Source of the DNA: Phycisphaerae bacterium
Lineage (GTDB): Bacteria; Planctomycetota; Phycisphaerae; JAJVII01
Reading direction: 5' to 3'
DNA length: 64,000 nt
Assembly: GCA_022072085.1 (NCBI GenBank)
Contig: JAJVII010000037.1
Coordinates: forward strand, 1-64,000
The notes beneath the pieces were generated by a model that worked only from the letters and a program-made list of their open reading frames with translations, had not been told where the DNA came from and searched no databases. Position 1 is the stretch's first letter. Each line of letters begins with the position of its first letter. The translations under genes were made by a program, and so were the position numbers. Positions 1-64,000 of the stretch are shown here, piece by piece.

Positions 1-729
1 CCGGGCCAGCGCCTCCCGCTGGGCCGCCAGCGCCGCGGCTGCGCGGGCCGGGTCGGCGGCCACCTGTTCGGCGGTCCGCTGAAGTTCGGCGGCCACGTCC
101 TTCTGGCCGCTGTCGCTGGCGACGGCGACAAGCTGCTCAAGCGTGCCGCCAGCCGACGAGGCGGCCGCGGCCGCGACGGGCTGGCCGCCCGGGCCCAGGG
201 GGGCGTCGTTGGGCGCGGCCCGTCCCTGGCTGACGATCCAGGCGGTCAGGGCGAAGGCGGCCAGGGCAATCGGCGCGAGGATCCACAGCCGCGTCGCGAT
301 CAGCCGCGTGGTGACGCCGGCGAACGCGTCGCCCCGACCGGCCAGCCGCTCGCCGCGGGCGATGACCGCCTGCTCGACGTCGGTGGGCTGCCCGCGGCCG
401 GCGGGGCGGCGCCCCAGCTCCCACGCGGTGCTCAGCAGCATGTGCGAGTCGGCCTGCCGGTCGAGCCAGGCGAGCAGCCGGTCGGACGAGAGCATTGCCC
501 AGGCCGGTCCGCAGACAGCGGCCGCCAGCAGGGCGCACGCCACGGCCCCGCCGAGCAGCGCCGGGGAGAACGCAGCCGACAACGGCGGCCGCCAGATGAG
601 CAGCGGGACGATGAACGTCAGTGGCAGCAGGACCAGCAGGAGCAGGAGCGTCTCGCCGGTCCGCCGGGCGATCAGCCGGGCGAACCAGCGGCGGCGCAGC
701 CGGTCCAGGTTGGGCGTGGGCGTAGCCAT
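1..729 (-). CDS. hypothetical membrane protein, C-terminus cut by window edge
   Basis: Reverse strand from CAT at 727-729 reads MATPTPNLDRLRRRWFARLIARRTGETLLLLLVLLPLTFIVPL..., open to the window edge, hydrophobic segments. Confidence 0.65.
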   Translation of the reverse strand, partial: MATPTPNLDRLRRRWFARLIARRTGETLLLLLVLLPLTFIVPLLIWRPPLSAAFSPALLGGAVACALLAAAVCGPAWAMLSSDRLLAWLDRQADSHMLLSTAWELGRRPAGRGQPTDVEQAVIARGERLAGRGDAFAGVTTRLIATRLWILAPIALAAFALTAWIVSQGRAAPNDAPLGPGGQPVAAAAASSAGGTLEQLVAVASDSGQKDVAAELQRTAEQVAADPARAAAALAAQREALAR

Positions 730-810
730 TCTCTGCCTACTATCGTAACGCAGCGCGGGCCGGAGGCATACAGGCAGGGCGAAATGAGGTTGCCCTGTCT
801 GGCCCGTCGC

Positions 811-816
811 TATAAT
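811..816 (+). promoter_or_regulatory. -10 box (TATAAT) for the MscS gene
   Basis: Perfect TATAAT with a weak upstream TTGCCC. Confidence 0.5.
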
Positions 817-847
817 CTTGGCGAAGACCCTTCGGGAACGACTGCCC

Positions 848-1828
848 ATGATCGCATCGATGCTACAGGCGACAGTCCGTGCGGCTGCTCCGGCGTTCGG
901 CTGGGCGGACTTTCGCCGCCTGATCGACCGCATCTGGCAGTTCCAGCTCGTGCGGATCGGCAACAGCGACATCGTGGTCAGCCAGGTCGTGTTCGCGCTG
1001 ATTACGCTGGTGATCGGACTGTGGGTGAGCCGGCGGATCAGCCGATGGCTGCGCAACGCGCTGGTGCGGCGGCTGCACCTGGAGGTCAGCGTCGCGGTCG
1101 CGGTCAACGGCATCGTCTTCTACACGCTGATCGTGGTGGTGGTGCTGCTGTCGTTGCAGGTGGTGAGCATCCCGCTGACGATCTTCGCGTTCCTCGGCGG
1201 CGCCGTGGCGATCGGGCTGGGCTTCGGCGCGCAGAACATCTTCAACAACTTTATCAGCGGTCTGATCCTGCTGGTCGAGCGTCCGGTGCGGATCGGCGAC
1301 TTCGTGCAGGTGGGCGACTCGTACGGCACGGTCGAGGAGATCCGCTACCGCTGCACGCGCATCCGGCGCAGCGACGGCATCGACGTGCTGGTCCCCAACA
1401 GCGCGATGATCGAGCAGAACGTGATCAACTGGACGCTGACCGACCGGCGTGTCCGCGGGCACGTCCGCGTGGGGCTGGCCTACGGTTCGCCGACCGACCG
1501 CGTGCGCGACCTGCTGCTGCGGGCGGCCGACGGGGACGGGCGGGCGCTGAAGGACCCCAGGCCCTGGGTGATCTACGAGGACTTCGGCGACAACGCCCTG
1601 GTCTTCGATCTCTACTTCTGGACCGAGGTGGACTCGCAGATGGAGCTTCGGCGGATATGCAGCGACATCCGCTTTCACATCGACGCGCTGTTCCGCGAGG
1701 CCGCACTGGTGATCGCCTTTCCGCAGCGTGATGTCCACCTGGACACGTCGCGTCCGCTCGACGTACGGATGGTCGCCGGCGAACCGGAGAAGGAAGGCCG
1801 GAAGAGCGACGAAGAGAAGCCGGCCTAG
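848..1828 (+). CDS. MscS-family mechanosensitive channel
   Basis: MscS-like core (AIGLGFGAQNIFNNFISGLILLVERPVRIGDFVQVG). ATG 848 preferred over TTG 818 because a TATAAT box lies at 811-816. Confidence 0.9.
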   Translation: MIASMLQATVRAAAPAFGWADFRRLIDRIWQFQLVRIGNSDIVVSQVVFALITLVIGLWVSRRISRWLRNALVRRLHLEVSVAVAVNGIVFYTLIVVVVLLSLQVVSIPLTIFAFLGGAVAIGLGFGAQNIFNNFISGLILLVERPVRIGDFVQVGDSYGTVEEIRYRCTRIRRSDGIDVLVPNSAMIEQNVINWTLTDRRVRGHVRVGLAYGSPTDRVRDLLLRAADGDGRALKDPRPWVIYEDFGDNALVFDLYFWTEVDSQMELRRICSDIRFHIDALFREAALVIAFPQRDVHLDTSRPLDVRMVAGEPEKEGRKSDEEKPA

Positions 1829-1873
1829 CCGAAGCTTCCGGGGTAGTGTTGCCTCCGGCGGCGGGGAGGAAGC

Positions 1874-3040
1874 ATGTCCAAACGACGGGGTTCGCGTCAC
1901 TGGCGGCGAGTGCCCAGCGTACGCGTGGGCGAAGCGCCCGGCACACTGCGCGTCGATGAATCGTGGCCGAAGCCGAAGATCCGCGTGATGGCCTGGTCGG
2001 CTGAGAAGCTCGTCGAGGCCGACGTGTCCGACCCGGCCGGGCTGTCGGACTTCCTCGGCCAATGGCCGGTGGTGTGGGTGAACGTGGACGGCCTGGGCGA
2101 TGCGGCGATGTTGCAGGGCCTGGGCGACCTGTTCAAGCTGCATCCCCTGGCGCTGGAAGACGTGGTCAACGTGCCGCAGCGGCCGAAGCTGGAGCTCTAT
2201 GACAGGAACAGTTGCCTGGTGCTCAGCCGCATGGTCCGCGAAAGCGACGGGCTGGGCAGCGAGCAACTCAGCCTGTTCATCGGCGACGGGGTCGTGCTGA
2301 CGTTTCAGGAGCGGAGCGGCGACTGCTTCGACCCGATCCGGGCGCGGATTCGCGCCCAGGGCAGCCGCCTGCGCCAACTCGGCGCGGACTACCTGGCCTA
2401 CGCCCTGATGGACGCCGTCATCGACGCCTACTACCCGGTGATCGAGACCTTCGGCGAGCGGCTGGAGGCGATGGAAACGGCCATCCTGGCCCGTCCGACG
2501 CGCGACGCCATCCGCCACATCCACCGGGCCCGCCGCGACCTGCTGGTGTTGCGCCGGGCGCTGTGGCCGCAGCGCGACGTGCTCAACGCGCTGATCCGCG
2601 ACGAGATGCCGCAGATCGCGCCTGAGACGCGGGTCTATCTCCGCGACTGCTACGACCACCTGGTCCAGATCATGGACCTGATCGAAACCGACCGCGAGCT
2701 GGTCTCCGGCCTGCTGGACGCCTACATGTCCAGCGTGAGCAACCGGATGAACGACGTGATGAAGGTGCTGACGATCATCGCGACGATCTTCATCCCGCTG
2801 GGGTTCATCGCCGGGCTCTACGGAATGAACTTCAGCCCGGAGAACTCGCCGTACAATATGCCCGAACTGCGCTGGCGGTTCGGCTACGAGTACGCGCTGG
2901 GCCTGATGGCCGCCATCGCCGCGGTCATGCTCGGGGTCTTCTGGCGTCTGGGCTGGCTGGGCGGCGGCACGCGGATCGTCGGTCCGCCCGACGAAGAAGA
3001 CGCGGACCCGTCAGCCGACCGAAACGCCAAGGAGCCGTGA
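1874..3040 (+). CDS. corA: CorA-family Mg2+/Co2+ transporter
   Basis: C-terminal IPLGFIAGLYGMNF (GMN motif) and two TM helices. Confidence 0.92.
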   Translation: MSKRRGSRHWRRVPSVRVGEAPGTLRVDESWPKPKIRVMAWSAEKLVEADVSDPAGLSDFLGQWPVVWVNVDGLGDAAMLQGLGDLFKLHPLALEDVVNVPQRPKLELYDRNSCLVLSRMVRESDGLGSEQLSLFIGDGVVLTFQERSGDCFDPIRARIRAQGSRLRQLGADYLAYALMDAVIDAYYPVIETFGERLEAMETAILARPTRDAIRHIHRARRDLLVLRRALWPQRDVLNALIRDEMPQIAPETRVYLRDCYDHLVQIMDLIETDRELVSGLLDAYMSSVSNRMNDVMKVLTIIATIFIPLGFIAGLYGMNFSPENSPYNMPELRWRFGYEYALGLMAAIAAVMLGVFWRLGWLGGGTRIVGPPDEEDADPSADRNAKEP

Positions 3041-4365
3041 TGCATCGAGCCGCACTTCTGTTGCTGGGGATCCTGTCGCTGTCGCCGGCTGCGCGGGCCC
3101 AGACGACACAGCCGGCCGAGCCGCCGGGCCTGATCGGCGCCTGCCGCGACGCCGCCGCGATCAGCGGATTGGCCGGCTCGTGGGCGGCCGAGGTCGGCGA
3201 CGCCCGCGTGCTGCTCCGCCTGGGCGCGGACCGGCGGTTCGACCTGGACGGCCGCACCGGCACGTTCGATGTGCGCGGCGACCACCTGATTCTGACGCCC
3301 GACGCCGCCCCTGACGCCCCCGGCGCTGGCGGGCCGCTGGACTACACGTTCGCGATCCAGCAGGGCGTGCTGACGCTCTCCGGCGGCGACCTGGCGGCGG
3401 GGGTGAGCCTGGAGTTCACGCCCGTTCGGCGGCTGGGCGACTACCGCGGCTTCCTGGCCGCCGCCAGTTGGCAGTGGCTCAAGGCCAAGGGCGGCCGCAT
3501 CCTCTACATCCTGGCCGTGGTCATCGTCTGCCGCCTGGTGCTCTACCTCGTTTCGCTGCTCAGCCACCTGTTGATCTTCTCCGACGCCGGCCCGCTGCGT
3601 TACCTCTACCGGTCCAACCGCAACCGCGCCCGCACGCTGCACTCGCTGGTGCTCAACATCGCCAAGTATGTCGTCTACTTCACGGCGCTGGGGTTCGTGC
3701 TCAACGAGGTGGGGGTGAACTACACGGCCTATCTCGCGTCGCTGTCGGTGATCGGCCTGGCGATCGGTTTCGGCAGCCAGGGGCTGGTGCAGGACGTGGT
3801 CACGGGGTTCTTCCTGATCTTCGAGGGGCAGTTCGACGTCGGCGACATGGTGGAGATTGGCGGGCAGGTCGGCCGCGTCGAGGACCTGGGGCTGCGCATG
3901 ACGCGGCTGCGCAACTACGTCGGCGAAGCGATCATGATCCCCAACCGCAACATCGGCCAGGTGGGCAACTTCAGCCGCGGCGCCCTGCACGCCCGGATCG
4001 ACGTGGCCGTGCCCGCCCCCGACCAGGCCGACGACGCGACGGCGCTGCTGGTGAAGGTCGGCCGCGAGATCGCCAGGCAGTTCGAGGGCGTGATCATCGG
4101 TCCGCCGCTGCCGGGACCGGCCGTGCTGCTGGGCACGGGCGAGTGCTTTGCGCGGCTGCGCGTGGAGCTTTGGCCGGGCCAGCAGTGGGTGATCGACCAG
4201 CAGTTCCTGCCGCGGATCCGCGAGGCGTTCGCCCGGGAGGGCCGCCCGGTCCCCGGCGACCGGATCGCGGCGTTCTACCACGAGCGCCCGCAGGTGCAGT
4301 CGGTCGGGTGGCGCGACGCGCTGGGTAAGCTGCGCTTCTCGCGCAGGAAGGGCCCTCGGGAGTGA
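3037..4365 (+). CDS. MscS-family channel with signal peptide and extra N-terminal domain
   Basis: Signal peptide, then SLSVIGLAIGFGSQGLVQDVVTGFFLIFEGQFDVGDMVEIGG; overlaps the corA stop. Confidence 0.88.
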   Translation: MMHRAALLLLGILSLSPAARAQTTQPAEPPGLIGACRDAAAISGLAGSWAAEVGDARVLLRLGADRRFDLDGRTGTFDVRGDHLILTPDAAPDAPGAGGPLDYTFAIQQGVLTLSGGDLAAGVSLEFTPVRRLGDYRGFLAAASWQWLKAKGGRILYILAVVIVCRLVLYLVSLLSHLLIFSDAGPLRYLYRSNRNRARTLHSLVLNIAKYVVYFTALGFVLNEVGVNYTAYLASLSVIGLAIGFGSQGLVQDVVTGFFLIFEGQFDVGDMVEIGGQVGRVEDLGLRMTRLRNYVGEAIMIPNRNIGQVGNFSRGALHARIDVAVPAPDQADDATALLVKVGREIARQFEGVIIGPPLPGPAVLLGTGECFARLRVELWPGQQWVIDQQFLPRIREAFAREGRPVPGDRIAAFYHERPQVQSVGWRDALGKLRFSRRKGPRE

Positions 4366-4532
4366 CCCGGCCCGATGAGGGATGCCGGCGGCGGCGGTTT
4401 TTGCCCCTTCACTTTCCTGTGCCAGACGCGGTAGGATACTAAGGCGTGGTGTTGATCTGCCGTTTGGACGCGAGAGGCAGCACTTCCCGCCAATGAGTTC
4501 TGGAGAAACGCTTGCAGGAGACGAGTCAAGCC

Positions 4533-5399
4533 ATGCGAACCGGCAGACGGCCTGCATTCACGCTGGTGGAACTGATGGTCGTCGCGGCCATCATCGCCGT
4601 GCTGCTGACGCTGACGATCCCGGCCGTGACGGGGATTGTGCGCAGCAGCCACGAGTCGCAGGCGGTGAACCTCGTGCGGGCGTCGCTGACCGGGGCGCGG
4701 TTCTATGCGATGGAGAAGGGCGTGGTCGCGGGCCTGCGGTTCCAGCAGGATGGCAGCATCGTGCCGGTGTACGCCCGCAATTCGAACGAGACCCTTTCGC
4801 TCCAGAACTACACGGCCGTCCCGCTGTACGACATGAAGTCGGTGGAGGGGGAGGGCACGACGCAACTGCCCGGCGCGTGGCGGGTGACCGTCGCCGACGT
4901 CGGCAACTGCAGCAACATCAGCACCAGCGGGGGCCTGATCCAGACCTGGATCGGACCGGGGACGGGCAACCACCTGGCCGACCCGCGGTGGTACAACGAC
5001 GGCGTCGACGCGTGGTTTGTCTATCCGACGGTGCTGTTCGCTCCCAGCGGCAAAGTCATCCTGGGCGACTGCATCTACCGCAGCAATCCGCCCTGGAATC
5101 CGTCGCTGAACGGGGCCTTCGGAAAGGTCGTCGACATCAACTACACCAACCAGACCGCGTGGGCCGGCTGGCGATCGACGACCTACGAAGGCGTCGGCGG
5201 AAGCCAGGACATCCCCGTGCTCACTCCGACGACGACGATGGTGCTTCGCGTGTTCGATTACGCGTCGTTCCGCGGCGAGTACGCCGCCAACAGGAACAAC
5301 TCGCTCTACGCTCTGCTGGAGACCGGCATCGACTGCATGCTCGATCCCAACACTGGAATGGTCGTCCGGATGGACGAATACTCGACCGACAGCAACTGA
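4533..5399 (+). CDS. type II secretion/type IV pilus-like pseudopilin
   Basis: Prepilin motif RRPAFTLVELMVVAAIIAVLLTLTIPAV; ORF opens at 4512. Confidence 0.85.
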   Translation: MRTGRRPAFTLVELMVVAAIIAVLLTLTIPAVTGIVRSSHESQAVNLVRASLTGARFYAMEKGVVAGLRFQQDGSIVPVYARNSNETLSLQNYTAVPLYDMKSVEGEGTTQLPGAWRVTVADVGNCSNISTSGGLIQTWIGPGTGNHLADPRWYNDGVDAWFVYPTVLFAPSGKVILGDCIYRSNPPWNPSLNGAFGKVVDINYTNQTAWAGWRSTTYEGVGGSQDIPVLTPTTTMVLRVFDYASFRGEYAANRNNSLYALLETGIDCMLDPNTGMVVRMDEYSTDSN

Positions 5400-5432
5400 C
5401 CTGCCGGCGCCCCTGCGCCGGCCGAGAAGCAC

Positions 5433-6533
5433 ATGGCCACCGACTGCAACACTCGCGATCCGCTGATCCGACCGGCGTTCACGCTGATAGAACTGATGAT
5501 CGCCGTTGGCCTGCTGGCGATGATCTTCGTCGTCGCCAGCTACATCTTCCAGACCTCCACGACGGTGATCGCCAACGCCGAGGCCAGCGCGGAGCTGCTC
5601 ATCCAGTCCAACGCGTTTGCGCGGCGGGTGCGGTCGGACATCGAGGGCGTCGAGAAGAACGGGCTGTTCGTGATCGGACGCCGCAACGTGTCTGCCTATT
5701 CGACGCTGGCCGAATCGTCGCCGGGCATGAAGAAGGCTTTTCGCGCCGACTGGATGAGCTTCTTCACCTGCACCGAGCAGGGCAGCACGACCGACGCCCG
5801 GCTGATCGGGCACATCGCCCGGGTCTTCTACGGCCACGGCGACGTGACGGATGTGAACAGTTCCGACTTCAGCGACGTCACCACCGACTGGGTGCTGATG
5901 CGCCACCAGATCCTGCTGATCCCCCGCCAGCGGATCAGCACGGGGTCGGCCGAGGCCTCCGGCGGCGACGTCCAGGGCCCGGGCCTGGGCTTCGAGGGCG
6001 CCGCCAACAGCGACTACGTCGGCAATATCAAGCAGTTCACCCGGGGGCTGCTGTCCTTCGTCAACCGGGACTTCCGCTGGTACTGGATCATGAACTACAC
6101 CTGGCAGGGCTCGGTGGGCGTGAGCTATGGACCGACCGACAACGGCGGCAATCGCAGGGCCATTGACGAGCCGACCTACTGGCAGACGGCCTCTTTCTAC
6201 TCTGGCGGCATGTCCATGGGCCGACGCTTCCACCTGCTGCCGCACTGCGCCAGCTTCCAGGTGCAGTATGCCATGTCCGAAGATCTGCGGGCCGGCGCCG
6301 GCGGCGGCGTCCTGTGGCGCGATCCCCCGGCCGTCGGCGCGGGCAACCCGGCCGACCCCAACTACGACCTCAACGACCCCCGGCACAGCAACCAGCTCAA
6401 CACCGACGGGCGGCTGATGTTCGGCCCCGGCGACCGCTGGCCTACGCTGCTCAAGATTACCGCGCAATGCTACGACCCGCACGGCCGCCTGCCCGCCGGT
6501 CGACGCACGGAAGTCATCATGCCGATGCCCTGA
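5433..6533 (+). CDS. prepilin-type N-terminal cleavage/methylation protein (GspJ/PilW-like)
   Basis: RPAFTLIELMIAVGLLAMIFVVASYIFQTS. Confidence 0.85.
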   Translation: MATDCNTRDPLIRPAFTLIELMIAVGLLAMIFVVASYIFQTSTTVIANAEASAELLIQSNAFARRVRSDIEGVEKNGLFVIGRRNVSAYSTLAESSPGMKKAFRADWMSFFTCTEQGSTTDARLIGHIARVFYGHGDVTDVNSSDFSDVTTDWVLMRHQILLIPRQRISTGSAEASGGDVQGPGLGFEGAANSDYVGNIKQFTRGLLSFVNRDFRWYWIMNYTWQGSVGVSYGPTDNGGNRRAIDEPTYWQTASFYSGGMSMGRRFHLLPHCASFQVQYAMSEDLRAGAGGGVLWRDPPAVGAGNPADPNYDLNDPRHSNQLNTDGRLMFGPGDRWPTLLKITAQCYDPHGRLPAGRRTEVIMPMP

Positions 6534-6612
6534 TCCGCCGGCCCTTCGTCGGACGTGCGGCTGGGCTGCGCCTCGTACCCGCCCTATACTGGAGTGGGAG
6601 GAGCGATCCGGC

Positions 6613-7992
6613 ATGCCACAGTTCCGCATCGCCAGCGAGATGCCCGTTTCACCCCCGACTCTCTACGCGTGGCACACGCGGCCGGGCGCCATCGATCGGC
6701 TGATTCCCCCCTGGATGCGCGTGCGCATCGTCGAGCGCGGCCGCCTGGCCGACGGCAGCCGCTCCACGCTGGCCGTCCGCAAGCTGGGCCTGTGGCGGCA
6801 ATGGGTGGCCGAGCACTACGACTGCGACCCGCCCAACGGTTTTCGCGACCGCCAGGTCCGCGGGCCCTGGGCGTCGTGGGAGCATCGCCACGCCTTCGAG
6901 CCGCTGCCCGACGGGCGCAGCCGCATGCTCGACGAGATCGACTACCGCCTGCCGCTGGGACCGCTGGGCCTGCTGCTGGCCGGCGGCGTGCGGCGGGATC
7001 TGGCCCGCAGCTTCGCCTACCGCCACGCCCAGTTGCGGCGCGACCTGCTGCGTCACCGCCGGTTCGCCGACGCCGGGGAGCTGCGCATCGCGATCACCGG
7101 CGCGACCGGGCTGATCGGCCGACGGCTGACGCCGTTCCTGACCACCGGCGGCCACGAGGTGCTGGCCGTCACGCGCCGTCCGCCGCCGGGGAGCGGCGCG
7201 ATCGCGTGGGACCCGGCCGCCGGCCGCATCGACGCCGCGGCCCTGGAGGGTCTGGACGCGGTGGTTCACCTGGCCGGCGAGAACATCGCCGGCCGATGGA
7301 CCGCTTCGCGCCGTCGCCGCATCCTCGACAGCCGCACCGGGGGCACGCGGCTGCTGGCCGAGGCGCTGGCCGGGCTCAAGCGGCCTCCGCGCGTGTTGGT
7401 CAGCGCGTCGGCGATCGGCTACTATGGCGACCGCGGCGACGAGTTGCTGTCCGAGCAGAGCCGGCCGGGCGAAGGCTTCCTGCCCGAGGTCTGCGTCGCG
7501 TGGGAGAAGGCGGCCGACGCGGCCCGCGCCGCCGGCATCCGCGTCGTTCACCTGCGGATCGGCATCGTGCTGGCAGCCGACGGCGGGGCGCTGGCCCGGA
7601 TGCTCCCGCCGTTCCGCGCCGGAATGGGCGGACGGCTGGGCGGCGGGCGGCAGTACATGAGCTGGATCGCCATCGACGATCTGATCGGCGCGATCCACTT
7701 CGCGATCATGAGCGACGGCCTGACCGGACCGGCCAACGCCGTCGCACCGCAGGCCGTCACCAACTGGCAGTTCACGCGGGCGCTCGGCCGTGTGCTGCGG
7801 AGGCCGACCGTGACGCCGCTGCCGGGGTTCGCCATCCGCGTGCTGCTGGGCCAGATGGGCCGCGATCTGCTGCTGGCGTCGGCGCGGGTGCAGCCGGCGC
7901 GGCTGACAGCCGCCGGATTCGAGTTCCAGCACCCCGACCTGGAGCAGGCCCTGCGCAGCGAACTGGGCCGCCTGACGGAGGGCACGACATGA
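6613..7992 (+). CDS. SRPBCC domain fused to TIGR01777/SDR39U1-family NAD-dependent epimerase
   Basis: N-terminal SRPBCC-like ~150 aa, then AITGATGLIGRRLTPFLTTGGHEVLAVTRR...VHLAGENIAGRWT. Confidence 0.88.
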   Translation: MPQFRIASEMPVSPPTLYAWHTRPGAIDRLIPPWMRVRIVERGRLADGSRSTLAVRKLGLWRQWVAEHYDCDPPNGFRDRQVRGPWASWEHRHAFEPLPDGRSRMLDEIDYRLPLGPLGLLLAGGVRRDLARSFAYRHAQLRRDLLRHRRFADAGELRIAITGATGLIGRRLTPFLTTGGHEVLAVTRRPPPGSGAIAWDPAAGRIDAAALEGLDAVVHLAGENIAGRWTASRRRRILDSRTGGTRLLAEALAGLKRPPRVLVSASAIGYYGDRGDELLSEQSRPGEGFLPEVCVAWEKAADAARAAGIRVVHLRIGIVLAADGGALARMLPPFRAGMGGRLGGGRQYMSWIAIDDLIGAIHFAIMSDGLTGPANAVAPQAVTNWQFTRALGRVLRRPTVTPLPGFAIRVLLGQMGRDLLLASARVQPARLTAAGFEFQHPDLEQALRSELGRLTEGTT

Positions 7993-8471
7993 GCCCGGCG
8001 GCCATCCACGTCAAAGGTGCGGGCCTGTTCCTTCTCTGCCTGCTGGTCTGCTTTGCGCCGGGCGTGGTCGGCGGGTGGTTCAAGCCGGGCCCGTGGTACG
8101 CCCAGCTCGTCAAGTCGCCGCTGACCCCGCCGGGCTGGGTGTTCCCCGTCGTCTGGAGCGGGCTCTACCTGCTGATGGCCGTCGCGCTCTTCCTGCTGCT
8201 GCGAAGCGGCCCGATCGCCGCCGGCGTTGCCGTAGCGGCGGGCCTGTTCGCCGCCCAACTCATTCTCAACGGCCTCTGGTCGTGGCTGTTCTTCGGGCTG
8301 CACCGGCCGGGCTGGGCGATGCTCGACCTCGTCGCCCTCTGGACGCTCATCGTCGCGTCGGCGGCCGCGTTCTGGCAGGTCCGCCCGGCAGCCGGCGCGA
8401 TCCTGCTGCCTTACCTGGCGTGGGTCAGCTTCGCGGCCTGGCTCAACTTCGTCGTCTGGAGATGCAACTGA
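7989..8471 (+). CDS. tspO: TspO/MBR family protein
   Basis: GGWFKPGPWYAQLVKSPLTPPGWVFPVVWSGLYLLMAVALFLL...; ATGA overlap with the previous gene. Confidence 0.9.
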   Translation: MSPAAIHVKGAGLFLLCLLVCFAPGVVGGWFKPGPWYAQLVKSPLTPPGWVFPVVWSGLYLLMAVALFLLLRSGPIAAGVAVAAGLFAAQLILNGLWSWLFFGLHRPGWAMLDLVALWTLIVASAAAFWQVRPAAGAILLPYLAWVSFAAWLNFVVWRCN

Positions 8472-9883
8472 TGGCGGCGACGATCGTCTGGTTCCGCCGC
8501 GACCTGCGCCTGGGCGACAACGCCGCGCTGCACGCCGCGTGCCGGCGCGGGGCAGTCGTGCCGGTCTACATCCACGCCCCGGCGGAGGAAGGCCCCGGGG
8601 CGGCGGGCGCGGCGTCGCGGGTCTGGCTGCACCACTCGCTGGCGGCGCTGGATGCGTCGCTGCGACGGCGCGGCTTGCGGCTGATCATCCGCGCCGGCGA
8701 CAGCCTGGACGAACTCCGCCGCCTGATCGCCGCGACGGGCGCCGACGCCGTACTCTTCAGCCGACTCTACGAACCGTCGCGGCGCGAAGCCGACGAGGCG
8801 ATCGTGGCGGCGCTGGTCCGCGCCGGCGTCGAGGTCCGCGACTTCCCCGGCCAACTGCTGTTTGAGCCCGAGCAGGTCCGCACCGGGGGCGGCGGGCCCT
8901 TCCGCGTCTTCACCGCCTTCTGGAAAGCCTGCGGCAAGCTGCCCGCGCCGGCTGTGCCGCTGCCGGCGCCGCGTCGGCTGACGGACGTGCCGGCGGCGTT
9001 GGCTTCGACGCCGCTGGAGGAGTTGGACCTGCTGCCGGCGATCGACTGGGCGGGCGGCATCCGCCAGGCGTGGGCCTTTGGCGAACGGGCGGCGGCGGAC
9101 CGTCTGGCGCGGTTCGCCCGGACTGTGCTGGCCCGCTACGCCACCGGCCGCGACCGGCCCGACGCCGACGGCACGTCGCGGCTGTCGCCGCACCTGCACT
9201 TCGGCGAACTGTCGCCGCGGCAGGCGTGGCACGCCCTGACGCGGCGGCGCGGGGCGTCGGCCGACGCCTTTCGCCGCGAGTTGGGCTGGCGCGAGTTCGC
9301 TCACCACCTGCTGTTCCACTTCCCGACGACGGTCGACGCGCCCCTCGACCGGCGGTTCGCCCGCTTCGGCTGGCGGCGGGACGCGGCGGCGTTGCGGGCG
9401 TGGCAGCGCGGCTGCACCGGCTACCCCATCGTCGACGCGGGCATGCGGCAGCTCTGGCGGACCGGCTGGATGCACAACCGCGTGCGGATGATCGCCGCGT
9501 CGTTCCTGGTCAAGGACCTGCTGCTGGACTGGCGCGATGGGGCCGCCTGGTTCCGCTCCACGCTGGTGGACGCCGACCTGGCCAACAACACGCTGGCCTG
9601 GCAGTGGTCGGCCGGCTGCGGTGCCGACGCCGCGCCCTATTTCCGCGTCTTCAACCCCGTCGCCCAGGGCGAACGCTTCGATCCGCACGGCCGCTATGTA
9701 CGGCGCTGGGCGCCGGAGCTGGCGCGGCTGCCCGATCGCTGGATTCATCACCCCTGGGACGCCCCAGCCGGCGCGCTGGCAACTGCGGGGGTGGCGCTGG
9801 GCCGGGACTACCCGCGCCCCATCGTCGATCACGCTGCCGCCCGCGAGCGGGCCCTGGCGGCGTGGCGGGCGCTGCGCGGCTAA
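8471..9883 (+). CDS. phr: deoxyribodipyrimidine photolyase
   Basis: TIVWFRRDLRLGDNAALHAA; C-terminal GYPIVDAGMRQLWRTGWMHNRVRMIAASFLVKDLLLDWR. Confidence 0.95.
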   Translation: MAATIVWFRRDLRLGDNAALHAACRRGAVVPVYIHAPAEEGPGAAGAASRVWLHHSLAALDASLRRRGLRLIIRAGDSLDELRRLIAATGADAVLFSRLYEPSRREADEAIVAALVRAGVEVRDFPGQLLFEPEQVRTGGGGPFRVFTAFWKACGKLPAPAVPLPAPRRLTDVPAALASTPLEELDLLPAIDWAGGIRQAWAFGERAAADRLARFARTVLARYATGRDRPDADGTSRLSPHLHFGELSPRQAWHALTRRRGASADAFRRELGWREFAHHLLFHFPTTVDAPLDRRFARFGWRRDAAALRAWQRGCTGYPIVDAGMRQLWRTGWMHNRVRMIAASFLVKDLLLDWRDGAAWFRSTLVDADLANNTLAWQWSAGCGADAAPYFRVFNPVAQGERFDPHGRYVRRWAPELARLPDRWIHHPWDAPAGALATAGVALGRDYPRPIVDHAAARERALAAWRALRG

Positions 9884-9944
9884 CGGTTGCATTTCGCGGG
9901 GGGGACTCTACCTTTGTGAACCTGGCATGCAATCGGAGGCGGAT

Positions 9945-11033
9945 ATGAGCGATCGCAAGCGGGCGCGGGAACTGGGGATCGTGATCGGGCGGCTGGCGAC
10001 GGGCGAGCACAACGCCATCACCGACGTGGCCGGCGTCCGCGTCGGGCATGCGTCGGTCGTCCGAGGCGACGATGTGCGGACCGGCGTGACCGTGATCCGT
10101 CCGCGCGGCCGGCAACTGGCCCGGCTGGACCCGCTGTTCGCGGGCGTCCACTCGCTCAACGGCAACGGCGAGATGACCGGGGCCCACTGGATCCGCGAAG
10201 CCGGCCTGCTCGGGTCGGAGATCGCCATCACCAACACCCACAGCGTCGGGACGGTTCACGAGGCGATGATCGCCTGGGACGTCGAGCGGCGGCGGGATCC
10301 GGCCGACTCGGCCTGGCAGATGCCCGTCGTGGCCGAGACCTACGACGGCTGGCTGAACGACATCGACGGCCAGCACGTGAAGCGAGAGCACGTCTTCGCG
10401 GCGCTGGACAGCGCAGCCGACGGACCGGTGGCCGAGGGCTGCGTCGGCGGCGGCACGGGGATGATCTGCCACAATTTCAAGGGCGGCATCGGCACGGCGT
10501 CGCGCGTGCTCGCGGCCGAGTTCGGCGGCTGGACGGTGGGGGCGCTGGTGCAGGCCAACTACGGTCTGCGGGCGCTGCTGACGGTCGCCGGCGTGCCGGT
10601 CGGTCGCGAGATTACATTCGATGAAGTGCCGCGGTCCGGCCTGCCGACCGGCCTGGGCTCGATCATCGTCATCGTCGCCACCGACGCCCCGCTGATCCCG
10701 TCGCAGTGCACGCGGCTGGCCCAGCGGGCGGGCATGGGACTGGCCCGCGTGGGCAGCGTCGGCGCCGACAGCAGCGGCGACATCTTCCTGGCGTTCTCGA
10801 CCGCGAACCATCCGGCGGCCCACTATCGCAAACAGGTCGAGCCGATCGACGTGCGGATGCTCAGCGGCCCGATGATGAGCCTGCTGTTCGAGGCCGTCGT
10901 CGAGGCCGTCGAGGAATCCATCGTCAACGCCCTGTGCATGGCCACGACGACCACGGGCATCCAGGGGCGTGTGTCGCATGCGATCCCCCTGGACCGGCTG
11001 GTCGAGGTCATGCGGAAATACGGGAGGGGCTGA
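9945..11033 (+). CDS. P1 family peptidase (DmpA-like)
   Basis: ITDVAGVRVGHASVVRGDDVRTGVTVI...; GGAGG Shine-Dalgarno before ATG 9945. Confidence 0.88.
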   Translation: MSDRKRARELGIVIGRLATGEHNAITDVAGVRVGHASVVRGDDVRTGVTVIRPRGRQLARLDPLFAGVHSLNGNGEMTGAHWIREAGLLGSEIAITNTHSVGTVHEAMIAWDVERRRDPADSAWQMPVVAETYDGWLNDIDGQHVKREHVFAALDSAADGPVAEGCVGGGTGMICHNFKGGIGTASRVLAAEFGGWTVGALVQANYGLRALLTVAGVPVGREITFDEVPRSGLPTGLGSIIVIVATDAPLIPSQCTRLAQRAGMGLARVGSVGADSSGDIFLAFSTANHPAAHYRKQVEPIDVRMLSGPMMSLLFEAVVEAVEESIVNALCMATTTTGIQGRVSHAIPLDRLVEVMRKYGRG

Positions 11034-11065
11034 GGCGCTGAGGGGCTGAGGGGGGCAGGCTGAGG
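11023..11065. repeat. G-rich ~8-nt tandem repeat (CTGAGGGG-like)
   Basis: gggagggg ctgaggcg ctgaggggctgagggg... Confidence 0.6.
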
Positions 11066-11084
11066 CCTGCTGATGGGATTCACA

Positions 11085-11882
11085 TCACTGCCCTGGCGGC
11101 AGCAGCACACGGGCGAGGAATTTCGCGACGTGGGCGATCGACGTGCGCTGGGCGTCGCTCGTGACGCCGTAGCCGAACCCGTGCTCGACGCCGGGCAGCA
11201 CCACCAACTCGCTATCGACAGCCAACTCGGTGAGCCTGCGGTGCATCCGTTGGGTGTGCTCCAGCGGCACGGTCAGGTCGGCGTCGCCGTGGAGGAAGAG
11301 GAAGGGCGGCTCGTCGCCTCGGAGGCGGTCCAGCGGCGAGGCGGCGGCGTAGGCGGCTTCGGCTTCGGTCTCCATCGCGCCGATCAGGCGGAAGACACTC
11401 TCGGCCAGCCGGTCGCCTTCGTGCAGCGTCAGCACGGGGCAGTAGCAGACGGCGGCGGCAGGCCTGGTGTCTGAGACGATCAGCTCGGGCGTCGCGCCCA
11501 GGTCGTCGCCGGGCGGCGTGGTCGCGAGCATGGCGGCCAGGTGCCCGCCGGCCGACGAGCCCGCGGCCGCGATCCGCCGCACGTCCACGCCCAGCCGCTC
11601 GGCGTGGCGGTGCAGCCAGCCCATCGCCAGACGCACGTCCTCGAACTGCGCCGGCCAGTGGTGCGCCGGGGCCAACCGATAGCCGGCCGACGCGCAGAGG
11701 TAGCCGAGGCCGGCGAAGTGCTCGGCCACCGACTTCCACTGCGTCCGCGAGCCCCCGCTCCATCCGCCGCCGTGAATGAACAGAATGGCGGCCCCGTTGG
11801 CGTTTTCGCCGGGCTGATAGAGGTCCAGTCGCCGCAATTCGTGGGGGTCTTCGCAGTAGGGGATGTCCGGCTGGCAATCCAT
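11085..11882 (-). CDS. alpha/beta hydrolase (esterase/lipase)
   Basis: HGGGWSGG oxyanion motif and GSSAGGHLAA nucleophile elbow. Confidence 0.88.
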   Translation of the reverse strand: MDCQPDIPYCEDPHELRRLDLYQPGENANGAAILFIHGGGWSGGSRTQWKSVAEHFAGLGYLCASAGYRLAPAHHWPAQFEDVRLAMGWLHRHAERLGVDVRRIAAAGSSAGGHLAAMLATTPPGDDLGATPELIVSDTRPAAAVCYCPVLTLHEGDRLAESVFRLIGAMETEAEAAYAAASPLDRLRGDEPPFLFLHGDADLTVPLEHTQRMHRRLTELAVDSELVVLPGVEHGFGYGVTSDAQRTSIAHVAKFLARVLLPPGQ

Positions 11883-12017
11883 GTCCTGCTTATATCCGAG
11901 GGCAGAGCGGGGGACAAGGCGTCAACTGGCGCACGCGCATCGCTTCTAAGTTAACCCGGCCCTGGCATCGGCCGATATGCCTGTTGCCCGAATCAAGATC
12001 AGTGACAGGAGAGGGCC

Positions 12018-12200
12018 ATGAAGATCGATTGCATCTGCCCCAACTGCTATCGCCCGATGCCCGTCCGAAGCGACCGCCGCGGCGGGTGGGTGTCGTGCGT
12101 CAAGTGCGGCCATGTGTTCCGGTTCGTCGATGCGGTCCAGGCGACGCGCTACGGCGCGGGCCGGACCGGCCGGACGATCAAACTGCTGGGCCAAAGCTAG
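12018..12200 (+). CDS. small zinc-ribbon (MJ0042-like) protein
   Basis: 60 aa with CPNC...VSCVKCGHVFRF. Confidence 0.65.
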   Translation: MKIDCICPNCYRPMPVRSDRRGGWVSCVKCGHVFRFVDAVQATRYGAGRTGRTIKLLGQS

Positions 12201-12328
12201 ACACCCCCCACACATGTTTGACCCAGGCCCGGGCCGGAGGGGACCCGGGTCTTTCTATGCGCCTGCGGCCGTTGCGGGACAGCGGCCGATCCCGGCGGCT
12301 GGGGGGAGGGGGCGGAGAACGGGGGGCG

Positions 12329-12425
12329 GATTTTCGATTGGAGATTTCAGATTGCAGATTGAAGAGGAGGCGGGAGAGCTTTTCCGGCTCTTGAATCTGC
12401 AATCTAAGATCTCCAATCTGCAATT
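12329..12425. repeat. inverted repeat built from tandem 7-nt words
   Basis: GATTTTC GATTGGA GATTTCA GATTGCA GATTGAA ... TTGAATC TGCAATC TAAGATC TCCAATC TGCAATT; 23/25 arm match. Confidence 0.85.
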
Positions 12426-12540
12426 CCCCCCCCGGTGTTTGACAAGCGGCGCGAGCGGATTTATGAATAGAGGAATCGCCGGGTCCGGCGGTCCCTTCGT
12501 TGGGGACGGGGCCAGCGAGGTTAACCCAAGGAGCTGCACC

Positions 12541-14535
12541 ATGGCCAAGGCCAAACTGCCCGACGGCAAAGTGATGGAGGTGCCGGATGGGGCGTCGGTG
12601 AAGGATGTGGCGGCGAAGATCGGTCCGCGTCTTGCGGACGCCGCCGTTGCCGCGAAAGTCGATGACCGCCTGGTGGACCTGGCGACGCCGCTCGCGGGCG
12701 AGCACGAGGTCCGCATCGTCACCCCCAAGGACCCCGAGGCGCTGGAGATCCTGCGGCACACCACGACCCACGTGATGGCCCAGGCGGTGCGGCGGCTGTT
12801 CGGCGACCAGGTGCAGTACACCATCGGACCGGCGCTGACCGAAGACTTCCAATACGGCTTCTACTACGACTTCGACTTCCCCGACGGCGTCCGCGTCACC
12901 GAGGGCGACCTGGAGCGGATCGAGGCCGAGATGCAGCGGATCGTCGACGCCAAGCTGCCGCTGGCCCGCAAGGTGGAGTCCACCGAGTCGGCCAAGCGCG
13001 AGCTGCTGGACGAGCACCACCAGCGATACAAGGACGAGATGATCGAGGACCTCGTGCGCGGCGAGGGCGTGAAGGAAGTTTCGCTCTATCGCCAGGGCGA
13101 GTTCCTGGACATGTGCCGCGGGCCGCACCTGCCGGACACCGGGAAGATCCCCGCGTTCAAGCTGCTGGCGACGGCCGGGGCATATTGGCGCGGCGACGAG
13201 CACAACAAGCAACTCACCCGCATCTACGGGACCGCGTTCTTCTCGCGCAAGGAGCTCGAAGAGCACCTGGCCCGCATCGAGGAGGCCAAGCGCCGCGACC
13301 ATCGCAAACTGGGCAAGGAACTGGAGATTTTCGCGTTCGACGACGAGGTCGGCCCGGGGCTGCCGCTGTGGCTGCCGGCCGGCGGGGTCATCATCGAGGA
13401 ACTGGAGCGGCTGGCCAAGCAGGTCGAAGCCGAGGCCGGCTACCTCCGCGTCCGCACCCCGCACGTGACCAAGGAGGATCTGTTCATCCGCTCCGGCCAC
13501 CTGCCGTATTACGCCGAGAGCATGTATCCGCCGATGGAACTGGAGGGCGTCAAGTATTACGTCAAGCCGATGAACTGCCCGTTCCATCACAAGATCTTCT
13601 CCAGCCGCACGCGGAGCTATCGCGACCTGCCGATCCGGCTGGCCGAGTACGGCGCGTGCTACCGCTACGAGAAGAGCGGCGAACTGACCGGCCTGCTGCG
13701 GGTGCGGTCGATGCAGATGAACGACGCCCACATCTACTGCGCCGAGGACCAGTTCGAGGACGAGTTCATCGCGGTGGTGCGGATGTACGAGCGCTACTTC
13801 AAGCTGTTCGGCATCGAGAAGTTCGTGATGCGGTTCAGCACGCACGCCAAGGCCGCGCTGGGCAAGAAGTATGTGGACAACGAGCGGCTGTGGCTGAAGA
13901 CCGAGGATATGGTCCGCCGCACGCTGATCGGTAACAACGTGCCCTATGTGGAGGTGGCCGACGAGGCCGCGTTCTACGGGCCGAAGATCGACGTGCAGAT
14001 ATGGTCGGCCGTCGGGCGCGAGTTCACCCTGGCGACCAACCAGGTGGACTTCGCCGTGCCCGGACGGTTCAACCTGGTCTTCGTCAACCGCAACAACGAG
14101 GAGGAGACCCCGCTGTGCATCCACCGCGCGCCGCTGAGTACGCACGAGCGGATGATCGGGTTCCTCATCGAGCACTACGCGGGCAACTTCCCGGCCTGGC
14201 TGGCGCCCGAACAGGCGAGGCTGGTCCCGATCACCGATGCCCAGAACGAGTACGCCGAGAAGGTGCGGGCGCAACTGGCGGCCGCCGGCGTGCGGGCGAG
14301 CGTGGACACCAGCAGCGAGCGGATGAACGCGAAGATCCGCAAGGCACAGAAGATGAAGATCCCCTACATGCTGGTCGTCGGCGCCAAGGAGGCCGACGCC
14401 GGTACGGTGAGCGTCCGCGAGCGGGCGGCTGGGGACGTCGGCGCGATGAAGGCCGGGGAGTTCGTCGCGAAGATCGCCGACGAGATCGCCACCCGCGCCC
14501 TGCACAGCACGCTGGCGCCGGCGAAAGTGAGTTGA
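12541..14535 (+). CDS. thrS: threonine--tRNA ligase
   Basis: TGS-like N-terminus and class II aaRS motifs (MNCPFHHKIF, YGPKIDVQIWSAVGREFTLATNQVDF). Confidence 0.95.
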   Translation: MAKAKLPDGKVMEVPDGASVKDVAAKIGPRLADAAVAAKVDDRLVDLATPLAGEHEVRIVTPKDPEALEILRHTTTHVMAQAVRRLFGDQVQYTIGPALTEDFQYGFYYDFDFPDGVRVTEGDLERIEAEMQRIVDAKLPLARKVESTESAKRELLDEHHQRYKDEMIEDLVRGEGVKEVSLYRQGEFLDMCRGPHLPDTGKIPAFKLLATAGAYWRGDEHNKQLTRIYGTAFFSRKELEEHLARIEEAKRRDHRKLGKELEIFAFDDEVGPGLPLWLPAGGVIIEELERLAKQVEAEAGYLRVRTPHVTKEDLFIRSGHLPYYAESMYPPMELEGVKYYVKPMNCPFHHKIFSSRTRSYRDLPIRLAEYGACYRYEKSGELTGLLRVRSMQMNDAHIYCAEDQFEDEFIAVVRMYERYFKLFGIEKFVMRFSTHAKAALGKKYVDNERLWLKTEDMVRRTLIGNNVPYVEVADEAAFYGPKIDVQIWSAVGREFTLATNQVDFAVPGRFNLVFVNRNNEEETPLCIHRAPLSTHERMIGFLIEHYAGNFPAWLAPEQARLVPITDAQNEYAEKVRAQLAAAGVRASVDTSSERMNAKIRKAQKMKIPYMLVVGAKEADAGTVSVRERAAGDVGAMKAGEFVAKIADEIATRALHSTLAPAKVS

Positions 14536-14618
14536 ACGGCGCGGGGCGCGCACGCCTGCGGCGTTGCGGCTAAACAAGGCGTCCACACAGGTGGCCCCGT
14601 TTATTGAGGCCTGCAAAA

Positions 14619-14747
14619 GAAATCTTCATTCACCACAGAGGACACCGAGATCACAGAGGAGGTCAGAAGCGTCAAGAAATGCCTGAAATCAAGATTTTTT
14701 TGATACTCCCGACTCTGTGCTCTCTGTGTTCTCTGTGGTGAAGATTG
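14619..14747. repeat. inverted repeat built from tandem 9-nt words
   Basis: ACCACAGAG GACACCGAG ATCACAGAG ... CTCTGTGCT CTCTGTGTT CTCTGTGGT. Confidence 0.85.
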
Positions 14748-14839
14748 CTTCTACAGGATTCAGTAGCCGCGAGCCTCAGGCGAGCGCGTCCGGCAAGTTT
14801 CCGGTGTTTGCGTCTCATTTGATCGTTCGGGGGACGACG

Positions 14840-15121
14840 ATGTCCATCCGTTACGAAGCCTGGGGCCTGCTGGCGTTGGTGCTGGTGTTCTGGGCGTGGT
14901 TGATTGGCGATGCAATCATGCATGGCGTTCCGGGCGGCTACGGCATTGCCGGGCTCGTGCTCGTTATGTCTTTGATGGTCGTCTGCGGCCTGGGTTCATT
15001 GGTGATTCTCATCGTCGGCCGCCGCGAGTCGCGGAGCGTGCGCCTGGCGGCGCTGGCCGGGTTCGTCCTCGGAAGCCTGGTCCCCGGCGTCCTGGCCGTC
15101 CTGACGATGATGCGGACCTGA
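14840..15121 (+). CDS. small membrane protein
   Basis: MSIRYEAWGLLALVLVFWAWLIGDAIMHG..., three predicted TM segments. Confidence 0.55.
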   Translation: MSIRYEAWGLLALVLVFWAWLIGDAIMHGVPGGYGIAGLVLVMSLMVVCGLGSLVILIVGRRESRSVRLAALAGFVLGSLVPGVLAVLTMMRT

Positions 15122-15153
15122 TCGTGAGCAACTTCTTTCAAGCGAGGCCATCC

Positions 15154-15930
15154 ATGCCCGAGCCCTCCGGCATTCTGGAAGAGATGACGATCGACGACCT
15201 GCGCGAACTGGCGCCCAACGTGGCGGTGATCCCCCTGGGCTCGACCGAGCCGCACGGGCCGGCGCTGCCGCTGGGGACCGACACGTTTCAGACCGACGTG
15301 CTGGCCAAGCGAGCCACGCGGCTGGCTCGCGAGCGCGGCGCCCGCGTGGTCTGCTACCCCACGCTGCCGATCACGCTGAACAACAACTGCCGCAAGTTCC
15401 CCTTCGCCTGCCGCGTTGGCGTGCGGACGTTCATGTCGATGCTGACCGACATCATCGAGCAGGCATACGCCGACGGCGTCCGCCGCGTGCTCATCCTCAA
15501 CGGCCACGGCGGCAACAACGAGACGGTCGGCGCGCTGATGCGCGACCTGGCGGCCCGCGACGACGTCCCCTTCGTCTGCGTTACCAGCGGGGGCATGGCG
15601 TCGCCGGAGGCGTCGGCGATGATCGAGCACCCCTCCGAGCACGGCGGGGAGCGGGAGGCGTCGTATCAGATGTACGTCCGGCCGGACCTGGTCCGCCACG
15701 ACAAGCTGGCCGACAACCCGCGAGGCCAGGCGACGCTGCCGTCGCTGCGGAACCCCGCGGTTCAATTCGTCCGCCCGTGGCACGCCCACGTGCCGGTGTC
15801 GGCCGGCGGCGAGCAGCGCAAGGCGTCGGCGGAAAAAGGCAAGGCGATCATCGAATCGGCGGCGGCCAACATCGCGACGCTGCTGGTGGAACTGTCCGAA
15901 GCCCCGGAGTCGGCGGACTTTCCGTATTGA
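15154..15930 (+). CDS. creatininase family protein
   Basis: VIPLGSTEPHGPALPLGTDTF, NGHGGNNE, EHGGEREAS. Confidence 0.9.
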   Translation: MPEPSGILEEMTIDDLRELAPNVAVIPLGSTEPHGPALPLGTDTFQTDVLAKRATRLARERGARVVCYPTLPITLNNNCRKFPFACRVGVRTFMSMLTDIIEQAYADGVRRVLILNGHGGNNETVGALMRDLAARDDVPFVCVTSGGMASPEASAMIEHPSEHGGEREASYQMYVRPDLVRHDKLADNPRGQATLPSLRNPAVQFVRPWHAHVPVSAGGEQRKASAEKGKAIIESAAANIATLLVELSEAPESADFPY

Positions 15931-15937
15931 GTCGGCA

Positions 15938-15990
15938 GGCGAAGGGGCGAAGGGGCAAAGGGGCTGAGGGGCGTAGGGGCTGAGGGGTGG
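15938..15990. repeat. 8-nt tandem repeat (GGCNNAGG)
   Basis: GGCGAAGG GGCGAAGG GGCAAAGG GGCTGAGG GGCGTAGG GGCTGAGG. Confidence 0.75.
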
Positions 15991-16108
15991 CGGAAGCGTC
16001 CTCTGTTGGCCGAATTCGGGGCTCTGCCGGGCCTCGGCCACTTGTCCGCTCTGCGTTCGATCCGGGCCGGCGGACTCTGCGATCGCCCTGCGGGGGCATA
16101 AATTGGTA

Positions 16109-16137
16109 TTGACCCGACGGTTAACGCCTTGTAGCAT
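16109..16137 (+). promoter_or_regulatory. sigma70-type promoter upstream of infC
   Basis: TTGACC-N17-TAGCAT. Confidence 0.6.
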
Positions 16138-16229
16138 ACCGCAGACTGGGTGCGGTACAGACGCGAACCGGTTGGCGGAACCGGCCGGTGGTGGTGTCTG
16201 TTCAGAGGGTCCAAACTCGGGAGGACGTC

Positions 16230-16892
16230 ATTCCCAAAGGCCTGAGAACCAACGAGCAGATTCGGATTTCGCAGGTTCGGCTGATCGGTGAAGGCGACGA
16301 GCAGGTCGGCATTGTCGACACATCGGAAGCCATGAGGCGCGCCCGCGAGGCCGGCATGGATCTGGTAGAGGTGGCGCCCAACGATCGGCCTCCCGTTTGC
16401 CGCATCATGGATTATGGCAAATGGAAGTACCGACAGAAGAAGAAGGAACAGAAGGCCCGGCAGCAGCACCACGCACAGACGACCAAGGAAGTGCGGCTGC
16501 GGCCGAAGACCGACACGCATGACCTCGAGTACAAGCTCGAACATGCCAAGACGTTCCTGGCTGAAGGCGACCGGGTCCAGTTCACGATGCTCTTCCGCGG
16601 TCGTGAGATGGCCCACCAGGACCTCGGCCGGGCGCAGATGCTCGAGATCGCCGAACGGCTGTCGGACATGGCCAAGGTGGAAACCGGGTCGCGGATGGCC
16701 GGTCGGCGGATGACGATGGTCCTGATCCCGACCAAGAAGGGCGGGGGCGGGACCGGCGCCAAGCCGGCTGCCAAGCCCAAGGCGGCTGAGGGCGAGGCGA
16801 AGCCCGCGGTCCCGGCGGCAGGTCCGGACGCGGCGGCGCCCGCACCGGCCCCTCCGACGCCGCCCGCGGGCGAAGGAGCGACCGGCCAGTGA
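16230..16892 (+). CDS. infC: translation initiation factor IF-3, probable AUU start
   Basis: GLRTNEQIRISQVRLIGEGDEQVGIV...MDYGKWKYRQKKK; GGGAGG Shine-Dalgarno 5 nt before ATT 16230; Ala/Pro-rich C-terminal tail. Confidence 0.9.
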   Translation: MPKGLRTNEQIRISQVRLIGEGDEQVGIVDTSEAMRRAREAGMDLVEVAPNDRPPVCRIMDYGKWKYRQKKKEQKARQQHHAQTTKEVRLRPKTDTHDLEYKLEHAKTFLAEGDRVQFTMLFRGREMAHQDLGRAQMLEIAERLSDMAKVETGSRMAGRRMTMVLIPTKKGGGGTGAKPAAKPKAAEGEAKPAVPAAGPDAAAPAPAPPTPPAGEGATGQ

Positions 16893-17048
16893 CCGGCGGG
16901 TCGTGGGCGCGGAGCAAGCAAGCAACGATTCGGCCGATTGCGATGCCGGGTCAAGCAGGCCCGGCGTCGTTTGTTTAGACGACGCGACGGAGCAAGACAC
17001 ATGCCGCCCGGCCAACCGGCGGCGGCCAATAGCGGAGCGACTGGAACG

Positions 17049-17249
17049 ATGCCTAACAAAATGAAGAGCCACAAGGGAATCCAGAGGCGGTTCAAGGTGG
17101 GCGCCCGGGGCAAGGTGAAATCCCGCAAGCCGGGCACCAGCCACCTGCTGAGCAACAAGACGGGCAAGCGGCTGCGGCACCTGCGCACCCCGCTGACGAT
17201 CCAGAGCAAGGCGATGGCCTACAAGATCAAGCGACTGATGCCCAAGTGA
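17049..17249 (+). CDS. rpmI: 50S ribosomal protein L35
   Basis: MPNKMKSHKGIQRRFKVGARGKVKSRKPGTSHLLSNKTGKRLR. Confidence 0.95.
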   Translation: MPNKMKSHKGIQRRFKVGARGKVKSRKPGTSHLLSNKTGKRLRHLRTPLTIQSKAMAYKIKRLMPK

Positions 17250-17305
17250 GACCGCTTTGCGGGGCGGGGCCCGGAGTTTTGCGTCAACACACGAGGTAAA
17301 CCGAT

Positions 17306-17665
17306 ATGCCCAGGGTAAGAAAAGGCGCTGCCACCCGGCAGAGCAAGAACCGCGTCCTCAAGAGCGCTAAGGGCTTCTACGGCCTGCGGCACGCCAACTG
17401 GCGGATCGCCAAGCAGGCGGTGGACAAGGCGCAGCAGGACCGTCGCATCGGCCTGCGCGTCAAGAAGCGCACGTTCCGCGGACTGTGGATCACGCGCGTT
17501 TCGGCTGCCTGCCAGCAGCGCGGGCTCCGCTACAGTCAGTTCATCGCGGGCCTGAACGCCGCCGGCATCCAGCTCAACCGCAAGATGCTCAGCGAACTGG
17601 CCATCCACGACCCGGCCGCCTTCGACGCGGTCGTCGCCAAGGTCCAGGCGGCGCTGGCCGGCTGA
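17306..17665 (+). CDS. rplT: 50S ribosomal protein L20
   Basis: MPRVRKGAATRQSKNRVLKSAKGFYGLRHANWRIAKQAV. Confidence 0.96.
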   Translation: MPRVRKGAATRQSKNRVLKSAKGFYGLRHANWRIAKQAVDKAQQDRRIGLRVKKRTFRGLWITRVSAACQQRGLRYSQFIAGLNAAGIQLNRKMLSELAIHDPAAFDAVVAKVQAALAG

Positions 17666-17738
17666 GCGGCCGGATTCCCCTCGCGGGGGGACGCCACGGG
17701 CGGGCCGCGATTACGCAGACCGGTGGATTGCTTCGGCC

Positions 17739-18728
17739 ATGCTGGAACAGATCGAGAAAATCCGCTCGCAGGCCCGCGCTCAGTTGGACCAGGTCAAGGA
17801 CCTCCAGTCCCTGGAGCAGTGGCGCGTCCGTTACCTCTCCCGCAAGGGCGAAGTCCTCGCGCTGCTCAAGCTGCTGGGGACGTTGAGCGCCGCCGACCGC
17901 CCGGCAGCCGGTCAGAAGGCCAACCAGCTCAAGGCCGAACTGACCGCCGCGTTCGACCAGCGTCAGGCGGCGCTGAATCAGACCGCCCGCCCGGCTGGCC
18001 CTGGGACCGACGTCACCCTGCCGGGCGACTGCCCGCGGCTGGGACGCGAGCACCTGATAAGCCAGGCCACCAGCGAACTGTGCGAAATTTTCGGCCGAAT
18101 GGGCTTCGACATCGCCGAGGGCCCGGAGGTCGAGGACGAGTTCCACAACTTCGTGGCGTTGAACATCCCCCCGGCGCACCCGGCCCGCGACCCGCTGGAC
18201 AACTTCTACATCGATGTGCAGCGCCTGCTGCGCAGCCAGACATCGACCGTGCAGATCCGCGCGATGGAGCGGCAGGCCCCGCCGGTGCGTGTGATCGCTC
18301 CGGGCCGGACCTATCGGCCGGACACGGTCGATGCGACGCACAGTTTCATGTTCCACCAGATCGAGGGCCTCTGTGTCGATGAGGGCGTCTCGATGGTGGA
18401 CCTCAAGAGCTGCCTGAACCAGTTCGTGCACGCCTACTACGGGCCGCAGGTTCGGACGCGATTCCGCCCGAGCTTCTTCCCGTTCACCGAGCCGTCGGCC
18501 GAGATGGACATCCACTGGGCGCCCGGGGGCGGGCAGGCCCGCTGGATGGAACTGGGCGGCTGCGGGATGGTGGATCCGGCGGTGTTCGAGGCGGTGGGCT
18601 ACGATCCGCAGCGGTATACGGGGTTCGCGTTCGGGTTCGGCATCGAGCGGATTCTCATGCCCAAGTACGGCATCCCGGACATCCGGCTGCTGTATGAAGG
18701 CGACGTGCGGTTCCTGAGCCAGTGGTGA
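17739..18728 (+). CDS. pheS: phenylalanine--tRNA ligase alpha subunit
   Basis: HPARDPLDNFYID, VIAPGRTYRPDTVDATHSFMFHQIEGL, FPFTEPSAEMD. Confidence 0.95.
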   Translation: MLEQIEKIRSQARAQLDQVKDLQSLEQWRVRYLSRKGEVLALLKLLGTLSAADRPAAGQKANQLKAELTAAFDQRQAALNQTARPAGPGTDVTLPGDCPRLGREHLISQATSELCEIFGRMGFDIAEGPEVEDEFHNFVALNIPPAHPARDPLDNFYIDVQRLLRSQTSTVQIRAMERQAPPVRVIAPGRTYRPDTVDATHSFMFHQIEGLCVDEGVSMVDLKSCLNQFVHAYYGPQVRTRFRPSFFPFTEPSAEMDIHWAPGGGQARWMELGGCGMVDPAVFEAVGYDPQRYTGFAFGFGIERILMPKYGIPDIRLLYEGDVRFLSQW

Positions 18729-18752
18729 GCGGGCGGGGGGCTTCAGGTGGTG

Positions 18753-18780
18753 TTGCAAAAAGGTACTGGGAGCTTATAAT
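18753..18780 (+). promoter_or_regulatory. sigma70-type promoter
   Basis: TTGCAA-N16-TATAAT. Confidence 0.65.
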
Positions 18781-18877
18781 CCCGGGTTTCGCGTAGGAAT
18801 GTGTCGTCGCCCGGCGCAAGGCCGGCCGCGACTTTCAATTTCACCGTTCCGTCAGCCCAAACGGGAGTCGCAGGTCT

Positions 18878-20182
18878 ATGGACCAGGTCAGCGAGCTTTC
18901 CAGCCTCCAGGAAACCGAAACGTGGGACGCCGCGGTGGTCGAGCGGATCCGCCAGTCCGCCTATTCCTCCGGCGCCCAGCTTGAGAACTTCCGGGCGTGG
19001 GTCGGCCAGTCGGCCGCCAAGGGCGACCGCGCCCTGAACGTCAAGGTCGGTGTTGCCCAGTGCCTGCTGGGTCGCCACGACCTGGCGCTCGAGCCGCTCA
19101 AGGAAGGCTCCGAGGGCGCCCTGAAGCGATATTTCCTGGGGCTGGTCTACTGCCAGCGGGGCCAGCAGGGCGACGCGGTCACCGAGTTCGAACGGGCCGA
19201 GGCCCGCGGCTGGGACGCCTTCCAGTGCGCGATGGCGACGGTGGAGGCCCTGCGTCTGGCCGGCAAGATCGACGAGGCCGCCAAACTGCTCAAGAAGCAC
19301 GCCAAGGCCGGCGAGTCGTCGGCTGACTGGCACTACCAGCAGGGCTACCTGCACGAACTGGCCGGCGACCTGCCTGAGGCCGGCATCGCCTACACCCGGG
19401 CGACCGAGCTGAACGAGAACCACGTCGGCGCCAACTTCCGGCTGGGCTACCTGCACGACATCGCCTGCGAGGACGTCGAGGCCATCCGCCACTACCGCCG
19501 CTGCGTGCAGACGCAGCCGGCGCCGGTCCATGCCCTGATCAACCTTGCGGTGCTCTATGAGGACCAGGGCAACTACGACCTGGCCATCCGCTGCGTGCAG
19601 GAAGTGCTTAAGGTCGATCCCAACCACCGCCGGGCTCGACTGTTCCTCAAGGACGCCCTGGCCGGCCTGACGCAGTACTACGATGAGGCCCAGGAGCGGG
19701 CCCGCGACAAGCGGACCGCGGTGCTGGAGATTCCCATCACCGACTTCGAGCTGTCGGTGCGCAGCCGCAACTGCCTCAAGAAGATGAACATTAACACGCT
19801 GGGCGACCTGCTCAACGTGACCGAGAACGAACTGCTCAGCTACAAGAATTTCGGCGAGACCAGCCTGAACGAGATCAAGGCGGTCCTGGCCCAGAAGGGC
19901 CTGCGGCTCGGCCAGTCGCTGGAGGACGGCCACGGCGACGCTCCCTCCCGCGCCCAGGCCGGCGCTGCCAACGACGTGCTGGCCCGCACCGTCGACGAAC
20001 TGGAACTCTCGGTCCGGGCGCGGCGTTGCCTCGACCGGCTGGGCCTGCGGACCCTGGGCGACGTGGCCTCCCGCACCGAGGCCGAGCTGATGGCGACCAA
20101 GAATTTCGGCGTCACCAGCCTCCAGGAGATCAAGCGGCAGTTGGCGGCCCACGGCCTGTCGCTCCGCAAGCTGGAAGACTGA
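18878..20182 (+). CDS. TPR protein with two tandem RNA polymerase alpha-CTD-like domains
   Basis: Central TPR-like helices; LSVRSRNCLKKMNINTLGDLLNVTENELLSYKNFGETSLNEIKAVLAQKGLRLG and LSVRARRCLDRLGLRTLGDVASRTEAELMATKNFGVTSLQEIKRQLAAHGLSL. Confidence 0.9.
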   Translation: MDQVSELSSLQETETWDAAVVERIRQSAYSSGAQLENFRAWVGQSAAKGDRALNVKVGVAQCLLGRHDLALEPLKEGSEGALKRYFLGLVYCQRGQQGDAVTEFERAEARGWDAFQCAMATVEALRLAGKIDEAAKLLKKHAKAGESSADWHYQQGYLHELAGDLPEAGIAYTRATELNENHVGANFRLGYLHDIACEDVEAIRHYRRCVQTQPAPVHALINLAVLYEDQGNYDLAIRCVQEVLKVDPNHRRARLFLKDALAGLTQYYDEAQERARDKRTAVLEIPITDFELSVRSRNCLKKMNINTLGDLLNVTENELLSYKNFGETSLNEIKAVLAQKGLRLGQSLEDGHGDAPSRAQAGAANDVLARTVDELELSVRARRCLDRLGLRTLGDVASRTEAELMATKNFGVTSLQEIKRQLAAHGLSLRKLED

Positions 20183-20273
20183 CGCGGCGTCCGACGACAG
20201 CCGCCGGCCGGGGGCTTAGCTGCTGCCCGGCGACCGGTCCACGGAACGGACCGGCGGCGGCGGGAGAAGCGGG

Positions 20274-21630
20274 ATGACGGCACGGAGGCTCATCAGGAGA
20301 GCGGCCCTGTTCGTGGCCCGCCGTCGCAGGCCCCTCAGCCTGTGCGGCGTCGGGCTGACGGCCGTGCTGCTGGGCGCCTGGGCGGTGCTGCTGGTCGGTT
20401 GCCCCGGCCAGAGCGAGCCGCTGACGCCGACGCCAGACGTGCGGCCGACACGGCAGACGCGAAACACGCCGCCCCCGACGCCGGGCGACCCCTGGCAGCC
20501 GGCCGGCGACAACCTGCTGATGCGGGTCCGCCTGGTCAGCGGAACCGACCGGCTGACCGTCGCGGTGAATGGGCCCTATCGCGTCCTGGTCGACGACCGG
20601 GAGCGGGCCGGTTCGTCTGACCCGATGCCCGAGGTGACGCTGGCGATGGCCGGCGCGGGCCGATGGACGCTGGGCGGAACGGAACTGACCGGCCGACGCG
20701 TCGAGATACTGCCCCTGCGGGCGAGCACGCTGCGGCTGGGCGGGCGGCTCTATCCGGGCTTCCTGCGGGTGGTCGCGGATGCCTCGGCCCAACTGGCGGG
20801 TATCAACGTCGTCCACGTCGAGGACTACGTCGCCGGCGTGGTGACCTCGGAGATGCCCAGCCGATTCGGCCGATCGGCGCTGGAGGCGCAGGCGATCGTT
20901 GCCCGCACCTACGCCCTGTTCGAGCGGATGACGCACCGGGCGCAGGAGTGGGACCTGGAGGACAGCGAAAACTCCCAGGTCTACCGCGGGCTGATCGGCG
21001 CAACCGAGGCCGGCGGCATCGGTGCGACGGTGACGCGGCAGACGCGAGGGCTGGTCCTGGAATGGGGCCTGCCCGGCGAACCGACGCGGATATTCCCGAC
21101 CTTCTACCACTCGACCTGCGGCGGGTGGACGGTGTCGGTGAGGTTCGTTAAACCGAAGATCGCCCCCGTCCCTCCGCTGGAGGGCGGGGTGAAGTGCGAC
21201 TGGTGCAGCGGCACGAAGTACCGCGACCGGGCAGCCGACGCCCCGGTCCGCGTGCTCAAGAGCGAGTTCTGGCCGAGGCTGCTCAAGGCCGAGCCGGCTG
21301 TCGCGGCCCTGGGCGGACCGGCGGCGACGCGGGTCGCCCCCGGCCAGGCCAGCTACGGCGGTCGCCTGGTGACAGTGCTGATGACCGGCGGCGGGCGGAC
21401 GGTAACGATGCGGGCCGACGATTTCCGCCGGGCCGTCGGGGCGCGGGTGATGCTCTCGACGCTCGTGCGGCTGAGCGACGACGGGCGGAACATCGTGTTG
21501 TCGGACGGGCATGGCTGGGGGCACGGCATGGGGCTGTGCCAGGCCGGGGCCGACGGGATGGCCAGGGCCGGGTCGTCCTGCCGCGACATTCTGCGGTTTT
21601 ACTATCCCGGCGCGGTGCTCAAGAAGCTTT

Positions 21631-21638
<8 letters not shown>
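20274..21638 (+). CDS. SpoIID/LytB domain protein, probable lipoprotein
   Basis: VEDYVAGVVTSEMPSRFGRSALEAQAIVARTYAL ... DGHGWGHGMGLCQAGADGMA; lipobox-like LLVGC. Confidence 0.88.
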
Positions 21639-22803
<1,165 letters not shown>

Positions 22804-22850
22804 CGCGGTCCGCGGCCGGCGCGGGCGACCGAAGCAAGGAGAACTTTGCG

Positions 22851-23195
22851 ATGCAGACATTGATGGGCATGGCGGCCGTCCTGGCGGAGGACCCCAAGAG
22901 CACGGCGCCGGTGATGATCATCGGCGTGCTGATCTTCCTGGCGGTCTTCTTCCTCTTCTCGCAGCGCGGCCGCAAGCGCCAGCAGCAGGACCGCGACAAG
23001 ATGATCAACGACCTGGCCCGCAACACGCGGGTCGTGACCCTCGGCGGGATGATCGGCGTGGTCATCGACGTCAAGGACGACGAGATCACGATCAAGATCG
23101 ACGAGTCGAACAACACGAAGATTCGCATGAAGAAGTGGGCGATCCGCTCGGTCATCCCCAAGGACGGCAGCGGCGAGGCGGACGACTCGCGGTGA
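22851..23195 (+). CDS. yajC: Sec translocase accessory protein YajC
   Basis: Single TM, then NDLARNTRVVTLGGMIGVVIDVKDDEITIKID. Confidence 0.88.
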   Translation: MQTLMGMAAVLAEDPKSTAPVMIIGVLIFLAVFFLFSQRGRKRQQQDRDKMINDLARNTRVVTLGGMIGVVIDVKDDEITIKIDESNNTKIRMKKWAIRSVIPKDGSGEADDSR

Positions 23196-23307
23196 ACGCC
23201 GCCGGGGCGGGCCGCCGACATCGGCCGGCGAATCGTGAAACCGCCGGCGGGCAACCGAGAACCAAACCAAGAGCGACGGGTATTACGAACAACATCGGGA
23301 TTCTCAG

Positions 23308-26300
23308 ATGAAACGCAATCTCTGGTGGCGTCTGGCGTTGATCGGGGCTCTGACCCTCATCTTCCTGGCCAAGCTGGTCCCCTGGGGCCAGCTCGACAAC
23401 GGGTTCCAGTGGAGCGACATGCTGGACGTGCTGCGCCCCGGCATCGACCTCAACGGCGGCACCAAGCTGCTGTACGAAGTCAACACTGAGAACTGGTCGG
23501 GCAGCCAGTCCGAGACGCCGGCCCAGACCATGATCTCCGCGCTCAAGGAACGCATCGACCCGCAGGGCCTGCTGAACCTCCAGTGGACCCCGGTCGGACC
23601 CGACCGCATTGAGATCACCATCCCGCGGGCCACCGAGTCGGCCGTCCAGCAGCGCAGCGCCTACGACCAGGCCGAGGATCAACTCCAGGCGACGCAGATC
23701 ACCCCGGCTGACATCAGCGAGGCCGAGCGCGAAGCCGGCTTGGCGACCGACGAAGCCGGCGTGACGGCGGCCTTCATGAAGCTTGGCAAGGGGATCGCCA
23801 CGCGAGACGAGATGCTGAAGAAGACCGGCGAAGCTTACGCCGCGTTCCTGAAGGCGGATCGCGACGAGAAGGCCGCGACGACCCAGCCGGCCGACGCGAC
23901 CCCGAGCAGCCAGCCGGCTGCGGCGCCGGTCGTCACTCACAGCGAAGCCTACATGCAGGCCAAGACCGACTACGCCAAGCTGCTCCAGCAGCTCCAGGAA
24001 AAGAACATCAATCTGTCGATCGTCCGCGAGGTGCTGGCCAAAGGCAAGAAGGAGCGCGGGAAGGCGGCCGAGGGGAGCAAGGAGAGTCCGTGGCAGGCCC
24101 TGCTCTCGCAGAACAAGGGATACGAGAGCATCCTGGAGAGCGTGCGGGACAAGTACGACGCCTGGAAGGAGCGCAAGGCCTCGCTGGACGACCCCAACGA
24201 TATCAAGCGTCTGCTCCAGGGCACGGGGCGGCTGGAGTTCTTCATCGCCGCCAGGAGGGCGCCCGGCTTCGACCCGGGTCCGTTCGTGAAGGCCCTCAAC
24301 GAGCAGATCGTTCACGACAACCAGGTGATCGTCGGCGACTATCGCTGGGCGATGGTCGGCGACCCGTCGATCGTCACGCGTGGCCAGGAGGTCACCGCCC
24401 AGCGGGCCGGCACGGGCACGTGGTACGTGCTGCTGCACAACACCGACGACAAGCGGATAATTCACCTGTCGTCGGCTGAGCTGAAGAAGAAGGGCGAGCC
24501 GGACTGGAAGTTCAAGTCCGCTTACGTGACCAGCGACGAACTCGGTCGCCCGGCTGTCGGCTTCGAGTTTGACGGGGTCGGCGGCGACAAGTTCGGCAAG
24601 CTGACGGCGGCGAACCTGAAGGAGCCGCTCTCGGCGGTGATGGACGGCACGGTCATCTCGGTCGCGACGATCCAGAGCCAGATCAACACGCGCGGCATCA
24701 TCAGCGGGTCATTCTCCAACCAGGAGGTCGCGGAACTGGCCCGCAAGATGCAGGCCGGCGCCCTGCCGGGCAGCCTCAGCCGCGAGCCCATCAGCGAGAG
24801 CACCGTCAGCGCGACCCTGGGCGAGGCCCACCGCCGCGCGGGCCTGTTCTCGGTCACGCTGGGCCTGATCGCCGTCGCGGTCTTCATGCTGGTCTACTAC
24901 CTGGTCCCGCTGGGCCTGGTGGCCGACATCGCCCTGCTGCTGAACCTGATCTTCATCCTGGGCGCGATGGCGATGTCCAACTCGACGTTCACCCTCGCGG
25001 GCATCGCCGGCGTGATCCTGACGGTCGGCATGGCCGTCGACGCCAACGTGCTGATCGACGAGCGCATCCGCGAGGAGCAGGAGCGCGGCGCCCCGATGCG
25101 CGTGGCCCTCAAGAACGGCTACAACAAGGCCCTGTCCACGATTCTGGACGCCAACATCACCACGCTGATCACGACGATCATCCTCTACATGGTCGGCACC
25201 AGCGAAATCAAGAGCTTCGCCGTGGTGCTGGGCATCGGCATCGTCAGCTCGGTCTTTACCGCGCTGTTCGTCACGCGCGTGTTGCTCCAGCTCGGCGTGG
25301 AGTACCGGCTCATCAAGCGGCACTTCCCGATGCTCAAGCTCATCGGCCACACCAACATCCGCTGGATGAACAAGCGGTTCATCTTCTGGACGATCTCGGG
25401 CGTGCTGCTGGTGGCCGGCCTGAGCGAGTTCGGCTACAAGATGGAAAAGGACGCATCGCACCTGTTCGACATCGAGTTCCTCGGCGGCACCAAGGCCCAG
25501 GTGACCCTGCGGCCGGGCGTGAAGATCAGCGACGGCGACTTCGAGGCGGCGGCCCGGGCCTACTCCTCCTCGTCCGACTGGTCGCTGCGCGACGTGTCCG
25601 TGTCGCGCGTGCTTGAAGAGGGCGGCGCGGCGGCGGCCCACGGCCCCACCTTCGAGGTCAAGAGCACGACGCAGGACCCGGCCAAGTTCCAGAGCGACCT
25701 GCTCCAGTTGCTGGAATCGCCGAACAACGTCAACGGTCTGGGCGCCGAGTCGCTGCTGCCCAGGCGCGTGCAGGTGACCTGGAAGTTCGAGAAGCAGTGG
25801 GCCGAACTCCAGGGAACCGAGTTGTCCTGCCCCAACGCGTTCATCATCGACAAGGACTACGAGACCAGCCGCACTGACATCGGCAGCATCAACCTGTCGA
25901 CTTGGCGCGGCGGGGTTGGCGTGGTCATCGAGGGCCTCTCGCCCGCGCGGTCGGTCGAGGACATCAAGGACAGGATCAGCCGCAAGCTCGGCAGCCTCGA
26001 CCCCAAGGTCCAGTCGCTGCCGCGGACCGGGTGGAACGTGATCGGCGTGGACCGGGCGGCTGAGACGGCCGCCAGCGGGGCGGCCACCTACACCAAGGTG
26101 CTCTATGTCTCCCGTCAGCCGGCCGAGGCGGTGAGTTCGATCGCTTCCGGCGGCGACGCGAACTGGTGGAAGAACTTCGGCGTGCCCGAGGTCCAGATGA
26201 TCGCCTCGGCGCTGACCAGCGTCGAGCCGCTGGACTCGATCTCCAGCTTCGACACCGCCGTCGCCCGCGACGTGCAGTGGAAGGCGCTGGTCGCGATTGT

Positions 26301-26859
26301 GATGGCCATGCTCGCCATCGTCGTCTACGTCTGGGTGCGGTTCGGCAACTGGCTGTTCGGCCTGGGCGCGGTCATCCCGCTGATCCACGACGTCGCAATC
26401 ACCATCGGACTGGTGGCGCTCAGCCGCTACCTGTCGGGCACGGCCATCGGCCGCGCCCTGCTGATCACCGACTTCCGCTTCGACATGACGGTCGTGGCGG
26501 CTGTGTTGACGATCATCGGCTACTCGCTGAACGACACGATCGTGGTCTTCGACCGCATCCGCGAGAACCGCGGGCGACTGTCGTACGTGACTCCCAAGAT
26601 CATCGACGACTCGATCAACCAGACGCTCAGCCGCACGCTGCTGACCAGCTTGACCACCATCCTGGCCGTCTTTATCATGTATGTGTTCGGCGGTCCGGGC
26701 ATCCACGCATTTACGTTCGCACTGCTCGTGGGGCTGATCGTGGGAACCTACTCCTCGATCGCAGTGGCCAGCCCGATCGTCATGGGGTGGCGCCAGGCGA
26801 TCCTCAGGAAGGCCGTCGATCAGCAACAGGGCCAGAAGGCACAGACGCAGGAGGCGTAA
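23308..26859 (+). CDS. secDF: SecD-SecF fusion protein translocase subunit
   Basis: SecD motifs (DLNGGTKLLYEV, AGVILTVGMAVDANVLIDERIREE) and SecF motifs (FDIEFLGGTKAQVTL, TIIGYSLNDTIVVFDRIRENRG) in one 1183-aa ORF. Confidence 0.95.
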   Translation: MKRNLWWRLALIGALTLIFLAKLVPWGQLDNGFQWSDMLDVLRPGIDLNGGTKLLYEVNTENWSGSQSETPAQTMISALKERIDPQGLLNLQWTPVGPDRIEITIPRATESAVQQRSAYDQAEDQLQATQITPADISEAEREAGLATDEAGVTAAFMKLGKGIATRDEMLKKTGEAYAAFLKADRDEKAATTQPADATPSSQPAAAPVVTHSEAYMQAKTDYAKLLQQLQEKNINLSIVREVLAKGKKERGKAAEGSKESPWQALLSQNKGYESILESVRDKYDAWKERKASLDDPNDIKRLLQGTGRLEFFIAARRAPGFDPGPFVKALNEQIVHDNQVIVGDYRWAMVGDPSIVTRGQEVTAQRAGTGTWYVLLHNTDDKRIIHLSSAELKKKGEPDWKFKSAYVTSDELGRPAVGFEFDGVGGDKFGKLTAANLKEPLSAVMDGTVISVATIQSQINTRGIISGSFSNQEVAELARKMQAGALPGSLSREPISESTVSATLGEAHRRAGLFSVTLGLIAVAVFMLVYYLVPLGLVADIALLLNLIFILGAMAMSNSTFTLAGIAGVILTVGMAVDANVLIDERIREEQERGAPMRVALKNGYNKALSTILDANITTLITTIILYMVGTSEIKSFAVVLGIGIVSSVFTALFVTRVLLQLGVEYRLIKRHFPMLKLIGHTNIRWMNKRFIFWTISGVLLVAGLSEFGYKMEKDASHLFDIEFLGGTKAQVTLRPGVKISDGDFEAAARAYSSSSDWSLRDVSVSRVLEEGGAAAAHGPTFEVKSTTQDPAKFQSDLLQLLESPNNVNGLGAESLLPRRVQVTWKFEKQWAELQGTELSCPNAFIIDKDYETSRTDIGSINLSTWRGGVGVVIEGLSPARSVEDIKDRISRKLGSLDPKVQSLPRTGWNVIGVDRAAETAASGAATYTKVLYVSRQPAEAVSSIASGGDANWWKNFGVPEVQMIASALTSVEPLDSISSFDTAVARDVQWKALVAIVMAMLAIVVYVWVRFGNWLFGLGAVIPLIHDVAITIGLVALSRYLSGTAIGRALLITDFRFDMTVVAAVLTIIGYSLNDTIVVFDRIRENRGRLSYVTPKIIDDSINQTLSRTLLTSLTTILAVFIMYVFGGPGIHAFTFALLVGLIVGTYSSIAVASPIVMGWRQAILRKAVDQQQGQKAQTQEA

Positions 26860-26918
26860 GGGCGGGGCGTCAGCCCGGCTCAGCCGACTGTGATGTCCGC
26901 AACCGAAGGAGCATTGCC

Positions 26919-28262
26919 ATGCGCGATGACTTCAAGATTGGAATCCTGCTGGGCTTCCTCCTCATCCTGGCGTTCTTCATCTACTGGATCGTCCGGATGA
27001 ACAGCAACAGCGGGATCAAGTCCGCTGAAAACACGACCAAACAGGTCGCCGACGCGGGCGGCTCGGGCGGCGGCGACAACGCCGGCACTTCCAACTCCTC
27101 CAACGCCGGGCAAACCAACACGGGCTCGTCGAACTCGGCCGGCGGCGGGACGGCCTCGGGCGACGCCCACTCGGCGCGGGACGAGCGCATTCCCGACGTC
27201 GCCAGCGCCCGGATTCCCGTGAACAACGAGAGGGCCTACTGGGTCCACAAGTCGGAGACCGGCCCGGCGCCGACGCGCCAGGTGGAGCCTGTGGCTCCGC
27301 CGGCGCCGCCGCGGCCGTCGGAACTGGGCATGCAGCCTGAGATCGTAGCCGGCGGCGGGGCTCCGCCGCGGCCGCCCGTTGTCACCGGCGGCGAAGAACG
27401 CCTCGGCACGGGGACCGGAACCGGCATGGGCACGGCCACCCCCGGGCCGACGGTGGCCGACTCGACGCACCCGGACCTGCGGGTTGCCCCCGACGGCACT
27501 CGGACCTACCAGATCAAGAAGGACGACACCGCGTGGCTGCTGGCTGAGCGGTTCTATACCGGCCGCGGGCCGCTCTGGACGCTGCTGCGTGATGCCAACC
27601 CCGAGATCAAGGATTGGAACAACCTGAAGATCGGCGCGACGATCAAGGTCCCGCCGGCGCCTGTGGCCGGGGCTTCCACCGCCGGCTCGACCACGACCAC
27701 CGGCGGAACGACGTCCGGCGGCCGAACGCTGGCCGCCAACGAATACGTCGTTCAGCGCGGCGAGACGCTCAGCGAGATCGCCCAGAAGAAGTACGGGCGA
27801 TTCTCGGCCTGGAAGGATATCGCCAAGGCCAACCCCGACATCAATCCCGAGACAGGCGCGATCCATGAGGGCCAGGTGATCAAGCTGCCCGAACTGGCTG
27901 CCGCCCCGGTCGGCGGGACCACCACCGGCGGGACGGCCACCGGAGGAGCTACGACTGGCGGGACGACTTCGCCAGCGCTGGCCCCGGGACAGTACCGCGT
28001 GAAGGGCTCCGACACGCTGTGGGACATCGCGGCCAGCCAGCTCGGCAACGGGGCCCGTTGGAAGGAAATCTACGAGTTGAACAAGCAGACGATCGGCAAC
28101 AGCCCGGACGACCTGAAGGAAGGGATGATCCTGAGCATCCCCGGCCGATCAACCCCGCCGACCCGCGCACCCGCGACGCGGACGCCTGCGCCCGGCGCGA
28201 CCGGCGGCACGGAAACGCCGATCAGCACGCCGCCGACGGCGCCCTCCGGCTCGGTCCTCTGA
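26919..28262 (+). CDS. membrane-anchored protein with three LysM domains
   Basis: N-terminal TM; three LysM repeats (YQIKKDDTAWLLAERFY..., YVVQRGETLSEIAQKKYG..., YRVKGSDTLWDIAASQLG...). Confidence 0.88.
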   Translation: MRDDFKIGILLGFLLILAFFIYWIVRMNSNSGIKSAENTTKQVADAGGSGGGDNAGTSNSSNAGQTNTGSSNSAGGGTASGDAHSARDERIPDVASARIPVNNERAYWVHKSETGPAPTRQVEPVAPPAPPRPSELGMQPEIVAGGGAPPRPPVVTGGEERLGTGTGTGMGTATPGPTVADSTHPDLRVAPDGTRTYQIKKDDTAWLLAERFYTGRGPLWTLLRDANPEIKDWNNLKIGATIKVPPAPVAGASTAGSTTTTGGTTSGGRTLAANEYVVQRGETLSEIAQKKYGRFSAWKDIAKANPDINPETGAIHEGQVIKLPELAAAPVGGTTTGGTATGGATTGGTTSPALAPGQYRVKGSDTLWDIAASQLGNGARWKEIYELNKQTIGNSPDDLKEGMILSIPGRSTPPTRAPATRTPAPGATGGTETPISTPPTAPSGSVL

Positions 28263-28294
28263 TCGCAGGGGGCCGGCCATCCGACAAACGCAGA

Positions 28295-28328
28295 AGCTCA
28301 CAGCCGCCGGCTGTGGGCTTTTCGTTTT
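28295..28328 (+). terminator. Rho-independent terminator
   Basis: AGCTCACAGCC-gcc-GGCTGTGGGCT followed by a T-rich tract. Confidence 0.8.
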
Positions 28329-28364
28329 GATGCGGGCTTGCGTCCGACATTCAGGGAGGCGCGA

Positions 28365-29057
28365 TCACGGCGCCCCCGGCGAGGCCGACGGGCTGCCCTC
28401 GTGGTCGATGCTCACCTGGATCAGCAGCATCCGCTGGCGGATCGCGCCTTCGATGTGCTCCATCAGCGGCTCGTCGCGGCCGGGCAGGGCGTTCACCGTC
28501 AGCTCGCTGAGGCTGTATTCGCGGCGGTCCTGGAAATGCCACTGCACGACCGGCTCGTTCTCGCTGGGCAGCCGACGCACCAGCACAAACAGGTCCGGCT
28601 CGTTGGTGGTCACCAGGTAGTTGAAGTCCTCCTGGGCCAGCAGGATCGACCGGGCGATCACCTCGCGGTCGGCGTCGACGGCGCGGTTTCGGCCGGTCAG
28701 GTCGCCCTTGATCCAGTAGGTCAGCCGCTGGTAGCCCTGCACCGTCCCGCGCTGCATGAATTCCTGGCAGGTCAGCAGGCCGCGGTCGTTGAACGTCAGC
28801 ACGGTCATCCAGCCGTCGGACCCGTGGCTGAGGCTCTCGGGCTCGGGGCCGACGTACAGGATCTGGCGGTGAGAGGAGAGCTTGGGCGTGCCGTAGGCCC
28901 GCATCACCATCGCGCGGTGGGCCTCCTGAATCTGCAACCGCGGGACCGGCTGCGTCCGCGGCGGGGGCAGTGCCCGGCATCCGCCGCCGGCGGCGAGCAG
29001 GACAGCGCCCGCGGCAGCCAGGAGAGCGCGAAATCGTGAGTGGCCTTCGTTCATCAT
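28365..29057 (-). CDS. hypothetical lipoprotein
   Basis: Signal peptide ending LLAAGGGC; clean ORF. Confidence 0.7.
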   Translation of the reverse strand: MMNEGHSRFRALLAAAGAVLLAAGGGCRALPPPRTQPVPRLQIQEAHRAMVMRAYGTPKLSSHRQILYVGPEPESLSHGSDGWMTVLTFNDRGLLTCQEFMQRGTVQGYQRLTYWIKGDLTGRNRAVDADREVIARSILLAQEDFNYLVTTNEPDLFVLVRRLPSENEPVVQWHFQDRREYSLSELTVNALPGRDEPLMEHIEGAIRQRMLLIQVSIDHEGSPSASPGAP

Positions 29058-29072
29058 CCCCTCATTCTATCG

Positions 29073-30635
29073 TCAAACGGCCGCGGCGGGAGGGGTCGCG
29101 TCCGGTTCGCTGCGGGTGATGATCTTGGCGACGACCGCGTCGCCCCAGACGTTCACCGTCGTACGGCACATGTCCAGGATGCGGTCGACGCCGATGATCA
29201 GGGCCACGCCGGCCAGCGGGATCGTCTCGGCGCCGGGCGTGGAGGCCAGCACGTTCTGGTTCACCGCGGTGACGACGATGGCCATTGTCACCAGCCCGGC
29301 CTCGGGGATGCCTGCGGCCCCCACCGCCGCCAGCGTCGCGGTCAGGGCGATGATGACCATGCCGACCGGGCCGACGTGCACGCCGAACGCCTGGGCCAGG
29401 AAGGCGACGGCCACCGCCTCGTAGAGCGCCGTTCCGTCCATGTTGATCGTCGCCCCCAGCGGCAGCACGAACCCGGCGGCCTTTCGGCTGACCCCGCCGA
29501 ACTCCGTCGCGCACTCCATCGTCACCGGCAGCGTCGCCGACGAACTGTCGGTCCCGAACGCCGTCAGCAGCGCCTGTTTCATGCGGTGCATGAAGACGTA
29601 AGGGTTGGTCCGCCCGAGAATCCAGAGCATCAGCGGCAGCACGACCAGCCCGTGGATCGCCAGCCCGGCGATGACGACGGCCATGTAACCGCCGATCGCG
29701 TGCGTGAAGACGGCGATGCCGATCCGCGCCACCGTCCAGGCCAGCAGGCAGAAGACGCCCACCGGCGCCAGCCAGATCACCAGGTGCACCATCTTCATGA
29801 TGACCTGGAAGAGGATGTCGAAGAACTGCATGACCACGCGGGCCGCGTCGCCGAGGGTCGTCAGCATGATCCCGAACAGCAGGGCGAAGAAGATGATGGG
29901 CAGCGGCTGGTTGCCGGCCATGCTCTCCATGATGTTCGATGGGATGACCTGGCTGACGATGTTCAGCAGGGCGCCGCCCAGTCCGCCGGGGTTGTTCTTG
30001 CTGACCTGCTCGGCCTTGCCTGAGTCGGCGTAGGCGGCCTCGGCTTCGGCACGCATCGCGGCCTGCCCGCCCAGGTCGTGAGCCATGCGGGCGCCGGGCT
30101 TGAAGGCGTTCACCAGCACCAGCCCCAAAGCGACGGCCAGGAACATCGTCAGAAAGTAGTAGGCGAAGGTCTTGGCGCCGATTCGGCCAAGCTCGGCGAA
30201 GTTGCCCACGCTGGTCACCCCGGCGATCACGCTGGAGAGCACCAGCGGGATGATGAGCATGAACAGGGCGTTCATGAAGATCTTCCGGCCGACGAAGTAG
30301 AGATATTTCAGGGCCGCGCTGCGCGGGTGCAGCGTCCAGGCTTCGGAGGGCAGGGTCGAGGCGAGGTTCTTCAGCCGGGCCAGTTCGGCCGGGTCCGCGA
30401 TCAGCCCGGCCGGCTGCGTGGTGGCCGGCTGGCTGTGCGTTTGGGCGGCGATCCGCTCCCACTGGGCCTTCTCGGCCAGCGCCGCCTGGTGAGCGGCCAG
30501 CCGGACGGCGGCGTCGTGGATCAGCTTCTGCTGTTCGCGTTCGTCGTAGTCGCCGTGGAGCAGGGCCCCGACAAGGGTTCCGCCGACCAGTCCGGCGATG
30601 ATGAGGAGGGTGAGGTAAAGCTTGTCCTTGCCCAT
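29073..30635 (-). CDS. dicarboxylate/amino acid:cation symporter (DAACS family)
   Basis: MGKDKLYLTLLIIAGLVGGTLVGALLH; FGTDSSSATLPVTMECATEFGG; NMDGTALYEAVAVAFLAQ. Confidence 0.92.
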   Translation of the reverse strand: MGKDKLYLTLLIIAGLVGGTLVGALLHGDYDEREQQKLIHDAAVRLAAHQAALAEKAQWERIAAQTHSQPATTQPAGLIADPAELARLKNLASTLPSEAWTLHPRSAALKYLYFVGRKIFMNALFMLIIPLVLSSVIAGVTSVGNFAELGRIGAKTFAYYFLTMFLAVALGLVLVNAFKPGARMAHDLGGQAAMRAEAEAAYADSGKAEQVSKNNPGGLGGALLNIVSQVIPSNIMESMAGNQPLPIIFFALLFGIMLTTLGDAARVVMQFFDILFQVIMKMVHLVIWLAPVGVFCLLAWTVARIGIAVFTHAIGGYMAVVIAGLAIHGLVVLPLMLWILGRTNPYVFMHRMKQALLTAFGTDSSSATLPVTMECATEFGGVSRKAAGFVLPLGATINMDGTALYEAVAVAFLAQAFGVHVGPVGMVIIALTATLAAVGAAGIPEAGLVTMAIVVTAVNQNVLASTPGAETIPLAGVALIIGVDRILDMCRTTVNVWGDAVVAKIITRSEPDATPPAAAV

Positions 30636-30684
30636 CGGCGCCTCGCGCAATCGGAAATGCAGTGCGGACCCGGGAGGGCGTAGT

Positions 30685-31299
30685 CTACCCGTTGCGGGCG
30701 GGCGGGGCAACCGTTCGCGTAGTTTCAGGCGTTGCGCCCGTGCATCCGGCGGGCTCGCGATCGATGCGGGCAAGCTCCTCGCTGTTGAGCGCCTCGACCC
30801 GCCAGGCGAACGGCTCGTTCTCGCAGAGCAGTTCATACCACCCGGGCGTCCGGCGGCCGTAGAGGACCGGCTGCCACCCCGGCTCCGCGTCCATCCGCCA
30901 CCGGCACGCGGGGCAGAAGGGGAGCGAGACCGAGGGGTTGTTGTGACGGTCGATGAACGACGCAACGGCCAGCACAAGGTAGCAGGCGGTCACGATCCCG
31001 AACGCGAAGAGGATGAGCATGGCCGCGGGCTCCTCGCGGTCCAGAGCGAGCAGGATGGCGACGGGGGCAAGCAGGGAAGCGGCCGCCCAAATGCCCCGAC
31101 GGAACAGTAGATCGCGGAATGGGACCGTCCGGTGCGGCCGGGCGTGGACTTCCAGCCCGGGCCAGGGCGGGGCGTCGTCCGCTTCGTCGTCCCGGTTCCG
31201 CGCGCAGCCGCAGCAGACGTTGCGGGGCAGGGCGGGGAACTCGGCCGACACGCGGGCGGCGTATCGCGTCGGCGGGTCCGGGTTGAGGTCAGGATTCAT
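30685..31299 (-). CDS. hypothetical protein with two TM segments and Cys pairs
   Basis: MNPDLNPDPPTRYAARV... with CCGCARN and FCPACRWR. Confidence 0.6.
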   Translation of the reverse strand: MNPDLNPDPPTRYAARVSAEFPALPRNVCCGCARNRDDEADDAPPWPGLEVHARPHRTVPFRDLLFRRGIWAAASLLAPVAILLALDREEPAAMLILFAFGIVTACYLVLAVASFIDRHNNPSVSLPFCPACRWRMDAEPGWQPVLYGRRTPGWYELLCENEPFAWRVEALNSEELARIDREPAGCTGATPETTRTVAPPARNG

Positions 31300-31409
31300 G
31301 TACGTCCCCCGTCAATCGGGTTGTCCTGATTATGCGAGGCGTCGGCGGGTCCGGCAAGTGTAAGGTCACGCCGCGTTTGGAACGGGCCGGCCCCGGCGCT
31401 CGAATTGCT

Positions 31410-31436
31410 TTGACACCCGCGCGGGTGTCCTATAAA
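31410..31436 (+). promoter_or_regulatory. kdsB promoter containing an 18-bp perfect palindrome
   Basis: TTGACACCCGCGCGGGTGTCCTATAAA; palindrome GACACCCGC|GCGGGTGTC at 31412-31429. Confidence 0.75.
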
Positions 31437-31509
31437 CTGCGGCCCCGGGAAGCGAGAGACGAAACCCGATGCACGCAGCGATGCCTGCCTTTCCCGGGAT
31501 GGCCCTGAC

Positions 31510-32271
31510 TTGACCGCAGCCGACCGCACATTGAAACACGACCACGCCGTAGCCATCATTCCCGCACGATACGCCTCGACGCGATTCCCGGCCAAGCCGC
31601 TGGCGGACCGGACGGGCAAGTGCCTCGTCCAGCACGTCTACGAGCGGGCGGCGGCGGCGGCGACGATCACGCGGGTCATCGTTGCGACCGACGATCGGCG
31701 GATCTTCGACGCGGTGCGGGCCTTCGGCGGCGAGGCGATGATGACGCGGGCCGACCACGTCAGCGGAACCGATCGGCTGGCCGAGGTGGCCGCCGGCCTG
31801 GACGACGAGCTGATCGTCAACGTGCAGGGCGACGAGCCTGAGATCGAGCCGGGCGACCTTGACCTGCTGGTCCGCACGCTCGCGGGCGGCGACTGCCCGA
31901 TGGCGACGCTGGCCTGCCCGTACCCGGCCGACGACGAGCTGACCAACCCCAATCTGGTGAAGGTCGTGCTGGACCGGCAGGGGCGGGCGCTCTACTTCAG
32001 CCGAAGCCCGATCCCCTTCGTTCGCGACGCGGGTGCCCCGCGCCCCGACTATCTGCTGCACCGCGGAACCTACGGCTATCGGCGGGATTTCCTGCTGGCG
32101 TTCGCGTCGCTGCCGCAGGGCGTCCTGGAGCAGACGGAAAAGCTGGAGCAGCTTCGGGTGCTGGAGGCCGGCTATGATATCGCGGTCGCGGTGACGGCCG
32201 GCTCGCCGGCGGGCATCGACACGCCGGAACAATACGAAGCGTTCGTGAGGCGGTGGAGGAACAGTTCGTAG
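31510..32271 (+). CDS. kdsB: 3-deoxy-manno-octulosonate cytidylyltransferase
   Basis: AIIPARYASTRFPAKPLAD, NVQGDEPEI; TTG start. Confidence 0.93.
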   Translation: MTAADRTLKHDHAVAIIPARYASTRFPAKPLADRTGKCLVQHVYERAAAAATITRVIVATDDRRIFDAVRAFGGEAMMTRADHVSGTDRLAEVAAGLDDELIVNVQGDEPEIEPGDLDLLVRTLAGGDCPMATLACPYPADDELTNPNLVKVVLDRQGRALYFSRSPIPFVRDAGAPRPDYLLHRGTYGYRRDFLLAFASLPQGVLEQTEKLEQLRVLEAGYDIAVAVTAGSPAGIDTPEQYEAFVRRWRNSS

Positions 32272-32352
32272 TTCGAAGTTCGCAGTTCGAGGTCGGACAA
32301 GAGGGTTCCTTCCGACGTCGAACCTCGAACTTCGAACTTCAAACATCAAACG
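32263..32352. repeat. inverted repeat built from tandem 7-nt words, overlapping the kdsB 3' end
   Basis: AGTTCGT AGTTCGA AGTTCGC AGTTCGA GGTCGGA ... TCCGACG TCGAACC TCGAACT TCGAACT TCAAACA TCAAACG. Confidence 0.9.
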
Positions 32353-32377
32353 TAAGATGGTCTTGAGGAGGTGATCT

Positions 32378-34147
32378 GTGGACGGCCAGGAACTGCTCAG
32401 CCGGGTGGCCCGGCAGTCGGACGAAACGGAGTTCTACACGCCGATGCCGGCGGGCTACAAGCCGGGCAAGACGCGCTACGTCATCGTCGTGGGCACGGTG
32501 ATGAGCGGGCTGGGCAAGGGCATCTTCTCCTCGTCGCTCGCGAAGCTGATGCAGGACCGCGGGCTGGTCGTCTCGCCGATCAAGCTGGAGGGCTATTTGA
32601 ACATCGACTCGGGCACGCTCAACCCCTTCCGCCACGGCGAGGTCTTCGTGCTGGACGACGGCATGGAGACGGACATGGACCTGGGGACCTACGAGCGGAT
32701 GCTGGACAAGAACCTGACGCGCGACAACTTCGCGACCAGCGGGCAGATCTTCACGCGGGTGCTGGAGCGCGAGCGGCGGGGTGGCTACCTCGGCCGCGAT
32801 GTGCAGTGGATTCCGCACGTGACCGGCGAGGTGAAGGCCCGCATCCGCGAGCTGGCGGTGCGGTCCGGGGCCGACGTGGTTTTCGTGGAGATCGGCGGTA
32901 CGGTCGGCGACTACGAGAACAGCTACTATATCGAGGCGATGCGCGAACTGGCATTCGAGGAGGGGCCCAACTCGACGATCTGGGTGGCGCTGACCTACGT
33001 CATGCAGCCGCCGGCGCTGGGCGAGCAGAAGTCCAAGGCGGCACAGCTGGGTATCAAACGGCTGATGGAGGCCGGCGTGCAGCCGGCGGTCATCGCCTGC
33101 CGCTGCGAGACGCCCGTGACCGAGAAGGTTCGCGAAAAGATCAGCCTCTACACCAACGTCCCGATGGCCCGCGTCTTCAGCATGCACGACTGCAAGTCGA
33201 TCTACGAGATCCCGCAGATGATCCGCAAGGCCGGCCTGGACGCCGAGGCCGTGCGGCTGCTGGAGCTGGAGCCGCGGACCGACGCGGCCAAGTCCGAGCG
33301 GTTCTGGACGCAGTGGCAGGGCTACGTCGAAGGCATCCGCAACGTGAACGAGTCGGACCGCGAAGTGGTCATCGGCATCACGGGCAAGTATACGGCGCTG
33401 CGCGACAGCTACGCGTCGATCATCAAGGCGCTGGAGCACGCGGGCGTTCACTACGGCGTGCGGGTTGAAATCCGCTGGATCGACACGAGCGACCTGGACG
33501 ACACGCCGGGCAAGGCTAAGGACGTCGCCCGGGCCCTGGAGGGCGTGCACGGCATCATCGTGCCCGGCGGGTTCGGCGCCCGTGGCAGCGAGGGCAAGAT
33601 CGCCTGCATCCACTACGCCCGCGAGAACGGGCTGCCGTACCTCGGCATCTGCTTCGGGTTCCAGATGGCCGTCCTCGAATTCGCCCGCAATGTCTGCGGC
33701 CTGCCGGGCGCCTACAGCAGCGAACTCGAGAAGCGCGTCGACGGCGACGCGGTGATCGACATCCTGCCCGAACAGAAGCGGATCGAGGGACTGGGTGGCA
33801 ACATGCGGTTGGGCGGACGCGACATCGAGCTCAAGCCGGGCACGATGGCCCACGAAATGTTCGGGCGGCAGGCGACGTTCCGCATGCGGTTCCGCCACCG
33901 CTACGAGGTGGACCCTCGCTACATCGAGACGCTGGAGTCGCACGGGATGGTCTTCTCGGGCAAGGCGCCGGACCAGCCGATCATGCAGATTCTGGAGCTG
34001 CCCGGCCACCCTTATTTCATCGGGACGCAGGCGCACCCCTGCCTGACCAGTCGGCCGTTGCGGCCGCAGCCGATGTTCATGGGCCTGGTGCGGACCTCGG
34101 CGGAGCGGGCGGGCGTGCCGGTGGCTGAGCAAGCCGTCGGATCCTGA
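32378..34147 (+). CDS. pyrG: CTP synthase (divergent subtype)
   Basis: TVMSGLGKGIFSSSLAKLM...NPFRHGEVFVLDDG.ETD; glutaminase GICFGFQMAVLEFAR. Confidence 0.93.
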   Translation: MDGQELLSRVARQSDETEFYTPMPAGYKPGKTRYVIVVGTVMSGLGKGIFSSSLAKLMQDRGLVVSPIKLEGYLNIDSGTLNPFRHGEVFVLDDGMETDMDLGTYERMLDKNLTRDNFATSGQIFTRVLERERRGGYLGRDVQWIPHVTGEVKARIRELAVRSGADVVFVEIGGTVGDYENSYYIEAMRELAFEEGPNSTIWVALTYVMQPPALGEQKSKAAQLGIKRLMEAGVQPAVIACRCETPVTEKVREKISLYTNVPMARVFSMHDCKSIYEIPQMIRKAGLDAEAVRLLELEPRTDAAKSERFWTQWQGYVEGIRNVNESDREVVIGITGKYTALRDSYASIIKALEHAGVHYGVRVEIRWIDTSDLDDTPGKAKDVARALEGVHGIIVPGGFGARGSEGKIACIHYARENGLPYLGICFGFQMAVLEFARNVCGLPGAYSSELEKRVDGDAVIDILPEQKRIEGLGGNMRLGGRDIELKPGTMAHEMFGRQATFRMRFRHRYEVDPRYIETLESHGMVFSGKAPDQPIMQILELPGHPYFIGTQAHPCLTSRPLRPQPMFMGLVRTSAERAGVPVAEQAVGS

Positions 34148-34232
34148 CAATCGGACGGAGTTACTTGACGGCGGCCGCCGGGCGGCTGCCGAGGGCGAAG
34201 ACGACGACGCAACATCAGGAAGGTGATCCGGA

Positions 34233-34670
34233 ATGGCTGACGAGACCCCCAAGATTCATATCGACTCGGACTGGAAGAAGCAGGCCCACGAGGAGAAGGA
34301 GCGGCTGGCCAAGGAGGTCGAGGAGAAGTCGGCCGCCGGCGGCGGGCCGGAGGCCGTCGGGCCCGAAGGGCTGCCCGAGCCGACCTTCGCGGAGATCGTC
34401 GCGACGCTCGCAACGCAGGCGTTCATGTTCATGGGCGAGGGCGTGGACCCGCAGAGCGGCCAGCGGATGGTGAGCCTGCCGGTGGCCAAGCACTTCATCG
34501 ACCTGCTCTCGGTGCTCGACGCAAAGACTCAGGGCAACCTGGGCGAGGACGAGAAGAAGAACCTGGACCGCTGGCTCTACGAGGCGCGGATGCGCTATGT
34601 GCAGTTGGCCGGCGGCGCGATGGGCACGCCGCGGCGCAGGCCGCCGGGCGGTCCCGCCAAAGGCAAGTGA
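34233..34670 (+). CDS. DUF1844 family protein
   Basis: TFAEIVATLATQAFMFMGEGVDPQSGQRMVSLPVAKHFIDLLSVLDAKTQGNL. Confidence 0.8.
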   Translation: MADETPKIHIDSDWKKQAHEEKERLAKEVEEKSAAGGGPEAVGPEGLPEPTFAEIVATLATQAFMFMGEGVDPQSGQRMVSLPVAKHFIDLLSVLDAKTQGNLGEDEKKNLDRWLYEARMRYVQLAGGAMGTPRRRPPGGPAKGK

Positions 34671-34695
34671 CGCCCGGCCACGCGTTGAAGACAAG

Positions 34696-34733
34696 ACGCC
34701 CGGGGAAGGCCATGCTTTCCCCGGGCGTTTTCG
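34696..34733 (+). terminator. Rho-independent terminator
   Basis: ACGCCCGGGGAA-N8-TTTCCCCGGGCGT-TTT. Confidence 0.88.
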
Positions 34734-34750
34734 TGTCGCGTGTCCGTGGG

Positions 34751-35986
34751 TCACAGCTTGAGAGTGTGGCCCATCTTTTCCTTCTTGGTCTTCAGATACT
34801 TCAGGTTGGCTTCGGTGGGGGGCATTTCGATGGGGACCTGCTGGACAACCTTCAGGCCGTAGACTTCCAGGCGGTCCACCTTCTTGGGGTTGTTGGTCAG
34901 GATGCGGATGTCGCGCAGGCCCAGGTCGCGGAGGATCTGGGCGCCGATGCCGTAGTCGCGACGGTCGGCTTTGAAGCCGAGCTGCTCGTTGGCTTCGACG
35001 GTGTCGGCGCCCTGCTCCTGGAGCCGGTAGGCGTGCAGCTTGTTGATCAGCCCGATGCCGCGGCCCTCCTGGCGCAGGTAGATCAGGGCGCCCTTGGGCT
35101 CGCGTTGGATCTGCATCAGGGCGGCTTCGAGCTGCTGGCCGCAGTCGCAGCGCTGGCTGTGAAACAGGTCGCCGGTCAGGCATTCGCTGTGGACGCGGAC
35201 GAGGGTGGGCTCGGGGTGCTCGATGGGCCGGCCCTGGTCGTCCAGGTCGCCGACGCCGCCGTGGCAGAGGGCCAGGTGCGGCTCGCGGTCCACGACCGAG
35301 CGGTAGGCGATCATCTTGAACAGCCCGTAGCGGGTGGGCATCTGCACCGTCTCGACGCGCTCGACGAGCACCTCGCGCTGGAGGCGGTACTCGATCAGCG
35401 AGGCGACAGTGCACATCTTCAGCCCGTGCTCCTTGCAGAACCGCGTCAGCTCCGGCACGCGGGCCATCGTGCCATCGGGGTTCATGATCTCGATGAGCAC
35501 GGCTGCCGGTTTGAAGCCGGCCAGACGGGCCAGGTCCACGCTTCCCTCGGTCTGCCCGGAGCGGACGAGCACGCCGCCCTCGCGAGACCGCAGGGGGTTG
35601 ACGTGGCCGGGGCGGACGAGGTCAGCGGCCACGGCGTCGTCGCTGACGGCGACCTGGATGGTCCTGGCCCGGTCGGCGGCTGACACCCCCGTGCTCACGC
35701 CGAAGCGGGGGTGGGCGTCGATGGTGACGGTGAAGGCCGTCCCGTGCAGGGCGGCGTTGTCCTGGGTCTGCGAGGAGAGGCCCAGCTCGTCGCACTTCTT
35801 GGGTTCCATCGGCAGGCAGAGCACGCCGCGGCCGTGGGTGACCATGAAGTTGACCGCCTGGGGCGTGATCTTCTGGGCCGCGATGACCAGGTCGCCCTCG
35901 TTCTCGCGGTCTTCGTCGTCGACCAGGACGATCATGCGGCCGGCCCGCAGCTCGTCGAGGATTTCAGGTATGGAGGCAAACGGCAT
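34751..35986 (-). CDS. ribBA: 3,4-dihydroxy-2-butanone 4-phosphate synthase/GTP cyclohydrolase II
   Basis: [46 protein letters not shown]. Confidence 0.95.
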
Positions 35987-36084
35987 TGGGTCACTTCCGA
36001 TCCAGGGTGTCCGGGAGCCCGGGACAAACCGGGCGCGACGGAACATTGTACGCCTTCAGCGACTTTGCAGCAAGCCGGGGGAAA

Positions 36085-36205
36085 GGAACACGGATGACAC
36101 GGAGGAGACACGGATTACACGGGCAAAGCGAAGGAGGGTAAAGAAGGCCTGAGATCAGGTCTCCCGTCCGTGCAATCCTGTGCCAATCCGTGAAATCAGT
36201 GTTCC
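36085..36205. repeat. inverted repeat built from 9-nt words
   Basis: GGAACAC GGATGACAC GGAGGAGACAC GGATTACAC GGGC versus reverse complement GGAACAC TGATTTCAC GGATTGGCACA GGATTGCAC GGACGGG. Confidence 0.85.
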
Positions 36206-36222
36206 TCCGGCGGCCGGGCGGA

Positions 36223-36750
36223 TCACCTGCGGGCGGACTTCTCGGCGGCCTGGATGTCGTGCCAGAAGACGACGCAGCCGAGGACCATCATCATCGCGAC
36301 CAGGTAGCCGGCGACGGCGATGGCGATGGCCATCGGCCGCTTGCTCTCGTGCAGGTGCCCGATGACGCCCAGCAGCGAGAGCGTCGCCCAGGCGCCGATC
36401 GCGAGCATGAGCAGGGCCATCGCGGCCATGATGGGAATTGCGAACCGCCGGGCGGCCAGGTTGGGGGCCCGTTGCACGCGGCGATGGGCCTGGCGCGGGG
36501 CGGCTGAGCCCGGCGCCGGCAGGCCGGCCATGGGGTCGAACGCCTCCGGCGCGAAGACCGGCTCGTCCGGCTGCGCGACCGCCTCCAGGACCGGCGTCGA
36601 TTCACCGGACTCTTCCGACGGCTCCTGGGGCGGAGCGTCGGACTCCTCGGCGTATCGGCCGCTGGCCAGGGCGTCCAGTGCGTCGATGTTGTGGGCGTGC
36701 TCGTTGTCGTCGCCAGCGTCGTTCTGTTCGGCGGGGTCGGACTGACTCAT
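36223..36750 (-). CDS. hypothetical membrane protein
   Basis: Acidic N-terminus and two C-terminal TM helices. Confidence 0.6.
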   Translation of the reverse strand: MSQSDPAEQNDAGDDNEHAHNIDALDALASGRYAEESDAPPQEPSEESGESTPVLEAVAQPDEPVFAPEAFDPMAGLPAPGSAAPRQAHRRVQRAPNLAARRFAIPIMAAMALLMLAIGAWATLSLLGVIGHLHESKRPMAIAIAVAGYLVAMMMVLGCVVFWHDIQAAEKSARR

Positions 36751-36838
36751 CCTTGCTCCAGTCGTCGGGGATCGTATTGTCGCAGGCCGGTCGGCCGGCA
36801 TCTCAAAGACGCGAGTTGCGTCACGAATCGAAGGCCTT

Positions 36839-38023
36839 CTACTGCTGGCCGCTCGAATAGTCCATGCTCGGCCAACTCGCAGCCGGCACCGGGCCATGAT
36901 ACAGGTACATCAGCCTGGGCGCCGAGAGGCTGCCGATGGTCTGGATCAGGTCGGGGCTCTTGCCGCCCACGGCGGGCACGGGGGCTTGGCCGAGCAGGAC
37001 GTCGCGGAGGCTGGCCGGCCGGGGCGAGTATTCGATCACTCGGGCGTCGTCCTCCGAGACGCCGGCCAGCGAGGCGGCCTTCCGCCAGGCGTCTTCGAGG
37101 TAGCCCTCGGCGTCGACGAGGCGGGCCTTCATCGCCTGGTCGGCGGTGAGAACCTGGCCGTTGGCCAGCTTCTTCGCTTCGTCCAAGTCCAGTTTCCGCC
37201 CGGCGGCGACGACGCTAACGAAACGGTCGTAGGCCGAGTCCACCAGGCCCTGGAGGTAGGCCCGCTCTTCGGGCTTGAGTTCGCGGAAGAGGCTGGGCAC
37301 GTCCTTGAAGGGGGTGTTGGAGCTGGTGATGACGATCGGGTTGACGCCGAGCTTGTCCTTGAGCCCGCGCTCGGCGACGAACGTGGTCATGATGACGCCG
37401 ATGTTGGCGGTCCAGGTGGTGGGCTCGGACACGATGTAATCGCCGGCTGACGAGACGTAGTAGCCGCCGCTGGTGGCGAAGCCGCCCTGGGCGATGACGA
37501 TGGGCTTCCTGGACCGCTTGCGGAAATCGAGCATGGCGTGGTGAATGCGGTCGCTGGCGACCACCGTGCCGCCGGGGGTGTCCACGTGCAGGACGACGGC
37601 CCGGACGTTCTTGTCGTCGGCCAGCGCCTTGAGGCCCTCATCCAGCCAGGCGGCCATGTTGTCGTCGATGATGCCGTAGACCGGCAGGACGGCGATGACC
37701 TTGTCCTTCTTGCCGTTGTTGAGCGTCTGGGTCCGGACGCGGCCCTTCCACCCGGCCCCGCCGCTGAGTGTGGCGCCGACGACGGTCATCAGGATCACGT
37801 TGGTCACAACCGAGCCGATCAGCAGACAGAGGAGGAAAAGCAGCCAGCCGCGTCCGCCCTTCTGCGGCGGCAGGACGATGTAAGTCGGCGGAGGCGACCC
37901 GCCGCCCGCGCCGGGCGGGGGAGCGATCGGCCTGGCCTGGGGAAGCTGGCTCTCGGGGACCGGCGCGTGGGGGTGCTGGCCGGCGGGCGGGGGTCCATCG
38001 AAACCGGGCTGCTGTTGACTCAT
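36839..38023 (-). CDS. sppA: signal peptide peptidase SppA-type S49 protease
   Basis: LHVDTPGGTVVASDRIHHAMLDFRKRS and GGFATSGGYYVSSAGDYIVSEPTTWTANIGVI. Confidence 0.9.
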   Translation of the reverse strand: MSQQQPGFDGPPPAGQHPHAPVPESQLPQARPIAPPPGAGGGSPPPTYIVLPPQKGGRGWLLFLLCLLIGSVVTNVILMTVVGATLSGGAGWKGRVRTQTLNNGKKDKVIAVLPVYGIIDDNMAAWLDEGLKALADDKNVRAVVLHVDTPGGTVVASDRIHHAMLDFRKRSRKPIVIAQGGFATSGGYYVSSAGDYIVSEPTTWTANIGVIMTTFVAERGLKDKLGVNPIVITSSNTPFKDVPSLFRELKPEERAYLQGLVDSAYDRFVSVVAAGRKLDLDEAKKLANGQVLTADQAMKARLVDAEGYLEDAWRKAASLAGVSEDDARVIEYSPRPASLRDVLLGQAPVPAVGGKSPDLIQTIGSLSAPRLMYLYHGPVPAASWPSMDYSSGQQ

Positions 38024-38261
38024 GAGAGTTTTCCTGGAAAGAGTGCGTCGCACATGCCGTATGTCGGGCCGCTCCTTCGGCCCGGCAGGACGTGCCCTTG
38101 TCAGACCGGCCGCGACGGGACTGAGGCCGATGACGGGGGGCGGCCATGGACGCTCTTATGCTAAGGTAGAGGCTCGCGGGGGTCAAGGCGTCTGCGGCCG
38201 GGCGGGGCGGGGAAGATGGTGTGCGGCCTGTTGGGGTGATCTGTTGCGAATGGGAAACACC

Positions 38262-38283
38262 GATGTTGACCGAAATCAACATC
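38262..38283. promoter_or_regulatory. candidate activator binding site (UAS) for the 38382 promoter
   Basis: GATGTTGACCGAAATCAACATC, perfect 8-bp arms, 100 bp upstream of the -24 GG. Confidence 0.7.
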
Positions 38284-38381
38284 AGGGGTCGGGAGGATCG
38301 CGCAACGAGGCTGCTGGAATTTTGTTCAAGTGGTTTATCGAAAACGGCTTGCAATTCCATTCCTGGGGAATACTCCGGTTC

Positions 38382-38397
38382 TGGTACGCCGTTTGCA
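38382..38397 (+). promoter_or_regulatory. sigma-54 promoter (-24/-12)
   Basis: TGGTAC-GCCGT-TTGCA. Confidence 0.85.
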
Positions 38398-38530
38398 AGC
38401 AAGTAGATTGCGAGGCATCAGGCCGGTTGAGAGAGAGAAAACGGGACCTCACCATTGTTCGCCCGCCAGTGCGAACCACACCACGAAGTGTCCCAAGCCT
38501 CGCAGAAAAACTCAGAGCGATGTGACCCTG

Positions 38531-39538
38531 ATGGAGGGGACACAGAAGGTGAGTATCAGAAAAGACCCACCGCCGATGGGCGCTATTTGCGCCGATTTGG
38601 GCCTGGTATCCGCGTCGGTCCGGCTGAAGGAAGTGCTCAGCCTGGCCCAGGCGGTCGCCCGCCGCGAGACGACAGTGCTGGTGCTGGGCGAGTCCGGCAC
38701 GGGCAAGGAAATGGTTGCCCGGCTGATTCACGCGGCCAGCGTCCGCTGCGACGGCCCGATTGTCCCTGTGAACTGCTCGGCCCTGACCGGCACGCTCTTT
38801 GAGAGCCAGTTGTTCGGTCACGTCCGCGGCGCGTTCACGGGCGCCCACGCCGATGCCATGGGCTTCTTCCAGGCCGCCGACGGCGGGACGCTGTTCCTGG
38901 ACGAGATCGGCGACATCAGCTTCGAACTCCAGTCCAAGCTGCTGCGCGTCCTCCAGGACCGTTACGTGATTCCCGTCGGCAGCGTGCAGCCCAGGCCCAT
39001 CGACGTCCGCGTCGTCGCGGCGACCAACTGCGATCTGCACCAGCGCGTTCGCGAGGGCAAGTTCCGAGAGGATCTCTTCTATCGCCTCAACGTCATCACA
39101 GTCGAGGTCCCTCCGCTCCGCGAGCGGAGAGAGGACATCCTGCCGCTGATCGGCCATTTCATGGGCCGACTGGCTGAGTTCTATGAAGAGCCCTGCAAGC
39201 GTCTGGACGACGAGGTTTCGCACGTGCTGACCAGCTACAACTGGCCGGGCAATGTGCGCGAACTGATCAACGTTGTCGAGCACGTCGTTACGGTTCAGGC
39301 TGGGGACGTCGTGGGACTCAAGCACCTGCCCGTGCGGCTGCTGGAGGCGATGAACGGCGGCGATTCCTCGGGCGTCTTTCCGACGCTGGACCAGGTCGAG
39401 CACGATCACATCCGGCGTGCCCTGGACCTTTCCTCGGGCGAGAAGAGCACGGCTGCGCGGATGCTCGGGATCGCGCGGCCGCGGCTGTATCGCAAGCTCC
39501 GCAAGTATCACATCGAGACCGGCGATCCGGTCAATTGA
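38531..39538 (+). CDS. sigma-54-dependent activator (AAA+, GAFTGA loop, Fis-type HTH), no sensory domain
   Basis: VLVLGESGTGKEMVARLIH, RGAFTGAHADAMGFFQAADGGTLFLDEIGD, C-terminal STAARMLGIARPRLYRKLRKYHI; GTG 38549 has a better Shine-Dalgarno. Confidence 0.93.
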   Translation: MEGTQKVSIRKDPPPMGAICADLGLVSASVRLKEVLSLAQAVARRETTVLVLGESGTGKEMVARLIHAASVRCDGPIVPVNCSALTGTLFESQLFGHVRGAFTGAHADAMGFFQAADGGTLFLDEIGDISFELQSKLLRVLQDRYVIPVGSVQPRPIDVRVVAATNCDLHQRVREGKFREDLFYRLNVITVEVPPLRERREDILPLIGHFMGRLAEFYEEPCKRLDDEVSHVLTSYNWPGNVRELINVVEHVVTVQAGDVVGLKHLPVRLLEAMNGGDSSGVFPTLDQVEHDHIRRALDLSSGEKSTAARMLGIARPRLYRKLRKYHIETGDPVN

Positions 39539-39608
39539 AGCACGGCATCCGACAGCCGCCGCCGGCATGGCGCGGTTGCTCTGCGCGCACAGCATGACGT
39601 TGGCGAAC

Positions 39609-39715
39609 GCGGCGTAACGAAACGTGACAGCGGGACATTTCGTTACACGTCGAGTTCGGCCGCTCGGGACGCAGGCGAAGTGGCGATGTGCGAAGCGTGC
39701 GGCGTAACGAAACGT
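39609..39715. promoter_or_regulatory. three GTAACGAAA elements (two 17-bp direct repeats 90 bp apart plus one inverted)
   Basis: GCGGCGTAACGAAACGT at 39609-39625 and 39699-39715; TTTCGTTAC at 39638-39646. Confidence 0.7.
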
Positions 39716-39837
39716 CGCGCGGCGGCCCGCGGGCCTGCGGCGTCGAAACGAGGCACGCCGGAATCATTCCTTTCTTACCTGTTGAACTCCAACACCTTGC
39801 GAATATTCCCGCAATCGGTCCGCAATTCGGGCGGCGG

Positions 39838-39853
39838 TGGCACGCCGTTTGCT
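39838..39853 (+). promoter_or_regulatory. sigma-54 promoter (-24/-12)
   Basis: TGGCAC-GCCGT-TTGCT, exact consensus. Confidence 0.9.
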
Positions 39854-39954
39854 TATATGGACCGACGTGTCCGGGAGGACGGGGCAAAGGGACACACCGG
39901 TTGGAGGACCGGCGCCCCACGAAACAGTTCACCTTGTCCATGGGTGGTTGAGTC

Positions 39955-40341
39955 GTGAAAGGCAGTCTTCTGGTCGCGGATGCGGCTGGGCAGGCGGCTG
40001 TTCCGGAGGTCGTCAGAGAACATTGGGAATGGCTTGAGTGGTTCTTTGAGACCAGCGGTACGGCGGCATTGGCCAGGCTTCGTCAGTTTCGTCCTGATCT
40101 GGTGATCGCCAACCTGCAATTGCCCGACATGTGCGGAGCAGAGCTGGTTGAGCGGATCAAGAGAGGCAGGCCGAATCAGAGAATCCTGGTCACCAGCAAC
40201 ACGGCCACCCGGCTGAGCGAGCGGGTGGCGCGGACCCTGGGAGTCGTGGGTTACTTTCCCAAACCCCTGGATCCGCAGCTCTTTGAAGATGTCCTGGCGG
40301 CGACGGTGGGAGGAAGCGAGCGCCTCGCCAGACGGATCTAG
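39955..40341 (+). CDS. single-domain receiver-like protein lacking the phospho-acceptor Asp
   Basis: FRPDLVIANLQLPDMCGAELVERI...ILVTSNTATRLS...VVGYFPKPLDPQLFEDVL; GTG start. Confidence 0.75.
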   Translation: MKGSLLVADAAGQAAVPEVVREHWEWLEWFFETSGTAALARLRQFRPDLVIANLQLPDMCGAELVERIKRGRPNQRILVTSNTATRLSERVARTLGVVGYFPKPLDPQLFEDVLAATVGGSERLARRI

Positions 40342-40413
40342 GAGGCGAACCGGAGCAGGGGGCCGGTTCCAGGCTGATGGGGAAGTGTCCATGTGGGGTC
40401 GGAGGAGTGCACC

Positions 40414-40752
40414 TTGAAACGGCTCTTGATCTGGGCGAGTCCGGTTCTCGGGATCATCGTTGGGATGGCGGCGATCCTCGTCCTGCGGCATCAATCCTCG
40501 GCTGACGCGGAGTATGTCGCACCGGCTGCCAAAGTGCAGTTGAAGGACGCGAAGACAAATAAGAATAGCAGCGATCCGGCGGCCGACCTGGCCCCGAGGC
40601 CCTTTGTCCTGCCGACCGTCGAGGACGGACTGCGGGCACACGCTCCCGGGCCGCTGGACCGGGTGGATCCGGCGATCGACACTCGTCTGGTGCCTGGCGC
40701 TTCGGTGACCACGCCCGACGACCTGGTGGTGATTCCCGATCTGGACGGCTGA
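40414..40752 (+). CDS. small single-TM hypothetical protein
   Basis: TTG start after GGAGGAG; LLIWASPVLGIIVGMAAILVL TM, then a polar domain. Confidence 0.6.
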   Translation: MKRLLIWASPVLGIIVGMAAILVLRHQSSADAEYVAPAAKVQLKDAKTNKNSSDPAADLAPRPFVLPTVEDGLRAHAPGPLDRVDPAIDTRLVPGASVTTPDDLVVIPDLDG

Positions 40753-40779
40753 CAGGCCCGGCCGACCGATCGCGACGAT

Positions 40780-41358
40780 CTTCTCTCTCTCACTGGCCTC
40801 CCGCGAGGTCGTCTTTCAAGGCGGTTTCGCGGGACTTGAGAACAACCCGGCGCGGCGGAATCGTGAGGGTCGCCAAACCGGTTGAAAAGTTCAGAAGCCT
40901 TCTCTCTCTCACTGGCCTCCCGCGAGGTCGCCTTCCAAGACGGTTTCGCGGGATTTGAGAACGACCCGGTGCGGCGGAATCGTGAGAGTCGCCAAGCCGG
41001 TTGAAAAGTTCAGAAGCCTTCTCTCTCTCACTGGCCTCCCGCGAGGTCGTCTTCCAAGGCGGTTTCGCGGGATTTGAGAACAACCCGGCTGGGCAGTAGT
41101 GAGTCGCCCGGCTGGAAAAAGTTCATAGTCCACCTTCTCTCTCTCACTGGCTTCCCGCAAAGTCGCCTGGCAGCGGTTTTGCGGGATTTGAGAACGACCC
41201 GGTGCGGCGGAATCGTGAGAGTCGCCAAGCCGGTTGAAAAGTTCAGAAGCCTTCTCTCTCTCACTGGCCTCCCGCGAGGTCGTCTTCCAAGGCGGTTTCG
41301 CGGGATTTGGAATCAACCCGGTCGGCAAGGTCCGGCTGGATAAGTCGGTTTGAGAATC
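40780..41358 (+). repeat. five tandem ~119-bp non-coding repeats, each with hairpin(s)
   Basis: Unit starts at 40780, 40899, 41018, 41134, 41251 (CTTCTCTCTCTCACTGG); spacing 119/119/116/117. Confidence 0.92.
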
Positions 41359-41920
41359 AGGCAGCGCCCCGGGCCGCGAGCGCCCCGGGTGTTGCGGTGA
41401 AGGGCGGCCTTGCGGGCAATCGGAGGGCAGCAACTTCCTTGCCCGCGAGCAACTTCCCCTCAGCGAGCGCGAACGGCATGCGACCGTTCTGACGCCCGCC
41501 ACCCGGTGATCCGGCAGCGGGTTCTTCTCTTTCCGTGCTCCTACCACATGACTTCCCGATGGTCGAGCGGCACATGCCTCCCGGCTCGCTTTGCGCGCCG
41601 TCCTCGGCCCACCGCATGCGTGCGGCGTGCACTTGACGAGGCACTGGCTAGTGGGGATCCCGGGCGGCCGCTGGAGTCGTGTGAGGCGGGCAACAGTGAA
41701 TTTGTGATTTTGATAGACTTCCCAATTTGACAGCCGCGGGGGGAACTCCGTAAGTCCTGTCGGCTTCCTAATGTGCGTGTTCCTGTTTGGGTGGGAACTC
41801 TCATTCGCAACGGGGCAATGCGGGAATCGTCAGATTTTTTCTTGCTTTCGCGAGATCATGGTGTTGAATATTAGGTGCTGCCCTCCGATTGCTTCGCAAC
41901 GAAGCAATCACTCATGGACA

Positions 41921-41956
41921 AGGCGAACTGGTCCCTCCAGATCAGCTCGCCTTTTT
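41921..41956 (+). terminator. Rho-independent terminator
   Basis: AGGCGA-a-CTGG-tccct-CCAG-atcagc-TCGCCT-TTTT. Confidence 0.75.
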
Positions 41957-42107
41957 CATGTACCCGGTCCGCCCGCGGCATTGAATCCCCCGCCGTTGCT
42001 GGTAGAGTAGAGCGATTGTGTTATCGGCGAGAGGGAGTCCATCCCTCGTTGTTGCGGGCCGACGGCAGCCAAGGACGGGCCCGCCAGACCTGACTGACAG
42101 ACCGACC

Positions 42108-44468
42108 ATGGAATGCGTGCAGGACATCCCTGAAGACCTCTCCCCGCGACTGACCCAGATGCTTCCGCCCGAGGACCGCCGCCGCGTCTGCCTGTTCGGC
42201 GACGTGGACCTTCAGGGCCAGTATGGCCGATGCGTGCTGGCGGCCGACGACGAGCGGCTCTTCTTCGGCCCGCAGGGCGCCAACGGCGACGGCGAACTGG
42301 CAATGGTGCCGCTTCGCGACATCCGCGGTCTGGAGTTGCGAAACTACGTCGGCAACGGATCGCTGGTCGTCGTGCGCGAGTCGGACAGCCTGGAGGTCGC
42401 TCGGTTCAGCCAGTCGATGCTCGACGAGTTCGAGAAGGCTGCCGCCCGCATCGGGGAACTGGCCGAGAAAAGCGGCGCCAGATCCGACAGCGGGGACGGG
42501 CGGTTCTTCGGCGGCCGCATGGTCCGCAAGGCGCCGCGCTGCCCGCAGTGCGGCCGGGCGCTCTCGCCGCGGGCCGAGGTCTGCCTCTATTGCGCCGACA
42601 AGCGCAAGCTGGTCTTCCGCCTGGTCTCGCTGCTGAAGCCCTATCGACTGGCCAGCGTGATTCTGCTCGTGATCACGCTCAGCAGTACGCTCCTGGGGCT
42701 GATCCCGGCCTACCTGACCAAGTACATCGTCAACTCGGCGATCATGGTAGGCAACTACTCCCTGTTCTGGGTGTTCATCGGCGTCTATGCCGGCTGCTTC
42801 CTGCTGATCGCCGCGCTGGACGGCGCCCAGTCCTGGTTGTCGGGCTGGCTGGGCCAGACGGTCATCTACGACCTGCGGATGCGGGCGTTCGACAGTCTCC
42901 AGCGGCTCTCGCTGCGGTACTACGAATCCCGGCAGACCGGCAAGCTCATCAGCCGACTGACCAACGACTGCGAGCGCATCGAGCGGTTCATCGTCGATGT
43001 GCTTCAGCAGCTCATTGTGGACGTGCTGACGCTGGTCATCATCCTGACGATGCTGGTGCAGATGAACTGGCGCCTGACGCTGGTCACGCTGGCTCCGGTG
43101 CCGATCCTGTTCGTCATGGTCTACATCTTCACCCGTCGCATCAAGCGGACCTACCGCAAGGCCTGGCGGACCTCCGCGAGCCTGACCAGCCACCTTGCCG
43201 ACGTCATCCCCGGCGTCCGAGTGGTCAAGGGGTTTGCACGCGAGCCGGTCGAGCGCGAGCAGTTCGCCGGCCGATCGACGCGGCTGCTCAACCACATGCT
43301 CAGCGTCTTCCGCCTCCGCGCCAGCGTGTTTCCCGTCATCGGACTGCTCAGCCGCATGGGCTACCTGCTGCTCTGGCTGCTCGGCGGCTACTGGGCCATC
43401 CAGATGATCGCCAGCGACCCCTCCGTGGTGAACGACCCGGCCCGCAACCCCATCGGCCCGCTGTTCGCGTTCACTGCGCTGCTGTGGCGGTTCTACGATC
43501 CGCTCGGCCGACTCAGCCGCGTCACCGACCAGGTGCAGCGGGCGACGACGTCGGCTGAGCGGGTGTTCGAGTTGCTGGACGCCTTCCCTGACGTCAGCGA
43601 GCCGGACGATCCGCTCCACCTGCCGGGCCGATCGACCGGCCGCGTCCACTTCAAGGGCGTGAGCTTCGCCTATGATTCGCACGTCCCGGTGCTGGACAAA
43701 GTGGACCTGGAGATCCAACCGGGCGAGATGATCGGCGTCGTGGGGCACAGCGGCGTGGGCAAGAGCACGCTGGCCAGTCTGTTGATGCGGTTCTACGATC
43801 CCGACGAGGGCGAGGTGCTGCTGGACGGCGTGAACGTGCGGCGGCTGACCGGCAGCGAGCTGCGCGGCAACATGGGCCTGGTGCTCCAGGAGCCGATGCT
43901 CTTTCACGGTTCGGTGCTGGACAACATCCGCTACGGCAAACCGGACGCGTCGCTGGAGGAGGTCATCGCGGCGGCGAAGGTCGCAAACGCCCACGGCTTC
44001 CTGCTCCGCCTGCCGGAGGGGTACGACTCGCAGATCGGCGAGCGCGGCGTGCGGCTGAGCCAGGGCGAAAAGCAGCGGATCAGCATTGCCCGGGCAATCC
44101 TGCGCGACCCGCCTATCCTGATCCTCGACGAGGCCACCGCCAGCGTGGACACCGAAACCGAGCGGTTGATCCAGGCGGCGCTGGACCGGCTGGTGAAGGG
44201 CCGCACCGTCATCGCCATCGCCCACCGCCTCAGCACGCTGCGCCACGCCAGCCGGATCATCGTCCTGGACGGCGGCGGGATTGCTGAGATGGGCACGCAC
44301 GAGCAACTGCTCGCCCGCGGCGGGATCTACTACGACCTGTGCGCCGCCCAGTCCATGCTCGGCCGGGACCTGACCGACAGCCCGGTGGCCCGATCGGCGG
44401 CGACGGCGGCGGTCGTCGAGCCCGAACCGGCGCCCGAGCCCGAGGAGTATGAGAAAGATGAATTCTGA
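42108..44468 (+). CDS. ABC exporter (TMD-NBD) with N-terminal domain and CxxC...CxxC zinc ribbon
   Basis: CPQCGRALSPRAEVCLYC before TM; Walker A GHSGVGKSTL, signature RLSQGEKQRISIARAI, Walker B ILILDEATASVD. Confidence 0.92.
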   Translation: MECVQDIPEDLSPRLTQMLPPEDRRRVCLFGDVDLQGQYGRCVLAADDERLFFGPQGANGDGELAMVPLRDIRGLELRNYVGNGSLVVVRESDSLEVARFSQSMLDEFEKAAARIGELAEKSGARSDSGDGRFFGGRMVRKAPRCPQCGRALSPRAEVCLYCADKRKLVFRLVSLLKPYRLASVILLVITLSSTLLGLIPAYLTKYIVNSAIMVGNYSLFWVFIGVYAGCFLLIAALDGAQSWLSGWLGQTVIYDLRMRAFDSLQRLSLRYYESRQTGKLISRLTNDCERIERFIVDVLQQLIVDVLTLVIILTMLVQMNWRLTLVTLAPVPILFVMVYIFTRRIKRTYRKAWRTSASLTSHLADVIPGVRVVKGFAREPVEREQFAGRSTRLLNHMLSVFRLRASVFPVIGLLSRMGYLLLWLLGGYWAIQMIASDPSVVNDPARNPIGPLFAFTALLWRFYDPLGRLSRVTDQVQRATTSAERVFELLDAFPDVSEPDDPLHLPGRSTGRVHFKGVSFAYDSHVPVLDKVDLEIQPGEMIGVVGHSGVGKSTLASLLMRFYDPDEGEVLLDGVNVRRLTGSELRGNMGLVLQEPMLFHGSVLDNIRYGKPDASLEEVIAAAKVANAHGFLLRLPEGYDSQIGERGVRLSQGEKQRISIARAILRDPPILILDEATASVDTETERLIQAALDRLVKGRTVIAIAHRLSTLRHASRIIVLDGGGIAEMGTHEQLLARGGIYYDLCAAQSMLGRDLTDSPVARSAATAAVVEPEPAPEPEEYEKDEF

Positions 44469-44994
44469 CGCCGCGACAGGGCAGGGTGGCGGGATCATCG
44501 GCTCAGCCGACAGCCGCTGGCTCGATCCGGCGCGCATCCGAATATCGGCCGACCGCAACGATCGGCTGTTCCTGACCGACGAGGCTGGCGTCCGGCACGA
44601 GGGCGTCCGCGTGGGCAAGATGTTCGCCCTGACCGAGCCGGACCGCTACGTCAGCTTCTGCACGTCCGACGGCGAGGAGATCGGCCTGCTTCGCGAGCCG
44701 GCGGAGCTGGCTGAAGACTCGCGGGAGTTGCTGCGGAGGCATCTGAGGCGGCAGTATTTCGTTCCGGTGATCACCGGCGTGCGGGAGATTCGCGAGTTCT
44801 GGATGGACCAGACCTGGACCGTCCTGACCGATCGGGGGCCGCGGCAGTTCACGCTCCAGGGACGCGAGGCGATCCGCTTCCTGGGCAAGGGGGCCATGCT
44901 GCTGATCGACACCGACGACAATCGGTACCTCATCGAGGACAGCCGCAAGCTGGACGCCGCGAGCCGGAAATGGATCGACAGCTACGTGTGGTAG
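44449..44994 (+). CDS. DUF1854 family protein
   Basis: Overlaps the exporter 3' end; YFVPVITGVREIREFWMDQTWTVLTDRGPRQF. Confidence 0.75.
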   Translation: MRKMNSDAATGQGGGIIGSADSRWLDPARIRISADRNDRLFLTDEAGVRHEGVRVGKMFALTEPDRYVSFCTSDGEEIGLLREPAELAEDSRELLRRHLRRQYFVPVITGVREIREFWMDQTWTVLTDRGPRQFTLQGREAIRFLGKGAMLLIDTDDNRYLIEDSRKLDAASRKWIDSYVW

Positions 44995-45202
44995 GGCCCG
45001 CGGCCGCCGGCCTGATGCCTGCAATTTTGGCGTGACTCGTCGGATCGGCGCGCGTAGAATTTCCCGCTTCGACAGGGGATAGTGACCGGGCCTGTGGTTC
45101 TGGGCCGAGCCCGCAGACCGAAGGGGACGGGAGTCCAACGGCCTACATTCAGCGGCTGGAGGGTCCGCGGATGTTCACTTTTATCAACAGGCAGGGCAAG
45201 AA

Positions 45203-45222
45203 ATGTTGCCTTTCGGCAACAT
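45203..45222. promoter_or_regulatory. candidate activator binding site (UAS) for the PEP-CTERM promoter
   Basis: ATGTTGCC-TTTC-GGCAACAT, 120 bp upstream of the -24 GG. Confidence 0.7.
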
Positions 45223-45340
45223 CCGGACTAATCGGCACCCCCCGAAGTGGCCGATAATGTGCGCGTGTGGAATCTTAAGTTTTGAAGTTGCCGAAGCTTG
45301 CGTTGTCCAGTTAGAATTTCTGTTCTCAGGAGATCGTGAC

Positions 45341-45356
45341 TGGTACACTGTTTGCT
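45341..45356 (+). promoter_or_regulatory. sigma-54 promoter (-24/-12)
   Basis: TGGTAC-ACTGT-TTGCT. Confidence 0.87.
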
Positions 45357-45513
45357 AGTCTTATGAACCTTGAGAGAGGAAGCCAGGAAGGGCACGCCAG
45401 GCCCGGCTTGGCTGGTTCATGAGAGTGACCGACCCGGGAGGCCGGTGAGAGAGACTGCTCCTCCCGGGGCAGCAACGGAGCCTTTCGGGTTCCGGCCAGT
45501 GAGGGAAACACCA

Positions 45514-46809
45514 ATGTGCAAGCGTAATTACCTGCTCAAGGCGTGCGCCTGGGGAATGCTCCTGTTCTTTGCCGGCTTCGGAGGGGTTGCCACCGCCTCG
45601 GCCGCCGACTACGTCATCCATGACGTGACGATCCACGCCACGGAGTGGGCGATCTACAAGGACGTCAACGGCAACGGCGTCTACGATGCCGCCGACGAGC
45701 AGGCCGGTCCGCTGGCCTGCGTGCAGAACATGCTTCAGTACCTGTCGGCCGGCACGAGCTACGACTACTTCCAGTACATCACGCCCAACGGCGCCGACGC
45801 CTCGGGGTTCCCCAACTCCAGCGACGGTTCGTTCATCGGCGGCGGCAATACGACCTGGCTTCAGCCGCAGCGCGACCAGCTTCAGTTCTGGCTCGCCTAC
45901 AGCCGGCTCGACCATGACCTGAAGGATCCGTGGAACACCCCCGGCGCCGACGCGCCGCACGGATACAACCTGGACATGATCATGGGCCGCACCGACCGCA
46001 TTGCCGACCTGAACGATCCGAGCCACCCGACCTGGGCCTACATCGTCGACGGTCCCAACGCGACCAAGGACTACGGCATGGGCGCGGGCGTCATTGACGC
46101 GGGCATTGACATCTCGGCCGCCTACGGGCCGGGCTACACCATCTACAAGCCCACCGAGGGCGAGACGGCCAACACCGTCAAGATCGACTTGGCCATGACC
46201 GGGTCGAGCCTGACTCCCTGGGTCGTCATGTCCGACGACGTGGACACGGCCAACGACAGCGTTTCGACCCCCGTGCCGCCCAGCCCGGGCCGCCCGGAGC
46301 GGCCGCCGCTCGGCGGCGCCGGGACCGTGGCCGGTCAGGAACTGGTCGGCATCTCGACCGGCGACATGACCAAGACCGACGGCAGCGGCAGCTATGACGC
46401 GGCCTTCCGCGGCGACTGGACCTACAACAAGGACACCACCGACGGCGGCGTGCTGGGCAACTTCACGCCCGAGAGCAGCGCCCTGGGCAGCCTCATCATC
46501 CGCGTCGACCTCAACTCCCTGGGCACGGGCGACGACGCCATCAGCAAGATCATCTTCTACTCGTTTGCCCAACTCGACCCGGACAACCCGTTCTACCAGG
46601 CGATGACGCTCTACGACCTGATGGACGCGACATCGACGCTCAACGGCCTGACGGTCGGGGAAGGCGACACGTTCTTCATCCTGTCCAACTGCAACTGCGA
46701 TAGCTTCAACACCCCTGAGCCGGCCACCATGGCCCTGCTGGGCATCGGCGGCGCGGTCATCGGTGTCGGCGGAGCGGTGTCCCGTCGTCGGCGCGCCCGC
46801 CGGTCCTGA
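45514..46809 (+). CDS. PEP-CTERM sorting domain protein
   Basis: Signal peptide; C-terminal TPEPATMALLGIGGAVIGVGGAVSRRRRARRS. Confidence 0.92.
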   Translation: MCKRNYLLKACAWGMLLFFAGFGGVATASAADYVIHDVTIHATEWAIYKDVNGNGVYDAADEQAGPLACVQNMLQYLSAGTSYDYFQYITPNGADASGFPNSSDGSFIGGGNTTWLQPQRDQLQFWLAYSRLDHDLKDPWNTPGADAPHGYNLDMIMGRTDRIADLNDPSHPTWAYIVDGPNATKDYGMGAGVIDAGIDISAAYGPGYTIYKPTEGETANTVKIDLAMTGSSLTPWVVMSDDVDTANDSVSTPVPPSPGRPERPPLGGAGTVAGQELVGISTGDMTKTDGSGSYDAAFRGDWTYNKDTTDGGVLGNFTPESSALGSLIIRVDLNSLGTGDDAISKIIFYSFAQLDPDNPFYQAMTLYDLMDATSTLNGLTVGEGDTFFILSNCNCDSFNTPEPATMALLGIGGAVIGVGGAVSRRRRARRS

Positions 46810-46837
46810 CCGGAACATCAACGAGCCCTTACTGGCA

Positions 46838-46878
46838 GAGGGACGGCCCGATCGTGGTGGGGCCGTCCCTCGTTCTTT
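46838..46878 (+). terminator. Rho-independent terminator
   Basis: GAGGGACGGCCC-N10-GGGCCGTCCCTC-gTTCTTT. Confidence 0.85.
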
Positions 46879-46955
46879 GCGCCCATCGGGCCGCGACGCG
46901 CCGGATGCAGTTTTGCTCTTCGCAGATTCGGTCAAGCTGCTATCATCTTACCGTC

Positions 46956-47933
46956 ATGCACGGAATCGTCGTCAAACCCGGGCTCGTCGGCCTGGCCGCC
47001 GGGCTGCTGGCCGGGCTGGTCCTTCTGATCATCTGGCTTATCGGCCAGCGGATCGGTGATCGCCTGTCGGCCCGCTGGTCGCTGCCGGCCGGCGGGTGGT
47101 GGATGGGTCTGGCGCTCGTGCTGCCCGGCTGGGTGTGGCTGCTGGCCCTTCATCGGGCCGGGCGGCCGGACCTGGCGCTGGGCCAACTCGTCGGCGGGCA
47201 GTTCTATCGCCTGCTCGTGGCGATGCCCCTGCTCATGCTCGCGGCCCCGGTGGCCGTGGAGCGGACGGGCAGCCGCTGGCTCATCATGGCCGCCGCCATC
47301 TTCCCCGTCCTGCTGCTGCTGGTCGGCTTCGACGGAACGGTGAACATCGTCGACGGGCAGTTCCTGCTCACGCTGACGGTGCTGGTCTTCTGGGTCGTCA
47401 CCGAGAGCGACCACGAGGGGCTGGCCCCGCCGACCACCGACCGGCTCGGCCGACGCAGGTGGCCGTGGGGCTCGGCCGTCGGCCTGCTCGCGATCGGCCT
47501 GCTGGGCGCGGGCATGGTGCTGCTGGGCCTCTACAGCGCCGGCTGCATCGTCCGGGCCGTCCCCGCCGGCTGGATCGACCGACCGGTCAGCGTCAGCGTG
47601 CTGGGCATCGTGTCGGCCTGGCCGGCGGTTCCCGCGGCTCTGATCATGCTGCGGCGGTGGGACGCGGAATCGGCGATGCGCGGGCTGCTGCTGGCCAACG
47701 TGCTCTCGCTGGGGTTGGCGCTGACGGGGGCGGCGTTCGTCGGTCAGGCGGTGGCCCGGTCGATGCCGTTCTCGCTGCCGCTGTGGCGGGTGGACGTGGT
47801 GCTGCTGGTGCTGCTGGGCATGCTGCCGCTGCCGCTGATGATCCGACAAAGCCGCTTCGGCCGCATCGAGGCCGTCTGCCTGCTGGCCTGCTTCCTGCTC
47901 TATGTCGCGGGAACCTGGCGCCTGACGATGTGA
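46956..47933 (+). CDS. polytopic membrane protein
   Basis: Multiple TM segments; family not recognised. Confidence 0.65.
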   Translation: MHGIVVKPGLVGLAAGLLAGLVLLIIWLIGQRIGDRLSARWSLPAGGWWMGLALVLPGWVWLLALHRAGRPDLALGQLVGGQFYRLLVAMPLLMLAAPVAVERTGSRWLIMAAAIFPVLLLLVGFDGTVNIVDGQFLLTLTVLVFWVVTESDHEGLAPPTTDRLGRRRWPWGSAVGLLAIGLLGAGMVLLGLYSAGCIVRAVPAGWIDRPVSVSVLGIVSAWPAVPAALIMLRRWDAESAMRGLLLANVLSLGLALTGAAFVGQAVARSMPFSLPLWRVDVVLLVLLGMLPLPLMIRQSRFGRIEAVCLLACFLLYVAGTWRLTM

Positions 47934-47974
47934 ACTTCCATCGCGGCGAGTCCCGATATAATAATGGAACCGGC

Positions 47975-48523
47975 ATGATTCGAAACGCTGTCATTGCGGA
48001 CGTCCCGGCGATCAACGCCCTGATTACGGGATACGCCGAGCACGGGCTGATGCTTTTTCGCTCGCTGGCCGATCTCTATGAAAAGATACGCCAGTTCGTG
48101 GTCTACGAGCAGGACGGCGAGGTCCTGGGCTGTTGCGCCCTGGAGATCGTCTGGCGCGACCTGGCCGAGGTAAAGAGCCTGGCCGTCCGCGACGACGCCC
48201 GCGGCCGCGGCATTGGACGCGTGCTGGTCGAGGCGGCCGAGACCGAGGGCCGACGCCTGGGCCTCGACCGGCTGTTCGCCCTGACGCGCGAGGAGCAGTT
48301 CTTCTACCGGCTGGGCTACCAGATCGTGCCCAAGGAGATCCTGCCGCACAAGGTCTGGAGCGACTGCGTCAAGTGTCCGCGGCTGAAGAACTGCGACGAG
48401 ATCGCCGTCTGCAAGGCGCTGACCGGGACCGGCCAACAGCAGATCGACGAGGCCGTCGCCCGCGCCTCCGACCCGCGTCGCGGGCCCGACCAGCCCGTGC
48501 GTTACGACGTTGCCCACGGCTGA
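47975..48523 (+). CDS. GNAT acetyltransferase (N-acetylglutamate synthase-like)
   Basis: EVKSLAVRDDARGRGIGRVLVEAAE...FFYRLGYQIVPKEILPHKVWSDCVKCPRLKNCDEIAV. Confidence 0.85.
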   Translation: MIRNAVIADVPAINALITGYAEHGLMLFRSLADLYEKIRQFVVYEQDGEVLGCCALEIVWRDLAEVKSLAVRDDARGRGIGRVLVEAAETEGRRLGLDRLFALTREEQFFYRLGYQIVPKEILPHKVWSDCVKCPRLKNCDEIAVCKALTGTGQQQIDEAVARASDPRRGPDQPVRYDVAHG

Positions 48524-48558
48524 CCCGCCGATCCTTCGCCGGACGACAGGTTGACGCC

Positions 48559-49095
48559 ATGAAGACCTCCGCCTCGTTCATCCGCATCGACCCCGCAACC
48601 GTGCGGCCGCTCTCGCACGAAGCCGACCGCCTGCGGCGCGTCGTCTGCGGCGACCTGAACGTCGGGCGTCGCACCGACATCGGCCAGGCCTGGGACGGGC
48701 TGCACTTCCTGCTCAGCCCGCGCCGACGGGCCGGGGCCCGGCACGACACCGGCGACGCCTTCGGGCTGGGCCTGTTCGGCGGACGACGCCTCAACGGTTA
48801 CGCCATCGACGACGGCGAACTGATCAACTACGCCGACCCCGACGCCGTCGCCCGAGTCGACCGTGAACTCCAGCGCATCACCGGCGACGGCCTGCTCCGC
48901 CGCTACGACCCTGGCGCGATGGACGTCGCCGACGTCGAGCCCGGCGACTGGCAGACGCGCGGCGACGAGGGGTTCGAGCTTCTGCTGGACGCCTTCCTCC
49001 AGTGGCGGGAGTTGTATCACCTGGCCGCCGAGGACGGCCAGGGGGTCCTCTGCCTGCTCCGCCACGCCGACGACGCCCCCGATCGCGAGATTTAG
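48559..49095 (+). CDS. DUF1877 (YfbM-like) family protein
   Basis: LNVGRRTDIGQAWDGLHFLLS ... inferred family. Confidence 0.7.
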   Translation: MKTSASFIRIDPATVRPLSHEADRLRRVVCGDLNVGRRTDIGQAWDGLHFLLSPRRRAGARHDTGDAFGLGLFGGRRLNGYAIDDGELINYADPDAVARVDRELQRITGDGLLRRYDPGAMDVADVEPGDWQTRGDEGFELLLDAFLQWRELYHLAAEDGQGVLCLLRHADDAPDREI

Positions 49096-49186
49096 GTCAA
49101 CTCGCTCCGCCCGCCTGCCGAATGCTCCCACAGTGCAGCCTGCCGGCTGCACGGGGAGTCACCTGGAGTTCGGGAGCGACGGCGTC

Positions 49187-49999
49187 ATGTCCAAGAAGAA
49201 CGGCAAGCACGACGGGAAGCCCGCGAAGCTCAAGGGCAAGCATTACGAGAAGGAACTGGAGCGGCTTCAGCTCGAACTGGTCAAGCTGCACGAGTGGATC
49301 GCCGCCGAGGGGCTCAAGGTCGTCGTGATCTTCGAGGGCCGCGACGCCGCGGGCAAGGGGGGCGTCATCAAGCGCATCACCCAGCCGCTGAACCCGCGCA
49401 TCTGCCGCGTCGTCGCACTGGGCAAGCCGACCGAGCGCGAGAAGACGCAGTGGTATTTCCAGCGCTACGTGCCGCATCTGCCGGCGGCCGGCGAGATGGT
49501 GCTGCTCGACCGCAGCTGGTACAACCGCGCCGGCGTCGAGCACGTCATGGGCTTCTGCTCCAAGGGCGAGTACGAGGAGTTCCTCCGCTCCTGCCCGGAC
49601 TTCGAACGGATGCTCATCCGCTCGGGCGTCATGCTTATCAAGTACTGGTTCAGCGTCAGCGACGAGGAGCAGGAGCGCCGCTTCCAGGCCCGCATCGACG
49701 ACCCGACCAAGCGGTGGAAGCTCAGCCCGATGGACCTCCAGAGCCGCGAGCGCTGGGTCGAGTACTCGCGGGCCAAGGACGAGATGTTTGCCCACACCGA
49801 CATCAAGCAGGCCCCGTGGTATGTCGTCGAGGCCGACAACAAGAAGCGGGCCCGGCTGAACTGCATCGCCCACCTGCTGTCGCAGTTCAAGTACAAGGAC
49901 CTCACGCCCCGTCCGATCAAGCTGCCCCCGCGTCAGCCCGACACCGGCTACGTTCGCCCGCCGATTAGCGACCAGACCTTCGTACCGGCCGCCTACTGA
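49187..49999 (+). CDS. ppk2: polyphosphate kinase 2
   Basis: IFEGRDAAGKGGVIKRITQPLNPR...DRSWYNRAGVEHVMGF. Confidence 0.93.
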   Translation: MSKKNGKHDGKPAKLKGKHYEKELERLQLELVKLHEWIAAEGLKVVVIFEGRDAAGKGGVIKRITQPLNPRICRVVALGKPTEREKTQWYFQRYVPHLPAAGEMVLLDRSWYNRAGVEHVMGFCSKGEYEEFLRSCPDFERMLIRSGVMLIKYWFSVSDEEQERRFQARIDDPTKRWKLSPMDLQSRERWVEYSRAKDEMFAHTDIKQAPWYVVEADNKKRARLNCIAHLLSQFKYKDLTPRPIKLPPRQPDTGYVRPPISDQTFVPAAY

Positions 50000-50070
50000 G
50001 CCGGGCGTCGAGGCCGGGGTTTGCCTTGCCGCCGGTTTAACATCCGGGGGAATCAGCCTACAATGCTGCC

Positions 50071-50976
50071 ATGCCGAACGAGAGCCGCGGACATCGGCGG
50101 GCGTGGGCAGCAGTCGGGCTGCTGCTGGCGGCGATGCTGGGCGGCTGCCGGGCGACGGTCGTCACGATCGAGCCGCCGGCGGCGCCGGCCAACTTCGACC
50201 CGGCTGGCGGTGTCGACTGGAGCGGCTACGCCGACGTGCTGGACGCCTGCGTCGGCGACGACGGCCTGGTCGACTACCTCGTGCTCAGCCAGCCGCCCAA
50301 CTGTCCCCGCCTGTTGGACTGCTACGCCCAACTCGCCCGCGTCGGGCCGGCCACCGCGCCGGGGCAGTTCCCCGACCGCGACAGCAAGCTGGCCTACTAC
50401 ATCAACGCCCACAACCTGCTGGCCCTGGTGGCGATGGGCCCGTACTTCGCACCGGGCAAGATCGACCCGCGCGGCGTCGGCGACCTGCCCGGCCCGCCGG
50501 AGTCGGCGTTCCGCTTCACGGTGGGCGGCCAGCCGATGACGCTGGCGGAGCTGCGCGAACTGCGGATCGCCCCGCTGACCGCCGACGACCCGCGGCCGCT
50601 GCTGGGGCTCTGTGCCGGGCGACGGAACGACCCGCCGCTGCGGCGCGAGGTCTACTCGGCTGACCGCCTGGCCGACCAGTTGGCCGACCAGCTCGCCCGT
50701 GTGCTGGCCGGCAACGAATGGACGACGATCGACGCCTACCATCGCCGGCTGCTGATCCCGGCGGCCATCAGCGATCATCGCGCCTACTACTGGGCCCACC
50801 ATCTCGGCGGGTCGGCGGGGCCGGTCGCGGGGACGGACTTCCTGGCGGTGCTGCTGAGCCTGGCCGATGCCCGCGGCCGACATCGCCTCAACCGGGCGAT
50901 CGGCTTCGACGTGGTGACGGCCCAGCCCGGCGACGAGTTGAACAACCGTCCCGTCCTGCCGGCGATGGGCGAGTAG
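50071..50976 (+). CDS. DUF547-domain lipoprotein
   Basis: Lipobox MLGGC; LAYYINAHNLLAL. Confidence 0.75.
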   Translation: MPNESRGHRRAWAAVGLLLAAMLGGCRATVVTIEPPAAPANFDPAGGVDWSGYADVLDACVGDDGLVDYLVLSQPPNCPRLLDCYAQLARVGPATAPGQFPDRDSKLAYYINAHNLLALVAMGPYFAPGKIDPRGVGDLPGPPESAFRFTVGGQPMTLAELRELRIAPLTADDPRPLLGLCAGRRNDPPLRREVYSADRLADQLADQLARVLAGNEWTTIDAYHRRLLIPAAISDHRAYYWAHHLGGSAGPVAGTDFLAVLLSLADARGRHRLNRAIGFDVVTAQPGDELNNRPVLPAMGE

Positions 50977-51113
50977 ACGCGGATCGCGGGGCGGGCGGCC
51001 GCACCGGTGCGACAACGCTATGGAAAGGCCCCGGGCGATGGTGTATCCTTTGCGGTTCCGTCCGCCGGCGTGAGGCCGTGCGGCCCGTAGTCCTAGCACT
51101 GAGGAATTGACCA

Positions 51114-52001
51114 ATGCCCAAGAGCGCGACTGCGTCCAAAGAAACCGGAATCTGCCAGGCGATGATCGAAGAGGGATTGGCCGAGGTCGGCATCAAGCAC
51201 GGCGACCTCGTGTTCCTGCACAGCAGCCTGAAGGAACTGGCCCCGGCCCGCGAGCTGGTGAAGTTCCCCAACGCCGGCGGCGACATGGTCGTCGACGCCC
51301 TGCTGGCGGCCGTCGGCAAGACCGGCACGCTGGCCGTGCCGACATTGACGGCGACCTACGCCCCGGACACCGGCGGGCCGGCCGGCAAGATCTTCGATCC
51401 CAAGGAGACGCCGTCGCGCGTCGGCTCGATCACCAACCTGGTGATGGCCCGCCCGGGCGCCGTCCGCAGCCATCACCCCAGCCACTCGGTGACGGCGGTC
51501 GGGCCGCTGGCGGCCCGCTACACCGCCGGCCACGAGCTGACCACCACCTGCGGCTGGGACAGCCCCTACGGCCGGACGATCCAGTGGGACGGGTACATCT
51601 GCTACTTCGGCACGACGACGACGACCAACACGCACATCCACGCCGTCGAGGACTGGATGAAGCTGCCGTACATGGAAGACACCTGGTGCCTGGTCAAGGG
51701 CCTGGACGGTGAGACGCTGCGGGTCAAGGCCCTGGGCGCCCCGTTCGGCCCGCGCGACTTCTACAAGAAGGACTCGATGATCCACGCCGTGCTGGAGAAG
51801 GCCGGCATCTGGAAGCAGGTTCGGATCGGCAGGGCCACCGTGTCGCTGATGAAGGCCCGCGACTGTTTTGACGTCGTGTTCCGCGCGATCATTCGCCAGC
51901 CCGACATCCTGATGAGCAAGCAGGACGATCCGTGGACGGCGAAGTATCGCCGGCCGACGATCGACCACGTGCGGGCCCGCTGGGGCGGCCCGGCGGCGTG
52001 A
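51114..52001 (+). CDS. aminoglycoside N(3)-acetyltransferase-family protein
   Basis: VFLHSSLKEL...GTLAVPTLT...RSHHPSHSVTAVGPLA. Confidence 0.85.
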   Translation: MPKSATASKETGICQAMIEEGLAEVGIKHGDLVFLHSSLKELAPARELVKFPNAGGDMVVDALLAAVGKTGTLAVPTLTATYAPDTGGPAGKIFDPKETPSRVGSITNLVMARPGAVRSHHPSHSVTAVGPLAARYTAGHELTTTCGWDSPYGRTIQWDGYICYFGTTTTTNTHIHAVEDWMKLPYMEDTWCLVKGLDGETLRVKALGAPFGPRDFYKKDSMIHAVLEKAGIWKQVRIGRATVSLMKARDCFDVVFRAIIRQPDILMSKQDDPWTAKYRRPTIDHVRARWGGPAA

Positions 52002-52032
52002 GCCCCGTCTGCACGTCGGCATCGAACGACAG

Positions 52033-52060
52033 GGCCCCGCGTCGCGGACGCGGGGCCTTT
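52033..52060 (+). terminator. Rho-independent terminator
   Basis: GGCCCCGCGTC-gcg-GACGCGGGGCC-TTT. Confidence 0.8.
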
Positions 52061-52085
52061 CTCGTGCGCCAAGCGGGGGGCCTCT

Positions 52086-53288
52086 TCAGGGCGCGACGGG
52101 CCCGGCCAGGTCCGGCTGGGTGGTCGCGCCGGTGTCGATTCGTTCAAGGTACTCGACCAGCGCCTTGATGCGCGGCTGGCCGGAGTCCATCGACAGGCTC
52201 TGGCGATAGTAGATCAGCGCCTGGTTGAGATAGCGCCGGCTGCGGACGTCCTGCTGATAGAGCACCAGGCAGAGGTCTGCCAGGTTGTTGACGATGACCT
52301 TGTTCATCGGCTGCAACTGGTAGGCCCGGGAGAAATACCGCATCGCCTCGGTGTACTGGTTCCGCCCCTGGCAGCACAGGCCGATGTTGTTGTAGAGGTC
52401 CGCGTTCTGCCCCTGCGTCTTGAGCAGCAGGTTGAACTGCTCGATCGCCTGGTCGTATTCCTTGAGCTGGTAGTGAACCAGGCCGAGTTGGTAGCGGGCG
52501 TCCTCCCAGTCCGGGGCCAGCGTGAGCACGCGGCGCCAGAGATACCGCGCTTCGCCCAGCCGATCGTAGAGCGTGGCGATCGATGCGAGGTTGTAGGTCG
52601 CCCAGAGGTGATCGTGCTGGATGGCCAGTACGCGGTTGTAGTAGCTCTCGGCTTCGTGCCAGTCCTTCAAGCGGCTGTAGAGCACGCCGAAGTTGTAGAG
52701 CACCTCGACGTTATCCGGCTCCAGGTCCACCGCCTTGCGGTACTGGATGGCCGCGTCCTTCAGACGCTCCTTCTGCACGGACACCATGGCCAGCCCCAGG
52801 TGACCGGCTGCCCGCTCGGGCGCCAGGTCGCAGACTTGCAGGAAGTACGTCTCGGCGGTCACCAGGTCGCCGGCACTGAAGGCGAACCGGCCCCGAATGT
52901 TGTGAAACTGCCAGGAGCGGTCCAGCCGGTCGGTCGCCCAGTCCGACGCCGCGCGGGCGGCCTGCGTCGGCAGGCCCAGCAGGTCGAGGAAGCCGCGGCC
53001 CAGCGCGGCGGCGGACGGTGTCGCGGCCGGCGCGGGCCGGGGCGGCTGATGGGCCGGAGGGTCGTTGGCTGGGCCTTGTCTCGGTCCCATTGCGACAACC
53101 CGCGGCGGGCCGACGCGCGTGAGCGGCGCATCGTCCGGCTTCGTCGTCGGGCCGACCGCCTGGAGCGGCTGGACCTGGGGCGGTCCGGCGTGGCGGTGGC
53201 TGATCAACTGGCGGGCGGCCAGGATGGTCGCCGTCGCCGCGGCCGCCACAATCAGCAGCGTCAGGATGGTCTTGAGGCTCGCGGGCAT
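52086..53288 (-). CDS. TPR-repeat membrane-anchored protein
   Basis: N-terminal TM and several TPR units (DNVEVLYNFGVLYSRLKDWHEAESYYNRVL). Confidence 0.85.
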   Translation of the reverse strand: MPASLKTILTLLIVAAAATATILAARQLISHRHAGPPQVQPLQAVGPTTKPDDAPLTRVGPPRVVAMGPRQGPANDPPAHQPPRPAPAATPSAAALGRGFLDLLGLPTQAARAASDWATDRLDRSWQFHNIRGRFAFSAGDLVTAETYFLQVCDLAPERAAGHLGLAMVSVQKERLKDAAIQYRKAVDLEPDNVEVLYNFGVLYSRLKDWHEAESYYNRVLAIQHDHLWATYNLASIATLYDRLGEARYLWRRVLTLAPDWEDARYQLGLVHYQLKEYDQAIEQFNLLLKTQGQNADLYNNIGLCCQGRNQYTEAMRYFSRAYQLQPMNKVIVNNLADLCLVLYQQDVRSRRYLNQALIYYRQSLSMDSGQPRIKALVEYLERIDTGATTQPDLAGPVAP

Positions 53289-53438
53289 TCCGTCATTGTC
53301 GGGGCAGGGGGGCGGGCTGTCAACGCGGATCGGAAGGCTTGTCACCGGGGCCGGCCTGCACTATTCTGTGGGGGCCGCATCTCCGCGGCATGGTGTTGAC
53401 CGAAACCGCATCCCAGGCGCCGTGCACGAGGAACCATC

Positions 53439-54581
53439 ATGGATTTCCAGCTCTCCGAGGAGCACACGCTGCTCCAGCAGACGGTGGAGGAATTCGCGCG
53501 CAACGAGGTCGCCCCCGGCGCGACCGCACGCGATCAGAACCACGAGTTTCCCAGGGAGATCGTCGCCAAGATGGGCGAGTTGGGGCTGATGGGCGCGACC
53601 GTCAGCGAGGAATTCGGCGGCGCCGGCATGGACTCGCTGGCCAGTTGCATCGTCGTCGAGGAACTCAGCCGGGCTGACGCGGCGGTCGGCGTGATCCTGT
53701 CGGCCCACCTGAGCCTCTGCATCGAGGTGATCCAGCACTACGGCACCGATGCCCAGAAGCAGAAGTATCTGCCCAAAGTGGCGGCCGGCCAGTGCCTGGG
53801 CGCCTACAGCCTCAGCGAAGCCGGCGCCGGCTCGGACCCGGCGAGCCTGACCTGCCGGGCCGAGCCCGACGGCGATGGCTGGGTCATCAACGGCACCAAG
53901 ATGTGGGTGACCAATGGACGCGAAGCCGACGTGATCCTCGTCTTCGTCGTCACCGACTCCGACGACCCGCGGCACCGCATCTCGGCGCTGCTGGTCGACA
54001 AGGGCACGCCGGGCATGACCATCGGCAAGCTGGAAAAGAAGCTGGGCATCCGCTCGACCAGCACCGCGGAACTGGTCTTCGAGAACTGCCGCGTGCCGGG
54101 CGACGCCCTGCTGGGCGAGCGCGGGCACGGGCTGCGGGCCGCCCTGACGGGGCTGGACAGCGGGCGGCTGGGCATCGCCGCCCAGGCGGTGGGTATTGGC
54201 CAGGCGGCCCTGGACGCTGCGGTCGCCTACGCCCGCGAGCGCAAGCAGTTCGGCAAGCCGATCGCGGAGTTCCAGGCGATCCAGTGGATGCTGGCTGACA
54301 GCGCGACGGAGCTGGAGGCCGCCCGCCTGCTGATGTACAAGGGCGCCTATCTCAAGACCCACGGCGGCAACCACGTGAAGCTTTCGTCGATGGCCAAGCT
54401 CTACGCATCCGAGACGGCTTCGCGGATCGCGAACCGGGCGGTTCAGATTCACGGCGGCTCGGGCTACACCGAGGATTACCCGGTGGAACGTTATCTGCGC
54501 GACGCGAAGATCACGGAAATCTACGAGGGAACCTCCGAAATCCAGCGGCTGGTCATCGCCCGGCAGTTGCTCAAAGGCTAG
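53439..54581 (+). CDS. acyl-CoA dehydrogenase
   Basis: YSLSEAGAGSDPASLTCRAEPDGDGWVINGTKMWVTNG; GGSGYTEDYPVERYLRDAKITEIYEGTSEIQRLVIARQLL. Confidence 0.95.
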   Translation: MDFQLSEEHTLLQQTVEEFARNEVAPGATARDQNHEFPREIVAKMGELGLMGATVSEEFGGAGMDSLASCIVVEELSRADAAVGVILSAHLSLCIEVIQHYGTDAQKQKYLPKVAAGQCLGAYSLSEAGAGSDPASLTCRAEPDGDGWVINGTKMWVTNGREADVILVFVVTDSDDPRHRISALLVDKGTPGMTIGKLEKKLGIRSTSTAELVFENCRVPGDALLGERGHGLRAALTGLDSGRLGIAAQAVGIGQAALDAAVAYARERKQFGKPIAEFQAIQWMLADSATELEAARLLMYKGAYLKTHGGNHVKLSSMAKLYASETASRIANRAVQIHGGSGYTEDYPVERYLRDAKITEIYEGTSEIQRLVIARQLLKG

Positions 54582-54658
54582 GCTCACTTCCGCGGCATTC
54601 CGGGTAGACTGGATGGCGGCATCCCGACGCCGCCCCAGCCCGGGCAATGGAGCCACGC

Positions 54659-55783
54659 ATGATCCGCACATCGACCGCCGCCGTGATCCTCGCAGCGATC
54701 TGCGCCGCCGCAGCCGCCCCGGCCGTCGCCCAGCCGACCGACACGCTCACGCCCCAGGAACTGCGCCAGCTCATCGACGACTACAAGATGATGAAGCTCC
54801 AGTTCGAGACGCTCAAGACCCACGTCCAGAACCAGCGCGAGCGGCTGGACGCCCTGGAGCGTGAGAACGAGAGACTGCGCGAGGCCCTGACCCGCCGCGG
54901 CGTGGACGTGGAGGAACTGCTCGCCCCGCCGACAACGACGCAGCCGGCGGTGACCGCGGACATGCTGATCTTCGAGTCGCCCGAGTCCGTTGCCCAGTGG
55001 ATCCGCGACAACTACTCCGCCCGCATCCGCGACGACATGACGCGGCTTCAGCGCGAGTCGGCCCAGAAGGATTTCGACCTCTGGCTGGACAGCGCCGACC
55101 TGCTCGTTCACGAGGTGGACTGGATCCTCCGCGTCGACGATGCCTGGCGGGCCGAGCCCGGCGACGCGACCCCGCTGAGCTACTCACAGGACCGCCAGAC
55201 GCTCGCGCCGGCGATGGAAGAGCCCGGCCGATGCATGACGCGCCTGGAGATGGCCGAGATGCAGGTGCGCCGCCTCAAGGCCCGGCAGCAGGACCTCCAG
55301 GGTTTCTACAAGCAGCGCGTCGACGAAATGAACAAGGCTGCCGGCTCGCGAAAGGGACCGGCTGAGGAACGCATGAAGTCGGCCTACGCCGACCTGATCG
55401 AGGTGAACGCCGCTCTGCGCAAGGCCGAGGGCGCCTATGATACGAAGCTGCGCATCGCCCGGCAGACCGGCACGACCACGCAGCCCGACGACAAGGGCTA
55501 CGACATCCGGATCCGCGGGTGGGGCGCCCGCGACCGCAACGTCGAGCTGACCGTCTTCTGCCACGAGAAGTTCGCCGACCGGTTGATGGCTGCCCCCAAG
55601 GGGTCGCTCATCAAGGTGCGCGGCTGCCTGACGGACATTGCCGTGGGCGAGCGCGTGGCGTCGGTCGGACTGCGGATGGATCAGGTGCAGGTGCTGGCGG
55701 TGAACGTGCAGTCGCCGCCTCCGCCGCCGGCGGTTCCGCTGCCCCAGATCAAGCGGCCCGAAGACGACGCGCCGCCGGAATGA
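54659..55783 (+). CDS. hypothetical secreted coiled-coil protein
   Basis: Signal peptide ending AAPAVAQ; heptad-rich N-terminal helix. Confidence 0.7.
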   Translation: MIRTSTAAVILAAICAAAAAPAVAQPTDTLTPQELRQLIDDYKMMKLQFETLKTHVQNQRERLDALERENERLREALTRRGVDVEELLAPPTTTQPAVTADMLIFESPESVAQWIRDNYSARIRDDMTRLQRESAQKDFDLWLDSADLLVHEVDWILRVDDAWRAEPGDATPLSYSQDRQTLAPAMEEPGRCMTRLEMAEMQVRRLKARQQDLQGFYKQRVDEMNKAAGSRKGPAEERMKSAYADLIEVNAALRKAEGAYDTKLRIARQTGTTTQPDDKGYDIRIRGWGARDRNVELTVFCHEKFADRLMAAPKGSLIKVRGCLTDIAVGERVASVGLRMDQVQVLAVNVQSPPPPPAVPLPQIKRPEDDAPPE

Positions 55784-55840
55784 ACCCGGGCGCCGCTGGT
55801 GTTGCGGCCCCGGCCACAAGCACAAGTCAGGAGAAGCGCG

Positions 55841-57025
55841 ATGAGCGACGTGGTGATCCTGTCGGCTGTCCGGACGCCCATCGGCCGATTTCTCGGCGGC
55901 CTGTCGCCGTTGACGGCGCCGGAGCTGGGCGCCCGGGCGGCGGCTGAGGCGGTCGCCCGCGCGGGCGTCACGGCGGCTGACGTGCAGGAGGCGATCTTCG
56001 GCAATGTCGTGTCGGCCGGCCTGGGCCAGGCGCCGGCGCGGCAGGCGGCCCTGGGCGCGGGGCTGCCCGAGACGATCCCGGCCTACGCGGTGAACAAGGT
56101 CTGCGGCAGCGGGCTCAAGGCCGTGATGCTCGCGGCCCAGGCGATCCGCGCCGGCGACGCGTCGCTGGTGCTGGCCGGCGGCATGGAGTCGATGAGCCGG
56201 GCGCCGTTCCTGGTGCGCGGCCTGCGCGACGGCGTGAAGTTCGGCGACCAGGAACTCTCCGACGCGCTGATCCACGACGGCCTGCGTTGCGCGTTCGAGA
56301 GATGGCACATGGGCTGCGCCGCCGACTACATCGCCGCCCAGCGCGGCGTCTCGCGGGCCGATCAGGACCGCTTCGCCCTCCAGAGCCAACAACGGGCGGC
56401 CGCCGCAACTGCCGCCGGCCGATTCGCCGACGAGATCGTCCCCGTCCGGATCGCCGGCCGAAAGGGCGACGTGGTTGTCGACGCCGACGAGTCCATCCGC
56501 GCCGACAGCACGCTGGAAACGCTGGGCAAGCTCAAGCCCGTCTTCGGCAAGGAGGGCACGGTCACCGCGGGCAACGCCAGCGGGCTCAGCGACGGGGCGG
56601 CTGCGCTGATGGTGGCGTCGGCGGATCGAGCGGCGCAGCTCGGTGCCAAGCCGCTGGCCAGGGTGATCGCCTACGCGACCAGCGGCGTGGCCCCGAAGGA
56701 AATATTCATCGCCCCGGTCTCGGCGGTGCGGATGGTCTGCGAGAAGGGAGCCGTCGCCGTCGGCGACATCGACCTGTTCGAGCTGAATGAGGCGTTCGCC
56801 GCCCAGATGCTGGCCTGCTCTAACGAGCTGAAGCTGGACGAGGAGAAAGTGAACGTGAACGGCGGGGCGATTGCCCTGGGCCACCCTATCGGCGCGTCGG
56901 GCGCACGGGTGCTGGCGACGCTGCTGCACGAGCTGCGGCGGCGAGGCGGCGGCCTGGGCCTCGCGTCGCTCTGCCTGGGCGGCGGCAATGCCGTGGCGAT
57001 GATCGTGGAAGTGATCAACAATTGA
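55841..57025 (+). CDS. acetyl-CoA acetyltransferase (thiolase)
   Basis: [46 protein letters not shown]. Confidence 0.95.
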
Positions 57026-57057
57026 GAGATGCCGCTACATGGCGCGGGAGGACAACG

Positions 57058-57918
57058 GTGAGCCAGATCAATCTGATTGGCGTGGTCGGGGCCGGAACGA
57101 TGGGCGCAGGAATTGCGCAGGTGGCGGGCATGGCCGGCATCGACGTGCTGCTGGTCGACACGAACGCGGCTGCGCTGCCCAAGGCGGTCAAGCGAATCCA
57201 CAGCGATCTGGACAAGGGCGTCGAGAAACAGAAGGTTACGCCTGAGGTCGCGCGGGTGGCCAAGGAGAAGGTGAAGACCTCTTCCAGGGTGGATGAGTTG
57301 AGAGGGTTCGATTTCGTCGTCGAGGCGATCGTCGAGGACCGGGCTGCAAAGAAGACGCTCTACAGCCAGTTGGCCGACATTCTTGGCCCACGGGCCATCG
57401 TGGCCAGCAACACCAGTTCAATTTCCATCACGGAACTGGCGTCCGCCACACGGAACCCCGGCTCTTTCATCGGCATGCACTTCTTCAACCCAGTCCCGCG
57501 CATGAAGCTCGTCGAGGTGGTCCGCGGCGTGCAGACCAGCGACGCGACCGAGGCGGTCACGCTTGCTCTGGCCCAGCGGATGGACAAGACGCCGGTCCGC
57601 GTGAACGACTGGCCCGGCTTCGTGGCCAACCGCATCCTGATGCCAATGATCAATGAGGCCGCCTTCGCGTTGAGCGAGGGCGTCGCCGACCCCGAGTCCA
57701 TCGACCAGGTGATGAAGCTCGGCTGCAACTTCCCGATGGGCCCGCTGGAACTGGCCGACCTGATCGGTTTGGACGTTTGCCTGAACATCATGGAGGTCCT
57801 GCACGCCGACCTGGGCGACTCGAAGTACCGCCCGTGTCCGCTGCTGCGCAACCTGGTGCGGGCCGGGCGTCTGGGCCGAAAGGCCGGCGTGGGCTTTCAT
57901 GACTACAGCGAGAAGTAG
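57058..57918 (+). CDS. 3-hydroxybutyryl-CoA dehydrogenase
   Basis: [41 protein letters not shown] start. Confidence 0.95.
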
Positions 57919-58052
57919 GCGGCTGCCCGGCTGCTGCCTGCGAAGCCGGGCTTGCCCCTTGTCATCGTCCGGGATAGACGGTAAATCATTGCACCGGAGC
58001 GATTGGAAGAATCCAGGCGGACGGGCTAACATTTTGCAGGCCAGAGTGTGCC

Positions 58053-58829
58053 ATGGCTACAACAGTTGAAACGACAATCGACGGGGCCGTTGCCCACCTG
58101 CGCTTCGCCGGCGAAGGCAAGGCCAACGTTCTTTCGCTCAAGACATTCGACCTGCTGGCTGCCGCGATGGACGATCTCTGCCGGCGGCCCGAGGTGCGCG
58201 TCTGGATTCTGACCGGCGCGGGCAAGACGTTCCTGGCCGGCGCCGACATCAAAGAACTCGCGGCGTTGGACTGCCGAGGCGCTCGCGACCTGGGCCGACG
58301 CGGCAACGAGGTGCTCAGCCGACTGGCTGACGCCCCAGCGGCGACGATCGCTGCGATCAATGGCGCGGCCCTGGGCGGTGGGTGCGAACTGGCGCTGGCG
58401 TGCGACCTGCGGGTGATGGTCGAGGGGGCGAAGATCGGCCTGCCCGAGACCGGCCTGGGGGTGATCCCCGGCTGGGGCGGGACGCAGCGGCTGGCCAGGC
58501 TGATCGGCGCCGGGCGGGCCAAGGCGATGATCCTGACCGCCGACCTGCTGGAGGCCGACCGGGCCGTGGCGATCGGCCTGGTCAACCAGGCGGCCAAGCC
58601 GGAGGAACTGGACGCGGTGACCCGGGCGCTGGCCGACCGGATCGTCGGCCTGGGGCCCAAGGCGGTCGTGGCGGCCAAGCAGGCGATCACCCGCGGTCTG
58701 GCCGGCGACCTGGAGGGCGGCCTGCGGATCGAGACGGAGTTGTTCGGGCAGTGCTTCGAGCCGGACGGAGGCCAGGCCCGCGAGGGGCTGACGGCGTTCC
58801 TGGAAAAGCGAAAACCGAACTGGTCATAG
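58053..58829 (+). CDS. enoyl-CoA hydratase
   Basis: FLAGADIKELAAL; AAINGAALGGGCELALACDLRV; GLPETGLGVIPGWGGTQRL. Confidence 0.94.
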   Translation: MATTVETTIDGAVAHLRFAGEGKANVLSLKTFDLLAAAMDDLCRRPEVRVWILTGAGKTFLAGADIKELAALDCRGARDLGRRGNEVLSRLADAPAATIAAINGAALGGGCELALACDLRVMVEGAKIGLPETGLGVIPGWGGTQRLARLIGAGRAKAMILTADLLEADRAVAIGLVNQAAKPEELDAVTRALADRIVGLGPKAVVAAKQAITRGLAGDLEGGLRIETELFGQCFEPDGGQAREGLTAFLEKRKPNWS

Positions 58830-58841
58830 GATAAGCGGTCC

Positions 58842-60497
<1,656 letters not shown>

Positions 60498-60553
60498 CGC
60501 GGGGGACACAGGCGCCGGTCGGCGCCGGGCAGCAAGGAGACCCGCAAGGGCAC

Positions 60554-61015
60554 ATGAGCGAAAAGAGTGACGCGACTGTGGCAACGGAATCGACGGGCCG
60601 GACCCCCGCGGGCGGGCGCATCCGCGTCATGCTGGCCAAGGTGGGGCTGGACGGTCACGACCGGGGGGTGAAGGTCGTCGCCCGCGTCCTGCGCGACGCC
60701 GGCATGGAGGTCATCTACACCGGCATGTGGCAGTCGCCGCAGTCGGTGGTCCGCTCGGCTATCCAGGAGGACGTCGCCGTGCTGGGCCTGTCGTTCCTTT
60801 CCGGGTCGCACACGGCGCTGATGCCGCGCGTGTTCGAGGAACTGTCGGTCGCCGGCGCCTCCGGCGAGATCGCGGTCATCGTCGGCGGCATCATCCCCAA
60901 GGACGACTACCAGACGCTGCTGGACATGGGCGTCGCTCGCGTCTTCGGGCCGGGCAGTCCCCTCCGCGAGATTGTTGATTTCATACGCCAGCGCGCCGGC
61001 CGCCGGAGCCGGTGA
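60554..61015 (+). CDS. B12-binding small subunit of acyl-CoA mutase
   Basis: AKVGLDGHDRGVKVVARVLRDAGMEVIYTG (DxHxxG B12 motif). Confidence 0.92.
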   Translation: MSEKSDATVATESTGRTPAGGRIRVMLAKVGLDGHDRGVKVVARVLRDAGMEVIYTGMWQSPQSVVRSAIQEDVAVLGLSFLSGSHTALMPRVFEELSVAGASGEIAVIVGGIIPKDDYQTLLDMGVARVFGPGSPLREIVDFIRQRAGRRSR

Positions 61016-61094
61016 CCCGCGGCGGCTGCGACTCGGCAGGCCTGACCGACCGGACGGCATCGTGACTCCGCCTTACTTTGATGATAGACACCGC

Positions 61095-62078
61095 ATGGCC
61101 TTCTCAAACGACGATCTGAAGTTGGTCGAGCGATTCAAGGCGGGCGACAGGCGGGCCCTGGCCAGGCTGATTACCCTGCTGGACAATCATCCCGATTCCC
61201 GTGATCTGCTGGAGCGGCTGGCCCCGCCGGCCCCGGGCGGCGCGGTCATCGGCATCACCGGCGCCCCGGGCGTCGGCAAGAGCACGCTGCTGGGCGGGCT
61301 GATCGCCGGGCTGCGCCGCCGCAACCACCGGGTCGCCGTGCTGGCGGTCGATCCCGAGAGCCCGATCACCGGCGGGGCGCTGCTGGGCGACCGGCTGCGC
61401 ATGGCCCGCGTTGCGGCCGCCGACGAGGACATCTTCATCCGATCGCTGTCCAGTCGCGGCGTCGCCGGCGGGCTGTCGGCTTCGGTCCACGCGATCTCCC
61501 AGTTGCTCCTGCGATTCGGCTACGACCGCGTGCTGGTCGAGACCATCGGCGTCGGGCAGGCCGAGATGGCCGTCCTCCGCGTCGCCGAGGTCGTCGTGCT
61601 CATGGTCATGCCCGGAACCGGCGACGAGGTGCAGTGGGAGAAGGCCGGCCTGATCGAGGTCGCCCACCTGATTGTCATCAACAAGGCCGACCATCCCGGC
61701 GTCGAGCGGCTGGAGCAGGAGCTGATCGACGCCCTGAGCGCCGGTCAGGAATCGCGCGTGCCGCCGATCCTGCGCACCGTTGCGTCGCGCGACGAGGGCG
61801 TCGACGCCGTGATCGACAACCTGGAGGAGATCGTCTCGCGCCGCCCCGGGCTCAATTGGCTCCAGATGCGGACGGAGATCCTCCAGGAGGCCGAGATGCT
61901 GCTGGGTCGGCGGCTGCGCGAGCTGGCCGACCAGGACGAATCGCTGGACGACCTGGCCCGGGCCGTCGCCCTGGGGCAGCGCGACATCTACGGTGCGACC
62001 GAGGAAACCCTGCGTCGCCTGCTGCCCCGGCTGGATTCGCAGGATCGCCCGGCCGTCCGATCGGTGACGAGGCAGTAG
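61095..62078 (+). CDS. meaB: MeaB/ArgK-type G3E GTPase (mutase chaperone)
   Basis: GITGAPGVGKSTLLGGLI; VETIGVGQAEMAV; INKAD. Confidence 0.93.
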   Translation: MAFSNDDLKLVERFKAGDRRALARLITLLDNHPDSRDLLERLAPPAPGGAVIGITGAPGVGKSTLLGGLIAGLRRRNHRVAVLAVDPESPITGGALLGDRLRMARVAAADEDIFIRSLSSRGVAGGLSASVHAISQLLLRFGYDRVLVETIGVGQAEMAVLRVAEVVVLMVMPGTGDEVQWEKAGLIEVAHLIVINKADHPGVERLEQELIDALSAGQESRVPPILRTVASRDEGVDAVIDNLEEIVSRRPGLNWLQMRTEILQEAEMLLGRRLRELADQDESLDDLARAVALGQRDIYGATEETLRRLLPRLDSQDRPAVRSVTRQ

Positions 62079-62118
62079 CGCGCCGGCCGATCGGCGGCCC
62101 TCAACGTGGAGTGCCCAA

Positions 62119-62913
62119 ATGAAGATCGTCACACTGGTCAAGCATGTGCCCGACTCGATGGCCAACATCCGCGTCAAGGCCGACGGCAGCGGCATCGAGA
62201 GCGACGGCGTGAAGTTCGGGCCCAACCCCTTCGACGAGTTCGCCGTCGAGCAGGCGTTGCGCATCCGCGAGGGCGGGGCCGCCGGCGAGATCGTCGTGCT
62301 CTGCCTGGGCCCGGACAAGGCGGCCGACACGATCCGCGCCGCCCTGGCGATGGGCGCCGACCGCGGCGTTCACCTGTGCGACGCGGCCTTCGTCGGCCAG
62401 GACGCGCTGGCGACCGCCCGCTGCCTGGCCGCCGCGATCGACCCGGACACCGACTTGGTGCTGGCCGGCGAGCACGCGATCGACGACGGCCAGTCGCTCG
62501 TGCCGTCGATGGTGGCCGAGCTGCTGGGATGGGGGCAGGTGAACGGGGCGGTGGGGCTGGAGGTGGCCGCCGGTCCGCCGGTGAGAATCAAGGCCCGCCG
62601 GCGCATCGAGGGCGGCGAGGAGACGGTCGAGCTAGCCGGCCCTGCCGTGGTCACCTGCGAGAAGGGGCTGAACGAGCCGCGATACCCCTCGCTGCCGAAC
62701 ATGATGAAGGCCAAGCGCAAGGATATCCGCAAGCTGGCGGCCGCCGATGTGAAGGTGGACGCCGGGCTGATCGGCCCATCGGGCAGCGGCGCCCGGACGG
62801 TGAAGCTGTTCGTCGCCGCCCGGGAGCGGAAGCGTCAAATGATAGCGGGCTCGGCCCAGGAGCAGGCAGCCGAACTGGTGCGGCTGCTTCGCGACCAGGC
62901 CGGCGCCATCTGA
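62119..62913 (+). CDS. etfB: electron transfer flavoprotein beta subunit
   Basis: IVTLVKHVPDS...NPFDEFAVEQALRIRE. Confidence 0.94.
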   Translation: MKIVTLVKHVPDSMANIRVKADGSGIESDGVKFGPNPFDEFAVEQALRIREGGAAGEIVVLCLGPDKAADTIRAALAMGADRGVHLCDAAFVGQDALATARCLAAAIDPDTDLVLAGEHAIDDGQSLVPSMVAELLGWGQVNGAVGLEVAAGPPVRIKARRRIEGGEETVELAGPAVVTCEKGLNEPRYPSLPNMMKAKRKDIRKLAAADVKVDAGLIGPSGSGARTVKLFVAARERKRQMIAGSAQEQAAELVRLLRDQAGAI

Positions 62914-62971
62914 TCGGGGACCGGCAGCGGCGGGTGTTGCCGCGGCCGCTTGGGAATGGGAGGAATCGACC

Positions 62972-63955
62972 ATGCCGGACGTATTGGTGTTTGCCGAGCA
63001 TCGCGAGGGGGAAACGGAAGTCAGCCGACCCGTGCTGCAACTGCTCGTCGGCGGGCGGGCGCTGGCCGGCGGCGGCAAAGTGACGGCGCTGCTGATCGCC
63101 GCTGAGCCGTCGGGACCGGCGGGGCAACTGCTTGCCTGCGGGGCCGACCGCGTCCTGACCGTCAGCGACCCCCGGCTGGCGAAGTACTGTACGCTGGCCT
63201 ATACGGCCGTCCTGGCCGCCGCGGCCAGGGCGACCGGCGCGACGCTGGTCATCGGCCCGACGACGACAATGACGCGCGACCTGTTCAGCCGGGCGGCGGC
63301 CCGGCTGGGCGCGGCTGCGGCCCACGGCTGCTCGGCGGCGAAGATCGAGAACGGCTGCCTGGTCGTCGAGCACCCGGTCTACACCGCCAAGGCGATGGCC
63401 GAGGTGGCGCTGGCCGCCGACCGGCCCAACCTGGTCACCTTTCGCAACAACACGTTTGCCAACCCGACGCCGGGCGCCGGCGGCGGGATGGTCGAGCCGC
63501 TGGCCGTCGAGCTGACCGACGCCGATCTGGCCGGGCAGGTCAGCGAGGTGACGATGACCGGCCACGGCGAGGTGGAGTTGACGGCTGCCGACGTGGTCGT
63601 CAGCGGCGGGCGAAGCCTGAAGGAGTCGGCCAACTTCGCCATGCTGGCGGAACTGGCCGCCGTGCTGGGCGGGGCGGTGGGGGCCAGCCGGGCGGCCACC
63701 GACGGCGGCATGGCCCCGCACAGCCAGCAGGTCGGCCTGACCGGTAAGACGGTCTCGCCGCGGCTGTACATCGCCTGCGGCATCAGCGGCGCGGTGCAGC
63801 ACCTGGCCGGGATGAAGGACTCGGGCACAATCGTCGCGATCAACACGGACAAGGACGCCCCCATCTTCGAGGTGGCCGACTACGGCGTCGTCGGCGACCT
63901 GTTCCAGGTCGTCCCCGCGCTGACCGCGGCGCTGAAGTCGAAGTTGCAAAAGTAG
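62972..63955 (+). CDS. etfA: electron transfer flavoprotein alpha subunit
   Basis: C-terminal GLTGKTVSPRLYIACGISGAVQHLAGMKDSGTIVAINTDKDAPIFEVADYGVVGDL. Confidence 0.95.
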   Translation: MPDVLVFAEHREGETEVSRPVLQLLVGGRALAGGGKVTALLIAAEPSGPAGQLLACGADRVLTVSDPRLAKYCTLAYTAVLAAAARATGATLVIGPTTTMTRDLFSRAAARLGAAAAHGCSAAKIENGCLVVEHPVYTAKAMAEVALAADRPNLVTFRNNTFANPTPGAGGGMVEPLAVELTDADLAGQVSEVTMTGHGEVELTAADVVVSGGRSLKESANFAMLAELAAVLGGAVGASRAATDGGMAPHSQQVGLTGKTVSPRLYIACGISGAVQHLAGMKDSGTIVAINTDKDAPIFEVADYGVVGDLFQVVPALTAALKSKLQK

Positions 63956-64000
63956 AACGGCTGGCGTATACAGAGGCCATCCAGCCGCGTCGCCCGCGAG

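Follow-up and report, generated by a model that had tools for sequence, protein, structure and literature searches.

The closest described arrangement to the locus reported here comes from Rhodobacter sphaeroides, in which the homologous tandem RNAs CcsR1-4, members of the cuckoo RNA family, derive from the 3′ UTR of ccaF1, a small ORF controlled by an alternative sigma factor (PMC8625941, PMC10253847). The PEP-CTERM/exosortase regulon with PrsK/PrsR, described in Proteobacteria by Haft et al. 2006 (PMC1569441) and shown to be RpoN-dependent in Aquincola (PMC9850573), provides the second point of reference, and is characterized by genes with long upstream regions, by promoters of the sigma-54 type and by an upstream activator site. 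A third is provided by decoy RNAs of the CsrB/RsmZ type, with their many protein-binding hairpins.

The locus lies in a 64,000-nucleotide stretch of a Phycisphaerae genome (the window), and contains a tandem array that, like CcsR1-4, consists of homologous hairpin units 3′ of a small ORF with an alternative sigma factor, as judged from the sequence, although the factor is sigma-54 rather than RpoH. The pyrimidine-rich stretches of the CcsR RNAs suit pairing with purine-rich leaders, a further likeness to the array. The hosts are nonetheless different, with a PF00072 receiver-domain protein and a small membrane-type protein without a known family standing in place of DUF1127; the anti-element of the array is CUCUCUCACUGGCC, where the CcsR word is of the CCUCCUCCC type, and its targets would be PEP-CTERM leaders. 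Because both host gene and pairing word differ, the array, which is known from sequence alone, is not filed as a CcsR member. The likeness to the PrsK/PrsR regulon lies in the promoters and upstream regions; here, however, the organism belongs to the Phycisphaerae, the activator lacks a receiver domain, and a leader element and an antisense array are both unmentioned in the consulted sections on the proteobacterial regulon. In the literature searched we found no description of RNA-level control of PEP-CTERM/exosortase genes. With the CsrB/RsmZ RNAs the array has in common a multi-copy short motif beside stable hairpins, but on the strand that is likely transcribed it shows the leader motif in antisense, and it has no GGA in the loop.

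The best-supported reading of these features, to which we would give an even chance, is that the array RNA acts as a multi-copy antisense regulator of the leaders of the PEP-CTERM and activator mRNAs. The relevant features of the window are as follows, with identities referring to the orthologues in a second genus.

38264..38281, no strand: TGTTG-N8-CAACA site upstream of the activator gene (sequence; motif statistics)
38382..38397, +: sigma-54 promoter of the activator gene (pattern scan)
38421..38439, +: leader element GGCCGGTTGAGAGAGAGAA of the activator mRNA (sequence; predicted in a loop)
38549..39538, +: sigma-54 activator with AAA+ and Fis-type HTH, without receiver domain (PF00158 222 bits, HTH_8 42 bits; 72% identity)
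39838..39853, +: sigma-54 promoter (perfect site) of the operon ending in the array (pattern scan; TGGCATGGGATTTGCT at the equivalent place in the related genus)
39955..40341, +: receiver-domain protein (PF00072 46.7 bits; 61% identity)
40393..40752, +: small protein with a hydrophobic, membrane-type N-terminal stretch (sequence; no family match)
40780..41367, +: tandem array of five units of 116-119 nt, each CUUCUCUCUCUCACUGGCC (the anti-element) then a hairpin; read as the operon 3′ end
45204..45221, no strand: inverted repeat TGTTG-N8-CAACA, upstream of the PEP-CTERM gene and probably its activator site (motif statistics)
45341..45356, +: sigma-54 -24/-12 promoter TGGTACACTGTTTGCT of the PEP-CTERM gene (0 mismatches to TGGYACRNNNNTTGCW)
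45372..45383, +: leader element copy 1, GAGAGAGGAAGC, adjoining the predicted mRNA 5′ end (sequence; orthologue counterpart)
45433..45468, +: hairpin containing copy 2 of the leader element, GGCCGGTGAGAGAGAC, with GAGAGAG (45447-45453) as its apical loop (sequence; predicted folding)
45494..45506, +: copy 3 of the leader element, GGCCAGTGAGGGA; GAGGG, the likely Shine-Dalgarno, overlaps it (sequence; orthologue counterpart)
45514..46809, +: PEP-CTERM surface protein, 431 aa (PF07589 22.9 bits, cut-off 20.7; TIGR02595 22.9, cut-off 16)

A sigma-54 regulon and its leader element

The PEP-CTERM gene of the window has both a C-terminal motif scoring above the curated cut-offs and a -24/-12 site upstream, from whose position the leader is expected to be about 145 nt long. 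Seventy-five PEP-CTERM genes with usable, heuristically assigned starts are present in this 5.49-Mb genome, and in 39 of them the 400 nt upstream contain a perfect sigma-54 site (0.02 in shuffles), a number that rises to 50 if one mismatch is allowed. There are 83 perfect sites genome-wide, and none matching the reversed pattern. Of the 52 PEP-CTERM promoters where a sigma-54 site is present, 26 have the TGTTG-N8-CAACA repeat at a distance of 105-219 bp on the upstream side (0.1 in shuffles), and this repeat is probably the enhancer of the regulon. Sigma-54 control of PEP-CTERM genes, known from the consulted accounts of Proteobacteria (PMC1569441, PMC9850573), appears from these sites to be the same in a member of the Phycisphaerae, extending the proteobacterial description.

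The activator is not a PrsR protein by the TIGR02915 model, scoring 296.9 against a cut-off of 502.6 and having no receiver domain. At the receiver-operon promoter no N8 site is recognizable by eye, and a different inverted repeat, GTAACGAAA...TTTCGTTAC (39614-39646), is found upstream and is similar in the second genus (L247, approximately 4735-4770), so that this operon may respond to a second activator. Two other genes lie downstream of perfect sigma-54 sites in both genera, one coding for a chaperonin that is GroEL-like by eye (L173, L216), and the other for a short orthologous protein of 117 aa, possibly PilZ-like by eye (L171, L238). The array and the PEP-CTERM gene are separated by genes for an ABC exporter and, after it, a DUF1854 protein (42117-44994), a pair replaced on the array contig of the second genus by a different gene (FHA-like by eye).

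Many leaders of this regulon share a word. Expectation-maximisation on the 75 PEP-CTERM leaders, leaving out the Shine-Dalgarno region, returned GWGAGAGR as the top motif with a log-likelihood of 47.9 (24-27 in shuffles, which do not correct for the relatedness of paralogues). Unselected 8-mers give a similar picture, with GAGAGAGA (12 leaders, against 2 for the opposite strand) and, likewise, CCAGTGAG (7 against 0) among the leading words, beside promoter words; the second of these is perfectly complementary to CTCACTGG of the array, which means that the match exceeds a purine run. By a strict count of the region from -200 to -18, GAGAGAG, CCRGTGAG or GTGAGAGA occurs on the sense strand of 18 of the 75 leaders and on the antisense strand of 2, where random window segments give an expectation of about 0.3; no clear element was seen by this count in the other 57. 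The 15 GAGAGAG occurrences on both strands of the 64 kb are distributed with 2 in the PEP-CTERM leader, 2 in the activator leader, 10 in the array, on the opposite strand, and 1 elsewhere. Beyond what had been noted before, then, the element is a regulon-wide leader motif 3′ of sigma-54 promoters, and is present in three copies in the window leader, where a third related word, GAGAGAGGAAG, lies close to the predicted transcript start. A reading in which the element encodes a repeated N-terminal peptide in frame (PVRET, in the ORF from 45370) was rejected, as the frame relation to the start codon is lost in the orthologue.

The hairpin of the PEP-CTERM leader

The preliminary description of this DNA had proposed that two perfectly pairing arms in the PEP-CTERM leader present the element in an 18-nt loop. 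The arms, CCCGGGAGG (45433-45441) and CCTCCCGGG (45460-45468), and the enclosed CCGGTGAGAGAGACTGCT (45442-45459) are indeed found there, and RNA folding predicts the stem with pair probabilities of 0.97-0.99. The loop is nonetheless smaller than had been thought: an inner helix, CGGU/ACUG, is predicted to form between 45443-45446 and 45454-45457 (p ~0.96), so that the accessible loop is the 7-nt GAGAGAG at 45447-45453. GGA, the mark of a CsrA/RsmA target or decoy, is absent from the 18-nt span including this apical loop, and a CsrA reading was rejected. The 176-nt window leader as a whole folds better than 200 of 200 shuffles (z -4.3), and the 52-nt hairpin by itself is less striking (z -2.1). 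A related word just upstream of the start codon had also been reported, and corresponds to GGCCAGTGAGGGA (45494-45506), separated by a gap of 7 nt from the ATG at 45514.

It is nearly an even bet that the 45433-45468 stem is a chance or structural leader stem, serving mRNA stability without any link to recognition of the element, a reading that is compatible with every other considered here. Perfect 9-bp inverted repeats with loops of 20 nt or less are frequent in this GC-rich window (21, with 5-20 in shuffles), so the stem by itself is ordinary, and the orthologous leader lacks its 9-bp arms; on the other side, the stem frames the element exactly, with GAGAGAG as the loop (p ~0.99), and the activator leader and the orthologous leader each have one copy of the element in a predicted loop. 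Across leaders the predicted unpairedness of the element is 0.58, a modest excess over the 0.46 of other purine-rich 7-mers (background 0.39). Presentation by a hairpin, predicted for the window leader, is therefore not supported as a general rule, with the 3′ arm missing in the orthologue and the excess in unpairedness being so small, and we would ascribe to the loop at most a helper role in pairing. A further arm-framed element, CGGGAG-GCCAGTGAGAGAGGAA-CTCCCG, was seen upstream of a glycosyltransferase-like gene elsewhere (L006, G000 C2:202009); no sigma-54 site was noted for it, and its stem is not kept in a longer fold.

The tandem array in two genera

The array consists of five units by covariance model R1, begins 27 nt 3′ of the co-directional ORF of the sigma-54-driven receiver/small-protein operon, and carries the exact antisense of the leader element, CUCUCUCUCACUGGCCUCCC. 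Each unit read on the + strand has CUUCUCUCUCUCACUGGCC followed by a long hairpin, and when the five units are combined with the four of the related genus, 122 of 126 cells of this hairpin pair as + strand RNA, against 104 of 126 as minus strand RNA, mainly because a G-U kept in 9 of 9 units is a mismatch on the minus strand. Covariation in the hairpin is not above that of shuffles because most pairs never vary. Position, direction and hairpin pairing thus favour the + strand, and hence a transcript antisense to the leaders. In predicted folds the anti-element is only partly accessible, with unpaired probabilities of 0.42-0.75 in the window and 0.19-0.52 in the other genus. A weak terminator-like match at the start of the array (40768-40780) is of a kind expected by chance.

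The strand bears on an alternative that we regard as unlikely, in which the element is a site for an RNA-binding protein or for ribosome recruitment (a standby site) and the minus-strand array is its multi-copy decoy, in the manner of CsrB. Purine-rich and biased to the sense strand, the element frequently lies near the Shine-Dalgarno or in predicted loops, all of which would suit such a site, and the minus strand of the array shows GGCCAGUGAGAGAGAGAAGG beside a hairpin; but that strand gives the poorer hairpin, a simple scan for promoters of sigma-70 types found none on it, and in both genera the array is directly 3′ of a + strand operon.

The comparison genome, Phycisphaerae bacterium STB_87 (G001), is of the same family and another genus, and the array is known from these two genomes, draft or metagenome-assembled, of the one family. 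Gene order is conserved, with the activator (72% identity), the receiver protein (61%) and a small protein followed by a syntenic array in which the same anti-element recurs in four units of 110 bp. Alignment shows no invariant block longer than that formed by the anti-element and the first hairpin arm, and the anti-element is the most conserved part in 9 of 9 units, the rest of the unit diverging. On the target side, the PEP-CTERM orthologue, with 47% and 38% identity in two stretches, has a sigma-54 site upstream, and the three elements of its leader follow one another as in the window, namely GTGAGAGAGAGAGAAAG, CGGGAGGCCAGTGAGAGG and CCAGTGAGGA, the first placed as copy 1 of the window leader and the last, right before the ATG, as copy 3; a different stem is predicted around the element in this leader, with AGAGGAUA as its loop. 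The element occurs in the sense direction in 9 of 38 sigma-54 leaders of the second genus (shuffle mean 2.4) and in the antisense direction in none, and the activator leader has it in both genera. An extra sense element, GCGGGAGGCAGTGAGAGAGG, is present between the activator and receiver genes of the second genus (L247 4624-4650).

Within each genome the units are 83-98% similar, which suggests that the copies were made or homogenised recently. This would also be expected if the array were a passive repeat, a duplicated leader piece or mobile repeat with no regulatory role and with the shared word as a relic, an explanation that we find distinctly improbable: the array occupies the same place in two genera whose activators are 72% identical, its anti-element is invariant despite unit lengths of 110 and 116-119, and no further copy is found either in the genome, in BLAST searches with the leader or array, or in the other 296 of 298 genomes of the class searched with the array covariance model. 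A collection-wide scan gave seven matches, one of them the related genome, and the other six were rejected as unrelated repeats (Ktedonobacterales, Halovenus, a cyanobacterium, an uncultured bin, Bifidobacterium and Bacillus). A CRISPR array was likewise rejected, as whole units of 116-119 nt are repeated and there are no variable spacers. Rfam gives no match in the window, and nothing near threshold in 40700-45520. A little 3′ of the array a block of about 86 nt (window 41875-41960, L247 6483-6568) is 95% identical between the genera and has a stable hairpin, a terminator (GGCGA...TCGCC then TTTTT), a promoter-like TTGC-N17-AATAT and two CCCTCC stretches; it has no Rfam match, and looks like a small RNA.

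Least likely of all is a role for the element at the DNA level, as a site for a regulator such as the sigma-54 activator, with the array as a cluster of such sites, for while the element is found in the regulon of the adjacent activator and sigma-54 enhancers are able to act at a distance, TGTTG-N8-CAACA is a far better activator site (26 of 52, 105-219 bp upstream of the promoter), and the element lies 3′ of the promoter with a strong strand bias that is unnecessary for a DNA site.

Pairing of array and leaders

The anti-element is predicted to pair with the 75 leaders with a mean of -25.6, where 60 permutations of the anti-element have a mean of -22.3 and a best of -25.0, and it also pairs better with these leaders than with shuffled ones. 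The strongest partner among the 75 is the window leader, with 20 contiguous pairs including one G-U in a duplex of -44 kcal/mol; the complementarity between loop and array that had been pointed out earlier is thus borne out, and the relation is kept in the second genus. When the whole folded unit is considered, the net gain with the window leader is -18 kcal/mol, barely outside 60 permuted linkers (mean -10.8, best -17.3), and in this whole-molecule prediction the leader hairpin is opened rather than kept as a fixed loop.

We propose that the array, 3′ of the sigma-54-driven receiver operon, would form the 3′ UTR of a + strand transcript that carries several copies of the exact antisense UCUCUCUCACUGGCCUCCC beside stable hairpins, and that this RNA is probably cut into short RNAs. 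The antisense copies would pair with the site GGCCRGUGAGAGAGA in the 5′ leaders of the PEP-CTERM mRNAs and of the sigma-54 activator mRNA. In the window leader the hairpin offers a GAGAGAG loop that could start pairing, which would then open the stem. Pairing would most likely lower translation, since the third element overlaps the Shine-Dalgarno in the window gene and its orthologue, which suggests repression, and surface-protein production would come under a brake or feedback acting on the whole regulon. That a single sigma-54-controlled, repeated 3′ UTR RNA pairs in this way with the shared leader motif of many exosortase-cargo (PEP-CTERM) mRNAs and of the activator mRNA, and so sets the output of the whole surface-protein regulon, is a broader proposal that we put forward tentatively, with its chances somewhat short of even.

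The repetition of the leader and array arrangement in a second genus points to a form of RNA-based control of this gene set that has gone unrecognised. If the array does act on the leaders, it would constitute a regulon-wide antisense system in the Planctomycetota in which both the target and the antisense sides can be read from the sequence, and it would provide a reason for the long leaders of PEP-CTERM genes.
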